Shown here: positions 1 to 64,000 of the stretch, one piece after another
Numbering within the stretch: position 1 is the stretch's first letter
How the letters are laid out: each line of letters starts with the position of its first letter
Assembly (NCBI RefSeq): GCF_005876955.1
Contig: NZ_SSCL01000002.1
Location: 248,001-312,000, forward strand
Length of the DNA stretch: 64,000 nucleotides
From: Sinomonas gamaensis
GTDB taxonomy: Bacteria > Actinomycetota > Actinomycetes > Actinomycetales > Micrococcaceae
Direction: 5' to 3'
Notes under the pieces: model-generated
Databases searched by the model: none
What the model was told of the DNA's origin: nothing
Seen by the model: only the letters and a program-made list of their open reading frames with translations
Position numbers and translations under genes: made by a program

Positions 1-610
1 CTGCACACATCTCTTGGGCGTCCTCCGGACCCGCGACCTCGCCGGTGCCGATCGCCCACACGGGCTCGTACGCAACAACGAGAGTGGAGATCTGCTCGGC
101 GGTGAGACCCTCCACGTCCGCGCGCAGCTGGCCAAGGGTGTGCTCCACGTGCTGGCCCGCCTGGCGGACCTCGAGACCCTCCCCCACGCACAGCACCGGG
201 ACGAGGCCATGGCGATACGCCGCCTTCGTCTTCGCGTTGAGCTCCTCGTCGGTCTCGCCGTGAATCGTGCGGCGTTCGCTGTGGCCTACGAGCACGTAGC
301 TGCAGCCGAGCTTCGCGAGGAAGGCCCCACTGATGTCACCGGTATAGGCTCCAGAATCGAACTGCGAGAGGTCCTGACCGCCGTACACGATCTTGAGGTC
401 GTCGCCCTGGACGAGGGTCTGGACGCCGCGAAGGTCGGTGAACGGCGGGAACACAGCAACCTCGACGCGTCCGAAGTCGTGGCGCGCATCCTCGAGGGTC
501 CAGGCGAGCTTCTGGAGGAGGGTGATGGCTTGGACGTGGTCCATGTTCATCTTCCAGTTGCCGGCGATGAGCGGAGTGCGGTCGAACGGTCCGTTCGAGG
601 AAGTGGTCAC
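1..610 (-). CDS. tpiA: triosephosphate isomerase, C-terminus cut by window edge
   Basis: Interconverts dihydroxyacetone phosphate and glyceraldehyde 3-phosphate in cytosolic glycolysis. About 203 residues are visible. They include the N-terminal NWKMN motif with catalytic Lys20, the VGHSERR motif with catalytic His110, and [11 protein letters not shown] with the catalytic Glu. The last roughly 60 residues lie beyond position 1. The GTG start at 610 is preceded by GGAG five to six bases upstream. It is the third gene of the gap-pgk-tpiA run, 90 bp after pgk. The identification is firm; only the 3' end is missing. Confidence 0.97.
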
Positions 611-700
611 GTTGTCTCCTGTGGTGGTGCTGGAAGCGTGGCGAGCGCCGGGCACGCCAGCCCCTGCAGAAGGGACGGCGAACCCGGCGCGGAGAGGGGA

Positions 701-1936
701 TCAGGCGCCGAGGGCGGTCAGGCCCGGCAGCTCCTTGCCCTCGAGGTATTCGAGGCTCGCGCCGCCGCCAGTCGAGATGTGCCCGAACTGGGAATCCGCG
801 AAACCAAGGGTCCGGACGGCCGCAGCCGAGTCACCGCCGCCGACGACCGTGAGGGCGCCCGCCGTGGTCGCATCGGCCAGGGCTTGGGCGACGGCCTTGG
901 TTCCCGCGGCGAACGCCGGGAACTCGAAGACGCCCATCGGCCCATTCCAGAACACGGTCTTGGCTGCAGCGATCTCCTTGGCGAACGCGGCTGCAGTCTC
1001 GGGACCGATGTCGAGGCCGATGCCGGCCTCGGCGAAGGCTGTTCCCTCGATGGCGTCGGCGGATGCCACTTCGTGGTCCGCGTCTGCCGCGAACTTCGAG
1101 GCGACCACCACGTCGGTGGGAAGCACGAATTCGGTGCCGGCCGCCGTCGCACGCTCGAGGTAATCCTGGACCGTGCCGATCTGATCCGCCTCGAGGAGGC
1201 TCGAACCCACCTCATGGCCCTGGGCCGCGAGGAAAGTGAACAGCATCCCGCCGCCCACAAGCAGGCGGTCGGCCTTGCCGATGAGGTTGTCGATTACCGC
1301 CAGCTTGTCGGAGACCTTCGAGCCGCCGAGGACGACGACGTAGGGCCGCTCAGCGCCCTCCGTGAGGCGCCGAAGCACCTCGACCTCGGCCCTGACGAGT
1401 TCGCCGAGATAGGACGGCAGGAGCGAGGCGATGTCGTAGACGCTTGCGTGCTTGCGGTGCACCGCGCCGAACGCGTCATCGACATAGGCCCCGTTCTGTC
1501 CCGTGAGGTCCGCGAGCTCGCGGGCGAACTCCTGGCGCTCGGCGTCCACCTTGCTCGTCTCGCGCGCGTCGAAACGCACGTTCTCGAGCACGAGGACTTC
1601 GCCATCGCCAAGGGCGGCGGCCAGCTCCTGGGCGCTGGGACCGACCACGTCGTTCGCAAGCCGCACCGGGAAACCGGCCAGCTCAGCGAGTCGGTCGACA
1701 GCGGGGCGCAGCGAGTACTTCTCGTCCGGGATCCCCTTGGGGCGGCCAAGGTGGGCCATCACGATCACGCGGGCGCCGGCCTCGGCCAGCTTGGCGATCA
1801 CGGGCAGGGACGCGCGGACGCGGCCGTCGTCGGTCACGGTGGACCCGTCGAGCGGCACGTTGAGGTCCGAACGGACCAGAACGTGCCGCCCACGGACACC
1901 TTCGGCGAGCAGCTCGTCGAGAGTGTGTGCAGTCAT
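701..1936 (-). CDS. pgk: phosphoglycerate kinase
   Basis: Transfers phosphate from 1,3-bisphosphoglycerate to ADP in glycolysis. The 411 residues match the usual length. The substrate-binding RSDLNVPLD motif is near residues 22-30, and the nucleotide-binding GGGDSAAA and C-terminal [13 protein letters not shown] motifs are intact. It lies 41 bp after gap. A TAGCCT hexamer (1943-1948) sits exactly 6 nt before the ATG and no ribosome binding site is visible. Besides read-through from gap, an internal promoter giving a leaderless pgk-tpiA message is therefore possible (inference). Confidence 0.98.
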
Positions 1937-1977
1937 GGACTCAGGCTATCCGAGTTCCCCGTACGTTACGGCCGTTC

Positions 1978-3006
<1,029 letters not shown>

Positions 3007-3156
3007 TCAGCCGAGCACCCCACCTAGGTGACTGCTCGGACTGTCTGAACGGTCTCGCACATCATTGGGCAGAGATTTGCACAAGGAAAGGCCTGCAGCC
3101 CGAGTCTCCATTGTCATGGCTGAAAGGCTGGTGGCCTTTCCGCACCCCATCCTACG

Positions 3157-3190
3157 GAAAAAGGGCCCGTCCGTGAACAGACGGGCCCTT
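3157..3190 (-). terminator. rho-independent terminator after the superoxide dismutase gene
   Basis: An 11-bp perfect GC-rich stem (3161-3171 with 3180-3190) encloses an 8-nt loop. Read on the minus strand it is followed by a run of five T residues. It lies 51 bp past the sodA stop codon and upstream of gap, so it separates the two transcripts. Confidence 0.85.
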
Positions 3191-3240
3191 GACCGGTGAA
3201 ATCCGCGCAATGTGACGGAAATCTCAGAATCTCACATGCG

Positions 3241-3864
3241 TCAGGCGGGGAGGACGAGCCCCTGAGCGCCGGAACGCGCCGCGGCGAATCGCTTCGCGAC
3301 GTCCTGCCAGTTGACGATGTTCCAGAATGCCTTGACGTAGTCGGCCTTGACGTTCACGTAGTCGAGGTAGAACGCGTGCTCCCACATGTCCAGCATGAGC
3401 AGCGGAACCGTCGCGACGGGGATGTTGCCCTGCTGATCGTAGAGCTGCTCGATCACGACGTTGCCGCCGAGGGGCTCGTAGGCGAGGATCGCCCAGCCGG
3501 AGCCCTGCAGGCTCGTCGCGGCTGCGCTGAAGTGGGCCACGAACTTGTCGAACGAGCCGAAGGCGTCATCGATCGCCGAGGCAAGCTCGCCCTCGGGCTT
3601 GTCGCCCCCCTCCGGGGACAGGTTGTTCCAGAAGATCGAGTGGTTCGTGTGGCCGCCGAGGTGGAACGCCAGATCCTTGCTCAGGCGCGTCACGTCGGCG
3701 AAGTTGCCGGCCTCGCGGGCCTCGGCGAGCTTCTCGAGCGCCGTGTTCGCGCCCGCCACGTACGTCGCGTGGTGCTTGTCGTGGTGGAGTTCCATGATCC
3801 GTGCCGAGATGTGCGGCTCGAGGGCCGCGTAATCGTACGGGAGCTCAGGCAGTACGTAGGTCAC
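3241..3864 (-). CDS. sodA: superoxide dismutase, Mn/Fe family
   Basis: Dismutes superoxide to oxygen and peroxide in the cytosol. The four metal ligands of the family are visible: His27 in MELHH, His75 in [10 protein letters not shown], and Asp159 and His163 in [10 protein letters not shown] chose the GTG at 3864 because GGAGGA lies four bases upstream and the protein then starts at [12 protein letters not shown], as in relatives (207 aa). The open frame extends to 3930 but adds an unrelated leader. Whether Mn or Fe is used cannot be settled by eye. Confidence 0.95.
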
Positions 3865-3953
3865 AACATCCTCCATCGGTCGGTTTCCCGCCGCACGGTA
3901 CATCGCACGGCGAGCTGGTGACGGCTCCATCCTATGCAGATGGGCGAAGCTGC

Positions 3954-4934
3954 TCAGCCGTCGAGCATCTCGGGCGTAACGTTCGCCTCGGTGCCGGGAA
4001 TCCCCGTCTCCGCAGCTTTCTTGTCCGCCATGGCGAGCAGTCGGCGGATGCGGCCGGCGATCGCGTCCTTCGTCAGGGGCGGATCCGCGAGCCGGCCCAA
4101 TTCGTCGAGGCTTGCCTGCTTGTGTGCCACACGGAGCTCGCCAGCGTAGCGAAGGTGCTCGGGGACGTCGTCCCCCAGGATCTCAAGCGCCCGCTCAACC
4201 CTCGCGCCTGCCGCGACGGCCGCCTGGGCGGACCGACGCAAGTTCGCGTCGTCGAAATTCGCAAGGCGGTTCGCGGTGGCGCGCACCTCCTTGCGCATGC
4301 GCCGCTCTTCCCACGCCATGAGGGCGTCGTGAGCGCCCATTCGCGTCAGGAGGGCAGCGATGGTGTCGCCATCCCGGACGACGACGCGGTCCACCCCGCG
4401 CACCTCCCGCGCCTTGGCCGCGATGCCGAGGCGGCGCGCGGCGCCCACGAGCGCGAGGGCGGCTTCGGGGCCGGGGCACGTGACCTCCAGCGAGGAGGAT
4501 CGGCCCGGCTCGGTGAGCGAGCCGTGGGCGAGGAAGGCCCCTCTCCAGACAGCTTCGGCGTCGGCGGCGGAGCCATTGACGACGGCGGAGGGCAGGCCTC
4601 GGACAGGCCGCCCCCGGTTGTCCAGCAGGCCCGTCTGGCGGGCGAGGGCCTCGCCTTCCCGCACGACGCGCACCACATAGCGGCTGCCACGGCGGAGCCC
4701 GCCGCCGGAGACGACGATAATCTCCGCCGAATGACCGTACACCTCGGCGATGGCCGTCTTGAGCCGCCGCGCAGTCGAGGCCAAATCGACTTCCGCCTCG
4801 ATCACAATGCGCCCCGAGATGATGTGAAGCCCGCCGGCGAAACGCAGCATGGCGGACACCTCGGCCTTGCGCTCGGACGACTTCTTGACCGCAAGATGCG
4901 AGAGCTCTTCCTTGACGCTCTGGGTCAGAGCCAT
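3954..4934 (-). CDS. whiA: sporulation-type transcription regulator WhiA
   Basis: WhiA is a DNA-binding regulator linked to cell division in Gram-positive bacteria. It combines a LAGLIDADG-homing-endonuclease-like N-terminal region with a C-terminal helix-turn-helix. The start [14 protein letters not shown] is the family's conserved N-terminus, giving 326 aa. The C-terminal helix-turn-helix region lies in the last ~90 residues ([20 protein letters not shown]). A frame open upstream to 5012 overlaps the yvcK stop and is not needed. It is downstream of rapZ and yvcK, the conserved actinobacterial order. Confidence 0.96.
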
Positions 4935-5008
4935 CCTTCTGCCATCCCCTCCGGCCCCGACGCCTGCGCCATTGACCACTGCTGCTTCTGTCTTCAACGC
5001 TGCCCGCG

Positions 5009-6022
5009 TCATTTCCTGTTGCCCGAGAACACCTCGTGGTAGGCCGCCGCGAGCCGGAGCGGATCGTGCACCGCGCGGTGGCCGGAAGCTCCCACTCTAC
5101 CGAAGTGAACCTCGGCGCCGAGTTCGGCGGCCGCTCGTTCGAATTCAGCCGTGTCCCCCACCGTTCCGATCTCGGCGATGACTGCGTCGACCGTGAACTC
5201 GGGGGCAGCCCGCTGCAGGACCCGCAGGTGATCCGCCGCGGACATTCCCGTGGTCTCCATCGTCTCCATGGTGAGGTTCATCGCGAGGCACCGGCGGGCC
5301 GGCGTGTCCGAGAGGGCCTGCCGCATCTCGGGAAGCAGCAGATGCGGGAGGACGGAGGTGTACCACGAGCCGGGGCCCAGGACGACCCAGTCCGCGAACT
5401 CGATGGCGCTCAGCGCCTCCGGGCATGCGGGGGCGTCTTCGGGGAGGAGGCGGACATCCTCAAGGCGCCCGGCAATGGCACACGCAGCCTGGCCCCGGAT
5501 GAGCTCCCCCGGCCCACCGTCCCTCGCCGCGGCGGTTCCCTCGATCATGAGGGGCACCTGCGACATGGGAAGGACCTGCCCCCGGGCGCCCAGAAGCGCC
5601 CCCGCCCAGCGGAGGCCGTCCACGACATCGCCCAGCAGCTCGCACAGCGTCATGATGAGCAGGTTGCCCATCGCGTGGTTCTCAAGGCCGCTCGTCCCAG
5701 CCGGTGACCGGAAGCGGTGCTGCATGACGTCGCGCCAAGTCCGCCCCCAATCGGTGTCGTCGCAGAGGGCAGCAAGCGCCATGCGGAGATCACCCGGGGG
5801 GATGACGCCGAAGTCCCGGCGAAGGCGCCCGGAGGAACCGCCGTCGTCGGCAACCGTGACGACGGCGGTGAGGTCCGCGGTCAGGAGGCGCAGTGCCGAG
5901 AGCGAAGCCGAGAGCCCGTGGCCCCCGCCGAGCGCGACCACGGACGGGCCCTTCGGCACACCGCCGGACGTCCCCGCGCCGGGTGGGATGAGTGGCAGCT
6001 GACCCGTGAACATGGCCATCAC
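5009..6022 (-). CDS. yvcK: YvcK/CofD-like gluconeogenesis factor
   Basis: Cytosolic protein of the CofD/YvcK family, which binds UDP-sugars and is required in other bacteria for growth on gluconeogenic carbon sources and normal morphology. The [10 protein letters not shown] nucleotide-binding loop is near residues 32-41 and the [14 protein letters not shown] motif near residue 60. The 337 aa length is typical. The ATG overlaps the rapZ stop by four bases (ATGA, 6019-6022), so translation is probably coupled to rapZ. Confidence 0.95.
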
Positions 6023-6942
6023 TCCCGCCCGAGATCACGGTGAGCCGTGGTGACCGTGACCCGCGGCTGCTGCGAGAGCCGCTTGGCAAGCTCCTCGACG
6101 ATCGCCACCGACCGATGCTTTCCGCCGGTGCAGCCGACGGCGATCGTCGCGTAGTGCTTGTTCTCCTTGCGGTAGCCCGCGAGCACAGGCTCGAGCGCGT
6201 GGACGTAGCGGGTCACAAACTCCTCGGCGCCATTCGCCACGAGCACGTAGTCGCGCACGTCGGGGTCCAGACCCGTGTGCGGGCGAAGCTGCGGGATCCA
6301 GTGGGGGTTGGGGAGGAACCGGACATCTGCCACATAGTTGGCGTCTGCCGGGAGACCGTACTTGAATCCGAAGCTCATGACGTTGATGCGCAGCGTCACC
6401 GGCCCCTTCTCGGAGAAGAGTTCGGTGATCGCCGTCGCCAGACCATGCACGTTGTAGTCGGACGTATCAAGCACGAGCGTCGACTGCTCCCGGAGCTCGG
6501 CGAGGATCTGGCGCTCGGCCGTGATGCCGTCGAGGATCCGTCCCCCGCCTTGGAGCGGGTGCGGGCGCCGGCCTTGCTCGAAGCGGCGGATCAGCACGTC
6601 GTCTGTCGCGTCGAGGAACAGCACCCGGTATTCGACACCTCGCGAATCGAGGGCATGGAGGGCCTCGCGGATGTCGGCGAAGAGGGCCTTGCTCCGTACA
6701 TCCATGACGACGGCGAGCTTGGGGATGCGATCCGACGCGTGCGCTACGAGCTCGGACAGCGTTCCGAGGAGCTGCGGCGGAAGATTCTCGACGACGTACC
6801 AGCCGTGATCCTCGAGGGCATTCGCCGCGGTGCTTCGCCCCGCACCCGACATCCCGGTGACGATGAGGAGTTCCGCGGCCTGTGGTTTGACGGGGGTCAG
6901 CTCAGTGGGCTCATGCGGGTCCGCCGCGCTGGTCTGGGTCAT
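6019..6942 (-). CDS. rapZ: RNase adapter RapZ / P-loop nucleotide-binding protein
   Basis: P-loop ATP/GTP-binding protein; in E. coli RapZ controls GlmZ small-RNA turnover and cell-envelope precursor supply, but the target here is unknown. The Walker A motif GMSGAGRST is near residues 30-38, and the C-terminal RapZ motif [16 protein letters not shown] is intact. It is 307 aa and the first gene of rapZ-yvcK-whiA. TAGGCT (6949-6954) stands 6 nt before the ATG with no ribosome binding site, predicting a leaderless mRNA. Confidence 0.95.
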
Positions 6943-7068
6943 GGGGCCAGCCTAGCTAAGACTCCATGGCTCATCACTAAGCGCTGTGCGATTCTCGCGG
7001 GTTTCCCATGACTTCTACTGTCGGGAACGAACGCTGCGGGACGAATCCTTGACTGAAAGAGAACAGCG

Positions 7069-7212
7069 ATGAGCAAGAACAAGCCCGCGAAACTCTCGCC
7101 GAAGCGCTTCCCCCCGAGCGGGGGCGAGGACTCTGGTGTCCTGGACTTCGACCTTTCGGGTCCGACCGTCGGGCGTCCCGGCAATCCCCCACCCGACGGT
7201 CCTCCCCGGTGA
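7069..7212 (+). CDS. possible 47-residue disordered small protein
   Basis: I do not recognise this ORF. It starts MSKNKPAKLSPKRF and ends GNPPPDGPPR. The N-terminal third is Lys-rich and the tail is Pro/Gly-rich, suggesting a disordered basic peptide with no membrane segment or signal peptide. A purine stretch (GAAAGAGA) lies about eight bases before the ATG. It diverges from rapZ across a 126-bp gap and opens the accessory region. Codon use is GC-rich like its neighbours, but the short length makes a chance ORF possible. Confidence 0.4.
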   Translation: MSKNKPAKLSPKRFPPSGGEDSGVLDFDLSGPTVGRPGNPPPDGPPR

Positions 7213-7543
7213 GGGTCTTTCGACCTCTACGGGCGCCGCCACAATGGCCCGTACGTTTCTCGCTGAGCCCCCCCAACTTTAAGCACGCAATCGCGACTTT
7301 AAGCACGCAATCGCGGCTCATCGCAAGGGTGACGCGTCGCACCACACGTAGATGGTCGCCTGTGGACGAGAGGTTGCAGTACCTGTCACGGAAGCGGCAC
7401 AGCCAGCATCACTTTTTTCGATGGGGATTAGCGACGAGGGGCATGGGTATTTCGCTGGCACTGCGGGGGTGCGGCACCCAAAGTGAGGTACTGGCAGCGT
7501 CGCAGCGTGCAACCGATGAATGAACGCAACTAGGAGGAAACTG
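7213..7543. other. intergenic leader region of the small secreted protein gene
   Basis: No convincing gene. It holds a perfect 20-bp tandem duplication (annotated separately) and the upstream region of the secreted-protein gene that starts at 7544, including its AGGAGG site at 7532-7537. It is visibly less GC-biased than the flanking conserved genes. Confidence 0.6.
7276..7315. repeat. perfect tandem direct repeat, 2 x 20 bp
   Basis: The 20-mer ACTTTAAGCACGCAATCGCG occurs twice in immediate succession (7276-7295 and 7296-7315) without a mismatch. It lies 229 bp upstream of the small secreted protein gene. Whether it is an operator pair or a recent slippage product cannot be told from sequence alone. 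Confidence 0.95.
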
Positions 7544-7849
7544 ATGAAGCTGGCTACAAAGTCAATGGCGGGAGCGGCTCTTGCGGGGTCTCTGCTCCTT
7601 TCAGGCGGACTCATGGCTCCGGCCAACGCGGCAAACCAGAACCAAAGCGGTCTCGTTAACGTGGCCGTGGGCGACGTAAGCATCCTGAACAACGCCAACG
7701 TCGGAGTTGCTGCTCAGGTCGCGGCAAACGTCTGCGGCGTCGCCGTTGGACCTGTCGCTGTGCTCGCTCAGCAGACCGCTCGAACCGGCGACGTCAACAC
7801 CGTCTGCTCCACCCCCACAGGAGCAGTAACCCTCACCCAGGCCCAGTAG
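7544..7849 (+). CDS. small secreted chaplin-like protein
   Basis: A 101-aa exported protein. Residues 1-29 form a clear Sec signal peptide: basic start, hydrophobic core, and an ANA cleavage motif after residue 29. The mature part (~72 aa) is rich in Val, Ala, Asn and Gln, with alternating hydrophobic stretches such as SGLVNVAVGDVSIL, and has exactly two cysteines (NVCG and TVCS). That pattern recalls streptomycete chaplins, amyloid-forming surface proteins, but I cannot assert homology. ATG 7544 follows AGGAGG by six bases; the frame open from 7520 lacks such a site. A hairpin follows at 7873. Confidence 0.8.
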   Translation: MKLATKSMAGAALAGSLLLSGGLMAPANAANQNQSGLVNVAVGDVSILNNANVGVAAQVAANVCGVAVGPVAVLAQQTARTGDVNTVCSTPTGAVTLTQAQ

Positions 7850-7872
7850 CGGCAGTTCCTTCCAACCACAGG

Positions 7873-7899
7873 CTGTCGGTCCCCAGTGGGGACTGGCAG
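7873..7899 (+). terminator. hairpin downstream of the secreted protein gene
   Basis: A 12-bp stem (7873-7884 with 7888-7899, two G-T wobbles) closes a 3-nt loop, 23 bp after the stop codon. Only a short pyrimidine tract (CCTTCTC) follows, so it is a plausible but not textbook terminator. Confidence 0.55.
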
Positions 7900-8833
7900 C
7901 CTTCTCACGCTTATGGAACCCCACCCACCGAAGCGACTCGTCTGACGCGCAGGCTGGTCGCGTGGCAGAGGACGATCCCCACTCTCCTGGAAGCCCCGCA
8001 AGCCCGTATCCAGGCTGACCCCCGAGGAACGTCGGGCACTCACGCGGCGCATCGTCATGACCATCCGACTCCGGCTCCGCCTCGCCGCCGAGGGCAGGCG
8101 GCCAGCGCCGTGCCGAAACGACGACGAAGACCGGGACTGAAGGGAAAAGACCAAAGCGGCTCGCCTGACGCATGACGGCCCTTGCACGCTGAGGACAGTG
8201 CAGCCTCGCGCGTGTAGCCCCTTATGGGTGACCCAGCTCAAACATATTCCGTAAAGGCTATTGGGCTTTCCGGACGACATCTCCCCACGCCAGAGACGCC
8301 TTCGATATTGAGAACACACCGATTTGGCGGAGTTGCTTATTCACTCGCCTCGGCGTACGCACACGCACCGCCTGGGTTGCGGTTCGTTTCTGCTACGTCC
8401 TGCGCGGGCAATCCTTGGGTGGCGCCCGTTCTGGGCTCTCGGTGGTTGTGACGACGGGGTCGGCGGACACTGGCGTCCCGGCCTCTTTGCCGGGGGTCCG
8501 GGCGGGCGTCTCTCGGATGTGTGACGCGCCCGCCCAGTCCTCAGTCGAGGGCCCACGTAGGGCACCGACCACACCTTACAATCCCGGTTTCCGTTGCAGC
8601 GCTCGAGGGTAGTCGCCCGGTAGCGGCGTACGTTTTGGAACTGGAGTTCGGGCGCACGCCGCCTCCGTATAGGTTTGCCCCGCCTTGTTCGCGGGCACTC
8701 TCCGGTTGGCGTCCGTCCGGGCCTGGTGGCCACCGCTGCTGCGGGGAGGGTCCGGGCGGCGTCTCACTACTTGCGTTGGGGTCCTCTGGGGCGGGTATCC
8801 CCCCACCAGCTGTGAAGACGGGGAGAGGGACCC
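7900..8833. other. gene-poor accessory stretch with no convincing gene
   Basis: About 930 bp. A frame ending at TGA 8138-8140 encodes a basic peptide with SRLTPEERRALTRRIV, but it has no good start and a neighbouring frame carries similar-looking sequence, so it may be a decayed gene. From about 8357 on lies a diverged internal duplication (8357-8520 and 8650-8775). No transposase, integrase or RNA gene is recognisable. Confidence 0.5.
8357..8775. repeat. diverged duplicated module, about 130-160 bp per copy
   Basis: Two stretches share blocks in the same order. One block is built on CGGGCA..GGCG.CCGT..GGGC (near 8407 and 8693). The other is GGGTCCGGGCGG with CGTCTC (near 8494 and 8749), differing by one inserted G. 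The copies are roughly 8357-8520 and 8650-8775, by eye. Function is unknown; no ORF spans both copies. Confidence 0.45.
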
Positions 8834-9058
8834 ATGGCCATATCACGGGACGGGCAAATCAAGGTCGCCGACGGCAAGGTCTTCGAGTACAACGGAGGTC
8901 GATGGGTGGGCATCGGACAGGCCGTCTGGACGCCTTCGGGGGACTTCATCTTCATCCCGTCCGACCCGTCACTGCTCGGCGGCGTCCAGCCCGTCGGGGA
9001 CAGCGACAGGACGTTGGCCGACTCCATCAGCATGTGGCTCGTTCTCAAGGGCAGCTGA
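8834..9058 (+). CDS. hypothetical 74-residue protein
   Basis: Not recognised. The sequence starts MAISRDGQIKVADGKVFEYN and ends SISMWLVLKGS; it looks like a small soluble beta-rich domain with several Trp, Phe and Tyr residues and no signal peptide. A purine-rich site (GGGAGAGGG) lies a few bases before the ATG. It is the only ORF with a plausible ribosome binding site between the secreted protein gene and uvrC. It could be a genuine small gene of the accessory insert. Confidence 0.5.
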   Translation: MAISRDGQIKVADGKVFEYNGGRWVGIGQAVWTPSGDFIFIPSDPSLLGGVQPVGDSDRTLADSISMWLVLKGS

Positions 9059-9364
9059 GGCGGTGTGCGCCCCGCAACGCGAGGTCGTGGCGCGGGCATG
9101 TGAACGGATCAATTGCTTGTTTTGTGGTGTGAGCGCTACGGGTATTGGCCTGGGAGTGCGCGGTAGCTCGCTGGGGTGTGGAGGGCTGCCGCGCACGCTT
9201 TGATGGCGTCCCCCGGCGTTTTATCCGGTCTGGCAACGGCCATGGCCGGGGGCGTCATTCTCACGTGACCGCCTTTTTAGCCATGGGCGCGGGGTCCATC
9301 CAGTCGGGACGGCTACTTCGAGTTGCGCGACATACCTCGCTGTGTTGATGGGTGGTGTGTCTTC
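9059..9364. other. intergenic region, nothing recognised
   Basis: About 300 bp between the 74-residue ORF and the hairpin that follows uvrC. No ORF with a ribosome binding site, no RNA gene and no repeat was seen. Confidence 0.5.
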
Positions 9365-9428
9365 GCATGACTGCCGACGGCTGACATGATGGCGTTCCGC
9401 GCCATTGCTCAGTTGTGGCAAGTCATGC
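9365..9428 (-). terminator. long imperfect hairpin downstream of uvrC
   Basis: The outer stem pairs 9365-9375 with 9417-9428 (11 bp, one bulged A). A middle stem pairs CTGA (9381-9384) with TCAG (9409-9412). The apical stem pairs ATGGCG (9389-9394) with CGCCAT (9400-9405) over a 5-nt loop. It starts 8 bp past the uvrC stop on the minus strand. There is no T-run, so the terminator role is inference; it could also be a structured RNA end or a repeat element. Confidence 0.45.
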
Positions 9429-9436
9429 CAGTCATT

Positions 9437-11377
9437 TCATCTCTCCAGGATTTCGCCGGTTGCGTAGTTGACCGCTGGTGCCGTCTCATCCAGCCCCGCG
9501 GCATGGAACTCGCCATAGATCGACGCGGCCAGCGTTGGCCCCACACCTGCGACCTCCGCGATCTCCTCCGGGGTTGCCGCCCGCAGCCGCTTCACCGAGC
9601 CGAAGTGCGACAGGATCGCCTTCTTGCGGGCAGGGCCAAGACCCGGCACGTCGTCGAGCACGGAAACCGTCATCGCCTTGCCGCGCCGCTGCCGATGGAA
9701 CGTGATCGCGAACCGGTGGGCTTCGTCGCGAATGCGCTGGAGAAGATAGAGGCCCTGAGAAGCGCGCGGGAGCACGACGGGGAAGTCGCCTTCCGGCAGC
9801 CAGACCTCCTCAAGCCTCTTCGCGAGCCCCACCACTTGGACCTCGTCCGACGAGATGCCCAGTTCGGCGAGTGCCTTGACCGCCGCCGTGACCTGGGGCT
9901 GGCCGCCGTCGACCACGACGAGGTTCGGCGGGTAGGCGAACTTGCTGTGCTGGTCACGCTCCGCGACCGGGAGTTCCTTCTCCGCGAGGTAGTTCCGGAA
10001 CCTCCTAGTGAGGACGTCGTGCATGGCGGCCGTGTCGTCCCGCGCTGCCTCGCCAGTGACCGTGAACTTGCGGTATTCGGACTTCTTCGCGATCCCGTCC
10101 TCCACTACGACCATCGAACCCACCACATTGGTGCCCTGGACGTGGGAGATGTCGAAGCTCTCGATGCGCAGCGGCGGCTCCGGCAGCTCGAGCGCCTCCT
10201 GGAGCTCCTGCAGGGCCAGGGATCGGGTCGTGATGTCGCCCGCCCTGCGCACCTTGTGAAGCTTGAGCGCCTGGACGGCGTTCTCATGCACGGTCTTGGC
10301 GAGGGCCGCCTTGTCGCCCCTCTGGGGGACGCGAAGGCTCACCTTCGCCCCGCGCAGGTTCGAAAGCCACGCGGTGAGCTGCTCGGCGTCGTCCGGCATG
10401 ACGGGGATGAGGACCTCGCGGGGGATCCGGGCATCGGTCTCCGCCTGCGCACCATAGACCTGCTGCAGGAGGTGCTCGACGAACGCCGGGCCGCTCGCCT
10501 CCTCCACCTTCTCGACGACCCAGCCCCGCTGGCCGCGGATCCTCCCGCCGCGGACGTGGAACACCTGGACTGCGGCCTCGAGTTCGTCCTCCTCGATCGC
10601 GAAGACGTCGGCGTCCGTGTCCTCGGACAGGACGACCGCGTTGCGCTCGAAGACCTTCTTCATGGCGATGATGTCGTCCCGGAGTGACGCTGCGGCCTCG
10701 AAATCGAGCTCCTCGACGGCTGCAGCCATGCGCTTCTCGAGCTGGGAGATGAAGCGCTTGGCCTCACCGCCCATGAAGGCGCAGAAGTCCTCGGCCAGAG
10801 CCCGGTGCTCCTCGGGAGTCACGCGCCCAACGCACGGGGCGGAGCATTTGTCGATGTACCCGAGCAGGCAGGGACGTCCGCTCTGCTCAGCCCGCTTGAA
10901 GACGCCCGCGCTGCAGCTGCGCACCGGGAACACCTTGAGGAGGGTGTCCATCGTCTCCCTGATGGCGCCTGCCGTGTACGGTCCGAAGTACCGGGTCCCC
11001 TTGCGGCGGTCGCCCCGCATGACCTGAACCCGGGGGAACTTCTCCCCCATGGTCACCGCCAGATACGGGTATGTCTTGTCGTCGCGGAAGGCGAGGTTGT
11101 ACCGCGGGGAGAACTCCTTGATCCACGTGTACTCGAGTTGGAGGGCCTCGAGTTCGCTGCCCACCACTGTCCATTCGACGCTCGCCGCCGCGTGGACCAT
11201 CGCATACGTCTTGGGCAGCAGCGTGAGCGGGTTGGCGAAGTACGAGGTGAGCCGCTGGCGGAGGTTCTTCGCCTTGCCCACGTAGATGACTCGGCCATGG
11301 GGGTCCCGGAAGCGGTAAACGCCTGGGTCGTTCGGGATCTCGCCGGTTTTCGGCCGGTAGCTCGCTGGATCTGCCAC
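9437..11377 (-). CDS. uvrC: excinuclease ABC subunit C
   Basis: Makes both incisions in nucleotide excision repair with UvrA and UvrB. The GIY-YIG nuclease is at residues ~15-95 ([21 protein letters not shown]). A cysteine cluster ([13 protein letters not shown]) follows, then a UVR helix pair near 210-245, an RNase H-like nuclease and C-terminal helix-hairpin-helix motifs ([13 protein letters not shown]). The length of 646 aa is normal. TAAACT (11384-11389) lies 6 nt before the GTG start; GGAG is only two bases away, too close to serve as a ribosome binding site, so a leaderless mRNA is likely. Confidence 0.97.
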
Positions 11378-11390
11378 TGCTCCAGTTTAG

Positions 11391-12062
11391 TTAAGGCTGT
11401 GCAGGTGGCTTGTTGTAGCCCGAGGCCCTTTGCTGCCCGCTCAGGGCGGCAATCGCATCCATGATCCGGTCGGTCGCTTCGCGCCTTACCGGCAGCGAAT
11501 GGTCGGGACCGAGCCGGTCGAAGTGGAGGGGCTCCCCGACCCGCATGCTGAAGTGCTGCGGCCGAACCGAGTTCCTGCCCGCGGGCTGGAGCTGTTCGGT
11601 GCCTTCGAGCCCCACGGGAATCACGGGCGCGCCTGTCGTGAGCGTGAGCCACCCCACCCCGGTCCTTCCCCTGTAGAGCAGTCCGTCGCGGGACCGGGTG
11701 CCTTCCGGGTAGATGCCCACGCCTCCCCCGGCCTCGAGCACGTCGAGAAGGGACTTGAGGGCCGCGACGCTCGCCGCCTGCTCGCCGCGCTCCACGGGAA
11801 TCGACCCGACCCCCTCGAAGAAGGCCTTCATGAGCCGCCCCTTCAGCCCCTTGCCGGTGAAGTACTCCGCCTTGGCGAAGAAGCCGACCCGGCGCGGCAT
11901 GAGGGCTTGGATGATGACCGAATCGAGGAACGAGAGATGGTTCGAGGCCACAATGAACGGTCCGTCGACGGGAACGTTCTCGAGCCCGGTGAGGGTCGGC
12001 CGGCAGAGCCCGAAGATGGCGGCGCGGATGCTGGTGCGGCTCGCCTGGTACATCAGCGGCAC
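11391..12062 (-). CDS. plsC: 1-acyl-glycerol-3-phosphate acyltransferase family
   Basis: Membrane-associated acyltransferase of phospholipid synthesis that acylates lysophosphatidic acid or a similar acceptor. The catalytic NHxxxxD motif is NHLSFLD, and the substrate-binding YPEGTRSRDG motif follows some 80 residues later. It is 223 aa. The ORF start overlaps the end of the upstream HAD phosphatase gene by ten bases, so the two are probably co-translated. Exact substrate cannot be assigned. Confidence 0.85.
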   Translation of the reverse strand: MPLMYQASRTSIRAAIFGLCRPTLTGLENVPVDGPFIVASNHLSFLDSVIIQALMPRRVGFFAKAEYFTGKGLKGRLMKAFFEGVGSIPVERGEQAASVAALKSLLDVLEAGGGVGIYPEGTRSRDGLLYRGRTGVGWLTLTTGAPVIPVGLEGTEQLQPAGRNSVRPQHFSMRVGEPLHFDRLGPDHSLPVRREATDRIMDAIAALSGQQRASGYNKPPAQP

Positions 12063-12778
12063 GTGGATGCCTCCGTGGCCTCAATCGTGTCTGCGCGGCC
12101 GGCGGGCGGGAACAGGCGCTCGACGGCGTCGCCCGCCTCCTCTGCGTCCGCGACGAGCGCTGCGAGTTCTTGGGCCTCGAGTTCCCCGGGCTCCGCGAAA
12201 CCCCAGGCGACGCCGATGCAGGCGATGTGGTTTGCAGCCGCGCCGGCAGCATCATTCCGGCGGTCTCCGATAAGGACAGCCCGAGTGCGGTCGGCGTGGT
12301 TCACTTCGAGGGCCGCCGCGACGATGCTTGCCTTGCCGTCGGGGAGGGGCGGCAGCGTCTCGTCGTCCGGGGCGCCATGAATGCTGTGGAACCGTGTGTC
12401 AAGGCCGTGCATCCCGAGCAGCTTCTTCGCGAGGCCCTCGGGCTTCTGCGTGGCCACCGAAAGGTGATAGCCGGCCCCCCTCAGCCTGTCGAGGAGTTCC
12501 GGAATGCCGGGGTAAGGGCGGCTCTGGCCCATCCCTTCCGAAATGTAGCGCTCGCGGTAGGTGGTGACGACGGCGGGAATCACCGTGTCCGGCAGCCCGG
12601 CAATCGTGCGGAGCGATTCAACGAGCGGCGGGCCTACCATCGCGTTGAGCGCTTCGCTGTCCGGCACGGGCAGACCGTGGGTCGCGAGCGAGTGGGCAAT
12701 CCCGCCGGTGATGCTCCCCGCCGGGTCAACGAGCGTTCCGTCCAGATCGAAGATCACCAGTGCGGGGCTGTCAGTCAC
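12053..12778 (-). CDS. HAD-family phosphatase, phosphoglycolate-phosphatase-like
   Basis: Haloacid-dehalogenase-type hydrolase. Motif I DLDGTLVD holds nucleophile Asp11 and Asp13; motif II is SVATQKPEG and motif IV VLIGDRRNDAAGA. Between motifs I and II is the helical cap typical of the Gph/PpaX group. It is 241 aa, with a GTG start. A GAGACT hexamer lies 6 nt upstream, an imperfect version of the leaderless pattern seen elsewhere here. Substrate is not predictable; a phosphate ester clean-up role is likely. Confidence 0.85.
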   Translation of the reverse strand: MTDSPALVIFDLDGTLVDPAGSITGGIAHSLATHGLPVPDSEALNAMVGPPLVESLRTIAGLPDTVIPAVVTTYRERYISEGMGQSRPYPGIPELLDRLRGAGYHLSVATQKPEGLAKKLLGMHGLDTRFHSIHGAPDDETLPPLPDGKASIVAAALEVNHADRTRAVLIGDRRNDAAGAAANHIACIGVAWGFAEPGELEAQELAALVADAEEAGDAVERLFPPAGRADTIEATEASTCR

Positions 12779-12853
12779 CGGGCCAGTCTCGCATACGCGC
12801 AGGCGAGCCTAAAACTCGCATGCCGAATCAGGCATATGAGGAGTGGGTGCAGG

Positions 12854-12881
12854 GAGAGGCCGCCGGAAACGGCGGCCTCTC
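12854..12881 (-). terminator. hairpin directly after uvrA
   Basis: A 12-bp GC-rich stem capped by a GAAA-type tetraloop begins immediately past the uvrA stop codon at 12882. No long T-run follows. It separates uvrA from the convergently spaced HAD-plsC-uvrC transcription unit downstream. Confidence 0.7.
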
Positions 12882-15848
12882 TCATCCTCGGCCGAGGACC
12901 TCGGCGAGGAACGTGCCCGTGTGGCTCGCCTCGATCTTCGCGACGTCCTCTGGCGTCCCCGTTGCGATGACCTCGCCGCCGCCGGAACCCCCGTCGGGCC
13001 CGAGGTCGATGATCCAGTCCGCGCTCTTGATCACATCGAGGTTGTGCTCGATCGTGATCACCGTGTTGCCCTTCTCGACGAGCCCCTGGAGGACGAGGAG
13101 GAGCTTGCGGATGTCCTCGAAGTGAAGACCCGTAGTCGGCTCGTCGAGCACGTAGACGCTGCGGCCGTTGGAGCGCCGCTGCAGCTCGGAGGCGAGCTTG
13201 ACCCGCTGGGCCTCGCCGCCGGAGAGCGTCGTGGCCGGCTGGCCGAGGCGCACGTACCCCAGACCGACGTCGACCAGGGTGTTGAGGTGCCGCGCGATCG
13301 GGGCGAAGGCCGAGAAGAACTCGGCAGCCTCGTCGATCGGCATGTCCAGCACATCGGCGATGGTCTTGCCCTTGTAGTGGACCTCAAGGGTCTCCCGGTT
13401 GTACCGGGCGCCGTGGCAAACCTCGCACGGCACGTAGACGTCCGGGAGGAAGTTCATCTCGATCTTGAGGGTGCCGTCTCCCGAGCATGCCTCGCAGCGT
13501 CCGCCCTTCACGTTGAACGAGAAACGGCCCGGCTGGTAGCCCCGCACCTTGGCCTCCGTCGTCTCTGCGAAGAGCCTGCGGATATGGTCGAAGACGCCGG
13601 TGTATGTCGCCGGATTCGAACGGGGGGTGCGCCCGATGGGGCTCTGGTCAACGTGGATGACCTTGTCGAGATGCTCGAGGCCCTCGATCCGCGTGTGGCG
13701 CCCCGCGACCTGCTTTGCCCCATTGAGCCGGTTGGCAAGGACCTTGTACAGGATCTCGTTGACGAGGGTCGACTTGCCCGAACCGCTCACACCGGTCACG
13801 GCCGTGAGCACTCCCAGCGGGAACGTCACGTCGACGTTCTTGAGGTTGTGCTCCTTCGCTCCGACGACCTTGAGCTGGCGCTTGCGATCGATGGGACGCC
13901 GCTTGGTGGGCACCTCGATCTTCCGGCGGCCCGAGAGGTACTCGCCGGTGAGCGAGGCCCGGTTCTCGAGAAGCTCCGTCAAGGGTCCCGAATGGACCAC
14001 CTTCCCGCCGTGCTCACCCGCACCCGGGCCGATGTCGACGATCCAGTCGGCCTCGTGGATCGTGTCCTCGTCGTGCTCCACGACGATGAGCGTGTTCCCG
14101 AGATCGCGGAGCCGCGTCAGCGTCTCGATGAGCCGTCGGTTGTCGCGCTGGTGCAGCCCGATGCTCGGCTCGTCGAGGACGTACAGCACGCCGACAAGCC
14201 CCGAACCGATCTGAGTTGCGAGCCGGATGCGCTGGGCCTCGCCGCCGGAGAGGGTTCCCGCCGCGCGCTCGAGGTTGAGGTACTCGAGACCCACGTCGAG
14301 GAGGAACGCGAGGCGCGCGTCGATCTCCTTGAGGACCTGATGCGCGATCTGGCGCTCCCGATCGGTCAGATCGAGAGTCGCGAGGAACTCGCTCGCTTCG
14401 CGGAGCGGCAGAGCGCTGACGGCGGCGATCGACTTTCCGCCGACGAGGACTGAGAGCGAGGCTGGGTTGAGGCGGGCCCCTCCGCACTCCGGGCACGGGA
14501 TTTCGCGCATGTACTCGGCGTACTTGTCCCGCGCATAGTCCGACTCGGTCTCGGCGTGCTTGCGCTGGATGTAGGACACAGCGCCTTCGAAGCCCGTGCT
14601 GTATTTCCGCTCGCGCCCGAACCGGTTCCTGTACTGGACCACCACCTTGTGGTCCTTGCCGTACAGCACGGCATCGCGCGCGTACTGCGGAAGGCTGTGC
14701 CAAGGGGTGCTCATCGAGAAGCCGAGTTCGTCCGAGAGCCCCTCGAGCAGGCGCGTCCAGTACTCCTGCGTGGCCTGGCCCAGCGACCACGGGGCGATGG
14801 CGCCCTCCGAGAGGCTCAGCTGGGGGTCCGGGACCACCAGCTCCTCGTCGACCTCGAGCTTCGTCCCGATGCCGGTGCAGGCAGGGCACGCACCGAAGGG
14901 GTTGTTGAACGAGAAGGACCGCGGCTCGATCTCGTCGATCGCGAGCGGGTGCTCGTTGGGGCACGCGAGATGTTCGGAGAAGGCACGGATCCGCGCGTCG
15001 TCGTCCGGCGCGACGTCGACGAAGTCGGCGAGGACGCGGCCCTCGGCGAGCCCGAGGGCCGTCTCCACCGAGTCGGCGAGCCGCTGGCGGATCCCCTCCT
15101 TCACCACAAGGCGATCGACGACGACCTCGATCGTGTGCTTGAACTGCTTCCCGAGCTTGGGGGCTTCAGCGAGCTGGATGAGCTCGCCGTCGACGCGGGC
15201 GCGGGCATAGCCCTTCGCCGCAAGCTCCTTGAAGAGGTCCACGAATTCGCCCTTGCGCCCCCGCACCACCGGCGCGAGGATCTGGAAGCGCGTGCCATCC
15301 GGGAGGTCGAGCAGCTGGTCGACGATCTGCTGGGGCGTCTGCCGCGTCACAGGCTCGTGGCAGATCGGGCAGTGCGGACGGCCGACGCGCGCCCAGAGGA
15401 GCCGCATGTAGTCGTAGATCTCGGTGATGGTGCCAACGGTTGACCGAGGGTTCTTGCTGGTGGACTTCTGGTCGATGGAGACGGCGGGCGAGAGGCCCTC
15501 GATGAAATCGACGTCCGGCTTGTCCACCTGACCGAGGAACTGCCGGGCATAGGCCGAGAGCGATTCGACGTAGCGGCGCTGGCCCTCGGCGAAGATCGTG
15601 TCGAACGCGAGCGACGACTTTCCGGACCCGGAGAGGCCGGTGAAGACGATCATCGCGTCCCGCGGCAGGTCGAGGTCGACGTTCTGGAGATTGTGCTCCC
15701 TGGCCCCCTTGACCACCAGCCTCGAAAGGTCGGCGCGGAGCGACGTCACGGGGTCGTGCACGGCCGAGGGAAGGCGTTCCGCCAAGTCCTCCGAGGTTTC
15801 CATCTCAGCCGACATGCCGAGATCCGTGGGGGTGGGGGGAGTTTGCAC
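12882..15848 (-). CDS. uvrA: excinuclease ABC subunit A
   Basis: Damage-sensing ATPase of nucleotide excision repair. Two ABC-type ATPase modules are visible, with Walker [10 protein letters not shown] and GVSGSGKST and two LSGGEAQR signatures. Zinc-binding pairs [18 protein letters not shown] and CEACSGDG are intact. The ORF is 988 aa from a GTG at 15848, which has no ribosome binding site but sits seven bases after TAGCAT, fitting a leaderless mRNA. Internal ATGs 11 and 15 codons later are alternatives. A LexA-like palindrome lies in the promoter. Confidence 0.97.
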
Positions 15849-15885
15849 GGGACTATGCTAGTCGAAGACTTCTTCGAATTTCCAA
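15849..15885 (-). promoter_or_regulatory. uvrA promoter with LexA/SOS-like palindrome
   Basis: On the minus strand, TTGGAA (possible -35) is followed 19 bp later by TAGCAT (-10, 15855-15860) and then AGTCCC and the GTG start. Between the boxes lies the perfect palindrome TCGAAGACTTCTTCGA (15862-15877). It differs from the actinobacterial SOS consensus TCGAACNNNNGTTCGA only by swapping the C/G pair flanking the centre. LexA control is therefore likely but unproven. Confidence 0.6.
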
Positions 15886-15959
15886 CTGAGGCACGGGCTC
15901 CCAGCTCTGCTGAACATGGCCGTGAGCACTGGGCCGCCGACGAGGCTCAAGCACGGGCC

Positions 15960-16337
15960 TCAGAGTCGAGAGTAGGCGCGCTCCAGGAGCCGCACCGCCT
16001 CGTCGAAGCCGCATCCCCGCGAACTCGCCGCGAGCGCGAAAGCTGCCGCCGCCGTCGTCAGCTCCTCCTCCCGGGCGTCCCGCGGCGCGACGACTGTCCC
16101 TGCACGCCCGCGGGTGACCACGACGTTTGCCTCCTCGAGCTCCCGGTACGCGCGGGCCACGGTATGGGGAGCCAGCCCCAGGTCGGCGGCGAGTGCGCGG
16201 ACTGGGGGCAGTCTGCGCCCGGCCGGAAGGGATCCCTCCGCGACGAGATCCGCGATCCGTCGCCGCAGCTGCTCGAAGAGGGGCGCCGTGAGCCCCTGAT
16301 CCGGGCGCCAGGCACCCGGGAAATCCGCTTCCTCCAT
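15960..16337 (-). CDS. short GntR-family (YtrA-type) transcription regulator
   Basis: A 125-aa regulator. The N-terminal winged helix-turn-helix contains LPPVRALAADLGLAPHTV and RAYRELEEANVV. The short ~40-residue helical tail (ending LERAYSRL) is typical of the YtrA subfamily, which usually controls ABC transporters. No transporter is adjacent here. I start at ATG 16337 because TACTCT (16345-16350) stands 7 nt upstream, fitting a leaderless transcript. It diverges from the metallo-hydrolase gene across 61 bp and may regulate it or itself. Confidence 0.85.
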   Translation of the reverse strand: MEEADFPGAWRPDQGLTAPLFEQLRRRIADLVAEGSLPAGRRLPPVRALAADLGLAPHTVARAYRELEEANVVVTRGRAGTVVAPRDAREEELTTAAAAFALAASSRGCGFDEAVRLLERAYSRL

Positions 16338-16398
16338 GGGCACCAGAGTACGAGTCCCACCGCAGGTCCACACCATGCGCACGACCTAGACTGGCGGC

Positions 16399-17049
16399 AT
16401 GACGAGCCTCCTCTATGACCTTGAGCACGTCACGGTGCGCATGGTGTCGGTGAGCGACATGGACAACAACGTGTACCTCATCACCGCCAAGGACTCCGGC
16501 CAGCAGGTCCTCATCGACGCTGCCGATGACCTTCCAGCGATCCGTTCGCTGCTTGCCGAGGGAGCCTCAGACGCCGGGCATCCGGCGAAGCTGAACCTCG
16601 TCGCAACCACCCATCAGCACTGGGACCATGTGCGAGCCCTCGAGGGGCTCATCGCGGAGACCGGTGCGCGGACGGCGGCAGGCCGTCAGGACGTCTCCGG
16701 CATCCCCGTCCCGGTCGACGTGGTCCTTGACCACGGCGACGTCGGCCACTTCGACGGCTTCGATCTGGCCGCGGTGCACCTCCGAGGACACACCCCCGGC
16801 TCGATCGCGTACGTCCTCGAGGACGACGGCGCGCCGCACCTCATCTTCTCCGGGGATTCCCTCTTCCCGGGAGGCGTAGGCAACACCCAGAAGGATCCCG
16901 ACCGATTCGAGCTCCTGTTCGCCGACGTCACCGAGCGGCTCTTCGAGGTGTACCCGGATGACGCCGTCGTGCTTCCAGGACATGGCCGGTCCACCACCCT
17001 CGGCGCCGAGCGCCCGCACCTCGAGGAGTGGAAGGCCCGCGGCTGGTGA
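16399..17049 (+). CDS. metallo-beta-lactamase-fold hydrolase
   Basis: Zinc-dependent hydrolase of the glyoxalase II-like group, 216 aa. The family motif HxHxDH appears as THQHWDH. Further ligands are in RGHTPGSIAY, FSGDSLFPGG and LPGHGRST. No signal peptide is seen, so it is cytosolic. Substrate is not determined; thioester hydrolysis is common in the group. TAGACT (16387-16392) precedes the ATG by six bases, predicting a leaderless message. It shares the divergent promoter region with the GntR gene. Confidence 0.88.
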   Translation: MTSLLYDLEHVTVRMVSVSDMDNNVYLITAKDSGQQVLIDAADDLPAIRSLLAEGASDAGHPAKLNLVATTHQHWDHVRALEGLIAETGARTAAGRQDVSGIPVPVDVVLDHGDVGHFDGFDLAAVHLRGHTPGSIAYVLEDDGAPHLIFSGDSLFPGGVGNTQKDPDRFELLFADVTERLFEVYPDDAVVLPGHGRSTTLGAERPHLEEWKARGW

Positions 17050-17067
17050 CCAGGCGGATGGTGGGGT

Positions 17068-17856
17068 CTAGGGCTTGCGCCCCGCGATGAAGATCCGCCG
17101 GAACGGGAAGACTGTTCCGTAGTCACGCGCGGGATAGGCGTCCAGGAGGAGCTGGTTGTACTGTTCCTCGAACTGTGCGCCTTCGTCCTCCGAGAGCGCA
17201 TCGAGCACGGGGCGCAGCGCGGTGCCCCGCACCCAGTTGAGCACGGGGTCCTCGCCAGTGATGACCTGCAGATAGGTGGTCTCCCAGACGTCCGCCTCCC
17301 ACCCTCCTGCGCGCATGAGCTCGAGGTATTCGGCTGGTTCCGCCACCACGTCGGTGTGGCGCAACACGCCCCGGAGGCGCCTCTCCCATTGGGAGGACTC
17401 CGCGAGCTCGCGGAGGAGGGAGTGGGACGGAGCGTTGAAGTTGCCCGGCATCTGGACCGCGAGCCAAGCACCAGGGGCCAGCTGTTCGAGCCAACGCCCG
17501 ATGATCGCCTCGTGGCCCGGCACCCACTGCAGCGCGGCGTTCGAGACGACGACGTCGACGTCGTCCTCGGGTTCCCATGCGACGATGTCGCCGAGGCGGA
17601 AACTGAGACCGGGGCGACCGGCAACCACCCGTTCGGCGGCTTCGATCATCGAGGGCGAACTGTCGATCCCCTCGACAATCGCATCCGGCCAGCGGTCGGA
17701 CAGGGCGGCCGTCAGCGTGCCCGGACCGCACCCGAGATCCACCACATGGGCGGGGGCCTCGGCACCGATGCGCGACGTGAGATCGAAGAACGGCCGACCC
17801 CGATGGTCGCCGAAGCGCACGTAGAGGGCTGGATCCCAGGTGGGCGAAGCACTCAT
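17068..17856 (-). CDS. tam: trans-aconitate 2-methyltransferase
   Basis: SAM-dependent methyltransferase related to Tam, which methyl-esterifies trans-aconitate, a by-product inhibitor of the TCA cycle. The SAM-binding motif VVDLGCGPGTLT is near residue 40, and the Tam-typical segments SNAALQWVPGHE and QMPGNFNAPSH are present. I choose ATG 17856 (262 aa) rather than the GTG at 17865 because TAGCGT (17864-17869) lies 7 nt upstream. Convergent with the metallo-hydrolase gene and divergent from the helicase gene. Confidence 0.85.
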   Translation of the reverse strand: MSASPTWDPALYVRFGDHRGRPFFDLTSRIGAEAPAHVVDLGCGPGTLTAALSDRWPDAIVEGIDSSPSMIEAAERVVAGRPGLSFRLGDIVAWEPEDDVDVVVSNAALQWVPGHEAIIGRWLEQLAPGAWLAVQMPGNFNAPSHSLLRELAESSQWERRLRGVLRHTDVVAEPAEYLELMRAGGWEADVWETTYLQVITGEDPVLNWVRGTALRPVLDALSEDEGAQFEEQYNQLLLDAYPARDYGTVFPFRRIFIAGRKP

Positions 17857-17891
17857 GGGTTCCACGCTAGTGCGGATAGGCTGAACTCGCC

Positions 17892-20459
17892 ATGAGACTC
17901 GACCAGCTCCTCCCTGACGCGCCCGAAAACGACGCCGTCGACCTGTCGGACCAGTTGCCCGACTTCGTGTACTCCGCGTTCGTCGGGTGGGCCGAGGGGC
18001 GCGGCCTGGCGCTGTACCCGGCCCAGGATGAAGCGGTCATGGAGCTCGTGCAGGGGAATAACGTGATCCTCGCCACGCCCACCGGGTCGGGAAAGTCGCT
18101 CGTGGCGATCGCCGCCCACTTCTACGGTCTCGCCCTCGGCCAGCGCAGCTACTACACCGCCCCCATCAAGGCCCTCGTCTCGGAGAAGTTCTTCGCCCTC
18201 TGCGAGATCTTCGGCGCCGAGAACGTCGGCATGGTGACCGGAGACTCCTCGGTCAACGGGCAGGCACCCATCATCTGCTGCACAGCGGAGATCCTCGCGA
18301 ACCACGCTCTCCGAGAGGGCGCCGCCGCCGATCTGGGCCCCGTTGTGATGGACGAGTTCCATTTCTACTCCGACCCCCAGCGCGGCTGGGCGTGGCAGGT
18401 GCCACTGCTCGAGCTGCCCCAGGCGCAGTTCCTCCTCATGAGCGCCACCTTGGGCGACGTGAGCCGCTTCGAGCGCGAGCTCACCGAACGCACCGGGCGG
18501 ACGACGACGACGGTCGCCGGCGCCGAGCGGCCCATCCCGCTGCACTACTACTACGAGGAAAAGCCGGTCCACGAGACGCTCGAGGAGCTCCTCGCCACGA
18601 AGCAGTCGCCCGTGTATGTGGTCCACTTCAGCCAGCTCGAGGCGATCGAACGCGCACAGCAGCTCATGAGCGTCAACATGTGCACTCGCGAGGAGAAGGA
18701 CCGGATCTCCGAGCTCATCGCACGGTTCCGCTTCGCGGCGGGGTTCGGCAAGACGCTGAACCGGCTGGTGCGGCACGGCATCGGGGTCCACCACGCGGGG
18801 ATGCTGCCGAAGTATCGGCGCCTCGTCGAGCAACTCGCCCAGGCAGGACTGCTCAAGGTGATCTGCGGGACGGACACCCTCGGAGTGGGGATCAACGTCC
18901 CCATCCGCACGGTGCTGCTCACCGCCCTCAGCAAGTACGACGGCCAGCGCACTCGCCACCTCAACGCGCGGGAATTCCACCAGATCGCCGGCCGCGCCGG
19001 GCGGGCTGGCTTCGACACGGCGGGCACCGTCGTCGTCCAGGCGCCGGAGCACGTCGTCGAGAACAACCGCGCGATGGAGAAGGCACGCGCGAAGTTCGGC
19101 GACGACGCGCGCAAGCTGCGGCAGGTCGTGAAGAAGAAGCCGCCCGAGGGCTTCGTCTCGTGGGGCCGCCCGACCTTCGAACGGCTCGTCGAGGCGGCGC
19201 CGGAGCCGCTCAGCTCGAGCTTCACCGTGACGCACGCGATGCTGCTCAACCTCGTGGCCCGCCCTGGGAATCCCGTCGCCGCCGCGCGGCGGCTCCTCGA
19301 GGAGAATCATGAGCCCCGCACCGTCCAGCTGCGGCTCATGCGAAGGGCCCTCGGGATCCTCCGCGAGCTCCTCGCGGCCGGGGTGGTCGAGCGGATCCCG
19401 GAGGAGGAGCGGAGTGCCGACGACCGGGAGACGGGAAGGACCCTCCGCCTCACCGTCGATCTGCAGGAGAACTTCGCCCTCAACCAGCCCCTCTCCCCCT
19501 TCGCCCTCGCCGCCCTCGACCTCCTCGGCCCGGAGTCGCCGTCGTACGCCCTCGATGTCGTCTCCGTGATCGAGGCGACCCTCGAGAAGCCGCGGCAGAT
19601 CCTGTCGGCGCAGCTCAAGCGCGCCCGCGCCGATGCCGTCGCCGCGATGAAGGCAGACGGCCTCGAGTACACCGAGCGCATGGCGATCTTGGACACCGTC
19701 ACCTACCCTGAACCGCTCAAGGAACTGCTCGAGGCGGCGTTCGAGGAGTATCGGAAGCACGCGCCGTGGGTCGGGGACTTCGAACTCGCGCCGAAGTCCA
19801 TCGTGCGGGACATGTACGAACGGGCCATGGACTTCGGCGAGTTCGTCCAGTTCTACTCCCTCGCGCGGAGCGAGGGCATCGTGCTGCGCTACCTGACCGA
19901 CGCGTACAAGGCCCTGAGCCAGACCGTGCCTCAGGACGCCCTGCGCGAGGATCTCGAGGACCTCATCGCGTGGCTCGGGGAGCTTGTGCGTCAGGTCGAT
20001 TCGAGTCTCCTCGACGAGTGGGAGGAGCTGACGAGCGGACACGAGCTGCATCCGCATGACGCGCCGCCTCCGCCGCCCCCTGCCCTCACCTCGAACCGGC
20101 GGGCCTTCCGCGTGATGGTGCGGAACGAGCTCTTCCGCCGCGTGGAGCTGTTCGCGGACGAGGACTCGGACGCGCTCGCAGCGCTCGACCAGGAATCGGG
20201 CTTCGGGGTCGACGCGTGGGAAGACGCCCTCGACGCGTACTTCGACGAACACGAGGACATCGGCACCGGCCCCGCAGCGCGCGGACCCCAGCTCCTCATC
20301 ATCGACGAGCAGCCTCGCGTATGGCACGTGCGGCAGATCTTCGACGATCCAGCGGGCAACCACGACTGGGGCTTTTCTGCCGACGTCGACCTCGCCGCGA
20401 GCGATGAAGCGGGCTCCGCCGTCATCAGCGTGACCCAGATCGGCCGGCTGGACGGATAA
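17892..20459 (+). CDS. large DEAD/DEAH-box helicase with DUF3516 C-terminus
   Basis: An 855-aa superfamily 2 helicase of actinobacterial type. Walker A ATPTGSGKSL is near residue 60, the Walker B box reads DEFH, motif III is LMSATLG, and the C-terminal helicase motif HQIAGRAGRAGFDT is intact. The remaining ~400 residues match the DUF3516 region that accompanies these Ski2/Mtr4-like proteins. An RNA or DNA remodelling role is inferred; no bacterial substrate is established. TAGGCT lies nine bases before the ATG. A small acetyltransferase gene follows after nine bases. Confidence 0.9.
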   Translation: MRLDQLLPDAPENDAVDLSDQLPDFVYSAFVGWAEGRGLALYPAQDEAVMELVQGNNVILATPTGSGKSLVAIAAHFYGLALGQRSYYTAPIKALVSEKFFALCEIFGAENVGMVTGDSSVNGQAPIICCTAEILANHALREGAAADLGPVVMDEFHFYSDPQRGWAWQVPLLELPQAQFLLMSATLGDVSRFERELTERTGRTTTTVAGAERPIPLHYYYEEKPVHETLEELLATKQSPVYVVHFSQLEAIERAQQLMSVNMCTREEKDRISELIARFRFAAGFGKTLNRLVRHGIGVHHAGMLPKYRRLVEQLAQAGLLKVICGTDTLGVGINVPIRTVLLTALSKYDGQRTRHLNAREFHQIAGRAGRAGFDTAGTVVVQAPEHVVENNRAMEKARAKFGDDARKLRQVVKKKPPEGFVSWGRPTFERLVEAAPEPLSSSFTVTHAMLLNLVARPGNPVAAARRLLEENHEPRTVQLRLMRRALGILRELLAAGVVERIPEEERSADDRETGRTLRLTVDLQENFALNQPLSPFALAALDLLGPESPSYALDVVSVIEATLEKPRQILSAQLKRARADAVAAMKADGLEYTERMAILDTVTYPEPLKELLEAAFEEYRKHAPWVGDFELAPKSIVRDMYERAMDFGEFVQFYSLARSEGIVLRYLTDAYKALSQTVPQDALREDLEDLIAWLGELVRQVDSSLLDEWEELTSGHELHPHDAPPPPPPALTSNRRAFRVMVRNELFRRVELFADEDSDALAALDQESGFGVDAWEDALDAYFDEHEDIGTGPAARGPQLLIIDEQPRVWHVRQIFDDPAGNHDWGFSADVDLAASDEAGSAVISVTQIGRLDG

Positions 20460-20468
20460 GTTGGGAGG

Positions 20469-20966
20469 ATGAGTCTTCCCGTGGTGTCCACCCGACTGCG
20501 CCCCGCCCAGCCCCACGACGTGCCCGCGATCCTGGAGCTGATCCATGACCTCGCCGAGTACGAGCGCGAGCCGGATGCCGTCAAGAACACGGTGCCGGTG
20601 CTGACCGAACAGCTCTTCGGCGAGCACCCCGCGATCTTCGCGCACGTCGTCGAGGAGGAGGGGACAGTGATGGGCTTCGCCCTGTGGTTCCTCAACTACT
20701 CGACGTGGGAGGGCACCCACGGGATCTACCTCGAGGACCTCTACGTCCGGCCGGAAGCCCGTGGCCATGGCTACGGGAAGGCGCTGCTCCAGGAGTTGGC
20801 CCGCATCGCCGTCGACCGTGGGTACGCGCGGGTGGAGTGGAGCGTCCTCAAGTGGAACGAGCCCTCGATCGGGTTCTATCGGAGCCTCGGGGCGAAACCG
20901 ATGGAGGAATGGGACACCTTCCGGCTCACCGGCCCCGCGCTCGTCGCCTTCGGGGCCGCAGAGTGA
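20469..20966 (+). CDS. GNAT acetyltransferase, SSAT (diamine/thialysine) type
   Basis: A 165-aa acetyl-CoA-dependent N-acetyltransferase. The acetyl-CoA loop is ARGHGYGKALL, preceded by YLEDLYVRP, which together with NYSTWEGTHG closely resembles spermidine/spermine and thialysine N-acetyltransferases. A polyamine or small amine substrate is therefore likely. The ATG follows GGGAGG closely. The stop overlaps the GTG of the next gene by four bases (20963-20966), so it is co-translated with the peptidase. Confidence 0.88.
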   Translation: MSLPVVSTRLRPAQPHDVPAILELIHDLAEYEREPDAVKNTVPVLTEQLFGEHPAIFAHVVEEEGTVMGFALWFLNYSTWEGTHGIYLEDLYVRPEARGHGYGKALLQELARIAVDRGYARVEWSVLKWNEPSIGFYRSLGAKPMEEWDTFRLTGPALVAFGAAE

Positions 20967-22276
20967 CGCGTTCCCGCCCTCCGCACCGGATCCTCGGCCA
21001 GTACTCGTTCCGCGGCATCCGCACGGTCGAGCACGTGTTCCGCGTCCCTCTGGACCACGGCAGGCCCGACGGCGAGCAGATCGAGATCTTCGCGCGGGAA
21101 TACTCGTCAGCGGCCCACCCGGTCGACGCCGCCGCGCGCCTCCCGTGGCTCGTGTTCCTCCAGGGTGGTCCCGGTGGGCGCGGAAACCGGGTCACCTCGC
21201 TGACGGGCTGGATGAAGGAGGCCGCGAAGGACTTCCGGATCCTCATGCTCGACCAGCGGGGCACCGGGCTCTCCACACCCGCCGATCGGACAACCCTCCC
21301 CCTGCGCGGTGATGCTGCCGATCAGGCCGCCTACCTCGCGCACTTCCGCGCCGACTCGATCGTGCTCGACTGCGAGACGATCAGAAGGGCGCTGGGCTCC
21401 GGTCCGTGGACCGTCTACGGGCAGAGCTTCGGCGGCTTCTGCACCTTGACCTACCTCTCCATCGCGCCGCACGGAATCCGCGAAGCCCTCATCACCGGCG
21501 GGCTCGCGCCCCTCGACGGCCCGGCCGAACGCGTGTATCGGGCGACCTACGCCCGCCTCGCTGCCAGGAATGCCGAATACTTCGCGTGGTACCCCGCTGA
21601 TCGCCAGCGCATTGCAGACATCGCCGACCATCTCCGGACGCGAGGCGAACGCCTTCCCGACGGGAGCAGGCTCACTCCCGAGCGCTTCCAGCTCGTGGGG
21701 AACTTCCTCGGCGGGAACACCGGGGTCGACTCGCTGCACTATCTGCTCGAGGACGCCTTCACCCGAGGAGTCGACGGGATCCGGCTCTCGGACCCGTTCC
21801 TCCACCAGGTGCACGGCACCGTGACCCGTGGCCCCAACCCGCTGTACGCGGTCCTGCACGAGGCGATCTACGCGCAGGGCGAATCCACGGACTGGGCGGC
21901 ATGGCGCGTGCTCAAGGAATACCCTGCGTTCAAGCCTGATTCGGCCGAACCACTCCTCCTCGGCGAGATGGTGTGCCCATGGCTCTTCGAGCAGGATCCG
22001 GCTCTCGCACCGCTCGCCGAGACGGCCGCAATCCTCGCCGAGAAGGCGGACTGGGGTTCGCTCTACGACCCTGCCCGCCTCGCGGTGAACGACGTCCCCG
22101 TCGCCGCGGCCGTGTACCGGGATGACATCTACGTGGACCGGGAGCTCTCACTCGAGACAGCGGGGCGGATCCGCAACCTCAGGGTGTGGGAAACCGCGGA
22201 CTTCCACCACGATGGGATTTCCGACGACGGCGAAGGCATCTTTGCGCGGCTCCTCGCCATGGCGCGGGAAGGCTAG
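20963..22276 (+). CDS. pip: prolyl iminopeptidase-type alpha/beta hydrolase
   Basis: S33-family peptidase that removes N-terminal proline from peptides. LQGGPGGRGNR is the oxyanion-hole motif, GQSFGG carries the nucleophile Ser, and HHDGISDDG near the C-terminus carries the likely catalytic His. The length is 437 aa. The GTG at 20963 overlaps the acetyltransferase stop (GTGA), which fixes the start; the frame continues open upstream only as a shadow of that gene. No signal peptide, so cytosolic. Confidence 0.88.
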   Translation: MTRSRPPHRILGQYSFRGIRTVEHVFRVPLDHGRPDGEQIEIFAREYSSAAHPVDAAARLPWLVFLQGGPGGRGNRVTSLTGWMKEAAKDFRILMLDQRGTGLSTPADRTTLPLRGDAADQAAYLAHFRADSIVLDCETIRRALGSGPWTVYGQSFGGFCTLTYLSIAPHGIREALITGGLAPLDGPAERVYRATYARLAARNAEYFAWYPADRQRIADIADHLRTRGERLPDGSRLTPERFQLVGNFLGGNTGVDSLHYLLEDAFTRGVDGIRLSDPFLHQVHGTVTRGPNPLYAVLHEAIYAQGESTDWAAWRVLKEYPAFKPDSAEPLLLGEMVCPWLFEQDPALAPLAETAAILAEKADWGSLYDPARLAVNDVPVAAAVYRDDIYVDRELSLETAGRIRNLRVWETADFHHDGISDDGEGIFARLLAMAREG

Positions 22277-22289
22277 GGGGCGATAGGTA

Positions 22290-23690
22290 CTAGACCGGCG
22301 CCGCTCCCAGGGAATCCCAGTCCGACGCGACGCCGTAGAAGACGTCGAGGAGGAGGTTGCCGTCGAATCCCGGCATGCGCCCGGAAGCCGTGTACTGCCA
22401 GGCTCTGAATCCCGCCGCCCAGCTGGTCGGGATCTTGGGACCGGCCGTGTCGGGACTGTGGCCCTCGATCGGCTGCTTGCCCAGCGGGTATGCAGCCATC
22501 CAGAGCGGGAATTCCTGCTCCACCCGGGACCAGTCGCGGGTATTGACGGTGTCCTGATTCATGTAGATGAGCGGGATCGCGCCTGTTCCAACCCGCACCC
22601 GGGTGAGCCAGTCCAATGCCCAACTCGGGTCGGCCGGATTGCTCGGTTCCCAGTCGAGCGCTACGAGATCTCCCGGCCGCAGAAGCGTGCGGGTTGCCTC
22701 GAGGAAGGTCTGTGCCTCGGCATGCACCGTGTTCTCGGGCGTGTCCGCCCTTGCGAGGTGGTAGAAGCCGATCCTCCTGCCGCCAGCGCGTGCCCCCGCG
22801 AGATGGTCAAGGAGGCTCGGGTCGCGGAAATCCACACCTTCCGTGGCCTTTATCAGTGCGAAGTCGGCTGGGATCGAGGAAAGGTCTGCCCCGGCCTGGT
22901 GCTGCGAGACGTCGATGCCCGCGAGGATCGGCTCGCTGGTGTGCTCGGGCACGCTCCTCGCTGGCGTCAGGTCCGGCAGTCCGTCAACATTCGCTGGGTC
23001 GAAGAAGAGCACCGAGGCGAAGCCGACCGAGTCGGCGAACCACAGAGGCGACGCATTGCCGCCGCCGACATCCACAGTGTCGCCGCGCACGTACCCGTTC
23101 CAGGCCTCGCGGGACCCAGCGGGGATGACCCGGACAACGGGGGCGTTGGTCCGCGGGTCGGACCGCTGATTGACCTCGGAGGTCCCGGCAATGCGCTCAT
23201 TCGGGGCGAGCTCCGCTACGGGTGGCGGCGGAGCTGGATCGAAGAACGGGCGGAGCCAGCCGGTCACCGGTCCGGTTCCCGCGTTCGTGTAGCCGAGCCT
23301 CGCACGAAACATGGGCACCTGCAGGAACCCGTCCTGCTGGATGACATCCACGCCGTTCACATCTGCGTCGACACACACCGCAATGTGGCCGAACGGGTTG
23401 AGCCCGCCGTCTCCTGTCCCCGCCCACACCACGATGTCCCCGGGCAAGGGGATCTGGGACGGGTCGGAGGGGTCATTGAGGATCTGGATGAGGAAATCAG
23501 GCGAGAACGTGAACAGCATGTCCTTCGCGTTGCCGGCGCCGGGCCACACCTGCTGCCACACCGTGTTGGCGAAGATGTGCTGGACGTAGTTCTTCGGAAC
23601 GTCGACGCACTGGAACCCGCCGACGAAGTCGCGGTTCACTGCCTGACCGGGCGCGTTCTGCATCCACGCAATTTGGAATTCGGTCAGCAT
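22290..23690 (-). CDS. endolysin-like protein: CHAP, SH3-like and GH25 lysozyme domains
   Basis: A 466-aa peptidoglycan hydrolase. Residues ~20-150 look like a CHAP amidase/peptidase with Cys28 (GGFQCVDV) and His102 (NPFGHIAVCVD). Residues ~165-245 form an SH3-like linker domain (GTSEVNQRSDPR). From ~255 on is a GH25 muramidase (GIDVSQHQ) with the D-x-E catalytic pair in ALDWEPS. There is no signal peptide or membrane segment, which is the phage-endolysin design, yet no holin or other phage gene is near. ATG 23690 follows GAAGGGGG by five to six bases. Confidence 0.85.
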   Translation of the reverse strand: MLTEFQIAWMQNAPGQAVNRDFVGGFQCVDVPKNYVQHIFANTVWQQVWPGAGNAKDMLFTFSPDFLIQILNDPSDPSQIPLPGDIVVWAGTGDGGLNPFGHIAVCVDADVNGVDVIQQDGFLQVPMFRARLGYTNAGTGPVTGWLRPFFDPAPPPPVAELAPNERIAGTSEVNQRSDPRTNAPVVRVIPAGSREAWNGYVRGDTVDVGGGNASPLWFADSVGFASVLFFDPANVDGLPDLTPARSVPEHTSEPILAGIDVSQHQAGADLSSIPADFALIKATEGVDFRDPSLLDHLAGARAGGRRIGFYHLARADTPENTVHAEAQTFLEATRTLLRPGDLVALDWEPSNPADPSWALDWLTRVRVGTGAIPLIYMNQDTVNTRDWSRVEQEFPLWMAAYPLGKQPIEGHSPDTAGPKIPTSWAAGFRAWQYTASGRMPGFDGNLLLDVFYGVASDWDSLGAAPV

Positions 23691-23802
23691 GGCGGCCCCC
23701 TTCGGCCTCGATCCCCCGCGTTTCGCGGCAACCATCGGGATTGTCCCGTGTTCGCGCCCGGACGAGAAGGAGTGAAAGAGCCCAGTTCCTTGCTCCCCGC
23801 CC

Positions 23803-25119
23803 CTACGCGATCGCGGGACGGGGACGCACGAACGCGATAGAGGCCAGGACAGCCGCGCTCAGGGCGGCCGTAACGGCTGCAAGGCCGCCGTAGCCGATAC
23901 CGGCCATGACCAATCCAGCCGTCCCACCGCCGAAAGCGCCTGCAAAGCCCATGGCGGTATCGGAAACGCCTTGCGCGAGGACACGCCCATGTCCATGGAC
24001 GGATTCTGCAAGAAGGGCGGAGCCCGCAATGGTCGACCCAGACCAGCCCAGTCCGAGGAGCACGAGACCGACCGTGACGAACCCCGGATCGGCCTGCCCG
24101 ACCCCTGCCACCGCGACCCCGCCGATGAGCAGGACCTGTCCGAGGGCGAGGACCCGTCGCCGCCCCCATCGGTCGGCTAGCCAGCCCATGAGCGGTGAGA
24201 GAGCGTACATGCCGGCGATATGGAGGGAGATCGTGAAGCCGATGATCGCGAACGAGTCTGTGCTCAGGTGGTCCCGGTGCAACCCGGCGTGGGCCGAGGC
24301 AACCTCCGAGAGGTGCAGCGGTGTCATCGCCATGACCGAGACCATGACCGCATGCGCTACGACCACGCCGACAACGGCGAGGAGGGCCGACGGGGACGAC
24401 TGGATCGCGCGGACGCCGTCCCTCAAGGAGCCGGAGACGGCGGCCACCGCGTGCGGCAGGTCACCGTCGTCCGCTCCTGCGAGCCGCCGCGCTTCCAGCA
24501 GCGGATCCGGCCGCAGGCCGATCGCCAGGAGCACCGCAGCGACTCCCATGCCCGCAACCGAGATGACGAACGGGCCGGCTGCGCCAGGCAGCCCGAGAGC
24601 CGCCCCGAGGGCTGCGCCCGGGTGGATGAGGTTGGGGCCCGCCACCGCGCCGACCGTGACCGACCAGACGACAAGGGAGAGATCCCGTCCCCGATGGGCG
24701 TCTTGAGCGAGGTCGACCGCGGCGAAGCGGGACTGCAGGTTCACCGCCGTCCCGACGCCGAGCAGAGCTGCGCCCGCGAGCAGGACGGCGAGGGAGGACC
24801 ACACAGTGGACAGGACGACCAGGCCAGACCCGGTCATGGCCGACAGAAGGCCTGCGACGAGGGCCGTGCGGCGTCCCCGCCGCGCTGCGACGCCGCTGAG
24901 CGGGAGAGCGGCAAGCGCTGCGCTCAGCGTCAGCACCGTCGTGACCGATCCCGCCCAGGCATCCGAACCGCCGAACTGAACCGCGAGGAGCGAACCGATG
25001 GCGAGCGTCGCCCCGCTGCCGAGGCCGCTGAGCAGCTGGGCTGCCGCGAGGACGCGGACGACGCGCCGCTGGGCGCAGACCCGATATCCCTCTAGCGCTC
25101 CCTCCGCCAGCTCAGGCAT
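23803..25119 (-). CDS. MFS efflux/transport protein
   Basis: A 438-aa major facilitator superfamily membrane protein with about 12 hydrophobic segments. The conserved loop-2/3 motif reads [12 protein letters not shown], and the equivalent in the second half reads [16 protein letters not shown]. Substrate unknown; drug efflux is a common role but only a guess. ATG 25119 overlaps the uvrB stop by eight bases, so it is probably translated from the uvrB message. An open frame to 25188 runs inside uvrB and is not used. Confidence 0.88.
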
Positions 25120-27223
25120 GCCCCGCTGCCTGCATCTGCCGCAGCTCCTTCTTGAGGTCGGCCACTTCGTCCCGCAGACGGGCAGCAAGTTCGAACTGGA
25201 GTTCAGCCGCCGCCCCGTGCATCTGCTCAGTCAGCTGCGCGATGAGCTCGACAAGGTCCTCCGCAGGAGCTGCCGCGATGCCATCGCGGCGAAGCTCCGC
25301 CTCGGCCCGCTCCGAGGCGGCAGTAGCGCCCTTGTGCCGCTTGCCGCCCTTCGCAAGCCGGTTGGCCTCGAGGAGCGCCTTGGTGTCCTGGTCCTCGCGG
25401 GCAAGCTGGTCCGTGATGTCCGCGATGCGCTTCCGGAGGGGCTGGGGGTCGATCCCCCGCTCGCGGTTGTAGGCCGTCTGGATCTCGCGGCGCCGATTCG
25501 TCTCGTCGATCGCCTGGGCCATCGAGTCTGTGATCTTGTCCGCGTACATGTGCACCTGACCCGAGACGTTGCGGGCGGCGCGGCCAATGGTCTGAATGAG
25601 CGAGGTCGAAGAGCGCAGGAAGCCTTCCTTGTCCGCGTCGAGGATCGCCACGAGCGACACCTCGGGCAGGTCCAAGCCCTCGCGCAGGAGGTTGATGCCC
25701 ACGAGGACGTCGAAAACGCCAAGGCGCAGCTCGCTCAGGAGCTCCACCCGGCGCAGCGTGTCCACGTCCGAGTGCAGGTACTGGACCTTCACCCCATGGC
25801 CCATCAGGTAGTCCGTGAGATCTTCCGCCATCCGCTTCGTGAGGGTCGTGACGAGGACTCGCTCGTCCCGCTCCACCCGCTCGCGGATCTCCCCCAGGAG
25901 GTCGTCGATCTGGCCCTTCGTCGGCTTGACGACGATCTCCGGGTCCACGAGTCCCGTGGGCCGGATGATCTGCTGCACCACGCCATCCGACTTGCTGAGC
26001 TCGTACTTGCCCGGCGTCGCGGAGAGATAGATGGTCTGCCCGATCCGCTCGAGGAACTCGTCCCACTTCAGGGGGCGGTTGTCCATAGCCGACGGCAGGC
26101 GGAAGCCGTGCTCGACCAGGGTCCGCTTGCGCGACATGTCCCCCTCGTACATGGAGCCGATCTGGGGCACGGTCACGTGGGACTCATCGATGACGAGGAG
26201 GAAATCGTCCGGGAAGTAGTCGAGCAGGCAGTGCGGCGCTGTGCCCGGCCCGCGCCCGTCGATATGCCGCGAATAGTTCTCGATCCCGTTGCAGAAGCCC
26301 ATCTGCTGCATCATCTCGAGGTCGTACGTGGTGCGCATGCGCAGGCGCTGGGCCTCGACGAGCTTGTTCTGGGCCTCGAGGCTCTTCAGGCGCTCCGCGA
26401 GTTCGTCCTCGATGGCCGTGATGGCCCGGCTCATGCGCTCCGGCCCGGCCACGTAGTGGGACGCCGGGAAGACGTACATCTCGGTCTCCTCGCGGAGGAC
26501 CTCGCCCGTCACGGGATGAAGCGTGTGAATGCTCTCGACCTCGTCGCCGAAGAACTCGATGCGCAGCGCGAGCTCCTCGTACATGGGGATGATCTCCACC
26601 GTGTCGCCGCGGACCCGGAAGGTGCCGCGGTGGAAGTCGATGTCATTGCGCACGTACTGCATCGCCACGAACCGGCGCAGGAGCGCGTCCCGATCAAGCT
26701 CCATGCCGCGCCGCAGCGTGACCATGCCCGCCACGTACTCCTCGGGCGTGCCGAGGCCGTAGATGCAGGATACGGTCGCCACGACGATGACGTCGCGGCG
26801 CGTGAGCAGCGCATTCGTCGCCGAGTGCCGCAAGCGCTCGACCTCCTCGTTGACCGAGGAGTCCTTCTCGATATACGTGTCCGTCTGGGGAACGTACGCC
26901 TCAGGCTGGTAGTAGTCGTAGTACGAGACGAAGTACTCGACCGCGTTGTTCGGCAGGAGCTCCCTGAACTCGTTGGCCAGCTGCGCGGCGAGCGTCTTGT
27001 TCTGCACCAGCACGAGCGTGGGCCGTTGCAGCTTCTCGATGACCCAAGCGGTGGTTGCGCTCTTGCCCGTTCCGGTCGCGCCGAGGAGGACCACGTCCTT
27101 CTCGCCGTTCTGGATCCGCTCGGCGATCTCGGCGATGGCCTGCGGCTGGTCACCTGCCGGCTCGTACTCGCTGACCACCTCGAAGGGCGCGACGACACGT
27201 TTGATTTCCGGCGCAAGGCTCAT
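25112..27223 (-). CDS. uvrB: excinuclease ABC subunit B
   Basis: Helicase-like damage-verification subunit of nucleotide excision repair, 703 aa. Walker [14 protein letters not shown] is near residue 49, the beta-hairpin segment has [15 protein letters not shown], and helicase motifs including [11 protein letters not shown] and QTIGRAARN are intact. A C-terminal UVR domain is at ~660-695. TAGATT (27230-27235) stands 6 nt before the ATG with no ribosome binding site, so a leaderless mRNA is predicted. No clear SOS palindrome was seen upstream, unlike uvrA. Confidence 0.98.
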
Positions 27224-27287
27224 GCATCAAATCTACGCCGGACAGAGGACAGGGCATGTCCGCATTCGCCGCAGGCTGACTGCCCGG

Positions 27288-27911
27288 CTAGCTTTCGGCG
27301 ATCCTCTCGGTGCCCGCGGCCGCAGGAACCAGCACATCCTGCCACAGCCGGTCGACGGCGGCGCGCAGCTCGTCGAGGCTCCCGCTGTTCTCGATGACGT
27401 GGTCCGCGGCGGCGAGCCTTTCTTCGCGCGTCGCCTGCGCGGCCATCCGTGCGGCCGCTTCCTCGCGCGTCATCCCATTGCGCTCTGCCAGACGACGGAT
27501 GCGCAGGTCGTCCGGTGCGTCCACCACGACGACGACGTCAAAGCTGCCCGCCTGCCCCGTCTCCACGAGCAGGGGGATGTCCTGGACCACCACGGCGTCG
27601 TCGGAGGCGGCCGCCATCAGCTCGGCGGCCCTCGCCCGCACGCGCGGGTGAACGATGGCGTTGAGCTGGCCGCGTCGCTCGGGGTCCGCGAAGACCTTGG
27701 CACCGAGTGCCGCCCTGTCGAGCGCGCCGTCGTCCTGCAGGACGCCCGGGCCGAACTCCCGGACCACCTCGGCGAGGCCTTCGCTCCCCGGCTCGACGGC
27801 CTCCCGCGCGAGGAGGTCGGCGTCGATCAGGACCGCGCCGAGCTCCGCGAGCCGCCGCGACACCTCCGACTTCCCGGACGCAATGCCGCCCGTCAGGCCC
27901 ACTCTCAGCAC
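27288..27911 (-). CDS. coaE: dephospho-CoA kinase
   Basis: Last step of coenzyme A synthesis, phosphorylating the 3'-OH of dephospho-CoA. The Walker A motif GLTGGIASGKSEV is at residues 5-17, followed by IDADLLAREAVEPG and QDIPLLVETG, all typical. It is 207 aa. The GTG start at 27911 has TAGGCT six bases upstream (27918-27923). The gene diverges from yigZ with only 30 bp between start codons, so two leaderless promoters are packed into that gap. Confidence 0.96.
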   Translation of the reverse strand: MLRVGLTGGIASGKSEVSRRLAELGAVLIDADLLAREAVEPGSEGLAEVVREFGPGVLQDDGALDRAALGAKVFADPERRGQLNAIVHPRVRARAAELMAAASDDAVVVQDIPLLVETGQAGSFDVVVVVDAPDDLRIRRLAERNGMTREEAAARMAAQATREERLAAADHVIENSGSLDELRAAVDRLWQDVLVPAAAGTERIAES

Positions 27912-27941
27912 CCCCCTAGCCTAGCCCCTACACTTGGGGCG

Positions 27942-28619
27942 GTGACCGACACCTCAAGCCATGCCCTCCGCTACAGCACCATCGACGGCGAGCATCGGCA
28001 CGAGCTCGAGATCAAGCGATCGAGGTTCATCGCCGTCCTGTGCCGCGCGGAGACGGAGGAGGAGGCCCGCGCCCTCGTCGCCGACCTGCGGCGAGAGTTT
28101 CACGATGCCCGGCACCACTGCAGCGCCTTTGTGCTGGGCCCGGACCGGATGATCCAGCGCAGCAGCGACGACGGAGAGCCCTCGGGGACAGCCGGCGTGC
28201 CGATGCTCGAGGCGCTCCTCAAAGGCGCGGCGGTCGACGGCGTTCCCGACCTGAGCGACACCGCGGCCGTAGTCGTGCGGTACTTCGGCGGGATCCTTCT
28301 CGGTGCCGGCGGCTTGGTGCGCGCGTACTCCGAGGCCATCTCGACGGCGCTCGCGACCGCGCGGCTGGTGAGGCGCCAGCGCTTGCGCCTCCTGCGGGTG
28401 GACACACCTCACGCCGCGGCAGGCAGACTGGAGAATGACCTCCGCGCGGCGGGCATCGCCGTTCTGGGGAGCGACTACGGACCGAGCGCCGCGAGTCTTC
28501 GCGTCGCTGTGGAGGACGACCAGGCATCTCGGAGCGCCTTCGCCGAGCGCCTCGCGAGCCTCACCGGCGGAGGGCCCGCCGCCGTCGACCTCGGCACGGC
28601 TTGGGTCGACCTCCACTAG
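27942..28619 (+). CDS. yigZ: YigZ/IMPACT family protein
   Basis: A 225-aa protein of the YigZ (UPF0029) family, cytosolic, of uncertain role in bacteria; eukaryotic IMPACT relatives act on translation control. Conserved motifs SRFIAVLCRA, HHCSAFVLG, SDDGEPSGTAGVPML and VVRYFGGILLGAGGLVRAYS are all present. The start is GTG 27942, with TACACT (27929-27934) seven bases upstream, predicting a leaderless mRNA. A long perfect inverted repeat begins two bases after the stop. Confidence 0.93.
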   Translation: MTDTSSHALRYSTIDGEHRHELEIKRSRFIAVLCRAETEEEARALVADLRREFHDARHHCSAFVLGPDRMIQRSSDDGEPSGTAGVPMLEALLKGAAVDGVPDLSDTAAVVVRYFGGILLGAGGLVRAYSEAISTALATARLVRRQRLRLLRVDTPHAAAGRLENDLRAAGIAVLGSDYGPSAASLRVAVEDDQASRSAFAERLASLTGGGPAAVDLGTAWVDLH

Positions 28620-28620
28620 C

Positions 28621-28670
28621 TTGCGCCGTCACGTCCGCAGGGTGCACGCCCTGCGGACGTGACGGCGCAA
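28621..28670 (+). terminator. perfect 22-bp inverted repeat after yigZ
   Basis: Two 22-nt arms (28621-28642 and 28649-28670) are exactly complementary around the 6-nt loop TGCACG. It begins just after the yigZ stop. The stem is far longer than a usual terminator and no T-run follows; a transcription-ending role is likely, and a mobile-repeat origin is possible. Confidence 0.75.
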
Positions 28671-28686
28671 CGGGGAGGGAAACGCA

Positions 28687-28720
28687 AAGGGCGGGCCCTG
28701 CTGTCGCAGAACCCGCCCTT
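28687..28720 (-). terminator. rpsA terminator hairpin
   Basis: A 9-bp stem AAGGGCGGG / CCCGCCCTT (28687-28695 with 28712-28720) around a 16-nt loop, 42 bp beyond the rpsA stop codon on the minus strand. Together with the yigZ inverted repeat it separates two convergent transcripts. Confidence 0.65.
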
Positions 28721-28762
28721 CGTGCGGTACTAGCCCGAGCGGCTGGAATCAGCCGCGCCGGA

Positions 28763-30226
28763 TCAGTTGCCGGTCAGCTTCTCGCGAAGAGCGGCGAGAG
28801 CCTCGTCCGAGGCGAGCGTGCCGCTCTCGGCGGCCGGAGCCTCGGAGGAGTAGCTGGTCGGGACGGACTCGCGGCCGGACGCCGCAGCGGCGTCGTCGGC
28901 GAGGTGCTGAGCGACCTGCTTCTTGTGCGCCTCCCAGCGGGCCTGGGCGTCGGCGTACTGCTGCTCCCACGCGGCGCGCTGCGCCTCGTAGCCCTCGAGC
29001 CACTCGTTCGAGATCGGGTCGAAGCCCTCGGGGTACTTGTAGTTGCCCTCTTCGTCGTACTCGGCGGCCATGCCGTAGAGCGCCGGGTCGAACTCGGTCG
29101 AGTCCGGGTCCACGCCCTCGTTGGCCTGCTTGAGCGACAGCGAGATGCGGCGACGCTCGAGGTCGATGTCGATGACCTTGACGAAGATCTCGTCGCCGAC
29201 CGAGACAACCTGCTCGGCGAGGTCGACGTGACGCTCGGCGAGCTCGGAGATGTGCACGAGGCCCTCGATGCCGTCCTCGACGCGGACGAATGCACCGAAC
29301 GGAACAAGCTTGGTGACCTTGCCGGGCACAACCTGGCCGAGCGCGTGGGTGCGCGCGAAGGTCTGCCACGGATCCTCCTGCGTCGCCTTGAGCGACAGGG
29401 AGACGCGCTCGCGCTCGAGGTCCACCTCGAGGACCTCGACCGTGACCTCCTGGCCGACCTCGACGACCTCGGACGGGTGGTCGATGTGCTTCCAGGAGAG
29501 CTCGGAAACGTGGACGAGGCCGTCGACGCCGCCGAGGTCCACGAACGCACCGAAGTTGACGATCGAGGAGACGACGCCCGTGCGGACCTGGCCCTTCTCG
29601 AGCTTGTTGAGGAACGTCGAACGGACCTCGGACTGGGTCTGCTCGAGCCATGCACGGCGGGACAGCACCACGTTGTTGCGGTTCTTGTCCAGCTCGATGA
29701 TCTTCGCCTCGAGCTTCTGGCCGATGTACGGGGCCAGATCGCGGACGCGGCGCATCTCGACGAGCGACGCCGGGAGGAAGCCACGGAGACCGATGTCGAG
29801 GATCAGGCCGCCCTTGACCACCTCGATGACGGTACCGGTAACGACGCCGTCCTCTTCCTTGATCTTCTCGATGTCGCCCCACGCACGCTCGTACTGCGCG
29901 CGCTTCTTCGACAGGATCAGGCGGCCTTCCTTGTCCTCCTTCGTGAGGACGAGGGCCTCCACCTGGTCGCCGACCGCCACGACCTCACCGGGGTCGACGT
30001 CGTGCTTGATGGAAAGCTCACGGGAGGGAATGACACCCTCGGTCTTGTACCCGATGTCGAGGAGAACCTCGTCACGGTCGACCTTGACGACAGTGCCCTC
30101 GACGAGGTCGCCGTCGTTGAAGTACTTGATAGTGGCATCGACGGCGGCGAGGAAGTCATCGGCAGAGCCAATGTCGTTGATCGCGACCTGCGGGGTGCCG
30201 GACTTCTCGGTGGAGGTGATGGTCAT
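28763..30226 (-). CDS. rpsA: 30S ribosomal protein S1
   Basis: RNA-binding ribosomal protein that helps mRNAs dock on the 30S subunit. Four S1 domains are recognisable (about residues 35-105, 120-190, 205-275 and 290-360), as in other actinobacteria, followed by an acidic, Ala/Gln-rich tail. The start MTITSTEKSGTPQVAINDIG is the usual N-terminus (487 aa); the frame open to 30286 adds an unrelated leader. GGAG lies 11 bases upstream. A sigma-70-type promoter is visible at 30346-30375, leaving an untranslated leader of about 110 nt that could carry regulation. Confidence 0.97.
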   Translation of the reverse strand: MTITSTEKSGTPQVAINDIGSADDFLAAVDATIKYFNDGDLVEGTVVKVDRDEVLLDIGYKTEGVIPSRELSIKHDVDPGEVVAVGDQVEALVLTKEDKEGRLILSKKRAQYERAWGDIEKIKEEDGVVTGTVIEVVKGGLILDIGLRGFLPASLVEMRRVRDLAPYIGQKLEAKIIELDKNRNNVVLSRRAWLEQTQSEVRSTFLNKLEKGQVRTGVVSSIVNFGAFVDLGGVDGLVHVSELSWKHIDHPSEVVEVGQEVTVEVLEVDLERERVSLSLKATQEDPWQTFARTHALGQVVPGKVTKLVPFGAFVRVEDGIEGLVHISELAERHVDLAEQVVSVGDEIFVKVIDIDLERRRISLSLKQANEGVDPDSTEFDPALYGMAAEYDEEGNYKYPEGFDPISNEWLEGYEAQRAAWEQQYADAQARWEAHKKQVAQHLADDAAAASGRESVPTSYSSEAPAAESGTLASDEALAALREKLTGN

Positions 30227-30345
30227 GTAGTAGGGGCTCCGATGTTGGATCGTTAGTCGGTCAGGCAGCCAAACCCCACGCGGCAAGGCATGGGCCAGAC
30301 ATCCTGAAAATTGGATTGGAACAGCTGCGCAGTACGCGCCCGTCC

Positions 30346-30375
30346 AGTTTAGTCTGGCGCGACAAGGCGGGTCAA
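30346..30375 (-). promoter_or_regulatory. rpsA promoter
   Basis: On the minus strand TTGACC (30370-30375) and TAAACT (30346-30351) are spaced by 18 bp, a good housekeeping sigma match. The predicted start of transcription near 30339 leaves a leader of about 113 nt before the rpsA ATG. Confidence 0.65.
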
Positions 30376-30400
30376 AGTGAGCGGCAGCGCAGAAGCAGGG

Positions 30401-31696
30401 TCAGAAATGGGTCAGGCAGTGCGCTGGGCGCTCGACCGCGAATATCCGCTCCGCGGCCAGCGCAGCGCCGGGACTGATCTCCGTCAAGCGTCCAGCCTCC
30501 CTGAGCGTCGTGGCCCGCACTCCACCCACGTACAGCGACCCCAGCTCCGCCACGTCGAGGAGCAGGTCGGGCTGCTCGCCGTCGGCCCTCGAGACGGTCG
30601 CCGCGCCGTCAGCGACCTTGAAGCGGAAGCGGCCGCCGGCGAGGCCGAGGCCGTCGGTGACCTCCAGCACGAGGGTGCCGTCAGCTCCGTACCGGCGCGC
30701 CTCCAGAGCAGCACGAACGTCGAGGACTCTCAGCCAGAGCATGTCCTGGGCTGCTTCCGCCCGAAGAGCTCTCCCGTCCTCGAGCGCCCAGGCGAGGGGG
30801 TCGTCTGCCGGCGCCTCGTGCCAGACGACGCGGCGCACGAGGTCGAGCGATCCGAGGAAGTCCCAGAGCGCGAGGTACGCTTCCGGCGTCGCGGCCACGA
30901 GATCGCGGATCTCCATCGCATGCGGCTCGTGCTCCCACCCCAGGAACGCGTACGTCACGTACCCGTCGGGCTCCCCGTCTGGACCGTAGTGCAGAGCAGC
31001 GCGGTGGGTGGCGTCGTCGCCTGCGGTTTCCCGGTCCCACTGCCCTGCAGCGGCGAGGCGGTAGCGCTCCTGGCGGTCGACCGAACCCGGCGTCGCCCGG
31101 TGCGCTCGTTCGAAGATCGTCGGGGCAAGCTCGAGCAGCGCCGACGGATCCGCCACCTCGACGTTTCCGTCGGAGGCGGCCGCGAGCCGGAAACGCGGCC
31201 CCGTGGTGACGGTGATGCGGCGCTCCGCGGTGGCCACACCGAATCCGAACCGGCGGTAGATGGATGCCTCGGATGCGGTGAGCGCAGCGACGGGTACGCC
31301 GTCGGCCTTTGCGCGCGCGAGGTCCTCCGTCATGAGCCGACGCAGGAGTCCCCTGCGGCGATGGCTCGTCCGGACGGTCACCGCGGTGACGAGGTGCGCG
31401 GGCACGAGCACCCCGTAGCCTGCGTTGAGGGTCTTGCGGAACGTCGCGAACGTGGCCACAGGCACTTCGGCGGCCGGCGCGCCCATAGGAACGGGACCGA
31501 GCTGATAGGCGCCGGTCAGCTCGCGGCCGTCCTCCACGAAGGAAGCCGCCATCTTTGCCACCGCGTCCTCGGAGCGCCGCTTGTCATAGAACCCGGCCCC
31601 CACGGCCCTGATCCAGTCGCGGGTCCGCTCATAGCCTGCTTCGCCCCGCAGGGCAGGCTCGAACCTCCGGAGCTCGTAGTCGCCGGAGCGGTCCAT
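30401..31696 (-). CDS. Eis-like GNAT N-acetyltransferase
   Basis: A 431-aa protein with the Eis architecture: an N-terminal GNAT domain (acetyl-CoA loop RTSHRRRGLLRRLM near residues 108-121, SEASIYRRFGFG), a second degenerate GNAT region, and a C-terminal sterol-carrier-like domain. Mycobacterial Eis acetylates aminoglycosides and other amines at several positions; whether this protein does is unknown. Its ATG overlaps the polA stop by one base (TGATG), so it is co-translated with polA. Confidence 0.85.
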   Translation of the reverse strand: MDRSGDYELRRFEPALRGEAGYERTRDWIRAVGAGFYDKRRSEDAVAKMAASFVEDGRELTGAYQLGPVPMGAPAAEVPVATFATFRKTLNAGYGVLVPAHLVTAVTVRTSHRRRGLLRRLMTEDLARAKADGVPVAALTASEASIYRRFGFGVATAERRITVTTGPRFRLAAASDGNVEVADPSALLELAPTIFERAHRATPGSVDRQERYRLAAAGQWDRETAGDDATHRAALHYGPDGEPDGYVTYAFLGWEHEPHAMEIRDLVAATPEAYLALWDFLGSLDLVRRVVWHEAPADDPLAWALEDGRALRAEAAQDMLWLRVLDVRAALEARRYGADGTLVLEVTDGLGLAGGRFRFKVADGAATVSRADGEQPDLLLDVAELGSLYVGGVRATTLREAGRLTEISPGAALAAERIFAVERPAHCLTHF

Positions 31697-34413
31697 CAGT
31701 GCCCCGCCTCATTCCACGTCCTCCCGAGGCCCACTTGCACATCGAGCGGCACCAAGAGCTTGGCCGCGGATCCCATCTGCTCGACGACCACGGCGCGCGC
31801 TGCCTCTTCCTCACCCGGGGCTACCTCGACGACCAGTTCATCGTGGATCTGCAGCAGGAGACGCGAGCGCAGGCCGCGCGCTTCGAGCTCGTGCTCAACC
31901 CCCAGCATGGCCAGCTTGATGATGTCCGCGGCCGAGCCCTGGATGGGCGAGTTGAGGGCAACACGCTCCGCGAGCTCGCGACGGGCGCGATCGGTGCTGT
32001 TGAGATCGGGAAGGTACCGGCGCCGGCCGAAGATGGTCGAGGTGTAGCCGTCCTTGCGCGCCTGCTCGACGACGCCGCGCAGGTAGTCGCGCACTCCACC
32101 GAAGCGGTCGAAGTAGTCCTTCATGAGCGTGCGCGCCTCGTCGACCGAGATCTCAAGCTGCTTCGAGAGGCCGAAGGACGTCAGGCCGTAGGCGAGGCCG
32201 TAGGACATCGCCTTGACCTTGGACCGCATCTCCGAGGTGACCTCGGCCGGCGGGACGTGGAAGATCCGAGAGCCCACGAAGCGGTGCAGATCCTCGCCTT
32301 CGCGGTACGCCTGGATGAGCCCGGCGTCGTTGGACAGGTGCGCCATGATGCGCATCTCGATCTGGGAGTAGTCGGCGGAGAGGAGTGACTCGTACCCCTC
32401 GCCGACCACGAACACGTCGCGGACCCGGCGGCCCTCCTCGGAGCGGATGGGGATGTTCTGGAGGTTCGGGTTGTTCGACGAGAGGCGCCCGGTCGCTGCG
32501 ATGTTCTGGGCGTAGGTCGTGTGGATCCGGGAGTCGGAGGTGACGGACTTCTTGAGCGTCTCCACCATCTGCCGCAGCTTGCTGGACTCGCGGTGGGCCA
32601 TGAGCCCCTCGAGGAACGGGTGGCCCGTCTTGTCGAGGAGGTCCTTGAGCGAAGCCGCGTCGGTCGTGTAGCCGGTCTTGATCTTCTTCGTCTTCGGGAG
32701 CCCGAGCTCCTCGAAGAGCACCGTCTGCAGCTGCTTCGGCGAGCCGAGGTTCACCTCGTGCCCGATCGCCGCGTAGGCCTTGGCCGCGGCCTCGTCGCTC
32801 GCCCGCCCGAGGTCATCCATGAGCGCGTCGATCTCCGGGGTCGACACCGCGATGCCTGCCCACTCCATGTCGAGCAGCACGCGCGCGAGCGGAAGTTCCA
32901 TGTCGCGGAGCAGCCCCGCCGCGCCGACCTCCCCGAGGCGAGGCGCGAAGTCCGCGCTCAGGGCGCGCACGACGGCGGCCTCCCGCACGAGCGCTCGGGC
33001 CGCCTCGTCGTCGTCCTCGAGGGAGAGCGCGAGCTGACCCGCCGCAGGGGCGGGGCCGAGTTGGACGTCGAGGTGGTGCTGGGCGAGGTCGGAGAGGGCG
33101 TAGCTGCGTCGATCCGGCTCGATGAGATAGCCGGAGATGGAGACGTCGTCCACGACCCCCTCGAGCTCGACGCCGAGGGCACGCAGGGCCTTCGCGGATT
33201 CCTTGTACTCGTGCAGGGCCTTGGGCACGTCCCCGTTGGCGAGCCAGGCGGCGAGGGCCTCCGGGAACACGCCGTCAAGCGGGACGAAGACAGCCTGATG
33301 GTGCGCAACGATGGCGACGGCGACCGCCTCCTGCCGCTCCCCCGCCTGCTCCGAGCGGACCGCGACGGCGAGGGGGACGCCGTCGGCCGCCTCAGTGAGG
33401 CGGCCCAGCGCGGCGGCGAGCTCGTCCGGGCTTGGCGTGACATGCTCGGGGACCTCGAAGACTTCAGCGCTGGAGGCCTCAGGCGCCGTCTGGAAGATCT
33501 CGTAGACGCGCGTCCTCAGCGTCTTGAACTCGAGTTCGTCGAAGAGCGCCTCGATCGCCGCGGGCTCCGGCTGCGGATCCGCGAGGTCGTCGAGGGTCAC
33601 GGGGAGGTCGAGGTCGGTGAGGAGCCTGTTCAGCCGCCGGTTCCGCGCGACCGACTCGAGGTTGTCCCGCAGGCTCTCCCCCGCCTTCCCCTTGATCTCG
33701 CCAGCGTGGGCGAGGACGCCCTCGAGGCCGTCGTACTGCAGGATCCATTTCGCCGCCGTCTTGGGGCCCACGCCCGGGACGCCCGGGAGGTTGTCCGCCG
33801 ATTCCCCGACGAGCGCCGCGAGATCGGGGTACAGGGCCGGCGGGACGAGGTACTTCTGCTCGATCGCCGCGGCGTCCATGCGCGGGATGTCGCTCACGCC
33901 CTTGCGCGGGTACAGGACCGCCACACGATCGTTGACCAGCTGGAAAGTGTCCCGGTCGCCGGACACCAGGAGGACTTCCATCCCCGCGGCGGCGCCCTGA
34001 GTCGCGAGCGTCGCGAGGATGTCGTCCGCCTCGTGGCCGGGCAGTTCGATCGTGCGGATCCCGAGCGTCTGCATGACCCGCTTGATGAGGTTGATCTGAC
34101 CGCGGAACTCGTTGGGGGTCTCGTTGCGCCCCGCCTTGTACTCGCTGTACTCGGCGCGCCGGTGCGTTGTCTCGTCGCTGACGTCGAAGGCGACCGCGAC
34201 GTGGGTGGGCTTCTGGTCCCGCACGAGGTTGATGAGCATCGACGTGAAGCCGTGGACAGCGTTGGTGTACTGCCCCTCGGCGTTGCGGAAACTCTCGGCA
34301 GGGAGGGCAAAGAATGCCCGGAACGCCATCGAATGCCCGTCGAGCACGAGGAGGCGTTGGCCTCCCGGGGAGTCGAGGACGACGGCGGACTCGGCTTTGC
34401 TGGTTTGGCTCAC
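31696..34413 (-). CDS. polA: DNA polymerase I
   Basis: Repair and Okazaki-fragment polymerase, 905 aa. The N-terminal 5'-nuclease domain has DGHSMAFRAFFAL and LVSGDRDTFQLV. The middle exonuclease fold lacks the expected D-x-E residues, so proofreading is probably lost, as in many actinobacteria. Polymerase motifs A (SADYSQIEMR), B (KAMSYGLAYGLTSFG) and C (LQIHDELVVEV) are intact. I choose the GTG at 34413 because TAGGCT (34421-34426) lies 7 nt upstream, giving a leaderless start; an ATG at 34434 or 34449 is the alternative. Confidence 0.95.
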   Translation of the reverse strand: MSQTSKAESAVVLDSPGGQRLLVLDGHSMAFRAFFALPAESFRNAEGQYTNAVHGFTSMLINLVRDQKPTHVAVAFDVSDETTHRRAEYSEYKAGRNETPNEFRGQINLIKRVMQTLGIRTIELPGHEADDILATLATQGAAAGMEVLLVSGDRDTFQLVNDRVAVLYPRKGVSDIPRMDAAAIEQKYLVPPALYPDLAALVGESADNLPGVPGVGPKTAAKWILQYDGLEGVLAHAGEIKGKAGESLRDNLESVARNRRLNRLLTDLDLPVTLDDLADPQPEPAAIEALFDELEFKTLRTRVYEIFQTAPEASSAEVFEVPEHVTPSPDELAAALGRLTEAADGVPLAVAVRSEQAGERQEAVAVAIVAHHQAVFVPLDGVFPEALAAWLANGDVPKALHEYKESAKALRALGVELEGVVDDVSISGYLIEPDRRSYALSDLAQHHLDVQLGPAPAAGQLALSLEDDDEAARALVREAAVVRALSADFAPRLGEVGAAGLLRDMELPLARVLLDMEWAGIAVSTPEIDALMDDLGRASDEAAAKAYAAIGHEVNLGSPKQLQTVLFEELGLPKTKKIKTGYTTDAASLKDLLDKTGHPFLEGLMAHRESSKLRQMVETLKKSVTSDSRIHTTYAQNIAATGRLSSNNPNLQNIPIRSEEGRRVRDVFVVGEGYESLLSADYSQIEMRIMAHLSNDAGLIQAYREGEDLHRFVGSRIFHVPPAEVTSEMRSKVKAMSYGLAYGLTSFGLSKQLEISVDEARTLMKDYFDRFGGVRDYLRGVVEQARKDGYTSTIFGRRRYLPDLNSTDRARRELAERVALNSPIQGSAADIIKLAMLGVEHELEARGLRSRLLLQIHDELVVEVAPGEEEAARAVVVEQMGSAAKLLVPLDVQVGLGRTWNEAGH

Positions 34414-34432
34414 GGGTGCCAGCCTAGTGGGC

Positions 34433-34891
34433 ATGAACGGGAAAGACACTCGGCGCGACTACGCGCAGGAACTCGCCGACGCCAACGTTCCCGAGCACCT
34501 CCGCGAGTGGCTTTCCGACTGGGGCGTGGGCGCCCTGGTCGCCAAGCTCGGCATCGTCTTCGAGGAGCTCACGGCGGAGCGTTCGGTGGCGACGATGCCC
34601 GTGGCGGGCAACACCCAAGTCGCCGGCATCCTGCACGGCGGGGCCAGCGCGGCCCTCGCGGAGACGCTCGGATCGTTCGCGGCAACGCTGCATGCCGGGG
34701 AAGGCCGAATCGCGATGGGCGTGGACCTCAACGCGACGCATCATCGGCCTGCGGCCTCCGGACTTGTCCGCGGCGTCTGCACGGCCCTGCAGCTCGGACG
34801 GAACCTGACCTCCCACGAGATCGTCATCAGCGATTCGGACGGCCGGCGCGTATGCACCGCCCGAATCACGAACCTCCTACGGGACCTGTAG
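34433..34891 (+). CDS. hotdog-fold thioesterase (PaaI/EntH type)
   Basis: A 152-aa acyl-CoA thioesterase-like protein. The hotdog signature GILHGGASAALAETLGSFAA and the later GVDLNATHHRPA are as in the PaaI/YdiI group, which hydrolyse aryl or acyl thioesters. It diverges from polA, the start codons being 20 bp apart. No ribosome binding site or clear -10 was identified; the ATG is chosen because homologous sequence starts near there. Substrate unknown. Confidence 0.87.
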   Translation: MNGKDTRRDYAQELADANVPEHLREWLSDWGVGALVAKLGIVFEELTAERSVATMPVAGNTQVAGILHGGASAALAETLGSFAATLHAGEGRIAMGVDLNATHHRPAASGLVRGVCTALQLGRNLTSHEIVISDSDGRRVCTARITNLLRDL

Positions 34892-34927
34892 GGCAAAGAC
34901 CGGCGTTCCTCAGGGGATCGTATTTTC

Positions 34928-35467
34928 TCAGGCGACCCTATAGTCGAGCTCGACCGTGCCTTCGCGCTGGGTGACCCCTTCGAGCCGGAAATCGCGTGGG
35001 ATGCTGAGCGCCCGTCCGCCGAAGAGGGCGACTCCGCCGCCCAGGGCCACGGGAACGAGCGTGACGATCACCCGGTCGAGGAGACCCGCGGCCAAGAACT
35101 GTCCGGCAAGATCACCGCCGCCCACAATGTAGACGTCCTTCTCCCCCGCAACGCGGCGCAGCTCCCCTGCGAATTCGCTCACATCGCCTCGTACCACCAC
35201 CACGTCGGCGCCGCTGTCCGGCGAATGCTCATGGCGGCTGAAAACCCAACAGGGAACGGAGTAGGACCACTCCCCCGGATGATGCTCCCGGATCCACTCG
35301 TAGGTTTCGCCGCCCATGACCACGCAGCCCACGCGCTCCTCGAAGGTGCGGTACGAATCCCCGAGCCCCTCGACGCCGTCGAACTTCTCAAGCCAGCCCA
35401 GTCCCCCGCCATCCTGCGCGATGTAGCCGTCGAGGCTGGCGCCCACGTAGTACACGAACTCCGACAT
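34928..35467 (-). CDS. dihydrofolate reductase / RibD C-terminal domain family protein
   Basis: A 179-aa stand-alone reductase-fold protein. The start VYYVGASLDGYIAQDGGGLG, the VMGGETYEW segment and the VYIVGGGDLAGQFL motif match the RibD-C/YwjB family, which resembles dihydrofolate reductase and binds NADPH. It is not the folate enzyme itself nor part of the rib operon. TACCCT (35475-35480) precedes the ATG by seven bases, predicting a leaderless mRNA. Convergent with the thioesterase gene. Confidence 0.87.
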   Translation of the reverse strand: MSEFVYYVGASLDGYIAQDGGGLGWLEKFDGVEGLGDSYRTFEERVGCVVMGGETYEWIREHHPGEWSYSVPCWVFSRHEHSPDSGADVVVVRGDVSEFAGELRRVAGEKDVYIVGGGDLAGQFLAAGLLDRVIVTLVPVALGGGVALFGGRALSIPRDFRLEGVTQREGTVELDYRVA

Positions 35468-35508
35468 GGGCTTCAGGGTAGACCGAACAGGGGGTTAGCG
35501 GTGGTAGC

Positions 35509-35733
35509 TCAGTGGTGGAAGTACGGCACGATCAGGTACACGCCGAACAGCACGGCGGCCCCGGACAGGGCGTAGCAGACGCGGCTCGCGACAGCCAAGG
35601 CGCTGCGGCTGCCCCGCCGCGGATCTTCGCTCTCCGCACCGAGGCGGACGCCAAGTGCGAAGAAGAGAACGATGCATCCAGCGCCGAGGACGGTCGCTAC
35701 CGCGACCACGAGGAAGGCTGCCCAGTCGATCAC
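35509..35733 (-). CDS. small membrane protein coupled to Pit
   Basis: A 74-aa protein not recognised by family. Two hydrophobic helices (about residues 4-28 and 48-70) flank a short charged loop with ESEDPRRGSRS. The GTG start overlaps the pit stop by four bases (GTGA, 35730-35733), so translation is tied to the transporter. A structural partner or modulator of Pit is a reasonable inference from this coupling, nothing more. Confidence 0.75.
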   Translation of the reverse strand: MIDWAAFLVVAVATVLGAGCIVLFFALGVRLGAESEDPRRGSRSALAVASRVCYALSGAAVLFGVYLIVPYFHH

Positions 35734-36950
35734 TGCACGTCTCCATTCGGGTTTCGGTTCGTCTTGCGCGACCGCTTGCGGGGCGGGAAGAGCACAGCCT
35801 CCCCGGCTTCCTGGACCTCGACGACGTTGGCGTGCCCGACGCGCTGGCGCCGGTTGATGACGAACATCCAGACGATGGCTGCTGCGCCGACGATGGCCAC
35901 GATGATGACGCCGACCGGCCCGAGGCCCGTGACGAGGGCAGCGACGGCGCCGACGATGGCGGCGGCCGGAAGTGTAAGGACCCACCCGAGCGCAATCCGG
36001 CCGGCGGTGCCCCAACGGATCGAGGTACCCCGCCTGCCGAGGCCGGACCCGATCACGGAACCGCTCGTGACCTGGGTCGTCGAGAGGGCGAAGCCGAGGT
36101 GCGACGAGGCGAGGATGGCGGCCGCGGTGCTCGATTCCGAGGAGAAGCCCTGCGCGGGCCGGACTTCGGTGAGGCCTGTGCCGACCGTGCGGATGATCCT
36201 CCACCCGCCTGCGTAGGTGCCAAGCCCGATGGCGGCGGCACAGGCGAGAATGACCCACCACTGGGGCGGACTGCCCGCGGGCTGAAGGCCCGACGCGATC
36301 AGCACCAGGGTGATCACGCCCATGGTCTTCTGCGCGTCATTCGTCCCGTGCGAGAGCGCAACGAGGCTCGAGGTGAAGATCTGCCCGATCCGGAACCCAG
36401 CGCGGCCCTGATGGAGCTTCTGACCGGACGCGGGATCACGCCGAGCGGTCACGCCGTACGCGATGCGCGTGCACACCCACGCAGAGATGCCCGCGATGAC
36501 GGGGGCTGCGATGGCCGGGATGATGACCTTCGACACGATGCTCGGGAAGTTCACAGAGGACACGCCGATGCCCACGATCGCTGCGCCGATGAGCCCCCCG
36601 AACAGCGCATGCGATGAGCTGGACGGCAGGCCCCGGAGCCACGTGAACATGTTCCACACGATGGCTCCGATGAGACCAGCGAAGATGATCTCCGGGGTGA
36701 TGTGGACGCCCGGGGCTCCCTCGCGGATGATGCCCCCCGAGATCGTCTTGGCCACCTCGGTCGAGAGGAACGCCCCGACCAGATTGAGCACCGCCGCGAG
36801 GGCTACGGCCTTGCGAGGCTTGATGGCGCCCGTCGCTATGGGCGTGGCCATAGCGTTGGCCGTGTCGTGGAAGCCGTTCGTGAAGTCGAAGAAGAGCGCC
36901 AGTGCGATGACGAGCGCGATTATGGCGGTGATATCCACCCGGAATCCCAT
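35730..36950 (-). CDS. pit: low-affinity inorganic phosphate transporter
   Basis: Membrane phosphate/cation symporter of the Pit family, 406 aa. The duplicated family signatures are present: DFTNGFHDTANAMAT near the N-terminus and SHGTNDAQKTMGVI in the second half, with GLPSSSSHALFGGLIGA between. About ten transmembrane helices are expected. I start at ATG 36950 (MGFRVDITAIIALV); GTG four codons on, with GGGA in front, is a close alternative, and the frame open to 37037 is unlikely. A coupled small membrane protein follows. Confidence 0.92.
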   Translation of the reverse strand: MGFRVDITAIIALVIALALFFDFTNGFHDTANAMATPIATGAIKPRKAVALAAVLNLVGAFLSTEVAKTISGGIIREGAPGVHITPEIIFAGLIGAIVWNMFTWLRGLPSSSSHALFGGLIGAAIVGIGVSSVNFPSIVSKVIIPAIAAPVIAGISAWVCTRIAYGVTARRDPASGQKLHQGRAGFRIGQIFTSSLVALSHGTNDAQKTMGVITLVLIASGLQPAGSPPQWWVILACAAAIGLGTYAGGWRIIRTVGTGLTEVRPAQGFSSESSTAAAILASSHLGFALSTTQVTSGSVIGSGLGRRGTSIRWGTAGRIALGWVLTLPAAAIVGAVAALVTGLGPVGVIIVAIVGAAAIVWMFVINRRQRVGHANVVEVQEAGEAVLFPPRKRSRKTNRNPNGDVQ

Positions 36951-37064
36951 CGAAAGTCGGGGTTGCTGTGGGCGCTCCGCGCTCCCGCTACCGAACGTCG
37001 ACGCCCAGAGGTCACCTTCCGGACGCTGCGGGTTCACCTGCGCCGAGAATTCATCCTATACCGG

Positions 37065-37146
37065 TGCCCGAGGAGGGACTCGAACCCTCACACCTTTCGA
37101 TACCGCATTTTGAGTGCGGCGCGTCTGCCGATTCCGCCACTCGGGC
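37065..37146 (-). tRNA. tRNA-Leu (anticodon CAA)
   Basis: Acceptor arms GCCCGAG and CTCGGGC pair fully, the T-loop reads GGTTCGAGTCC, and the anticodon stem CCGCA/TGCGG closes the loop CTCAAAA, giving anticodon CAA for UUG codons. A long variable arm fits leucine. The 3' CCA is not fully encoded. Confidence 0.95.
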
Positions 37147-37323
37147 CTGCGCGGCGCGACCGAGGGCCGTGCCGGTGCACTACTCTACAGGCCGGGCGCG
37201 TGTCCGGCCTACCGCCGGCCCCGCCTGGCCGCAGACGGAACCGATCGAGTCACGCAAGCGCCGAGCCCTGCGCGCCGGTAGGATCGTCTGCGGAGCCAAC
37301 TCATTCTGCAGCAAGGAGCCCGA

Positions 37324-37965
37324 GTGTCCGAGAAGACGTCGGAGAACAACGCCAAGCCCACGCCCAAGAGTTCCACGCCTGCTGAGGCCGGTTCTGCGGC
37401 CCGTCGCGTGGTGGTCGCGGAGGACGAGACCCTCATCCGCCTCGACATCATCGAGATCCTGCGCGGCGAGGGCTTCGACGTGGTCGGCGAGGCCGACAAC
37501 GGTGAGAAGGCCGTGGAGCTCGCGGAGGATCTTCAGCCCGATCTCGTGCTCATGGACGTCAAGATGCCGGTCATGGACGGCATCACGGCGGCCGAGAAGA
37601 TCGTGAAGGCCAGGATCGCGCCCGTCGTGCTTCTCACGGCCTTCAGCCAGAAGGAGCTCGTCGAGCGCGCGCGGGACGCCGGCGCCATGGCCTACGTGGT
37701 CAAGCCGTTCACGCCCAACGACCTCGTCCCGGCCATCGAGATCGCACTCTCGCGCCACGAGGAGATCCGCGCTCTCGAGGCGGAGGTGAGCGACCTTCAG
37801 GAGCAGTTCGCCACGCGCAAGCTCGTCGAGCGCGCCAAGAGCCTGCTCATGACCAAGATGGGGCTTTCGGAGCCGGAGGCGTTCCGATGGATCCAGAAGA
37901 CGTCCATGGACCGCAGGTTGAGCATGCGCGAGGTCGCCGAGACGATCATCAGCCAGGTCAGCTGA
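37324..37965 (+). CDS. pdtaR: ANTAR-domain response regulator (PdtaR type)
   Basis: A 213-aa regulator. The receiver domain is at residues ~28-140, with acidic pocket AEDE (31-36), phospho-acceptor Asp78 (LVLMDVKMP) and the conserved Lys in YVVKPFTP. The C-terminal three-helix ANTAR RNA-binding domain is at ~145-205 (LVERAKSLLMTKMGLSEPEA). ANTAR proteins act by preventing transcription termination. In mycobacteria PdtaR answers to the kinase PdtaS; no kinase is in this window. The GTG start follows AAGGAG. A 15-residue Thr/Ser/Pro-rich tail precedes the receiver. Confidence 0.93.
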   Translation: MSEKTSENNAKPTPKSSTPAEAGSAARRVVVAEDETLIRLDIIEILRGEGFDVVGEADNGEKAVELAEDLQPDLVLMDVKMPVMDGITAAEKIVKARIAPVVLLTAFSQKELVERARDAGAMAYVVKPFTPNDLVPAIEIALSRHEEIRALEAEVSDLQEQFATRKLVERAKSLLMTKMGLSEPEAFRWIQKTSMDRRLSMREVAETIISQVS

Positions 37966-37984
37966 CCGTTCCGGCAACGGAAGA

Positions 37985-38014
37985 GGCCCGGCCCCCCCGC
38001 GGGGTGGCCGGGCC
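37985..38014. terminator. bidirectional terminator between pdtaR and pyk
   Basis: A 9-bp stem GGCCCGGCC / GGCCGGGCC (37985-37993 with 38006-38014) lies between the convergent pdtaR and pyk stop codons, 20-30 bp from each. No marked T-run. Confidence 0.65.
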
Positions 38015-38044
38015 GCGTACGTTGCCGCCAGGCCGAGCCGAGGC

Positions 38045-39529
38045 TCATACCGAAGGCCACGGACCGACCTGCTCGCGCACCGGCTTCGTAGCGCCGTCGA
38101 GCAGCTGCCCTGCATCCGCCAGGTCTCCGACCTTGTGGACCCGGAGCATGTTGGTGGAACCGGCCACACCGGGAGGGGAACCGGCGGCAACGACGACGAG
38201 GTCGTTGGGCTCCGCCATGCCCGCACGGAGGAGGTACTCGTCCACCTGGGCGATCATCTGGTCGGTGTGCTCCGCGAACTCGACCATGCGCGGCTGGATG
38301 CCCCAGCAGAGGCTCAAGATGTTGAGAGTCGAGCTCAGCGGCGTGAAGGCGAAGATCGGCTTCTGCGGGCGGAGGCGGCTCAGGCGGCGAGCAGAGTCGC
38401 CAGACTGCGTGAACGTGCAGATGTACCGCGCGTCGAGCTGGTCCGCGATCGTGACGGCTGCGCGGGTGATGGCGCCGCCGCGCGTCTTCGGCTGGGTGCC
38501 GAGCGCGGGAACCCGCTCAAGACCGTGGTCCTCAGTGGACTCGATGATCTTGGCCATGGTCCGGACGGTCTCGATCGGGTAGGCACCGACGCTCGTCTCG
38601 CCCGAGAGCATGACCGCGTCCGCGCCGTCGAGCACCGCGTTGGCACAGTCCGAGGCCTCAGCGCGCGTGGGGCGAGGATTCTCGATCATCGACTCGAGGA
38701 CCTGCGTGGCGACGATGACCGGCTTGGCCCACCGACGAGCGAGCTCGATGGCCCGCTTCTGGACGAGAGGCACTTCCTCGAGGGGCAGCTCGACGCCCAG
38801 GTCACCGCGGGCCACCATGATGGCGTCGAACGCGTCGATGATCTCGTGCAGCTGCTCGACGGCCTGCGGCTTCTCGATCTTGGCGATGACTGGAACGCGC
38901 CGGCCTTCCTCGTCCATGATCTCGTGAACGCGCTCGATATCCTTCGCGTCGCGGACGAACGAGAGGGCGATGAAGTCCACACCCCGCCTGAGCGCCCACC
39001 GGAGGTCGCCTTCGTCCTTGCCGCTGAGGGCAGGAACGTTGACGGCGACGCCGGGCAGGTTGATGCCCTTGTTGTTCGAGACCATGCCGCCGATCACCAC
39101 CTCGGTGACGACCTTCACGTCGTCGACGGCCGTGGCCCGCAGGCTGACCTTGCCGTCGTCGATGAGGAGCGTGTCGCCGACGGCGACGTCCTCGGTGAGG
39201 CTCTTCAGGGTGGTGGAGCAGATCTCCTTCGTGCCCGGGACGTCCTCGGTGGTGATGGTGAACACATCACCCGGGGCCAGCTCGTAGGGCCCGTCCTCGA
39301 ACCGGCCCAGACGGATCTTGGGACCCTGGAGGTCGGCCATGATGCCGACGGCCTTGTGGAGTTCCGCCGACGCCTTGCGCACATTCTCGTAGGTGGCGTC
39401 GTGCACGGAGTGGTCTCCGTGGCTCATGTTCAGCCGGGCCACGTCCACACCCGCCTCGATGACTGCGAGGGTCTTCTCATAGCTCGAGATCGCGGGGCCG
39501 AACGTGGCAACGATTTTCGCTCGTCTCAT
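38045..39529 (-). CDS. pyk: pyruvate kinase
   Basis: Converts phosphoenolpyruvate and ADP to pyruvate and ATP, 494 aa. Motifs: RLNMSHGDH, the catalytic segment VIAKIEKPQAVEQL with its Lys, MVARGDLGVELP for metal binding, and AVMLSGETSVGAYP. I choose ATG 39529 (MRRAKIVATFGPA) because GAGG stands six bases upstream; the frame continues three codons to a GTG. It is convergent with pdtaR. Downstream in the direction of transcription is the shared terminator. Confidence 0.97.
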   Translation of the reverse strand: MRRAKIVATFGPAISSYEKTLAVIEAGVDVARLNMSHGDHSVHDATYENVRKASAELHKAVGIMADLQGPKIRLGRFEDGPYELAPGDVFTITTEDVPGTKEICSTTLKSLTEDVAVGDTLLIDDGKVSLRATAVDDVKVVTEVVIGGMVSNNKGINLPGVAVNVPALSGKDEGDLRWALRRGVDFIALSFVRDAKDIERVHEIMDEEGRRVPVIAKIEKPQAVEQLHEIIDAFDAIMVARGDLGVELPLEEVPLVQKRAIELARRWAKPVIVATQVLESMIENPRPTRAEASDCANAVLDGADAVMLSGETSVGAYPIETVRTMAKIIESTEDHGLERVPALGTQPKTRGGAITRAAVTIADQLDARYICTFTQSGDSARRLSRLRPQKPIFAFTPLSSTLNILSLCWGIQPRMVEFAEHTDQMIAQVDEYLLRAGMAEPNDLVVVAAGSPPGVAGSTNMLRVHKVGDLADAGQLLDGATKPVREQVGPWPSV

Positions 39530-39670
39530 ATACCTCACCCTAGGGGTTGTGTGGGGAACGGGGATGTCCGGGGAATGAACTTTCGTGCTGTGTGAAAGCT
39601 GCTGCGAGAGTCCGGCCCCTCACAGCACGCAGGGCCCCCGAGCTGTCGTTCGGGGACCCTGCAGAGCGGA

Positions 39671-41128
39671 TCAGAGGACCGCGATCGCGCGGTCCGTCGG
39701 CGCAACCGGCGCCGGCAGGATCGTGCTGCCCATGAGGTACTTGTCCACCTCTGAGGCGCAGGCGCGCCCTTCGGCGATGGCCCAGACAATGAGCGACTGG
39801 CCTCGCCCCGCGTCGCCCGCGACGAAGACGCCCGGCGTCGCCGTCATGTACTCGCCGTCGCGCGCGACGTTTCCTCGTTCGTCGAACGGCGCGTTGATCT
39901 GCTCGGGAAGGCCCGACTCCTCGGCACCGGTGAAGCCCAGCGAGAGCAGGACGAGGTCCGCGGGGATGATCCGCTCGGTGCCCGCCTTGGGAAGCCTCTT
40001 GCCGTCGACGTATTCCGTCTCCGCCACTTTGAGGCCAGTCACCTTGCCGTTCTCGCCGATGTACTCGACGGTGGAGGCGAGGTAGGTCCGCTCCCCGCCC
40101 TCCTCGTGGGCGCTCGCGACCTCGAACAGCGTCGGGAACATGGGCCACGGCTGATGACCGGGGCGTTCCGACGGCGGCTGCTTGCCGATGGCGAGAGTCG
40201 TCACCGACGCCGCCTGCTGGCGATGAGCGGTGCCGAGGCAGTCGGCGCCTGTGTCACCGCCGCCGAGGATCACCACGTGCTTGCCCCGCGCGTCGATCTG
40301 ATTCTCGACCTCGTCGCCGGCGACCACCCGGTTGCCCTGCACGAGGTACTCCATGGCGAAGTGGACGCCGTCGAGCTCCCGACCCGGGATCTTGAGGTCG
40401 CGCGGCTGGGTTGCGCCAGTGGCCACCACGACGGCGTCGTACCGCCGGCGAAGCTGGTCCCAGCTGACGTCGCGGCCCACGTCGACGCCGGCGCGGAACC
40501 GCGTGCCCTCGGCCTTCATCTGCTCGAGGCGGCGGTCCAGGACCTCCTTCTCCATCTTGAAGTCGGGGATCCCGTACCGAAGGAGGCCGCCGATCCGGTC
40601 ATCGCGCTCGTACACGGCGACGGTGTGCCCGACGCGCGTGAGCTGCTGCGCGGCGGCGAGCCCCGCAGGGCCGGAGCCGACCACGGCGACTGTCTTGCCC
40701 GTGAGGCGCGCGGGAGGAAGCGGCTCAACTAGCCCGCCCTCGAACGCCTGCTCCGCGATCGACACCTCGATCTGCTTGATGGTCACGGCCGGCTGGTTGA
40801 TGCCGAGGACGCAGGCCGACTCGCAGGGAGCAGGACACAGACGCCCCGTGAACTCCGGGAAGTTGTTCGTCGCGTGGAGACGCTCGCTCGCGTCCGCCTC
40901 CTTGCCGCGCCACGTGAGGTCGTTCCACTCGGGGATGAGGTTCCCGAGCGGGCAGCCGTGGTGGCAGAAGGGGATCCCGCAGTCCATGCACCGGCTGGCC
41001 TGGCGCTTCAGAACGCCGTTCTCCTGGGCCTCGTACACTTCCTTCCAGTCCATGATGCGGACGGGGACGGGACGGCGCGGCTGCGTCTCACGCTGCCGAA
41101 CCTTCAGGAATCCGCGTGGATCAGCCAC
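39671..41128 (-). CDS. gltD: glutamate synthase small (beta) subunit
   Basis: NADPH-oxidising FAD subunit of glutamate synthase, delivering electrons to GltB. The N-terminal cysteine-rich iron-sulfur region has [17 protein letters not shown] and [16 protein letters not shown]- and NADPH-binding loops are [15 protein letters not shown] (near residue 148) and [14 protein letters not shown]. Length is 485 aa. Its start overlaps the gltB stop by eight bases, so the two subunits are co-translated in the order gltB-gltD. Confidence 0.97.
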
Positions 41129-44100
41129 CGGTCACCTCCAGAATGCGAGACCAAACTTCCTCCCCGTCCGGATCAAGGCCCTCTTCGAGGGCTCCGAGAC
41201 GGGTTTGCTGCACCGCCGCGTAGTCACGCGGCAGCACCTTCGTCATGCGGGCAGCGGTGTCGTCGAAGTTGTCGAGCAGGCGCTCTGCGAGCTGCGAGCC
41301 CGTTTCCTCGACGTGCGTTGCGATGAGGTTCCGCACGATGTCGCGGTCCTCGTCGTCGAGCTCCAGCAGCAGAAGCTCCCCGGAGTCGACGGCCAGCGTG
41401 TTGACCCTCGTGGGCTCCAGGTCGAGCACGAAGGCCGTGCCCCCGGACATCCCCGCGCCGAAGTTGCGGCCCGTGCGGCCCAGGATCACCGCCTGGCCAC
41501 CGGTCATGTACTCACAGCCATGATCGCCGATGCCCTCGACCACGGCTGTCGCGCCCGAGTTCCGAACGAGGAACCGCTCGCCGACGGTTCCGCGGAGGAA
41601 GATCTCGCCGCTCGTTGCGCCGTAGCCGATGACGTTGCCGGCGATCACGTTGTCTTCCGCCGCGAACACGTTCGAACGATCCGGGCGAACGATGACGCGG
41701 CCACCCGAGAGGCCCTTTGCGACGTAGTCGTTCGAGTCGCCGAAGAGCCGCAGGGTGATCCCCGCGGGCAGGAACGCCCCAAGGGACTGCCCGGCCGTGC
41801 CCGTCAGGGTCACGTCGATCGTGTCCTTAGCCAGGGTGTCCGTCCCAAAGGTGCGCGTGACCTCGTGCCCGAGCATTGTGCCCACAGACCGGTCGGTGTT
41901 CACCACCGGGAGGCTGATCTTGACCGGGCTGCGGTCGGTGAGCGCCTCCTGCGCCATCTCAATGAGCTGAACATCGAAGTGCTTGTCGAGCTCGTGGTTC
42001 TGCCCCGTGAGGTTCCGGAGCGGCGCATCCTCGTCGAAGTCCAGGCCCGCCAGGATCGGCGAGAGGTCCAGTCCATCGGCCTTCCAGTGGTCGATCGCGT
42101 CCTTGGTGTCGAGGAACTCGGAGCGGCCGATCGCCTCCTCGAGCGACCGGAAGCCGAGCTGGGCGAGGATCTCCCGGATCTCCTCCGCGATGAACTCGAA
42201 GAAGTTCACCACGAACTCGGGCTTGCCCGAGAAGCGCGCACGGAGCTCGGGATTCTGCGTCGCGACGCCAACCGGGCACGTGTCCAGGTGGCAGACGCGC
42301 ATCATGATGCAGCCTGACACCACGAGCGGAGCCGTCGCGAAGCCGAACTCCTCGGCCCCCAGCAGCGCAGCGATCACCACATCGCGCCCGGTCTTGAGCT
42401 GCCCGTCGACTTGGACCACCACGCGGTCGCGGAGACCGTTGAGCATGAGCGTCTGCTGCGTCTCGGCAAGCCCAAGCTCCCAGGGGACGCCCGCGTGCTT
42501 GAGCGAGTTGAGCGGCGAGGCGCCGGTTCCGCCATCGTGCCCCGAGACGAGGACGACGTCGGCCTTCGCCTTGGTCACGCCAGCGGCGACCGTGCCGATC
42601 CCCACCTCGGAGACGAGCTTCACGTGGACCCGCGCGCTCGGGTTGGACCGCTTGCAGTCGTAGATCAGCTGCGCAAGGTCCTCGATCGAGTAGATGTCGT
42701 GATGCGGAGGCGGAGAGATGAGCGTCACGCCCGGGGTCGAGTGGCGCGTGCGCGCCACCCACGGGTAGACCTTCTGGGCCATGAGCTGGCCGCCCTCGCC
42801 GGGCTTCGCACCCTGGGCCATCTTGATCTGGATATCGGTCGCGTTCGTGAGGTACAGGCTCGTGACGCCGAAACGTCCCGACGCAACCTGCTTGATCGCC
42901 GAACGCCGCTCAGGATCGAGCAGGCGGTCCACATCCTCGCCGCCCTCGCCCGTATTCGAGCGCGCTCCGAGACGGTTCATCGCGATGGCGAGCGTCTCGT
43001 GGGCCTCCTTGGAGATCGAGCCGTAGCTCATGGCACCCGTCGAGAACCTCTTGACGATGCTCGAGACCGGCTCAACCTCGTCGATCGAGATCGGAGCCCG
43101 CAGTCCCTCGCGGAAGGCGAGGAGGCCGCGGAGAGTCATCAGGTTCTTCGACTGGTCGTCGACGCCCTGGGTGTACGCCTTGAACACGTCGTAGCGGCGC
43201 TCGCGCGTGGAGTGCTGGAGCCGGAAGACGGTCTCGGGATTGAACAGGTGCGGCTCGCCGTCGCGGCGCCACTGGTACTCGCCGCCGTTCATGAGCGGCC
43301 GGTGCGGCTGCTCGATCCCCGAGGGCGGATACGCCATCTCGTGGCGCGCGGCTACTTCGGCGGCAATGACGTCGAGGTCCACACCGCCGAGCTGGCTGTG
43401 GGTCCCCGCGAAGAACTCGTCCACCAGGTCCTGGGACAGGCCGAGCGCCTCGAAGGTCTGCGCTCCGCAATAGGAGGCCACAGTCGAGATGCCCATCTTG
43501 GACATGATCTTGAGGACGCCCTTGCCGAGGCCCTTGATGAGGTTGTAGACGCCGTCCTCTGGCGTGACGCCCGGCAGGTCGCCCGAGCGGATGAGCTCCT
43601 CGACCGACTCCATGGCCAGGTAAGGGTTCACCGCCGAGGCGCCGTATCCGATCAGGACCGCGACGTGGTGCACTTCGCGCACGTCGCCAGCCTCGACCAC
43701 GAGCGCACACTTGGTGCGATTGGCACTGCGGAGCAGGTGATGGTGGACGGCGGAGACGAGCAGCAGCGACGGGATCGGGGCCCACTGGGCATTCGAGTCG
43801 CGATCCGAGAGCACCACGTACTGGACGCCCCGGTTGATCGCACCCGAAACCTGCTCGCAGATCTCGGTGAGACGGGCACGGAGGGCCGCCTCACCGCCCT
43901 CCGGACGGTAGAGGCCGCGGATCTTGACGGCGATCCTGTCGCCGTCCTGATTCTCGATGTTCGCGACCTTCGCCAGCTGGTCGTTGTTGATCACGGGGAA
44001 CGGCAGGATGACCTGCTTCTCCTTGACCTGGCCCATGCTGAGCAGGTTTCCGTTCGGGCCAATAGCGCCGTTGAGGCTGGTGACGAGCTCCTCGCGGATC

Positions 44101-45731
44101 GCGTCGAGCGGCGGGTTCGTCACCTGGGCGAAGGACTGCACGAAGTAGTCGAACAGGAGCCGCGGCCGCTTCGACAGCACCGCAACCGGCGTGTCCGAAC
44201 CCATGGCACCGATCGGTTCCGCGCCCGTGCGGGCCATCGGGCCGACCAGGATGCGGAGTTCCTCCTGGGTGTAGCCGAAGGTGCGCTGGCGCACGTTGAC
44301 GGACTGGGGGGTGTGGATGACGTGCTCGCGCTCGGGCAGGTCGGCGAGGCGGATGACGTTCTGGTCCACCCACTCCTGCCACGGGTTCGAGCCGGCGATC
44401 TCCGCCTTGACCTCGGAGTCGTCGATGATCCGACCGGCCTCCGTGTCCACGACGAACATCTTGCCGGGCGAGACGCGGCCCTTCTTGACGATCTTCGAGG
44501 GCTCGACGTCCACGACGCCGACCTCGGAGGCGAATACCACAAGGCCGTCTTCGGTAACCCAGTACCGGCACGGACGCAGGCCATTGCGGTCGAGCGTGGC
44601 CCCGACGAGCGCGCCATCCGTGAACGAGACGGCGGCGGGCCCGTCCCAGGGCTCCATGAGAAGGGAGTGATACTCGTAGAACGCACGCCGGGCAGGATCC
44701 ATTGTCGCGTGGTTCTCCCACGCCTCAGGGATCATCATCATGATCGCGTGCGTGATCGGACGGCCGGAGAGCCACAGCAGCTCCGCGACCTCGTCGAACG
44801 AAGCCGAGTCAGAGGCACCGGGCGTGCAGATCGGGAAGAGCTCCTCGGGAACGTCGCCCAAGAGCGGGCTCGAGAGCTGGGACTGCCGGGCCCGCATCCA
44901 GTTCCTGTTGCCCTTGACCGTGTTGATCTCGCCGTTGTGGGCGATGGTGCGGAATGGCTGGGCGAGGGGCCAGGAGGGGAACGTGTTCGTCGAGAAGCGC
45001 GAGTGGACGATCGCGAGCTTGGTGGTCAGGCGGTCATCGGACAGGTCCGGGTAGAACGGCTCGAGCTGTGCCGTGGTGAGCATGCCCTTGTACACGATGG
45101 TCCGCGACGACAGCGACGGGAAGTAGACCCCGTGCTTGTTCTGGGCCCGCTTGCGTATGCGCCAGACCCGCGCGTCGAGGTCGTTCCGCTCGAGCTGCTC
45201 GCCGGTCGCGGAAGCGAAGAACGGCTGGGCGAAGCGCGGCATGCAGGCGCGGGCCATCGAGCCGACGAGCTCGGCCACGACGGGTACCTCGCGCCAGCCC
45301 AGAACGGCAAGGCCTTCGGCCTCAGCCAACGCCTCGATGCCGGCGCGCGCTGCAGCGTCCTCGCGATCCTCGGCGGGGAGGAACGCGATGCCGACGGCGT
45401 ACTGGCCCAGAGCGGGCAGCTCGAAGTCCACGACGGCGCGGAAGAACCCGTCCGGGATCTGGAGCAGGATGCCCGCGCCGTCGCCCGTCCCCTCGTCGGC
45501 GCCAACGGCACCGCGGTGCTCGAGCGCCCTCAGGGCGTGCAGGGCGGCGTCGACAATGTCATGCCCGCCTTCGCCCCGGAGGGTCGCAACGATCGCGAGA
45601 CCGCAGGCGTCCTTCTCCTGGTCCGCACGGTAGAGACCTGCCGAGGGCGGAAGGGCTGAGAATCGCTCGAAGGGCGAGACAGCTCCTCCAGTCGAAGGGT
45701 CGACGGCGGTGCCGTGTGTCGGGTGAGTCAT
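41121..45731 (-). CDS. gltB: glutamate synthase large (alpha) subunit
   Basis: Catalyses transfer of glutamine amide to 2-oxoglutarate to make glutamate; 1536 aa. The class II glutaminase begins at Cys43 ([13 protein letters not shown]), implying cleavage of a 42-residue propeptide. The FMN-binding synthase core contains [13 protein letters not shown]-like [16 protein letters not shown] and [13 protein letters not shown] cysteine cluster ([19 protein letters not shown]) provides the 3Fe-4S ligands, and a C-terminal beta-helix follows. ATG 45731 has AGGAGGAAGG upstream; the frame open to 45923 lacks a start site. A promoter is seen at 45832-45859. Confidence 0.97.
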
Positions 45732-46177
45732 GACGAAACGTCCTTCCTCCTGATCGATTCGCGACAGGGGACAACGCTGGCCCCGCGTTGCTCGGCCACG
45801 ACGGGACCCAGCACGGCGCTGATTACTGGAAATTGTAGGGTCGGCCCCGCGCCGTCGAACAGCGTCGGACTCCCGCCTACGTGGGCCTGGGGAAGGGGTC
45901 CCGCGGCCGGTAGTCCACGCCATTGTGGTGCGAGCTTCGCTTGCGGGCGGTGGCCCGGAGCGTGGCTAGCGTGGCCTAAGCCCTACTTGCCGTCGTACAT
46001 CGCTGAGTGCCTCGCGTCCTGAGATGCGGGACGCGGATCATCGAGTTCGGCTCGGAGGGCAACATTACCATGGCCGTCGTATTTCGAGACGGAAGCGTCC
46101 ACATGCTGAACCGGCATGGCCTTTCCTGCATCTTCTGTTACCGTGGCCCGAATTCGCAGATGGTCAACCCTGACGAG
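45732..46177. other. gltB upstream region, no gene seen
   Basis: About 450 bp between gltB and trpA. It contains the gltB promoter and leader. ORFs of 75-108 codons occur on both strands but have no ribosome binding site, no recognisable domain and overlap the trpA terminator. In related Micrococcaceae I would expect lgt (prolipoprotein diacylglyceryl transferase) here; it is absent. Confidence 0.55.
45832..45859 (-). promoter_or_regulatory. probable gltBD promoter
   Basis: On the minus strand TTCGAC (45854-45859) and TACAAT (45832-45837) are 16 bp apart. The -10 is a strong match; the -35 is moderate. The predicted leader to the gltB ATG is about 95 nt and ends in a strong ribosome binding site. 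Confidence 0.5.
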
Positions 46178-46203
46178 AAGGGGTGGCACGAATGCCACCC
46201 CTT
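46178..46203 (-). terminator. trp operon terminator after trpA
   Basis: An 11-bp perfect stem AAGGGGTGGCA / TGCCACCCCTT closed by a CGAA tetraloop (TTCG on the minus strand) lies four bases past the trpA stop codon. No long T-run follows. Confidence 0.8.
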
Positions 46204-46206
46204 CCG

Positions 46207-47043
46207 TCACGACGCGGCTGCCGCCCTTGGGAGTCCCCTGCTCAGTTCCGCGGCAAGCTGCCCAACGGCGTCGGGACCACCGTCCCGGAGCGCTCCCACG
46301 ATCGCGGTGCCGACGATCACGCCGTCAGCGTAGGCGGCGATCTCGCGCACGTGCTCGGCATTGGATACCCCAAGGCCCACGCACACGCGCTCGGCCCCTG
46401 CCGCGCGGGCCTCCGCGACGACGCGCTGGGCGCTCTCGTCGACTGCCGCCCTCGCACCGGTGACGCCCATGAGCGAGACGGCATACGTGAAGCCGCGCGT
46501 GGCCCCGACGGTCATGGACATCCGTTCAGGGGTCGTCGACGGGGCCACGAGGAAGACCCGGTCCAGGCCGTACTTCTCCGAGGCCTCGAACCACTCCGAC
46601 GCCTCGTCAGGGATCAGGTCGGGCGTAATGAGGCCTGCGCCTCCGGCCTCCGCGAGACGGCGCGCGAAGTCGTCCACGCCCATGCGCATGACAGGGTTCC
46701 AATACGTCATCACCAGGACGGCCGCATCAGTCGCCTCGGTCACGGCCTTCACGACTTCGAACACGCTGGCGACGCGGAAGCCGTTGGCCAATGCCTCCGT
46801 GGTCGCGGCCTGGATCACGCTCCCATCCATGACCGGGTCCGAATACGGGATGCCGATCTCGATGATGTCTGCACCGTTCCGTGCCAGCTGGATGGCCGCC
46901 TCGATGCTCTCCGGAACGCTCGGATATCCAGCCGGGAGGTAGCCGACGAGGGCCGCTCGACCCTCGGCCTTGGCCCGGTCGATGGCTGCCGCCGCCTTGC
47001 TCTCCGTCGCCCTGCCCACGGATGCCTGACCGATGGCGCTCAT
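46207..47043 (-). CDS. trpA: tryptophan synthase alpha chain
   Basis: Cleaves indole-3-glycerol phosphate to indole and glyceraldehyde 3-phosphate, passing indole to TrpB. 278 aa. [15 protein letters not shown] holds the catalytic Glu and Asp; [11 protein letters not shown] and the phosphate-binding [11 protein letters not shown] follow. ATG 47043 overlaps the trpB stop by four bases (ATGA), which fixes the start and implies coupled translation. It is the last gene of the trp cluster and is followed by a hairpin. Confidence 0.97.
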
Positions 47044-48437
47044 GCCTGCTCCTCCGTTCCACCGTGCTCCTGAACGAAGCCCTTCGGGCGCCGCGTGGAC
47101 AGTGTGGTGCCCTTGACCTGGCCGTTCTCGTCCAGCATGCCGAACCACTCGGCCGCCGTCTGGACGTCCTTGTCCCCGCGCCCTGACAGGTTCACGATGA
47201 TGACGCGTTCGGCGGGGTCGCCGCCCTCGGCTGCGAGCCGCTGCCCGACCTTGATCGCGCCCGCCAGAGCGTGCGAGGACTCGATGGCTGGGATGATGCC
47301 CTCGGTCCGGCACAGGACGCTGAAGGCGTCCATGGCTTCCGTGTCTGTAATCGGCTCGTAGGTGACGCGGCCGATGTCGTGGAGGTAGGAGTGCTCCGGG
47401 CCGACGCCGGGGTAGTCCAGTCCCGCCGAGATGGAGTGCGATTCGATCGTCTGACCGTCATCGTCCTGCATGAGGTAGGACCGGGCGCCGTGGAGGACGC
47501 CGGGGCGGCCGAGCGTGATCGTCGCTGCGTGCTTCCCCGTCTCGACCCCTTCGCCGCCGGCCTCGAAACCGTACAGGCGCACTGATGCATCGTCGAGGAA
47601 GCCGTGGAAGATCCCGATGGCGTTCGAACCGCCGCCGATGCACGCGCAGACGGCGTCGGGCAGCCGGCCGGTCTGGGCCAGGACCTGCTCGCGCGCCTCC
47701 TCCCCGATGACCTCATGGAAGAAGCGGACCAGAGCCGGGAAGGGGTGGGCGCCGGCCGCGGTGCCGAGCAGGTAGTGCGTCGTGTCCACGTTGGCGACCC
47801 AGTCCCGGAGGGCGTCGTTGATGGCGTCCTTGAGGGTCTGCGAGCCATTCGTCACCGGGACTACAGTGGCGCCGAGGAGCTGCATGCGGGCTACGTTGAG
47901 GGCCTGCCGCCGGCAGTCCTCAGCCCCCATGTACACCACGCATTCGAGCCCGAGGAAAGCGGCCGCCGTCGCACTGGCTACGCCGTGCTGGCCCGCCCCG
48001 GTCTCCGCGATGATGCGGGTCTTGCCCATGCGCTTGGCCAGCAGGGCCTGTCCGAGGACGTTGTTGATCTTGTGCGAACCGGTGTGATTGAGGTCCTCGC
48101 GCTTGAGGAAGACCCGAACCCCGCCCGCGTGCTGTGAGAAGCGCTTGGCTTCCGTGAGGAGCGAGGGGCGGCCGGAGTAGTTCCGGTTGAGCTCCGCGAT
48201 CTCCGCGAGGAAGTCGGGGTCCTGCTTCGCCTTCTCGAAGGTCTCCTCGAGCTCGTCGAGTGCTGCGATGAGCGACTCGGGCATCCATCGGCCCCCGTAG
48301 GAGCCAAAGTACGGCCCGGCGGCGTGGCGGAGGCTTCCCGCGAGGAACGCGTCGGCCGGCTGGCCGTTCGCTTCATTCGTTTCCGTGCTCGGGGCCTTGG
48401 CTCCCGTCACGGCTGCTTCTGGCACATTCTCGGACAC
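47040..48437 (-). CDS. trpB: tryptophan synthase beta chain
   Basis: PLP enzyme joining indole and serine. The PLP lysine is in [10 protein letters not shown] and the cofactor phosphate loop in [24 protein letters not shown] starts the conserved domain, so the first ~35 residues are a variable leader. The start is uncertain: GTG 48437 has GGTGA five bases upstream (465 aa), while GTG 48446 three codons earlier has AAGG very close. Neither is an ATG. Follows trpC by about 65 bp. Confidence 0.95.
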
Positions 48438-48504
48438 CAGTTTCACCGTCCTTGTTGAGGTCTGCCGGCGGGGGTGCCCGGGTGACCGGGCATGGTTGGC
48501 CGGC

Positions 48505-49335
48505 TCAGTGCGCCGCAAGGCGCCCGGCGATTGCCGCGGCTCCTGCGCGCTGGAATTCTTCGATCCGTTCCCGGGGGGAGCCGTGAGTCACGAGCGCCTC
48601 CCCGACGAGAACGGCATTGGCGCCCAGGCCCGCGTACTCCGCGACATCCTCGGGGCTCCGGACGCCGGACTCGGCCACGATCACCGGCCCAGTCGGAATG
48701 CGGCTGGCAAGGCGGCCGAAGACTCCGCGGTCGACGTCGAGCGTCTTGAGGTTCCGCACATTGATCCCGAGGATGCGGGCGCCGGCCGCAAGGCCGCGAT
48801 CGATTTCCTCCTCGGTATGCGTCTCTACGAGAGCGTTCATGCCGAGGTCGTGCGTGAGCTCGAGGAAGCCCTTGAGCTCGGCGTCGTCGAGCGCGGCGAC
48901 GATGAGCAGCACGAGATCCGCCCCGTGGGCACGGGCCTCGTGGATCTGGTACTCGTCGACCGTGAAGTCCTTGCGCAGGAGCGGGGTCGGGACAGCGGCG
49001 CGCACGGCGTCGAAGTCTGCGAGGCTCCCGTTGAACCGCCGCTGCTCGGTGAGGACGCTGATGACGGCAGCTCCCCCGTCGGCGTACTGCCGGGCAAGCT
49101 CGGCTGGGTCCCCGATCGCCGCCAGGTCGCCTTTCGACGGGCTGCGGCGCTTGACCTCGGAGATGACCTTGAGCTCGGTTCGAGGGTTCGCGGCCCCACC
49201 GAGGGCGGCGAAGGCATCCAGAGCCGGCTGACGGTCCGCCGCGGCTTCCCTGACCTCGTTCAGCGAGAGGGTTCGCCGCCGTGTCTCGAGGTCTTCCCGG
49301 ACGCCCGCGATGATGTCATCGAGGACCGTCGCCAT
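48505..49335 (-). CDS. trpC: indole-3-glycerol phosphate synthase
   Basis: Ring-closing step of tryptophan synthesis, 276 aa. Motifs: [15 protein letters not shown] (phosphate and catalytic Lys), [28 protein letters not shown] and [14 protein letters not shown]. The ATG at 49335 overlaps the stop of the small membrane gene upstream by one base (TGATG). Monofunctional, with no fused TrpF. No trpD or trpF gene is present in the window. Confidence 0.97.
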
Positions 49336-49598
49336 CAGTGGCTGTTCTTGAGCTTGCTGCCGCCCACGCCGTAGCCCGCGCGACGCATGGCCCAGCCCAC
49401 AATGAGACCGATCACGACGATCACGACGCCAGCCCAGAAGATCGGGGAGTTCGCGATGACGAACGCGATGCAGGAGACGAGCGAGCCAATCAGCATGATG
49501 AAGACGCACGTCCACGCGGCCGGGCTGTTCCCGTGTCCGAGGTCCTCGCCGTGGAGGACCACCTTGGTGCTGCCCTGGGAACCGCTCGCGTTGCTCAT
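49335..49598 (-). CDS. HGxxPAAW-motif small membrane protein
   Basis: An 87-aa protein of the actinobacterial HGxxPAAW family; the motif reads HGNSPAAW. Two membrane helices follow (about residues 29-50 and 54-72). Function is not known; the gene regularly sits in the trp cluster of Micrococcaceae and relatives. I start at [11 protein letters not shown] (49598) rather than 49634, since AGGAGAAG-type purines lie just upstream. Overlaps trpC by one base. Confidence 0.85.
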
Positions 49599-49661
49599 GT
49601 CCTTCTTCTCCTCGATAGGGGTTCTAACGGCCATTCTGCCATCTTCCGATGGCTGGCCGGC

Positions 49662-50354
49662 TCAGGTGGTCGGATCCTCGCCCTTGGTGAGGCGGTCCCA
49701 CCCGTCGATCTCGTCCACGCGGCCTGAGGTGGAGGCAGGCTCCGCGCCGTCGCCCTCGGCGACCTTCGACTCCCTGCCGGGGCGTGGAGAAGCCCCCTGG
49801 CCGGCGTCGTACTTCGTTCTGGTTGGCCAGCGGCGGGAGGCGACCAGGGCGAGGACGCCGCAGAGGGCCAGGACGATTCCTGCGGCGGCGGCAGCGGCGG
49901 GGAACCAGGTGAGCGTCGTGGAGGCGGGGCCGCCGGACACACCGGTTGCCTTGGCGATGGAGCTGTCTGCCGCTCCACGCGGGTCCGCGATCACCGCAAA
50001 GCATGCGGCCGCGACGCCGAAGCCGGCAAGGACGACGACGGCGCTTGAGACCGCGCGCCCGATCCTCCCAGCCACTGCGGCGGCGAGTGTGCCCGCGAGG
50101 CCGACGAGCGCGAGAGCGGTCACCGCGGTGGCCGCCTGGCTTCCCGGCACCGTGACAGGCGCGGTCCTCACCGCAGCACCTTGGACTTCCGCATCCACCC
50201 ACGTCTGGGTCGTTGCGCCAAAAGCGAGCAGCGCGAACAGGACGCTCAGCCCGACCACCGTCGATTTCCGGGCCCACGGCGGGACCGTCCGGGGCTCGAC
50301 GCGAGGCGGCTCCTGAGCGGGCAGGGATCCGCTGCCGCCGGCTTCGGCCGTCAT
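49662..50354 (-). CDS. tryptophan-operon-associated membrane protein
   Basis: A 230-aa membrane protein of the Trp biosynthesis-associated family. Four hydrophobic segments (near residues 33-52, 78-98, 105-125 and 155-175) are flanked by a Pro/Glu-rich N-terminus and a polar C-terminal tail. The first loop carries TQTWVDAEV, typical of the family. Function unknown; a link to tryptophan transport or enzyme tethering is only inferred from location. The ATG overlaps the trpE stop by one base. Confidence 0.85.
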   Translation of the reverse strand: MTAEAGGSGSLPAQEPPRVEPRTVPPWARKSTVVGLSVLFALLAFGATTQTWVDAEVQGAAVRTAPVTVPGSQAATAVTALALVGLAGTLAAAVAGRIGRAVSSAVVVLAGFGVAAACFAVIADPRGAADSSIAKATGVSGGPASTTLTWFPAAAAAAGIVLALCGVLALVASRRWPTRTKYDAGQGASPRPGRESKVAEGDGAEPASTSGRVDEIDGWDRLTKGEDPTT

Positions 50355-51910
50355 CAGATCCCGCTCCCGATGCCGGGAAGTGTCGCCGCAGATCGCAGCG
50401 CGGACGCGGTGTGCACGGCACGCAAGGGAGCGGCCGCCTTGTTGACGGATTCGAGCGCCTCGGCCACCGGATCTGAGTCGGCCACGATCCCACCTCCGGA
50501 CTGGACGTACGCCCGGCCCTCGCGCAGCAGCGCTGTCCGGATCGCGATGGCCATGTCCATGTCCCCTGCGAAGTCGAAATACCCCACCACGCCGCCGTAC
50601 ACGCCCCGCCTCCGGGGCTCGACTTCGTCGAGGAGCCGCAGGGCACGGGGTTTGGGGGCACCCGAAAGAGTTCCAGCAGGGAACGCCGCCGCCAAAACGT
50701 CGTAGGCCGTGGCGTCCGGCCGGAGGTGGCCGTCGACGGTCGAGACGAGATGCATGATGTGGCTGAAGCGTTCGACCTCCATGAACTCGCTGACCTCGAC
50801 CGTGCCCGGCCGGCAGACCTTCGACAGGTCGTTGCGAGCGAGGTCGACGAGCATGAGGTGCTCGGCCCGCTCCTTGTCGTCTGCTAGCAGCTCCTCGGCC
50901 AGTGCGCGGTCGGCTTCGACGGTCGCACCGCGAGGACGCGAACCGGCAATCGGATGGGTCACCACCTGATCGCCCTTCACGGTCACGAGGGCCTCGGGAG
51001 AGGAACCGACGATCGAATACTCGCGGCCGTCGGCGTCTGCGAGGCTCAGCAGATACATGTAGGGGCTCGGGTTCATAGCCCTCAGCACCCGGTAGACGTC
51101 GAGCGGCGGCGCGTTGAAGTCGAGCTCGAACCGCCGGGAGATGACCACCTGGAAGACTTCGCCGTCGACGATTGCCTCTTTGCCCCGGGCAATCGCGGAC
51201 AGGTATCCCGACTCCTCCCAGTTCTCCTCGACCTTGTCGCGGTAGTCCACGATCGGTCCGAGGATGGACACCGCCGACGGCGCAGGCTCGAGGACGCGCT
51301 CGACCATCCGGGAGAGCCGCTCGACGGCGTCGCGCCAAGCCTCGTCGACGCGCTCGCTGCTGTTGTCGAAGTTGATCGCGTTGGCGACGAGCGTCACTGT
51401 CCCGTCGACGTTGTCGTGGACCGCCAGATCGGTGACCAGGTTCATGGCGAGCTCGGGCAGCTCGAGGTCGTCCTCTGGGGGCGAGAGCAGCTTCTCCCAC
51501 CGGCGGACCGCCTCCCAGCCCACGAAGCCCACCATCCCCGAGGTGAGGGGCGGCAGCCCGTCGAAACGCTCGGTGCGGAGCGCGGCGACGGTGTCGCGGA
51601 GGGCCTCAAGCGGATTTCCGCCGGTGGGGACCCCCACAGGGGGCTCCCCGATCCAGTAGGCCTCGCCGCCTCGGCTCGTGAGCGTGGCCCGCGACCGCGC
51701 GCCGATGAACGAATAGCGCGACCACGAACCGCCCACTGCCGCCGACTCGAAGAGGAAGGTGCCGGGGTGCCCGTCTGCGAGCTTCCGGTAGAGGCTGATC
51801 GGCGTCTCTGCATCAGCGAGGAGCTTGACGCGCACGGGGATGACTCTTCGGTCCGCGGCAAGCCTGCGGAACTCGCCGAGCGTCGGTTCGATGACTCCAA
51901 GGTCCAGCAT
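50354..51910 (-). CDS. trpE: anthranilate synthase component I
   Basis: Makes anthranilate from chorismate using ammonia from the TrpG glutaminase, which is not in this window. 518 aa. The tryptophan-binding feedback motif is recognisable as FLFESA near residue 50. The catalytic half has YSIVGSSPEALVTV, THPIAGSRPRGAT and LMLVDLARNDLSKV. The ATG at 51910 lacks a clear ribosome binding site. It follows hisI after 59 bp and probably shares its transcript. Confidence 0.96.
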   Translation of the reverse strand: MLDLGVIEPTLGEFRRLAADRRVIPVRVKLLADAETPISLYRKLADGHPGTFLFESAAVGGSWSRYSFIGARSRATLTSRGGEAYWIGEPPVGVPTGGNPLEALRDTVAALRTERFDGLPPLTSGMVGFVGWEAVRRWEKLLSPPEDDLELPELAMNLVTDLAVHDNVDGTVTLVANAINFDNSSERVDEAWRDAVERLSRMVERVLEPAPSAVSILGPIVDYRDKVEENWEESGYLSAIARGKEAIVDGEVFQVVISRRFELDFNAPPLDVYRVLRAMNPSPYMYLLSLADADGREYSIVGSSPEALVTVKGDQVVTHPIAGSRPRGATVEADRALAEELLADDKERAEHLMLVDLARNDLSKVCRPGTVEVSEFMEVERFSHIMHLVSTVDGHLRPDATAYDVLAAAFPAGTLSGAPKPRALRLLDEVEPRRRGVYGGVVGYFDFAGDMDMAIAIRTALLREGRAYVQSGGGIVADSDPVAEALESVNKAAAPLRAVHTASALRSAATLPGIGSGI

Positions 51911-51969
51911 GGCTTGAGTGGGGTGCCTTTCTGGGGCGGGCGGTGGATGGGAGCTGGAGCTGGCGCCGG

Positions 51970-52371
51970 TCAGGCCGTTCCGACGACGGCGGGGAGCTCC
52001 CGGCCGTCGAAACAGGTCCGAGTGCCGGTGTGGCACGCCGCACCCACCTGATCCACTTGGACGAGGAGGGCGTCGCCGTCGCAGTCGAGCGACACTGCCT
52101 TGACCCACTGGACATGCCCGGACGTGTCGCCTTTGCGCCAGTATTCCTGTCGGGACCGCGACCAGAAGGTCACACGCCCGGACGTCAACGTCCGTCGGAG
52201 GGCCTCGTCGTCCATCCAGCCCACCATGAGCACTTCGCGACTGTCGAACTGCTGGACGACGGCAGCAACCAGCCCAGCGTCGTCGCGCTTGAGTCGGTCG
52301 GCGACGTCAGCTGGGAGGCTCACGGGCGCGCCGTCAGCTTCACGGAGGGAGGGGTCATTCTGTTCAGGCAT
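51970..52371 (-). CDS. hisI: phosphoribosyl-AMP cyclohydrolase
   Basis: Third step of histidine synthesis, a zinc and magnesium enzyme, 133 aa. [14 protein letters not shown], the metal-binding [15 protein letters not shown] and [11 protein letters not shown] are intact. TAGACT (52379-52384) lies 7 nt before the ATG, so a leaderless hisI-trp mRNA is predicted. It is transcribed away from the two plus-strand genes that separate it from hisF. Confidence 0.96.
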
Positions 52372-52448
52372 CCCCACAAGTCTAGTGGGGTCGGGATGTA
52401 CATTTCGCCCGCGCGCGTGCGCCCGCCCGCATGCTAGTTTCGCTTGTG

Positions 52449-53093
52449 ATGCACTTCGTTCCGCCCTCCCGGGAAGTCTTGGCCGAGACCCTGCTCGCGG
52501 CCGGTCCTGCCGCGCCCACCCTCTGCGAAGGGTGGAGCACGAAAGAGCTCGCCGCGCACCTGTATCTGCGCGAGCGAAGTGCGCGGGTGGGGTTCGGCCT
52601 GCTGGTGCGAGGCCTTCGAGGCGTCTCGGACGCGGCAGCCTCGCGCCTCGCCGCCGAGCATGCGACGACCGAGAAGTACGGGCAGCTCGTCGCGTCGTTC
52701 CGGGCGGGTCCCCCGAAGGCCTCGCCGCTGCGCATCCCGCGGCTCGACGAAGCCGCCAACCTCGCGGAGTTCTTCGTGCATACGGAGGACGTCCGGCGGG
52801 CGACGGAGCGCTGGGCGCCCCGCGCGCTCGACGAGGCATATGCGGACGCGCTGTGGGAGCACCTCGTGCGTCAGGCCGCGATCCTCTACCGAGGGGTGGA
52901 CCTCGGCATCGTCCTCGTGAGCCCGCATGGGCCCAGGCACGTCGCCAAGCGGGCGCCGGTCTCTGTCGCGATTGTCGGAGAGCCCGGCGAGCTTCTGCTG
53001 CACGCCACCGGCCGAGGATCGCACGCACTCGTGACGTTCGAAGGCCAGCCCGACGCCGTCGCCCTCCTCACAACGGCCGACGTCGGCCCCTGA
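52449..53093 (+). CDS. DinB/MDMPI-type protein, TIGR03085-like
   Basis: A 214-aa protein of the mycothiol-dependent maleylpyruvate isomerase-like (DinB) fold. The N-terminal helical part has [18 protein letters not shown], where the conserved His is a likely metal ligand, and [15 protein letters not shown] provides another. A small C-terminal domain follows. Relatives are annotated as metal-binding, with unknown substrate. ATG 52449 is preceded by TAGTTT eight bases away. It stands on the plus strand inside the his/trp cluster. Confidence 0.75.
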
Positions 53094-53135
53094 GGCTCCG
53101 CCCCGCGAGTCCCTGAGGCGTGGCAGGATGAGGTC

Positions 53136-53573
53136 ATGCCCGCCTTCGACGAAGTCTGGAAGTCCGTGGCCCCGTTGTGGCTTGCCGTGAATGGCGAAGA
53201 ATCCCCTGCCGACGGCGAAGCCACGGTCTTCGCGATCCCCACCTCCGACGTCGACCAGACCGCCAAGCTGCCCGAAGGCGGCGACGTCGTGGGGGCACCG
53301 ATGGGCGACTTCGACGTCGTCGAGGTGACCCAATTCGGCCGCCCAGCAGGCAGGGCGAGAATCGCGTTCGGGGAGAGACTCGCCGTCGTCGGCCGCTTCG
53401 AATTCGAGGCGGGTTTCACCCCCGAGGACTTCGGGCCGGCGCTGCTCGCCGCCCTGGCCGAAGAGGCGTTCCTCGAAGGAGCCGAGACGATCTACACGGT
53501 CGCGGACCGCAGTGAGCTGCCGTCGTTCCTCGGCGATCGGTGGTCGGAGTCCGGTCCGGTTCCCCAGGCCTAA
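53136..53573 (+). CDS. hypothetical 145-residue protein
   Basis: Not recognised. An acidic, soluble protein starting MPAFDEVWKSVAPLW, with no signal peptide, membrane segment or obvious catalytic motif. Segments such as FGRPAGRARIAFG look like a beta-sandwich or open-barrel fold, but this is a guess. It follows the DinB-like gene by 42 bp, and both point against hisF. CAGGAT stands six bases before the ATG, a near match to the leaderless pattern. Codon use matches its neighbours, so it is probably a real gene. Confidence 0.7.
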   Translation: MPAFDEVWKSVAPLWLAVNGEESPADGEATVFAIPTSDVDQTAKLPEGGDVVGAPMGDFDVVEVTQFGRPAGRARIAFGERLAVVGRFEFEAGFTPEDFGPALLAALAEEAFLEGAETIYTVADRSELPSFLGDRWSESGPVPQA

Positions 53574-53613
53574 TCGCGCCTACTCCGCCCAGTCGAGCTC
53601 GGCGGGGTCGGCC

Positions 53614-54387
53614 TCACCGGACGTCGAAGCCAGCCGCGCGAATGGCAGACTTGACCTTCGCAATCATGTCAACGGGGCCGAAGTGGAAGACGGAGGCCGC
53701 GAGCACGGCGTCCGCACCCGCCTCGATGGCAGGCGGGAAGTGCTCGGGGGCGCCAGCGCCGCCCGATGCGATGAGCGGAACCGTGACGGCCGCCCGGATC
53801 AGGCGGATGAGCTCAAGGTCGAACCCTTCCTTCGTGCCGTCCGCGTCGATGGAGTTGAGGAGGATCTCCCCCACACCCCGATCGGCGGCCTCCTTGGCCC
53901 AGGCCACCGCGTCGATGCCGGTTCCGCGCCGACCGCCGTGCGTGGTGACCTCGAAGCCAGAAGCGGTCCTCGTATCGCCCTGCACGCGGCGCGCATCGAC
54001 TGAGAGGACAAGCACCTGCGACCCGAAGTGACGCGTGATCTCGTCGATGACATCGGGACGCGCGATAGCCGCCGTGTTGATCGACGCCTTGTCCGCCCCA
54101 TCGCGCAGAAGCCTGTCCACTTCAGCGACCCCGCGGACCCCGCCGCCTACGGTCAGCGGGATGAAGACTTCCTCGGCTGTGCGGCGCACGACGTCGAACG
54201 TCGTCTCCCTTTCGGAGGAGGACGCGGTGACATCGAGGAACGTGAGCTCATCGGCGCCGGCCTTGTCGTATCGGTGGGCCAGCTCCACAGGGTCTCCCGC
54301 ATCGCGGAGGCCCTTGAAGTTGACTCCCTTGACGACGCGTCCCGCATCGACATCGAGGCACGGGATGACGCGGACTGCGACGCCCAT
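53614..54387 (-). CDS. hisF: imidazole glycerol phosphate synthase subunit HisF
   Basis: Cyclase half of the HisF-HisH enzyme, 257 aa. The catalytic aspartates are in [15 protein letters not shown] near the start and [10 protein letters not shown] in mid-chain. Phosphate-binding loops [11 protein letters not shown] and [12 protein letters not shown] are present. The partner hisH and hisA are not in the window. Start ATG 54387 has a GGAGG-rich stretch ahead. It lies 29 bp after hisG. Confidence 0.97.
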
Positions 54388-54416
54388 GGCTGGCCCCTCC
54401 TTCTCAGACTTCCGTG

Positions 54417-55262
54417 CTAGATCCGGCACGCGTGGATGCTGCTCACCAGGATGGCGCGGGCGCCGAGGCTGTACAGCTCGTCCATGACCCGGTTCGTGTC
54501 CTTCTTGGGGACCATCGAGCGCACGGCGACCCACTCCGAGTCGCGCAGCGGCGACACGGTCGGCGACTCGAGTCCTGGAGTGAGGGCAGACGCCTGCTCG
54601 ACGAGTTCCTTGCGGACGTCGTAGTCCATGAGGACGTACTTGCGGGCCACGAGCACCCCGGTAAGGCGCCTGATGAGAACCTCGATCGCGGGGAGTTCGT
54701 GCCCCTTCCGCCCGATGAGGACTGCCTCCGACTGCAGGATCGGCTCTCCGAAGACCTCCATCCCGGCGGCCTTGAGGGTGTTGCCGGTCTCGACGACGTC
54801 TGCGATCGCGTCTGCAACGCCGAGGCGGACGGAAGATTCGACTGCTCCGTCGAGGCGCACGATCCGAGCAGGCTTCACGCCCTGGTCGGCGAGGTAGGTC
54901 CGCAACAGACCGTCGTAGCTGGTCGCAACACGACGGCCGTCCAGCTCCGCGACCGACGTGAACTCCCCCGCCGGACCGGCGAAGCGGAACGTCGACGAGG
55001 CAAAGCCCAGCGGGAGGAGCTCCTCTGCCTCGACCTCGGCATCGATCAGCAGATCACGGCCGGTGATGCCGACGTCAAGCGTTCCCTGCCCCACATATAC
55101 GGCGATGTCCCTCGGGCGGAGGAAGAAGAACTCGACGTCGTTCTCCGGATCGAGCATGACAAGCTCGCGGCCCTCGCGGCGCTGGCGGTACCCAGCCTCC
55201 GAGAGCATGGACGAGGCGGCCTCGGAAAGAGATCCCTTGTTCGGGACGGCTACACGGAGCAT
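54417..55262 (-). CDS. hisG: ATP phosphoribosyltransferase, long form
   Basis: First committed step of histidine synthesis. At 281 aa it is the long form with a C-terminal regulatory domain that binds histidine. Motifs include [24 protein letters not shown] and [17 protein letters not shown]. It therefore should not need the HisZ partner used by short forms. ATG 55262 was chosen from the conserved N-terminus. It sits between hisE (87 bp upstream) and hisF. Confidence 0.97.
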
Positions 55263-55349
55263 GGTGGTCTTTCTGGTTTCGAAGGGTGCAGGACGGCTTC
55301 TGGCCGCGGGACGCGCAAGTCCACCGGGGAACAAGCGCAAGCGCCGCGG

Positions 55350-55613
55350 CTAGAGATGCGTGTACACGTCCTTGAGCGTGAGCCCCTTCGCGATCATGAG
55401 CACCTGGACGTGATAGAGGAGCTGGGAGATTTCCTCGGCGGCGGCGACATCGGATTCATACTCTGCCGCCATCCAGACCTCGGCCGCCTCTTCCACAATC
55501 TTCTTCCCGATGCCATGGACTCCCGAGTCCAGCTCGGCGACGGTACGCGAGCCCTCCGGACGGCTCTCGGCCTTCTCGCTGAGCTCGGCGAACAGCGACT
55601 CGAAATCCTTCAC
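55350..55613 (-). CDS. hisE: phosphoribosyl-ATP pyrophosphatase
   Basis: Second step of histidine synthesis, 87 aa, an all-helical MazG-like fold. [13 protein letters not shown] and [11 protein letters not shown] hold the magnesium-binding acidic residues. I place the start at GTG 55613 ([15 protein letters not shown]), which matches family length. The frame also has a GTG at 55676 that overlaps the ribH stop by four bases; if used, hisE carries a 21-residue Ser/Pro-rich extension and is translationally coupled to ribH. Confidence 0.93.
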
Positions 55614-55672
55614 GGGGTCAAGACTACTGGAGCTTGGAGCCCCATCCGGTCGTCGGGGAGGCGTGTGACCTG

Positions 55673-56903
<1,231 letters not shown>

Positions 56904-56904
56904 A

Positions 56905-57552
56905 TCATTCCTCCCCGGCGCCCGAGCGGGTCGCCACGAACTGTGCCAGGTCCTCGATCGAGATGAGGGGGCATCCGTGCTCGTCAGCGAACTCCCGAAG
57001 GGCGGGAAGCCTCATCATCTCTCCGTCGTCATGGACCACTTCTGCAATCACTCCTACAGGAGCCAAGCCTGCCAGACGGCAGAGATCGACGGCCGCCTCG
57101 GTGTGGCCCTGGCGAGCCAGCACACCACCATCAACCGCACGCAACGGGAATATATGCCCCGGGCGGGAGAAGTCCGCCGCCGTCGAACTCGCGTCCGCCA
57201 AGGCCACCACAGTCTTGGAGCGGTCCGTCGCGCTGATGCCCGTCGAGATGCCAGACCGCAGATCGCACGAGACGGTGTAGGCGGTTCCCTTCGCGTCCTG
57301 ATTGTCCACGACCATCGGCGGCAGGAGCAGACGGTCCGCGATCTCGCCGGCGAGCGGAACGCAGATCACCCCGGACGTGTGCCTGATCGTCCAGCCCATG
57401 AGCGCCGGAGTGGAGAACTGTGCGGCGAAGATGATGTCGCCTTCGTTCTCGCGGTTCTCGTCGTCCACGACGACGACGGCCCTGCCGGCGCGGAGCGCGT
57501 CCACGGCGGCCTGAACCGGCTCGAGCCGGATTGCCTGCGCTTGAGCGCTCAC
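56905..57552 (-). CDS. ribB: 3,4-dihydroxy-2-butanone 4-phosphate synthase
   Basis: Forms the four-carbon unit of riboflavin from ribulose 5-phosphate. 215 aa. The acidic loop VVDDENRENEGDI binds magnesium and FAAQF, SGISTGISATDR and RPGHIFPL complete the active site. GTG 57552 overlaps the ribE stop by four bases (GTGA). The rib genes ribD-ribE-ribB-ribA-ribH overlap or abut up to ribA, suggesting one co-translated unit. Confidence 0.96.
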   Translation of the reverse strand: MSAQAQAIRLEPVQAAVDALRAGRAVVVVDDENRENEGDIIFAAQFSTPALMGWTIRHTSGVICVPLAGEIADRLLLPPMVVDNQDAKGTAYTVSCDLRSGISTGISATDRSKTVVALADASSTAADFSRPGHIFPLRAVDGGVLARQGHTEAAVDLCRLAGLAPVGVIAEVVHDDGEMMRLPALREFADEHGCPLISIEDLAQFVATRSGAGEE

Positions 57553-58166
57553 GCCGTCACCCCCTGAAAGGCCATCAGGCGTGCGGCGTACTTGGCCATC
57601 ACGTCCACTTCGAGATTGACCGCCGCCCCGACCGGCTTGCTCCCCAACCCCGTCTCCGAGAGCGTTGCCGGGATCAGCCCGACCTCGAACCACTGGTCGC
57701 CCTCCTCTGGGGCGCTCACGGCAGTCACGGTGAGGGAGACGCCGTCGACCGCTATTGATCCCTTCTCTGCGATATAGGGAGCAAGATTCCCGGGCACCGA
57801 GAACCGGAGCCTGTGCCAGTTCTCCAGCGGTTCACGTTCGGCAAGGATCCCGACCCCGTCGACGTGCCCCTGCACCACGTGCCCGTCGAGACGGCCGCCC
57901 GCGGGGACGCAGCGCTCAAGGTTCACGGTGTCTCCCGCCTGGAGGCCGCCAATCGTGGTCCGCGCGAGGGACTCCCCCATGACGTCTACGGTGAAGGTGT
58001 GTCCGTCGTTGCTCGTCGCCGTGAGGCAGCAGCCGTCGACGGCGATCGACCCGCCGAGCGGGAGATCCGCGGCGAGTGTAGGGGCAGAGAGCGTGATGAC
58101 GGCGCTCTTTCCGGTCGAATCGACCGCGACGACGGTGCCGCGCTCGGCGATGATCCCTGTGAACAT
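57549..58166 (-). CDS. ribE: riboflavin synthase alpha chain
   Basis: Dismutates two lumazine molecules to riboflavin. Two lumazine-binding repeats are seen: MFTGIIAERGTV with SIAVDGCCLT in the first, and DGHVVQGHVDGVG with SIAVDGVSLTV in the second. 205 aa. The ATG at 58166 overlaps the ribD stop by one base, and its end overlaps ribB by four bases. Confidence 0.97.
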   Translation of the reverse strand: MFTGIIAERGTVVAVDSTGKSAVITLSAPTLAADLPLGGSIAVDGCCLTATSNDGHTFTVDVMGESLARTTIGGLQAGDTVNLERCVPAGGRLDGHVVQGHVDGVGILAEREPLENWHRLRFSVPGNLAPYIAEKGSIAVDGVSLTVTAVSAPEEGDQWFEVGLIPATLSETGLGSKPVGAAVNLEVDVMAKYAARLMAFQGVTA

Positions 58167-59296
58167 CAGTGGATTCCTTCCGCGAGGGGATGGATGTGGT
58201 CGGGGGTGACGGATGACGCTGAGGTGACGACGGGTCGGAGGTGGAGGCGAAGATCGTCTCCGAGGCGGCGCACCGCACCCCCGCCGCTCTCGTCCCAGTC
58301 CCACCGCTGGGCGTCGGCGAGTGTTCGGATACCGAGGTCCGCGATGGTGTTCTTGCCGGAGCCGAGGATCAGGGGTGCCTGGTAGACGATGAGCTCGTCG
58401 ACGAGTCCCGCTGCGAGGAACGCGGCAATGATGCGGGAGCCTCCCTCGACCATGACGTGCCGGACGCCTACATCGAACAGCGCCGCGAGTGCCTCTGCCG
58501 GGTTCTGGGTTCGCAGGTGGCGGAACCGGCCGTCGTCGCCTCGGACGGCCGCGCCTTCCGGCACGTCACGGAGTCCCATCACCGCGCGCAGGGGCTGATG
58601 CTCATGGGGCGTTCCGTCGGAGGATCGCGCGGTGAGCCGCGGATCGTCGATCACGACAGTCTGGCTGCCGACGAGGATGGCGTCGATGCGGGCGCGGAGC
58701 GAGTGGTTGTCCGCGAGCGACTCGGGGCACGTGATCCATTGGCTCGTGCCATCCTCTGCCGCGATGCGGGCGTCGAGCGTCTGGGCCATATGGAGCGTCA
58801 CAAAAGGACGTCTTGCCCTGACCGCTGCGAACCAGCGCTCGTTGAGCGCCTCGGCCTCGTCCGCGAGGAGTCCGGGTTCGACTGCGACCCCTGCTGCCCG
58901 CAGAGTACGGGCTCCGCCGGACGCGATGTCGTGCGGGTCATCGACGGCGTACACAACCCGAGAGATGCCTGCCTCGATGAGGGCCTGTGCACACGGCCCT
59001 GTTCGCCCTACGTGATTGCACGGTTCGAGAGTGACGTACATCGTTGCCCCAGCAAGCTCCACGCCGTCGCGTGCCGCATTGGCAATCGCATCCGCCTCGG
59101 CGTGGGCAGTACCGGCACCCCGGTGAAAGCCTGTGGCGAGAATCGTGCCCTGAGGGTCGACCGCGACCGCTCCGACGAGCGGGTTAGCTCCCCGGACGCC
59201 CTGCGTCGCGAGTTGGAGCGCGACGCGCATGAACGACGCGTCGGGTTGCGACCACGACGGGCCAGCTGCTCCTTGAGAGCCTGCGGGATTGCTCAT
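58166..59296 (-). CDS. ribD: bifunctional riboflavin deaminase-reductase
   Basis: Deaminates and then reduces the pyrimidine intermediate. The N-terminal deaminase (to ~residue 145) has zinc ligands in TAHAEADAI and LEPCNHVGRTGPC. The C-terminal reductase has ILVGSQTVVIDDPRLT and VMVEGGSRIIAAFL. 376 aa. ATG 59296 has no ribosome binding site of its own. It overlaps the stop of a 22-codon upstream ORF by four bases, so its translation probably depends on that ORF and hence on the FMN riboswitch. Confidence 0.96.
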   Translation of the reverse strand: MSNPAGSQGAAGPSWSQPDASFMRVALQLATQGVRGANPLVGAVAVDPQGTILATGFHRGAGTAHAEADAIANAARDGVELAGATMYVTLEPCNHVGRTGPCAQALIEAGISRVVYAVDDPHDIASGGARTLRAAGVAVEPGLLADEAEALNERWFAAVRARRPFVTLHMAQTLDARIAAEDGTSQWITCPESLADNHSLRARIDAILVGSQTVVIDDPRLTARSSDGTPHEHQPLRAVMGLRDVPEGAAVRGDDGRFRHLRTQNPAEALAALFDVGVRHVMVEGGSRIIAAFLAAGLVDELIVYQAPLILGSGKNTIADLGIRTLADAQRWDWDESGGGAVRRLGDDLRLHLRPVVTSASSVTPDHIHPLAEGIH

Positions 59297-59361
59297 CCGC
59301 GGACCGCCGTGGCGGGCGTGGGGTAATTAAGGCTTGAGCAGAGCCACTGCTGAGAGTCCAT
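59293..59361 (-). CDS. 22-codon upstream ORF between FMN aptamer and ribD
   Basis: ATG 59361 follows the strong site AAGGAAGG by about five bases. The peptide starts MDSQQWLCSSLNY and is not recognised. Its TGA overlaps the ribD ATG (ATGA, 59293-59296), the hallmark of termination-reinitiation coupling, and ribD has no site of its own. It reads as a leader peptide through which riboswitch control reaches ribD. Too short to judge by codon use; the evidence is the site strength and exact overlap. Confidence 0.7.
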   Translation of the reverse strand: MDSQQWLCSSLNYPTPATAVRG

Positions 59362-59403
59362 CGCAACCTTCCTTTCCGGACCGCAGCGGCTCCGGGGTTG
59401 CGA
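59361..59403 (-). promoter_or_regulatory. stem that can hide the leader-ORF ribosome binding site
   Basis: TCGCAACC and GGTTGCGA (59396-59403 with 59361-59368) form a perfect 8-bp stem that covers the end of AAGGAAGG and the A of the start codon. A nested hairpin CCGGA/TCCGG (59376-59380 with 59391-59395) lies inside. It is placed just past the FMN aptamer and is a natural expression platform. Confidence 0.6.
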
Positions 59404-59441
59404 CAGAGGCGGCACACCGCTGACGGTGCACCGCTGACTGC

Positions 59442-59580
59442 ACGTGCTTCTCCCATCCAGACTTTGACTGTCGGTACCGGAATTCCACCGGTTCAACCGG
59501 AAGCCCAGTTCACATCGAGCTGGACCGCCGGGTCGCGGACTGTTACCGCCGGTTCGGACTTTCACCGACCCCGGAGCACG
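59442..59580 (-). ncRNA. FMN riboswitch (RFN element)
   Basis: The minus strand carries the conserved RFN blocks: GGTCGGTGAAAGTCCGAACCGGCGG-type start (GTGAAAGTCCGAACC), ACAGTCCGCGACCC, GGTGGAATTCCGGTACCGACAGT-type core (AATTCCGGTACCGAC), and CAAAGTCTGGATGGGAGAAG at the 3' side. Arms pair at both ends. It controls the rib operon; FMN binding would lower ribDEBAH expression. Confidence 0.95.
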
Positions 59581-59710
59581 TTCATTCGTGGTGGTCGATG
59601 GCTCCCTATCCGAGGACGGAGGACCACGGCCAATGACATTGTGGCATACCCTGAGGCAGGCTCGTGACGTTCGGCGTCACGAACGTCATCTGCGCTGTTG
59701 ACGTCGGGGC

Positions 59711-59918
59711 CCCCACCGCCCACATCGGGTCTCCCACCGCCGACATCGGGTCTTCCACCCCCGACATCGGGTCTTCCACCCCCGACATCGGGTCCCCCAC
59801 CGCCGACATCGGGTCCCCCACCCCCGACATCGGGTCCCCCACCGCCGACATCGGGTCCCCCACCGCCGACATCGGGTCCCCCACCGCCGACATCGGGTCT
59901 CCCACCGCCGACATCGGG
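59711..59918. repeat. tandem array A, about 10 x 21 bp
   Basis: Ten near-identical 21-bp units built on CCCACCGCCGACATCGGGT, phased exactly every 21 bp (CATCGGG at 59723, 59744 and so on to 59912). Variation is mostly G/C at one position and C/T at the junction. Because the period is a multiple of three, several frames stay open on both strands and would encode heptapeptide repeats; I see no start signal and do not call a gene. Confidence 0.95.
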
Positions 59919-60004
59919 ACTTCCGGGCGCACGAAGACCGGGGGCGGATTTCTCAATGATGCCGCCACCCGTCGTCGGACTTAACCTGCACTTAACCCGC
60001 AAGG

Positions 60005-60214
60005 CCCGACCTCAGCGCCACCAGACCCGACCTCAGCGCCACCAGACCCGACCTCAGCGCCACCAGACCCGACCTCAGCGCCACCAGACCCGACCCTCAG
60101 CGCCGCCAGACCCGACCTCAGCGCCGCCAGACCCGACCTCAGCGCCACCAGACCCGACCTCAGCGCCACCGGGCCCGACCTCAGCGCGACCGGGCCCGAC
60201 CTCGGCGGGGGCGC
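60005..60214. repeat. tandem array B, about 10 x 21 bp
   Basis: Ten units built on CGACCTCAGCGCCACCAGAC with 21-bp spacing (CCCGAC at 60005, 60026, 60047, 60068, 60089, then 60111 to 60195), with one 22-bp unit. The last copies are more diverged. It begins a few bases past the rpe stop. Its minus strand carries the same TCGGGTC core that array A has on the plus strand. Confidence 0.95.
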
Positions 60215-60221
60215 GGCTGAT

Positions 60222-60890
60222 TCAGGCGCGGACGGTGCCCTCTGCCGCGGCCCGCAGCGCCTCGACGGCGCCTGCGGGGTCGTCGGCGCCGTACACGGCC
60301 GAGCCGGCAACGAAGACATTCGCCCCTGCCTCGGCCGCGCGTTCGATCGTCGAAGCCGAGATGCCGCCGTCGACTTGGATTGCCACCTTTGCGCCGCTGC
60401 CGTCGACGGCGGCGCGCGCACGACGAATCTTCGGAAGCATCACGTCGAGAAAGGCCTGGCCGCCGAATCCGGGCTCGACGGTCATGATGAGCAGCATGTC
60501 GAGTTCTGTCAGCATGTCGAGGTAGGGCTCGACGGCGGTTGCGGGGCGGAGCGCCATCCCGGCTTTGGAGCCGCGGGCGCGCAACTCTCGCGCGAGCTTG
60601 ATGGGGGCGGCAGCTGCCTCTGCATGGAACGTCACGGACGCGAGCCCGAGGTCAGCGTAGAGCGGGGCCCACCGATCCGCCTCCGAGATCATCAGGTGGG
60701 CGTCGAGGGGAACCGGACTCACTTCCTGGATCCGCTCGACAACAGGAAGGCCGAGGGTGAGGTTGGGGACGAAGTGGTTGTCCATGACGTCGACGTGCAC
60801 GGCATCAGCGGTGGAGATGCGGGCGAGCTCGGCCTCGAGGTTCACGAAGTCAGCGGACAGGATGCTGGGGTGGATGCTGCAGCGGCTCAC
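60222..60890 (-). CDS. rpe: ribulose-phosphate 3-epimerase
   Basis: Interconverts ribulose 5-phosphate and xylulose 5-phosphate in the pentose phosphate pathway. 222 aa TIM barrel. Metal- and substrate-binding motifs [41 protein letters not shown] and QVDGGIS are all present. The GTG start at 60890 abuts the rsmB stop with no gap. Last gene of def-fmt-rsmB-rpe; tandem array B begins right after it and no ordinary terminator is seen. Confidence 0.97.
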
Positions 60891-62381
60891 TCAGGACTCC
60901 TCGGTGGGTAGCTTGCGGAAGAGGGCGAGGAACATGGCGTCTGTTCCGTGGACGTGCGGCCAGAGTTGGGCGGTTCCGTCGTGGGCGGCCTCCAGCGGAC
61001 GGAGCGCCACCGCGTCGAGGACGACGCCGGCGTCGAGCGTCTCCACGTCCCCTCGCCTGCGCAGGGCGTCGGCAACAACGGCGACGGTCTCTGCAGGATG
61101 GGGCGAGCACGTCACATAGCCGACGACTCCGCCAGGCGCCGCCGCATCGATGGCGGCGTCGAGCAGCTGCCGTTGGAGCGGTACGAGCTCAGCCACGTCC
61201 CCGGGCGTCCTGCGCCAGCGCGATTCAGGACGACGGCGGAGCGCGCCGAGTCCGCTGCACGGCACATCGACAATCACCCGGTCGAACGTTCCTTTGAGCT
61301 CGGGCGCGAGAGTCCGCCCGTCTCCGGTTCTCACCGACCAGACATTCTCCGGTACCGGGCGCAGTGCGCGCCGGACGAGCTCGGCCCGATGCTCGGCTGG
61401 CTCGTTCGCCAGCAGCGTCGCCCCTCGCTCGGCTGCGAGAGCACCGAGGAGGGCAGCCTTGCCGCCGGGTCCCGCGCAGAGATCGAGCCAGCGTTCGCCG
61501 GAATTGCGCGTTCCCTCGACGGGCGCCGCAGCCACCGCCCGCGCCACCAGCTGGGAACCGACGTCCTGGATGCGGAGGGTGCCCCCGCGCACGGCATCCC
61601 ATCGGCCCAGGTCCCCTCCTGCCGAGAGGGCGGACCCTTCGACGAGCTCCCCCGGCGTCGCGCCGTCCTGCAGGGCCTCGTCGAGCGTTCCTATGCCTGG
61701 AAGTGCCACCAGATTGACCACGGGGGCGGCGTTGTCCGCCTCGAGCAGGTCCTCGATCTCGTTCGCTGCCCGGCCGTGCGCGACCAGTGACTGCCGCAGG
61801 GCGCGAACGATCCACGATGGGTGAGCGTGGCGCAGCGCTGCCGCCTCGACCTCGTCGCTAGCGCCTGCGACCAGCTCGGCAAGCCAGTCCTCGAGGTCAT
61901 GCTCGCTCACGCGGCGCAGCACGGCGTTGACCAGAGACGCGGGTCCGGCACCCACCACCGCGCGCGTCAGGGCGACCGTCTGGTTGAGGGCCGCGTGAGG
62001 CGGGACGCGCATGCCCAGAAGCTGGTGGGCCCCGAGGCGGAGGACATCGAGCACCGCCGGGTCGAGTCGATCGAGGGGACGGTCGACGCAGCGCGCAAGG
62101 ATTGCGTCGTAGGTTCCCTGACCACGCAGCGCTCCGTAGGCGAGCTCGGTGGCAAAGCCTGCGTCCCGCCGGTCGAGGCGGTGGTGGCGGATACTCGCGG
62201 GCAGCACCAGATTCGCGTAGGCGTCGTCACGCGAGACAGCGCGTAGCACTTCGAACGCCACGAGCCGGGCCGGGTCTGCGAAACGAGACCGCTGACTGGG
62301 CGCCTGTTGGCTGAATTGGCGACGAGCCGCTGTGCCGCGATTCCGTTCGCGTCCGCGCTCATTGCGGCGTGAGCCGTTCAC
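60891..62381 (-). CDS. rsmB: 16S rRNA (cytosine-C5)-methyltransferase RsmB
   Basis: Methylates 16S rRNA cytosine with SAM, 496 aa. The N-terminal NusB-like domain follows a basic leader of ~30 residues. The methyltransferase core has SAM loop DLCAGPGGKAALL, catalytic Cys in VPCSGLGALRRRPESRW and the second Cys in VTCSPHPAE. GTG 62381 overlaps the fmt stop by four bases (GTGA), which fixes the start; the frame continues to 62423 inside fmt. Confidence 0.95.
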   Translation of the reverse strand: MNGSRRNERGRERNRGTAARRQFSQQAPSQRSRFADPARLVAFEVLRAVSRDDAYANLVLPASIRHHRLDRRDAGFATELAYGALRGQGTYDAILARCVDRPLDRLDPAVLDVLRLGAHQLLGMRVPPHAALNQTVALTRAVVGAGPASLVNAVLRRVSEHDLEDWLAELVAGASDEVEAAALRHAHPSWIVRALRQSLVAHGRAANEIEDLLEADNAAPVVNLVALPGIGTLDEALQDGATPGELVEGSALSAGGDLGRWDAVRGGTLRIQDVGSQLVARAVAAAPVEGTRNSGERWLDLCAGPGGKAALLGALAAERGATLLANEPAEHRAELVRRALRPVPENVWSVRTGDGRTLAPELKGTFDRVIVDVPCSGLGALRRRPESRWRRTPGDVAELVPLQRQLLDAAIDAAAPGGVVGYVTCSPHPAETVAVVADALRRRGDVETLDAGVVLDAVALRPLEAAHDGTAQLWPHVHGTDAMFLALFRKLPTEES

Positions 62382-63301
62382 GAGAACCTCATTCCCTCGC
62401 TGGTCCAGGAGCCCCTGGCCCAATCGGCGGCTGCCATCATCTTCTTCCCTGCCGGCTGGACGCGCATCAGTTCCACCGGATGCGTCGCCGTGCCCACAAG
62501 CAGGACCTTCCCATCCCAGGCCAGCTCGCCCATCGGGAGGTCGCCGACGTCGGGGCGGAGCCTTGGTGGCTCAAGCTTGAACCGCTGCCCGTCGAGCACC
62601 GTCCAGGCCCCCGGCTCGGGCGTGACCCCCCTCGCGCGCCGGTGGATGGCGACGGCGGGCTGGCTCCAATCGATCCGTCCGTCCTCGATCGTGAGCTTAG
62701 GAGCGTACGTAGGTTCCCCCTCTTGCGGGCGCGGCACGAGGCTGCCGTCGGCAATGCCCTCGAGCGTGCGCGCGAGAAGCTCGGCGCCGCTGGCCGCGAG
62801 CTCCTCCAGGAGCTCCCCGGAGGTGGCCTCCTGTTCCGGCGTCACCGCCATCGTGCCGTACACGGGCCCTGTATCCAGACCTTCTTCAAGCTTGAAGGTG
62901 GACGCTCCTACGACGTCGTCGCCGTGGATCACGGCGTGCTGGACGGGAGCCGCCCCACGCCACGCGGGCAGCAGCGAGAAGTGGAGGTTCACCCATCCGT
63001 GCGGGGGGACGGCGAGCGCGGCAGGCGGCACGAGCCCGCCGAACGCGACGATCGCGGCCACATCCGGCTCGAGGTCAGCGATCTCTTGCGTGGTCTCGGC
63101 CGTGATGCGGCTTGCCTTGATCACCGGCAGTCCCAGCGCGGCGGCACGAGCGGCGACGGGCGACGGCGTGAGGACGCGTTTGCGTCCAATCGGCGCGTCG
63201 GGCCGGGTCAGCACCCCGACGACGTCCATCCCGGGGTCCGTGACGAGCCTTTCCAGGGAGGGGACTGCGACGCGCGGGGTGCCCGCGAACAGGACCCTCA
63301 C
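62378..63301 (-). CDS. fmt: methionyl-tRNA formyltransferase
   Basis: Formylates initiator Met-tRNA with 10-formyl-tetrahydrofolate. 307 aa. RVLFAGTPRVAVPSL starts the Rossmann domain; VNLHFSLLPAWRGAAPVQ carries the catalytic segment with Asn and His; a C-terminal OB-like domain follows. GTG 63301 overlaps the def stop by four bases. It partners with def: one adds the formyl group, the other removes it after synthesis. Confidence 0.97.
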   Translation of the reverse strand: MRVLFAGTPRVAVPSLERLVTDPGMDVVGVLTRPDAPIGRKRVLTPSPVAARAAALGLPVIKASRITAETTQEIADLEPDVAAIVAFGGLVPPAALAVPPHGWVNLHFSLLPAWRGAAPVQHAVIHGDDVVGASTFKLEEGLDTGPVYGTMAVTPEQEATSGELLEELAASGAELLARTLEGIADGSLVPRPQEGEPTYAPKLTIEDGRIDWSQPAVAIHRRARGVTPEPGAWTVLDGQRFKLEPPRLRPDVGDLPMGELAWDGKVLLVGTATHPVELMRVQPAGKKMMAAADWARGSWTSEGMRFS

Positions 63302-63894
63302 GCGGTCGAGTCCCGGCTGAAGGAAGCCCCGGAAGAGGATCCTCCCGTCCCAAACGCAGAGCCGACGTGCGCGGACCGCTTGGTCACGGTCTGGTCGGCG
63401 ATCGAGGAGTAGTTCAAACCACGAATGGCGCGGTACGCCGCGCGACGATCATCGCCCTCGAGCCGATCGACAAAAAGGACTCCGTCCAGGTGGTCCGTCT
63501 CGTGCTGGAATGCACGGGCAAGCATGCCCTGCGCTTCGATTTCAACCGGATTCCCCTGCAGGTCGAATCCCCTGACGACGACCGAACGCCGCCGACGGAC
63601 GGGGAACGCAACGCCCGGAATGCTGAGACACCCCTCGACCACGTCATCCTGGAAGTCATCAGACAGCGTCAGCTCCGGGTTGACCACGTGCCCCCGCTGC
63701 CCGTCGATCTGGTACGTGAAGACCCGCTGTCCAACGCCAACCTGGGGAGCAGCAAGGCCCGCGCCGTCGACGTCCTCCATGGTCTCCATCATGTCCGCCA
63801 CGAGCCGTTCGAGCTCCGGCCCGAACTCGGTCACGGGATCCGCGGGCGTCCGCAGCACGGGGTCACCGATGATCCGGATGGGCAGGACTGCCAT
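63298..63894 (-). CDS. def: peptide deformylase
   Basis: Removes formyl from nascent N-terminal methionine; Fe/Zn metalloprotease. 198 aa. The three family motifs are GAGLAAPQVG, EGCLSIPG (metal Cys) and QHETDHLDG (metal His and catalytic Glu). The C-terminus has a Ser/Gly-rich extension of about 30 residues beyond the catalytic domain. ATG 63894 has AAAGG ten bases upstream. It is the first gene of the operon; TAGACT at 63948-63953 may be the -10 box, leaving a leader of some 50 nt. Confidence 0.96.
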   Translation of the reverse strand: MAVLPIRIIGDPVLRTPADPVTEFGPELERLVADMMETMEDVDGAGLAAPQVGVGQRVFTYQIDGQRGHVVNPELTLSDDFQDDVVEGCLSIPGVAFPVRRRRSVVVRGFDLQGNPVEIEAQGMLARAFQHETDHLDGVLFVDRLEGDDRRAAYRAIRGLNYSSIADQTVTKRSAHVGSAFGTGGSSSGASFSRDSTA

Positions 63895-64000
63895 GGCGAG
63901 ATGAGCCTTTCGACGAAAGAGGGAAGCAAGAGGGAAGGACGGGGACGAGTCTAGTCGGGAGGGGTTGCTGCTAGGCGATCGGCGGGGGCGGCAGGGGAAG

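Follow-up and report, generated by a model that had tools for sequence, protein, structure and literature searches.

A reading frame between the FMN riboswitch and ribD of Sinomonas gamaensis, apparently a relic of pnuX/ribM, may relay riboswitch control in Micrococcaceae

The short open reading frame (ORF) that separates the FMN riboswitch from ribD in Sinomonas gamaensis is, according to the comparison of related loci, what remains after decay of pnuX/ribM; this gene, for a riboflavin transporter, lies intact between riboswitch and ribD in relatives. Taken as a whole, the results are probably best explained by a fossil pnuX leader whose start is closed in the presence of FMN and whose translation gives access to ribD by termination-reinitiation. 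The window analysed here is a stretch of 64,000 nucleotides of the S. gamaensis genome, and the positions given below refer to it.

Organisation of the riboswitch and ribD region

The features of the operon front, all located on the minus strand, are as follows:

59441..59582, minus strand: FMN riboswitch aptamer (RFN element), Rfam RF00050, 96.6 bits against a cut-off of 66.2, full length (1-138 of 138)
59367..59375, minus strand: Shine-Dalgarno (SD) tract AAAGGAAGG of the leader ORF, anti-SD duplex of -12.0 kcal/mol
59293..59361, minus strand: leader ORF of 22 codons plus TGA, peptide MDSQQWLCSSLNYPTPATAVRG, a pnuX/ribM relic, as judged from the progressively shorter pnuX forms of the genus
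59293..59296, minus strand: ATGA overlap of the leader TGA with the ribD ATG, read from the sequence
58166..59296, minus strand: ribD (deaminase/reductase), Pfam PF00383 (dCMP_cyt_deam_1) and PF01872 (RibD_C)
57549..58304, minus strand: riboflavin synthase alpha ORF, next in the operon, Pfam Lum_binding; the start is mechanically listed and probably too far upstream, making the ORF too long
56905..57693, minus strand: 3,4-DHBP synthase ORF, after riboflavin synthase, Pfam PF00926, with a mechanically listed start

The first-pass annotation of this DNA had claimed an RFN aptamer upstream of the 59361-59293 ORF, a strong ribosome-binding site for this ORF, an overlap of its TGA with the ribD ATG, and the absence of a ribosome-binding site belonging to ribD itself; each of these claims was confirmed. 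The leader ATG at 59361 lies 79 bases past the aptamer end, with GGAAAGGAAGG just 5' of it. Anti-SD pairing as strong as that in front of the leader occurs at only 0.07% of 3000 random window positions, while the pairing 5' of ribD (-4.5 kcal/mol) is equalled at 30% of them. The window thus has two sequence features of termination-reinitiation coupling, an overlapping stop/start (ATGA) and a second SD that is weak (-4.5 vs -12.0 kcal/mol). An uncoupled downstream start of ribD was considered and rejected, as the window contains no in-frame ATG, GTG or TTG from the ATGA start to the tryptophan common to related RibD N-termini.

Neither an intrinsic-terminator-like site nor a sigma-70-type promoter was found in 59150-59720; Rho sites and other promoter types lie outside these scans. 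Two 21-bp tandem arrays (window 59700-59918 and 60005-60207; 10.4 and 9.6 copies, 93-95% matches) are situated between the rpe gene and the riboswitch.

Origin and distribution of the leader reading frame

The riboswitch is present in all 15 genomes of the genus Sinomonas, and its locus carries an intact pnuX in five, a truncated leader in nine and a fusion in one. The intact gene at this place in L027 encodes a PnuC-family protein of 249 aa (PF04973 at 147 bits). Such genes were taken as pnuX/ribM, and not pnuC, on the basis of their place behind an FMN riboswitch; the name and the riboflavin-transporter role follow the available text of PMC4418817. The truncated forms make up a series of 79 codons (L031), 67 (L038), 47 (L029 and L030), 44 (L034), 24 (L035 and L039), 23 (L037) and 22 (the window), and the leader of S. 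cellulolyticus (L047) has 23 codons. When compared with intact pnuX, L031 matches 195 of 203 nt at the front and 27 of 32 nt at the end, and L047 matches 49 of 52 nt and 13 of 16 nt, respectively. Both ends of pnuX are therefore kept, which points to internal deletions. In the window leader the front is kept (18 of 22 bases) and the end is of the same kind. The window leader alone would be insufficient as proof of descent from pnuX, and it is the graded series that, at the level of sequence, proves it. In L036, which over 150 bases does not differ from S. mesophila L049, the first pnuX codons (MDSLQWL) are fused in frame to RibD.

The search for a full-length PnuX elsewhere in the ten genus genomes without an intact copy, using the L027 protein as a query, gave no match in six and only a relic (41-71 aa) in four. 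The S. gamaensis genome itself held no match above the PF04973 cut-off (27.3 bits) and none to the L027 PnuX at E 0.001. The window leader is not a member of PF04973, as 22 codons are too few for a domain of 175 positions, and it can only be regarded as a relic. A second PnuC-family gene in the same genome was considered and rejected: the two PF04973 matches, of 20.8 and 14.9 bits, are both under the cut-off. The former is a small membrane-protein ORF on contig 15 (L161), and its neighbouring ORFs were read by eye as ribF and truB.

For the family-wide comparison, 142 loci (L001-L142) were collected, four of which come from other families of the order (L007, L015, L021, L026) and were excluded, leaving 138 of Micrococcaceae as judged by named genera. 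After the removal of 12 copies (identical over 150 bases) and six loci in which no aptamer end could be recognised (L131, L134, L136-L139, half of them with pnuX-like matches), 120 distinct loci remained. Another 18 order-level regions (L143-L160) stand outside all counts. The distinct loci comprise 60 with intact pnuX, 42 with a leader, one fusion and 17 with neither, a split that is not a survey, as the 80 named loci are the best 80 of 269 relatives picked by RibD similarity to the window. The leaders span 21-79 codons. In a species sample the riboswitch was present in 58 of 60 family genomes; the counts cover 49 of them, with pnuX intact in 32, a leader in 12, neither in four and the fusion in one, and the other nine are three copies and six loci without an aptamer end.

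Among the 17 loci with neither pnuX nor leader, five have mini-leaders of 13-19 codons (L057, L060, L064, L090, L127) that overlap ribD and lack the RNA (RWL) arm; perhaps they represent a further stage of erosion. Their overlaps are GTGA, ATGA or TAGTG. The scan found no overlapping leader in the remaining 12. Six Arthrobacter loci (L078, L079, L086, L087, L096, L109) have no leader, and their ribD apparently begins at a TTG behind GGGAAGGA, directly past the riboswitch.

Mapped on a quick RibD tree, which is weakly supported in many places, the leader state, with the fusion counted in, requires 14 changes, gains or losses, of which at least four are forced by well-supported branches; the leader has therefore been gained or lost more than once. 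The intact or not-intact state of pnuX requires five changes within Sinomonas.

The first-pass annotation had proposed conservation of the frame and of the overlap across Micrococcaceae as a check of its reading, and both are conserved. All 42 motif-found leaders, each from a distinct locus without pnuX, overlap ribD (33 ATGA, 7 GTGA, 1 TTGA, 1 TGATG), and the distances place all of these overlaps in the ribD frame. Counted irrespective of frame, a start codon overlaps the stop of intact pnuX in 55 of 60 loci (28 ATGA, 20 GTGA, 1 TTGA, 6 TGATG). As the overlap is common to leaders and intact genes, the coupling looks ancestral. In 42/42 leaders and in 52/55 intact loci the first ORF has a stronger SD than ribD. 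No in-frame stop occurs in 988 leader codons, while the other two frames contain 11 and 10. The peptide of the leader seems to be nearly free, and its reading frame is not.

RNA structure at the leader start

Two helices and a switching strand were recognised between the aptamer and the first leader codons:

59569..59577, minus strand: GCTCCGGGG, aptamer 5' side including P1 and bases past it, candidate for the antisequestor strand, a perfect 9-nt complement of 59397-59389
59396..59407, minus strand: helix B 5' arm TCTGTCGCAACC, from fold and pairing, including the earlier-noted 59403-59396
59389..59397, minus strand: CCCCGGAGC, putative switching strand, which in the folds pairs with 59577-59569 or, via GAGC, into helix A
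59383..59392, minus strand: helix A 5' arm GAGCCGCTGC, covarying helix
59357..59368, minus strand: helix B 3' arm GGTTGCGATGGA, over the leader start codon, 12 contiguous pairs
59341..59350, minus strand: helix A 3' arm GCAGTGGCTC, third base of codon 4 through codon 7 of the leader ORF, covarying helix

In the window, helix A has 10/10 pairs, one of them G-U. Its 5' arm is the strand just before the ribosome-binding site, and the SD is left in the loop, not paired. The covariation of helix A was analysed on 84 distinct sequences from 99 loci with arms and compared with 500 shuffles, the 5' arm being the best-pairing of the candidate sites. Cells with two-sided change numbered 39 vs 11.3 in shuffled data, the covariation was 0.205 vs 0.139 (0/500 shuffles as high in both cases), and 96.4% of cells were paired vs 27-54% in slid versions of the helix. 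In the same 84 sequences, neither the pairs with two-sided change (3 vs 2.0, with 49/500 shuffles as high) nor the further pair types (9 vs 9.0) were in excess. The two-sided changes fall on pair 7 (27 sequences), pair 8 (11) and pair 9 (1) and correspond to few events on the tree, with five changes on each side of pair 7 and two and three at pair 8; the independent pairs were too few for the sign tests. By sequence comparison, helix A covaries.

All ten pairs of helix A are formed in 42/42 leaders, in the fusion and in 46 of 56 intact genes; the helix is imperfect in the other ten intact loci, and four more intact loci gave no arms. The figure for the leaders holds partly by construction, because the leaders were found by a pattern requiring [CG]NNTGGCT after the start, which contains 6/10 bases of the 3' arm, and because the 5' arm was chosen by pairing. 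In the 27-codon leaders of other loci, the ten arm bases (GCGATGGCTC there) are invariant in 21/21 sequences, and so are, in particular, the four of them that lie outside the search pattern (the third base of codon 4, the second and third of codon 5 and the third of codon 7). Positions 1-2 of codon 4 and position 3 of codon 8 are variable, and codons 9-27 drift with a pN/pS of 0.82 (21 leaders, pairs at most 25% different). Since the arm bases are invariant while codons 9-27 drift, the front-end arm appears to be conserved as RNA and not as peptide. In the same leaders (e.g., L054, L067, L068) codon 10 is GCC in 21/21 and codons 9 and 11 vary; this codon is not part of helix A, and no partner turned up for it.

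These data bear on the view that the leader is only a decaying pseudogene without a regulatory role, that ribD uses its own or a downstream start and that the deletions happen to be recent. The gene pnuX is plainly lost, codons 9-27 drift almost freely, and the 12 loci in which the scan found no overlapping leader indicate that some lineages can do without it. Against this, the overlap is kept in every leader and the frame stays open over all 988 codons, the leader state has changed more than once on the tree (14 changes, at least four of them forced by well-supported branches), the nine bases of codons 5-7 never vary in 21 distinct loci with a 27-codon leader, and the window ribD has neither a strong SD nor another in-frame ATG, GTG or TTG before the tryptophan shared by related N-termini. 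We therefore consider mere decay rather unlikely.

Helix B corresponds in part to an 8-bp stem (59361-59368/59396-59403) that the first-pass annotation had proposed to hide the leader ribosome-binding site. All eight pairs were found, and the stem extends to 12 pairs, two of them G-U (59357-59368/59396-59407); however, of the SD tract no more than the last two G lie within it, and the element it closes is the start codon. Without constraints, the segment 59590-59280 folds with the antisequestor pairing in place (-130.8), while the fold of the same segment with P1 forced has helix B over the start codon (-128.8). The predicted unpaired probabilities of the three start codon bases are 0.01, 0.02 and 0.01 in the P1-forced fold vs 0.76, 0.87 and 0.08 in the antisequestor fold. 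In the isolated platform helix A is nearly as stable (-52.1 vs -54.0), and by its coordinates it excludes helix B, except as a pseudoknot.

An antisequestor pairing of 8-11 nt can be drawn in 98 of 99 loci, the exception being L141, which has no P1 match. Folding of 98 loci with either P1 or the antisequestor imposed gave the switch no support across the family: open and closed starts were not told apart, the start being more open in the antisequestor fold in only 22/42 leaders, 25/55 intact loci and 1/1 fusion. Outside Sinomonas helix B mostly has about six pairs, at a position that is not constant with respect to the start, and it is not claimed for the family.

Proposed mechanism and relation to known systems

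The ancestral layout would have been FMN riboswitch, pnuX, ribD, in which the riboswitch controlled the translation of pnuX and ribD was coupled to it at the overlapping stop/start. The gene would then have been lost by internal deletions, with its start, its first seven or so codons and its overlap with ribD retained, probably because codons 4-7 form an arm of the off-state helix and because ribD lacks a strong start of its own. In the absence of FMN, the 5' strand of the aptamer would pair with CCCCGGAGC and leave the leader start open, so that ribosomes would translate the leader, terminate at its TGA and reinitiate at the ribD AUG that overlaps it. With FMN bound, P1 of the aptamer would form and CCCCGGAGCCGC would be released; the leader start would be closed by helix A (59392-59383/59350-59341), by helix B (59407-59396/59368-59357) or by both, and the leader, and hence ribD, would be switched off. 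FMN riboswitches generally work as off-switches, and it is from this property and from the window folds that we infer the direction of switching; the respective use of helices A and B and the reinitiation step are likewise put forward as a proposal.

Control of the leader by the riboswitch, with ribD reached by reinitiation, had already been suggested in the first-pass annotation. Because frame and overlap are conserved in Micrococcaceae, it appears to be the best reading of the locus; the origin of the leader as a relic and the covarying helix in codons 4-7 had been missed. In more general terms, we lean towards the view that an expression platform placed in the first codons can act as an evolutionary anchor: when the gene is lost, its front end and stop/start junction are compelled to persist as a peptide frame without function that relays the signal to the next gene. 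This would have been repeated for pnuX/ribM in Micrococcaceae, with the ribD fusion (S. mesophila) and the loss of the leader as end points.

A different possibility is that the main target of the riboswitch is transcription or mRNA stability, through Rho or RNase, and that translation of the leader only protects the mRNA. In Corynebacterium glutamicum and Escherichia coli, FMN riboswitches are known that act partly through transcription or an RNase. The available text of PMC12810186 describes a translational platform combined with Rho-dependent termination in Mycobacterium tuberculosis. The scan of 59150-59720 revealed no intrinsic-terminator-like site, though Rho sites are not covered by it, and the modelled helix geometry would close the leader start, which speaks for a translational step. 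As the main route of control this explanation is therefore unlikely, and it is compatible with the relay as an added layer. That the leader peptide or ribosome stalling within the leader is the signal, as in classical attenuation, seems very improbable: the Trp codon 6 is conserved (its TGG being part of the search pattern) and the GCC codon 10 is invariant in 21/21 27-codon leaders, but the peptide is otherwise weakly conserved (pN/pS 0.82 for codons 9-27), the Trp and its neighbours can be explained by the RNA arm and by pnuX ancestry, and no connection between Trp and the control of riboflavin is known to us.

The first-pass annotation was not aware of any description of this layout; a relay of this kind is known. 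According to the available text of PMC11260477, the B12 riboswitch of M. tuberculosis ppe2 drives uPPE2, and ribosomes get to PPE2 mainly through termination-reinitiation where the two frames overlap as AUGA. Both cases come from actinobacteria, and in both an off-type riboswitch would mask the start of a short upstream ORF followed by a gene without an obvious SD. They differ in the ligand (B12 there, FMN here), and the relay was tested there, whereas here it is deduced from sequence. As to origin, the authors of that work speculate that ppe2 invaded a cob locus, while the short ORF described here would stem from the erosion of an ancestral first gene. Unlike the ppe2 case as presented there, the layout described here occurs in many species and has one arm of its platform inside the codons of the ORF. 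In the second M. tuberculosis system, the pe20 Mbox with rv1805A, the riboswitch also directly controls a small ORF before an operon through a translational platform, but the ligand is Mg2+ and, in the portion of PMC12810186 considered, the upstream ORF is highly conserved, with a homologue elsewhere, and not a relic of a lost gene.

In Actinobacteria, pnuX/ribM is described as FMN-regulated and, in some organisms, as part of the riboflavin operon (PMC4418817, PMC3766115); the available portions of these accounts make no mention of truncated pnuX or leader ORFs. Leader genes with reinitiation (PMC4833913) are alike in that a short ORF near a structural gene is proposed to feed ribosomes to it, with Actinobacteria among the groups for which they are reported, and differ, in the text available, by having no riboswitch and no relic origin. 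Among the matches listed from the open-licence PMC literature, the available texts presented no such FMN case and no relay ORF derived from a lost gene; subscription papers lie outside this scope. What appears to be new is the FMN case and the repeated emergence of the relay out of a fossil gene that the expression platform apparently keeps where it is, the relay itself being already known.

The natural series from the intact gene through 79, 67, 47, 44 and about 22 codons to fusion or loss may allow the minimal parts of a riboswitch relay to be read from the genomes. It also calls for caution, since the first reading frame past a riboswitch may be a short relay ORF. Some regulatory upstream ORFs may thus have their source in the remnants of lost structural genes, held by RNA structure and translational coupling and not by their peptide.
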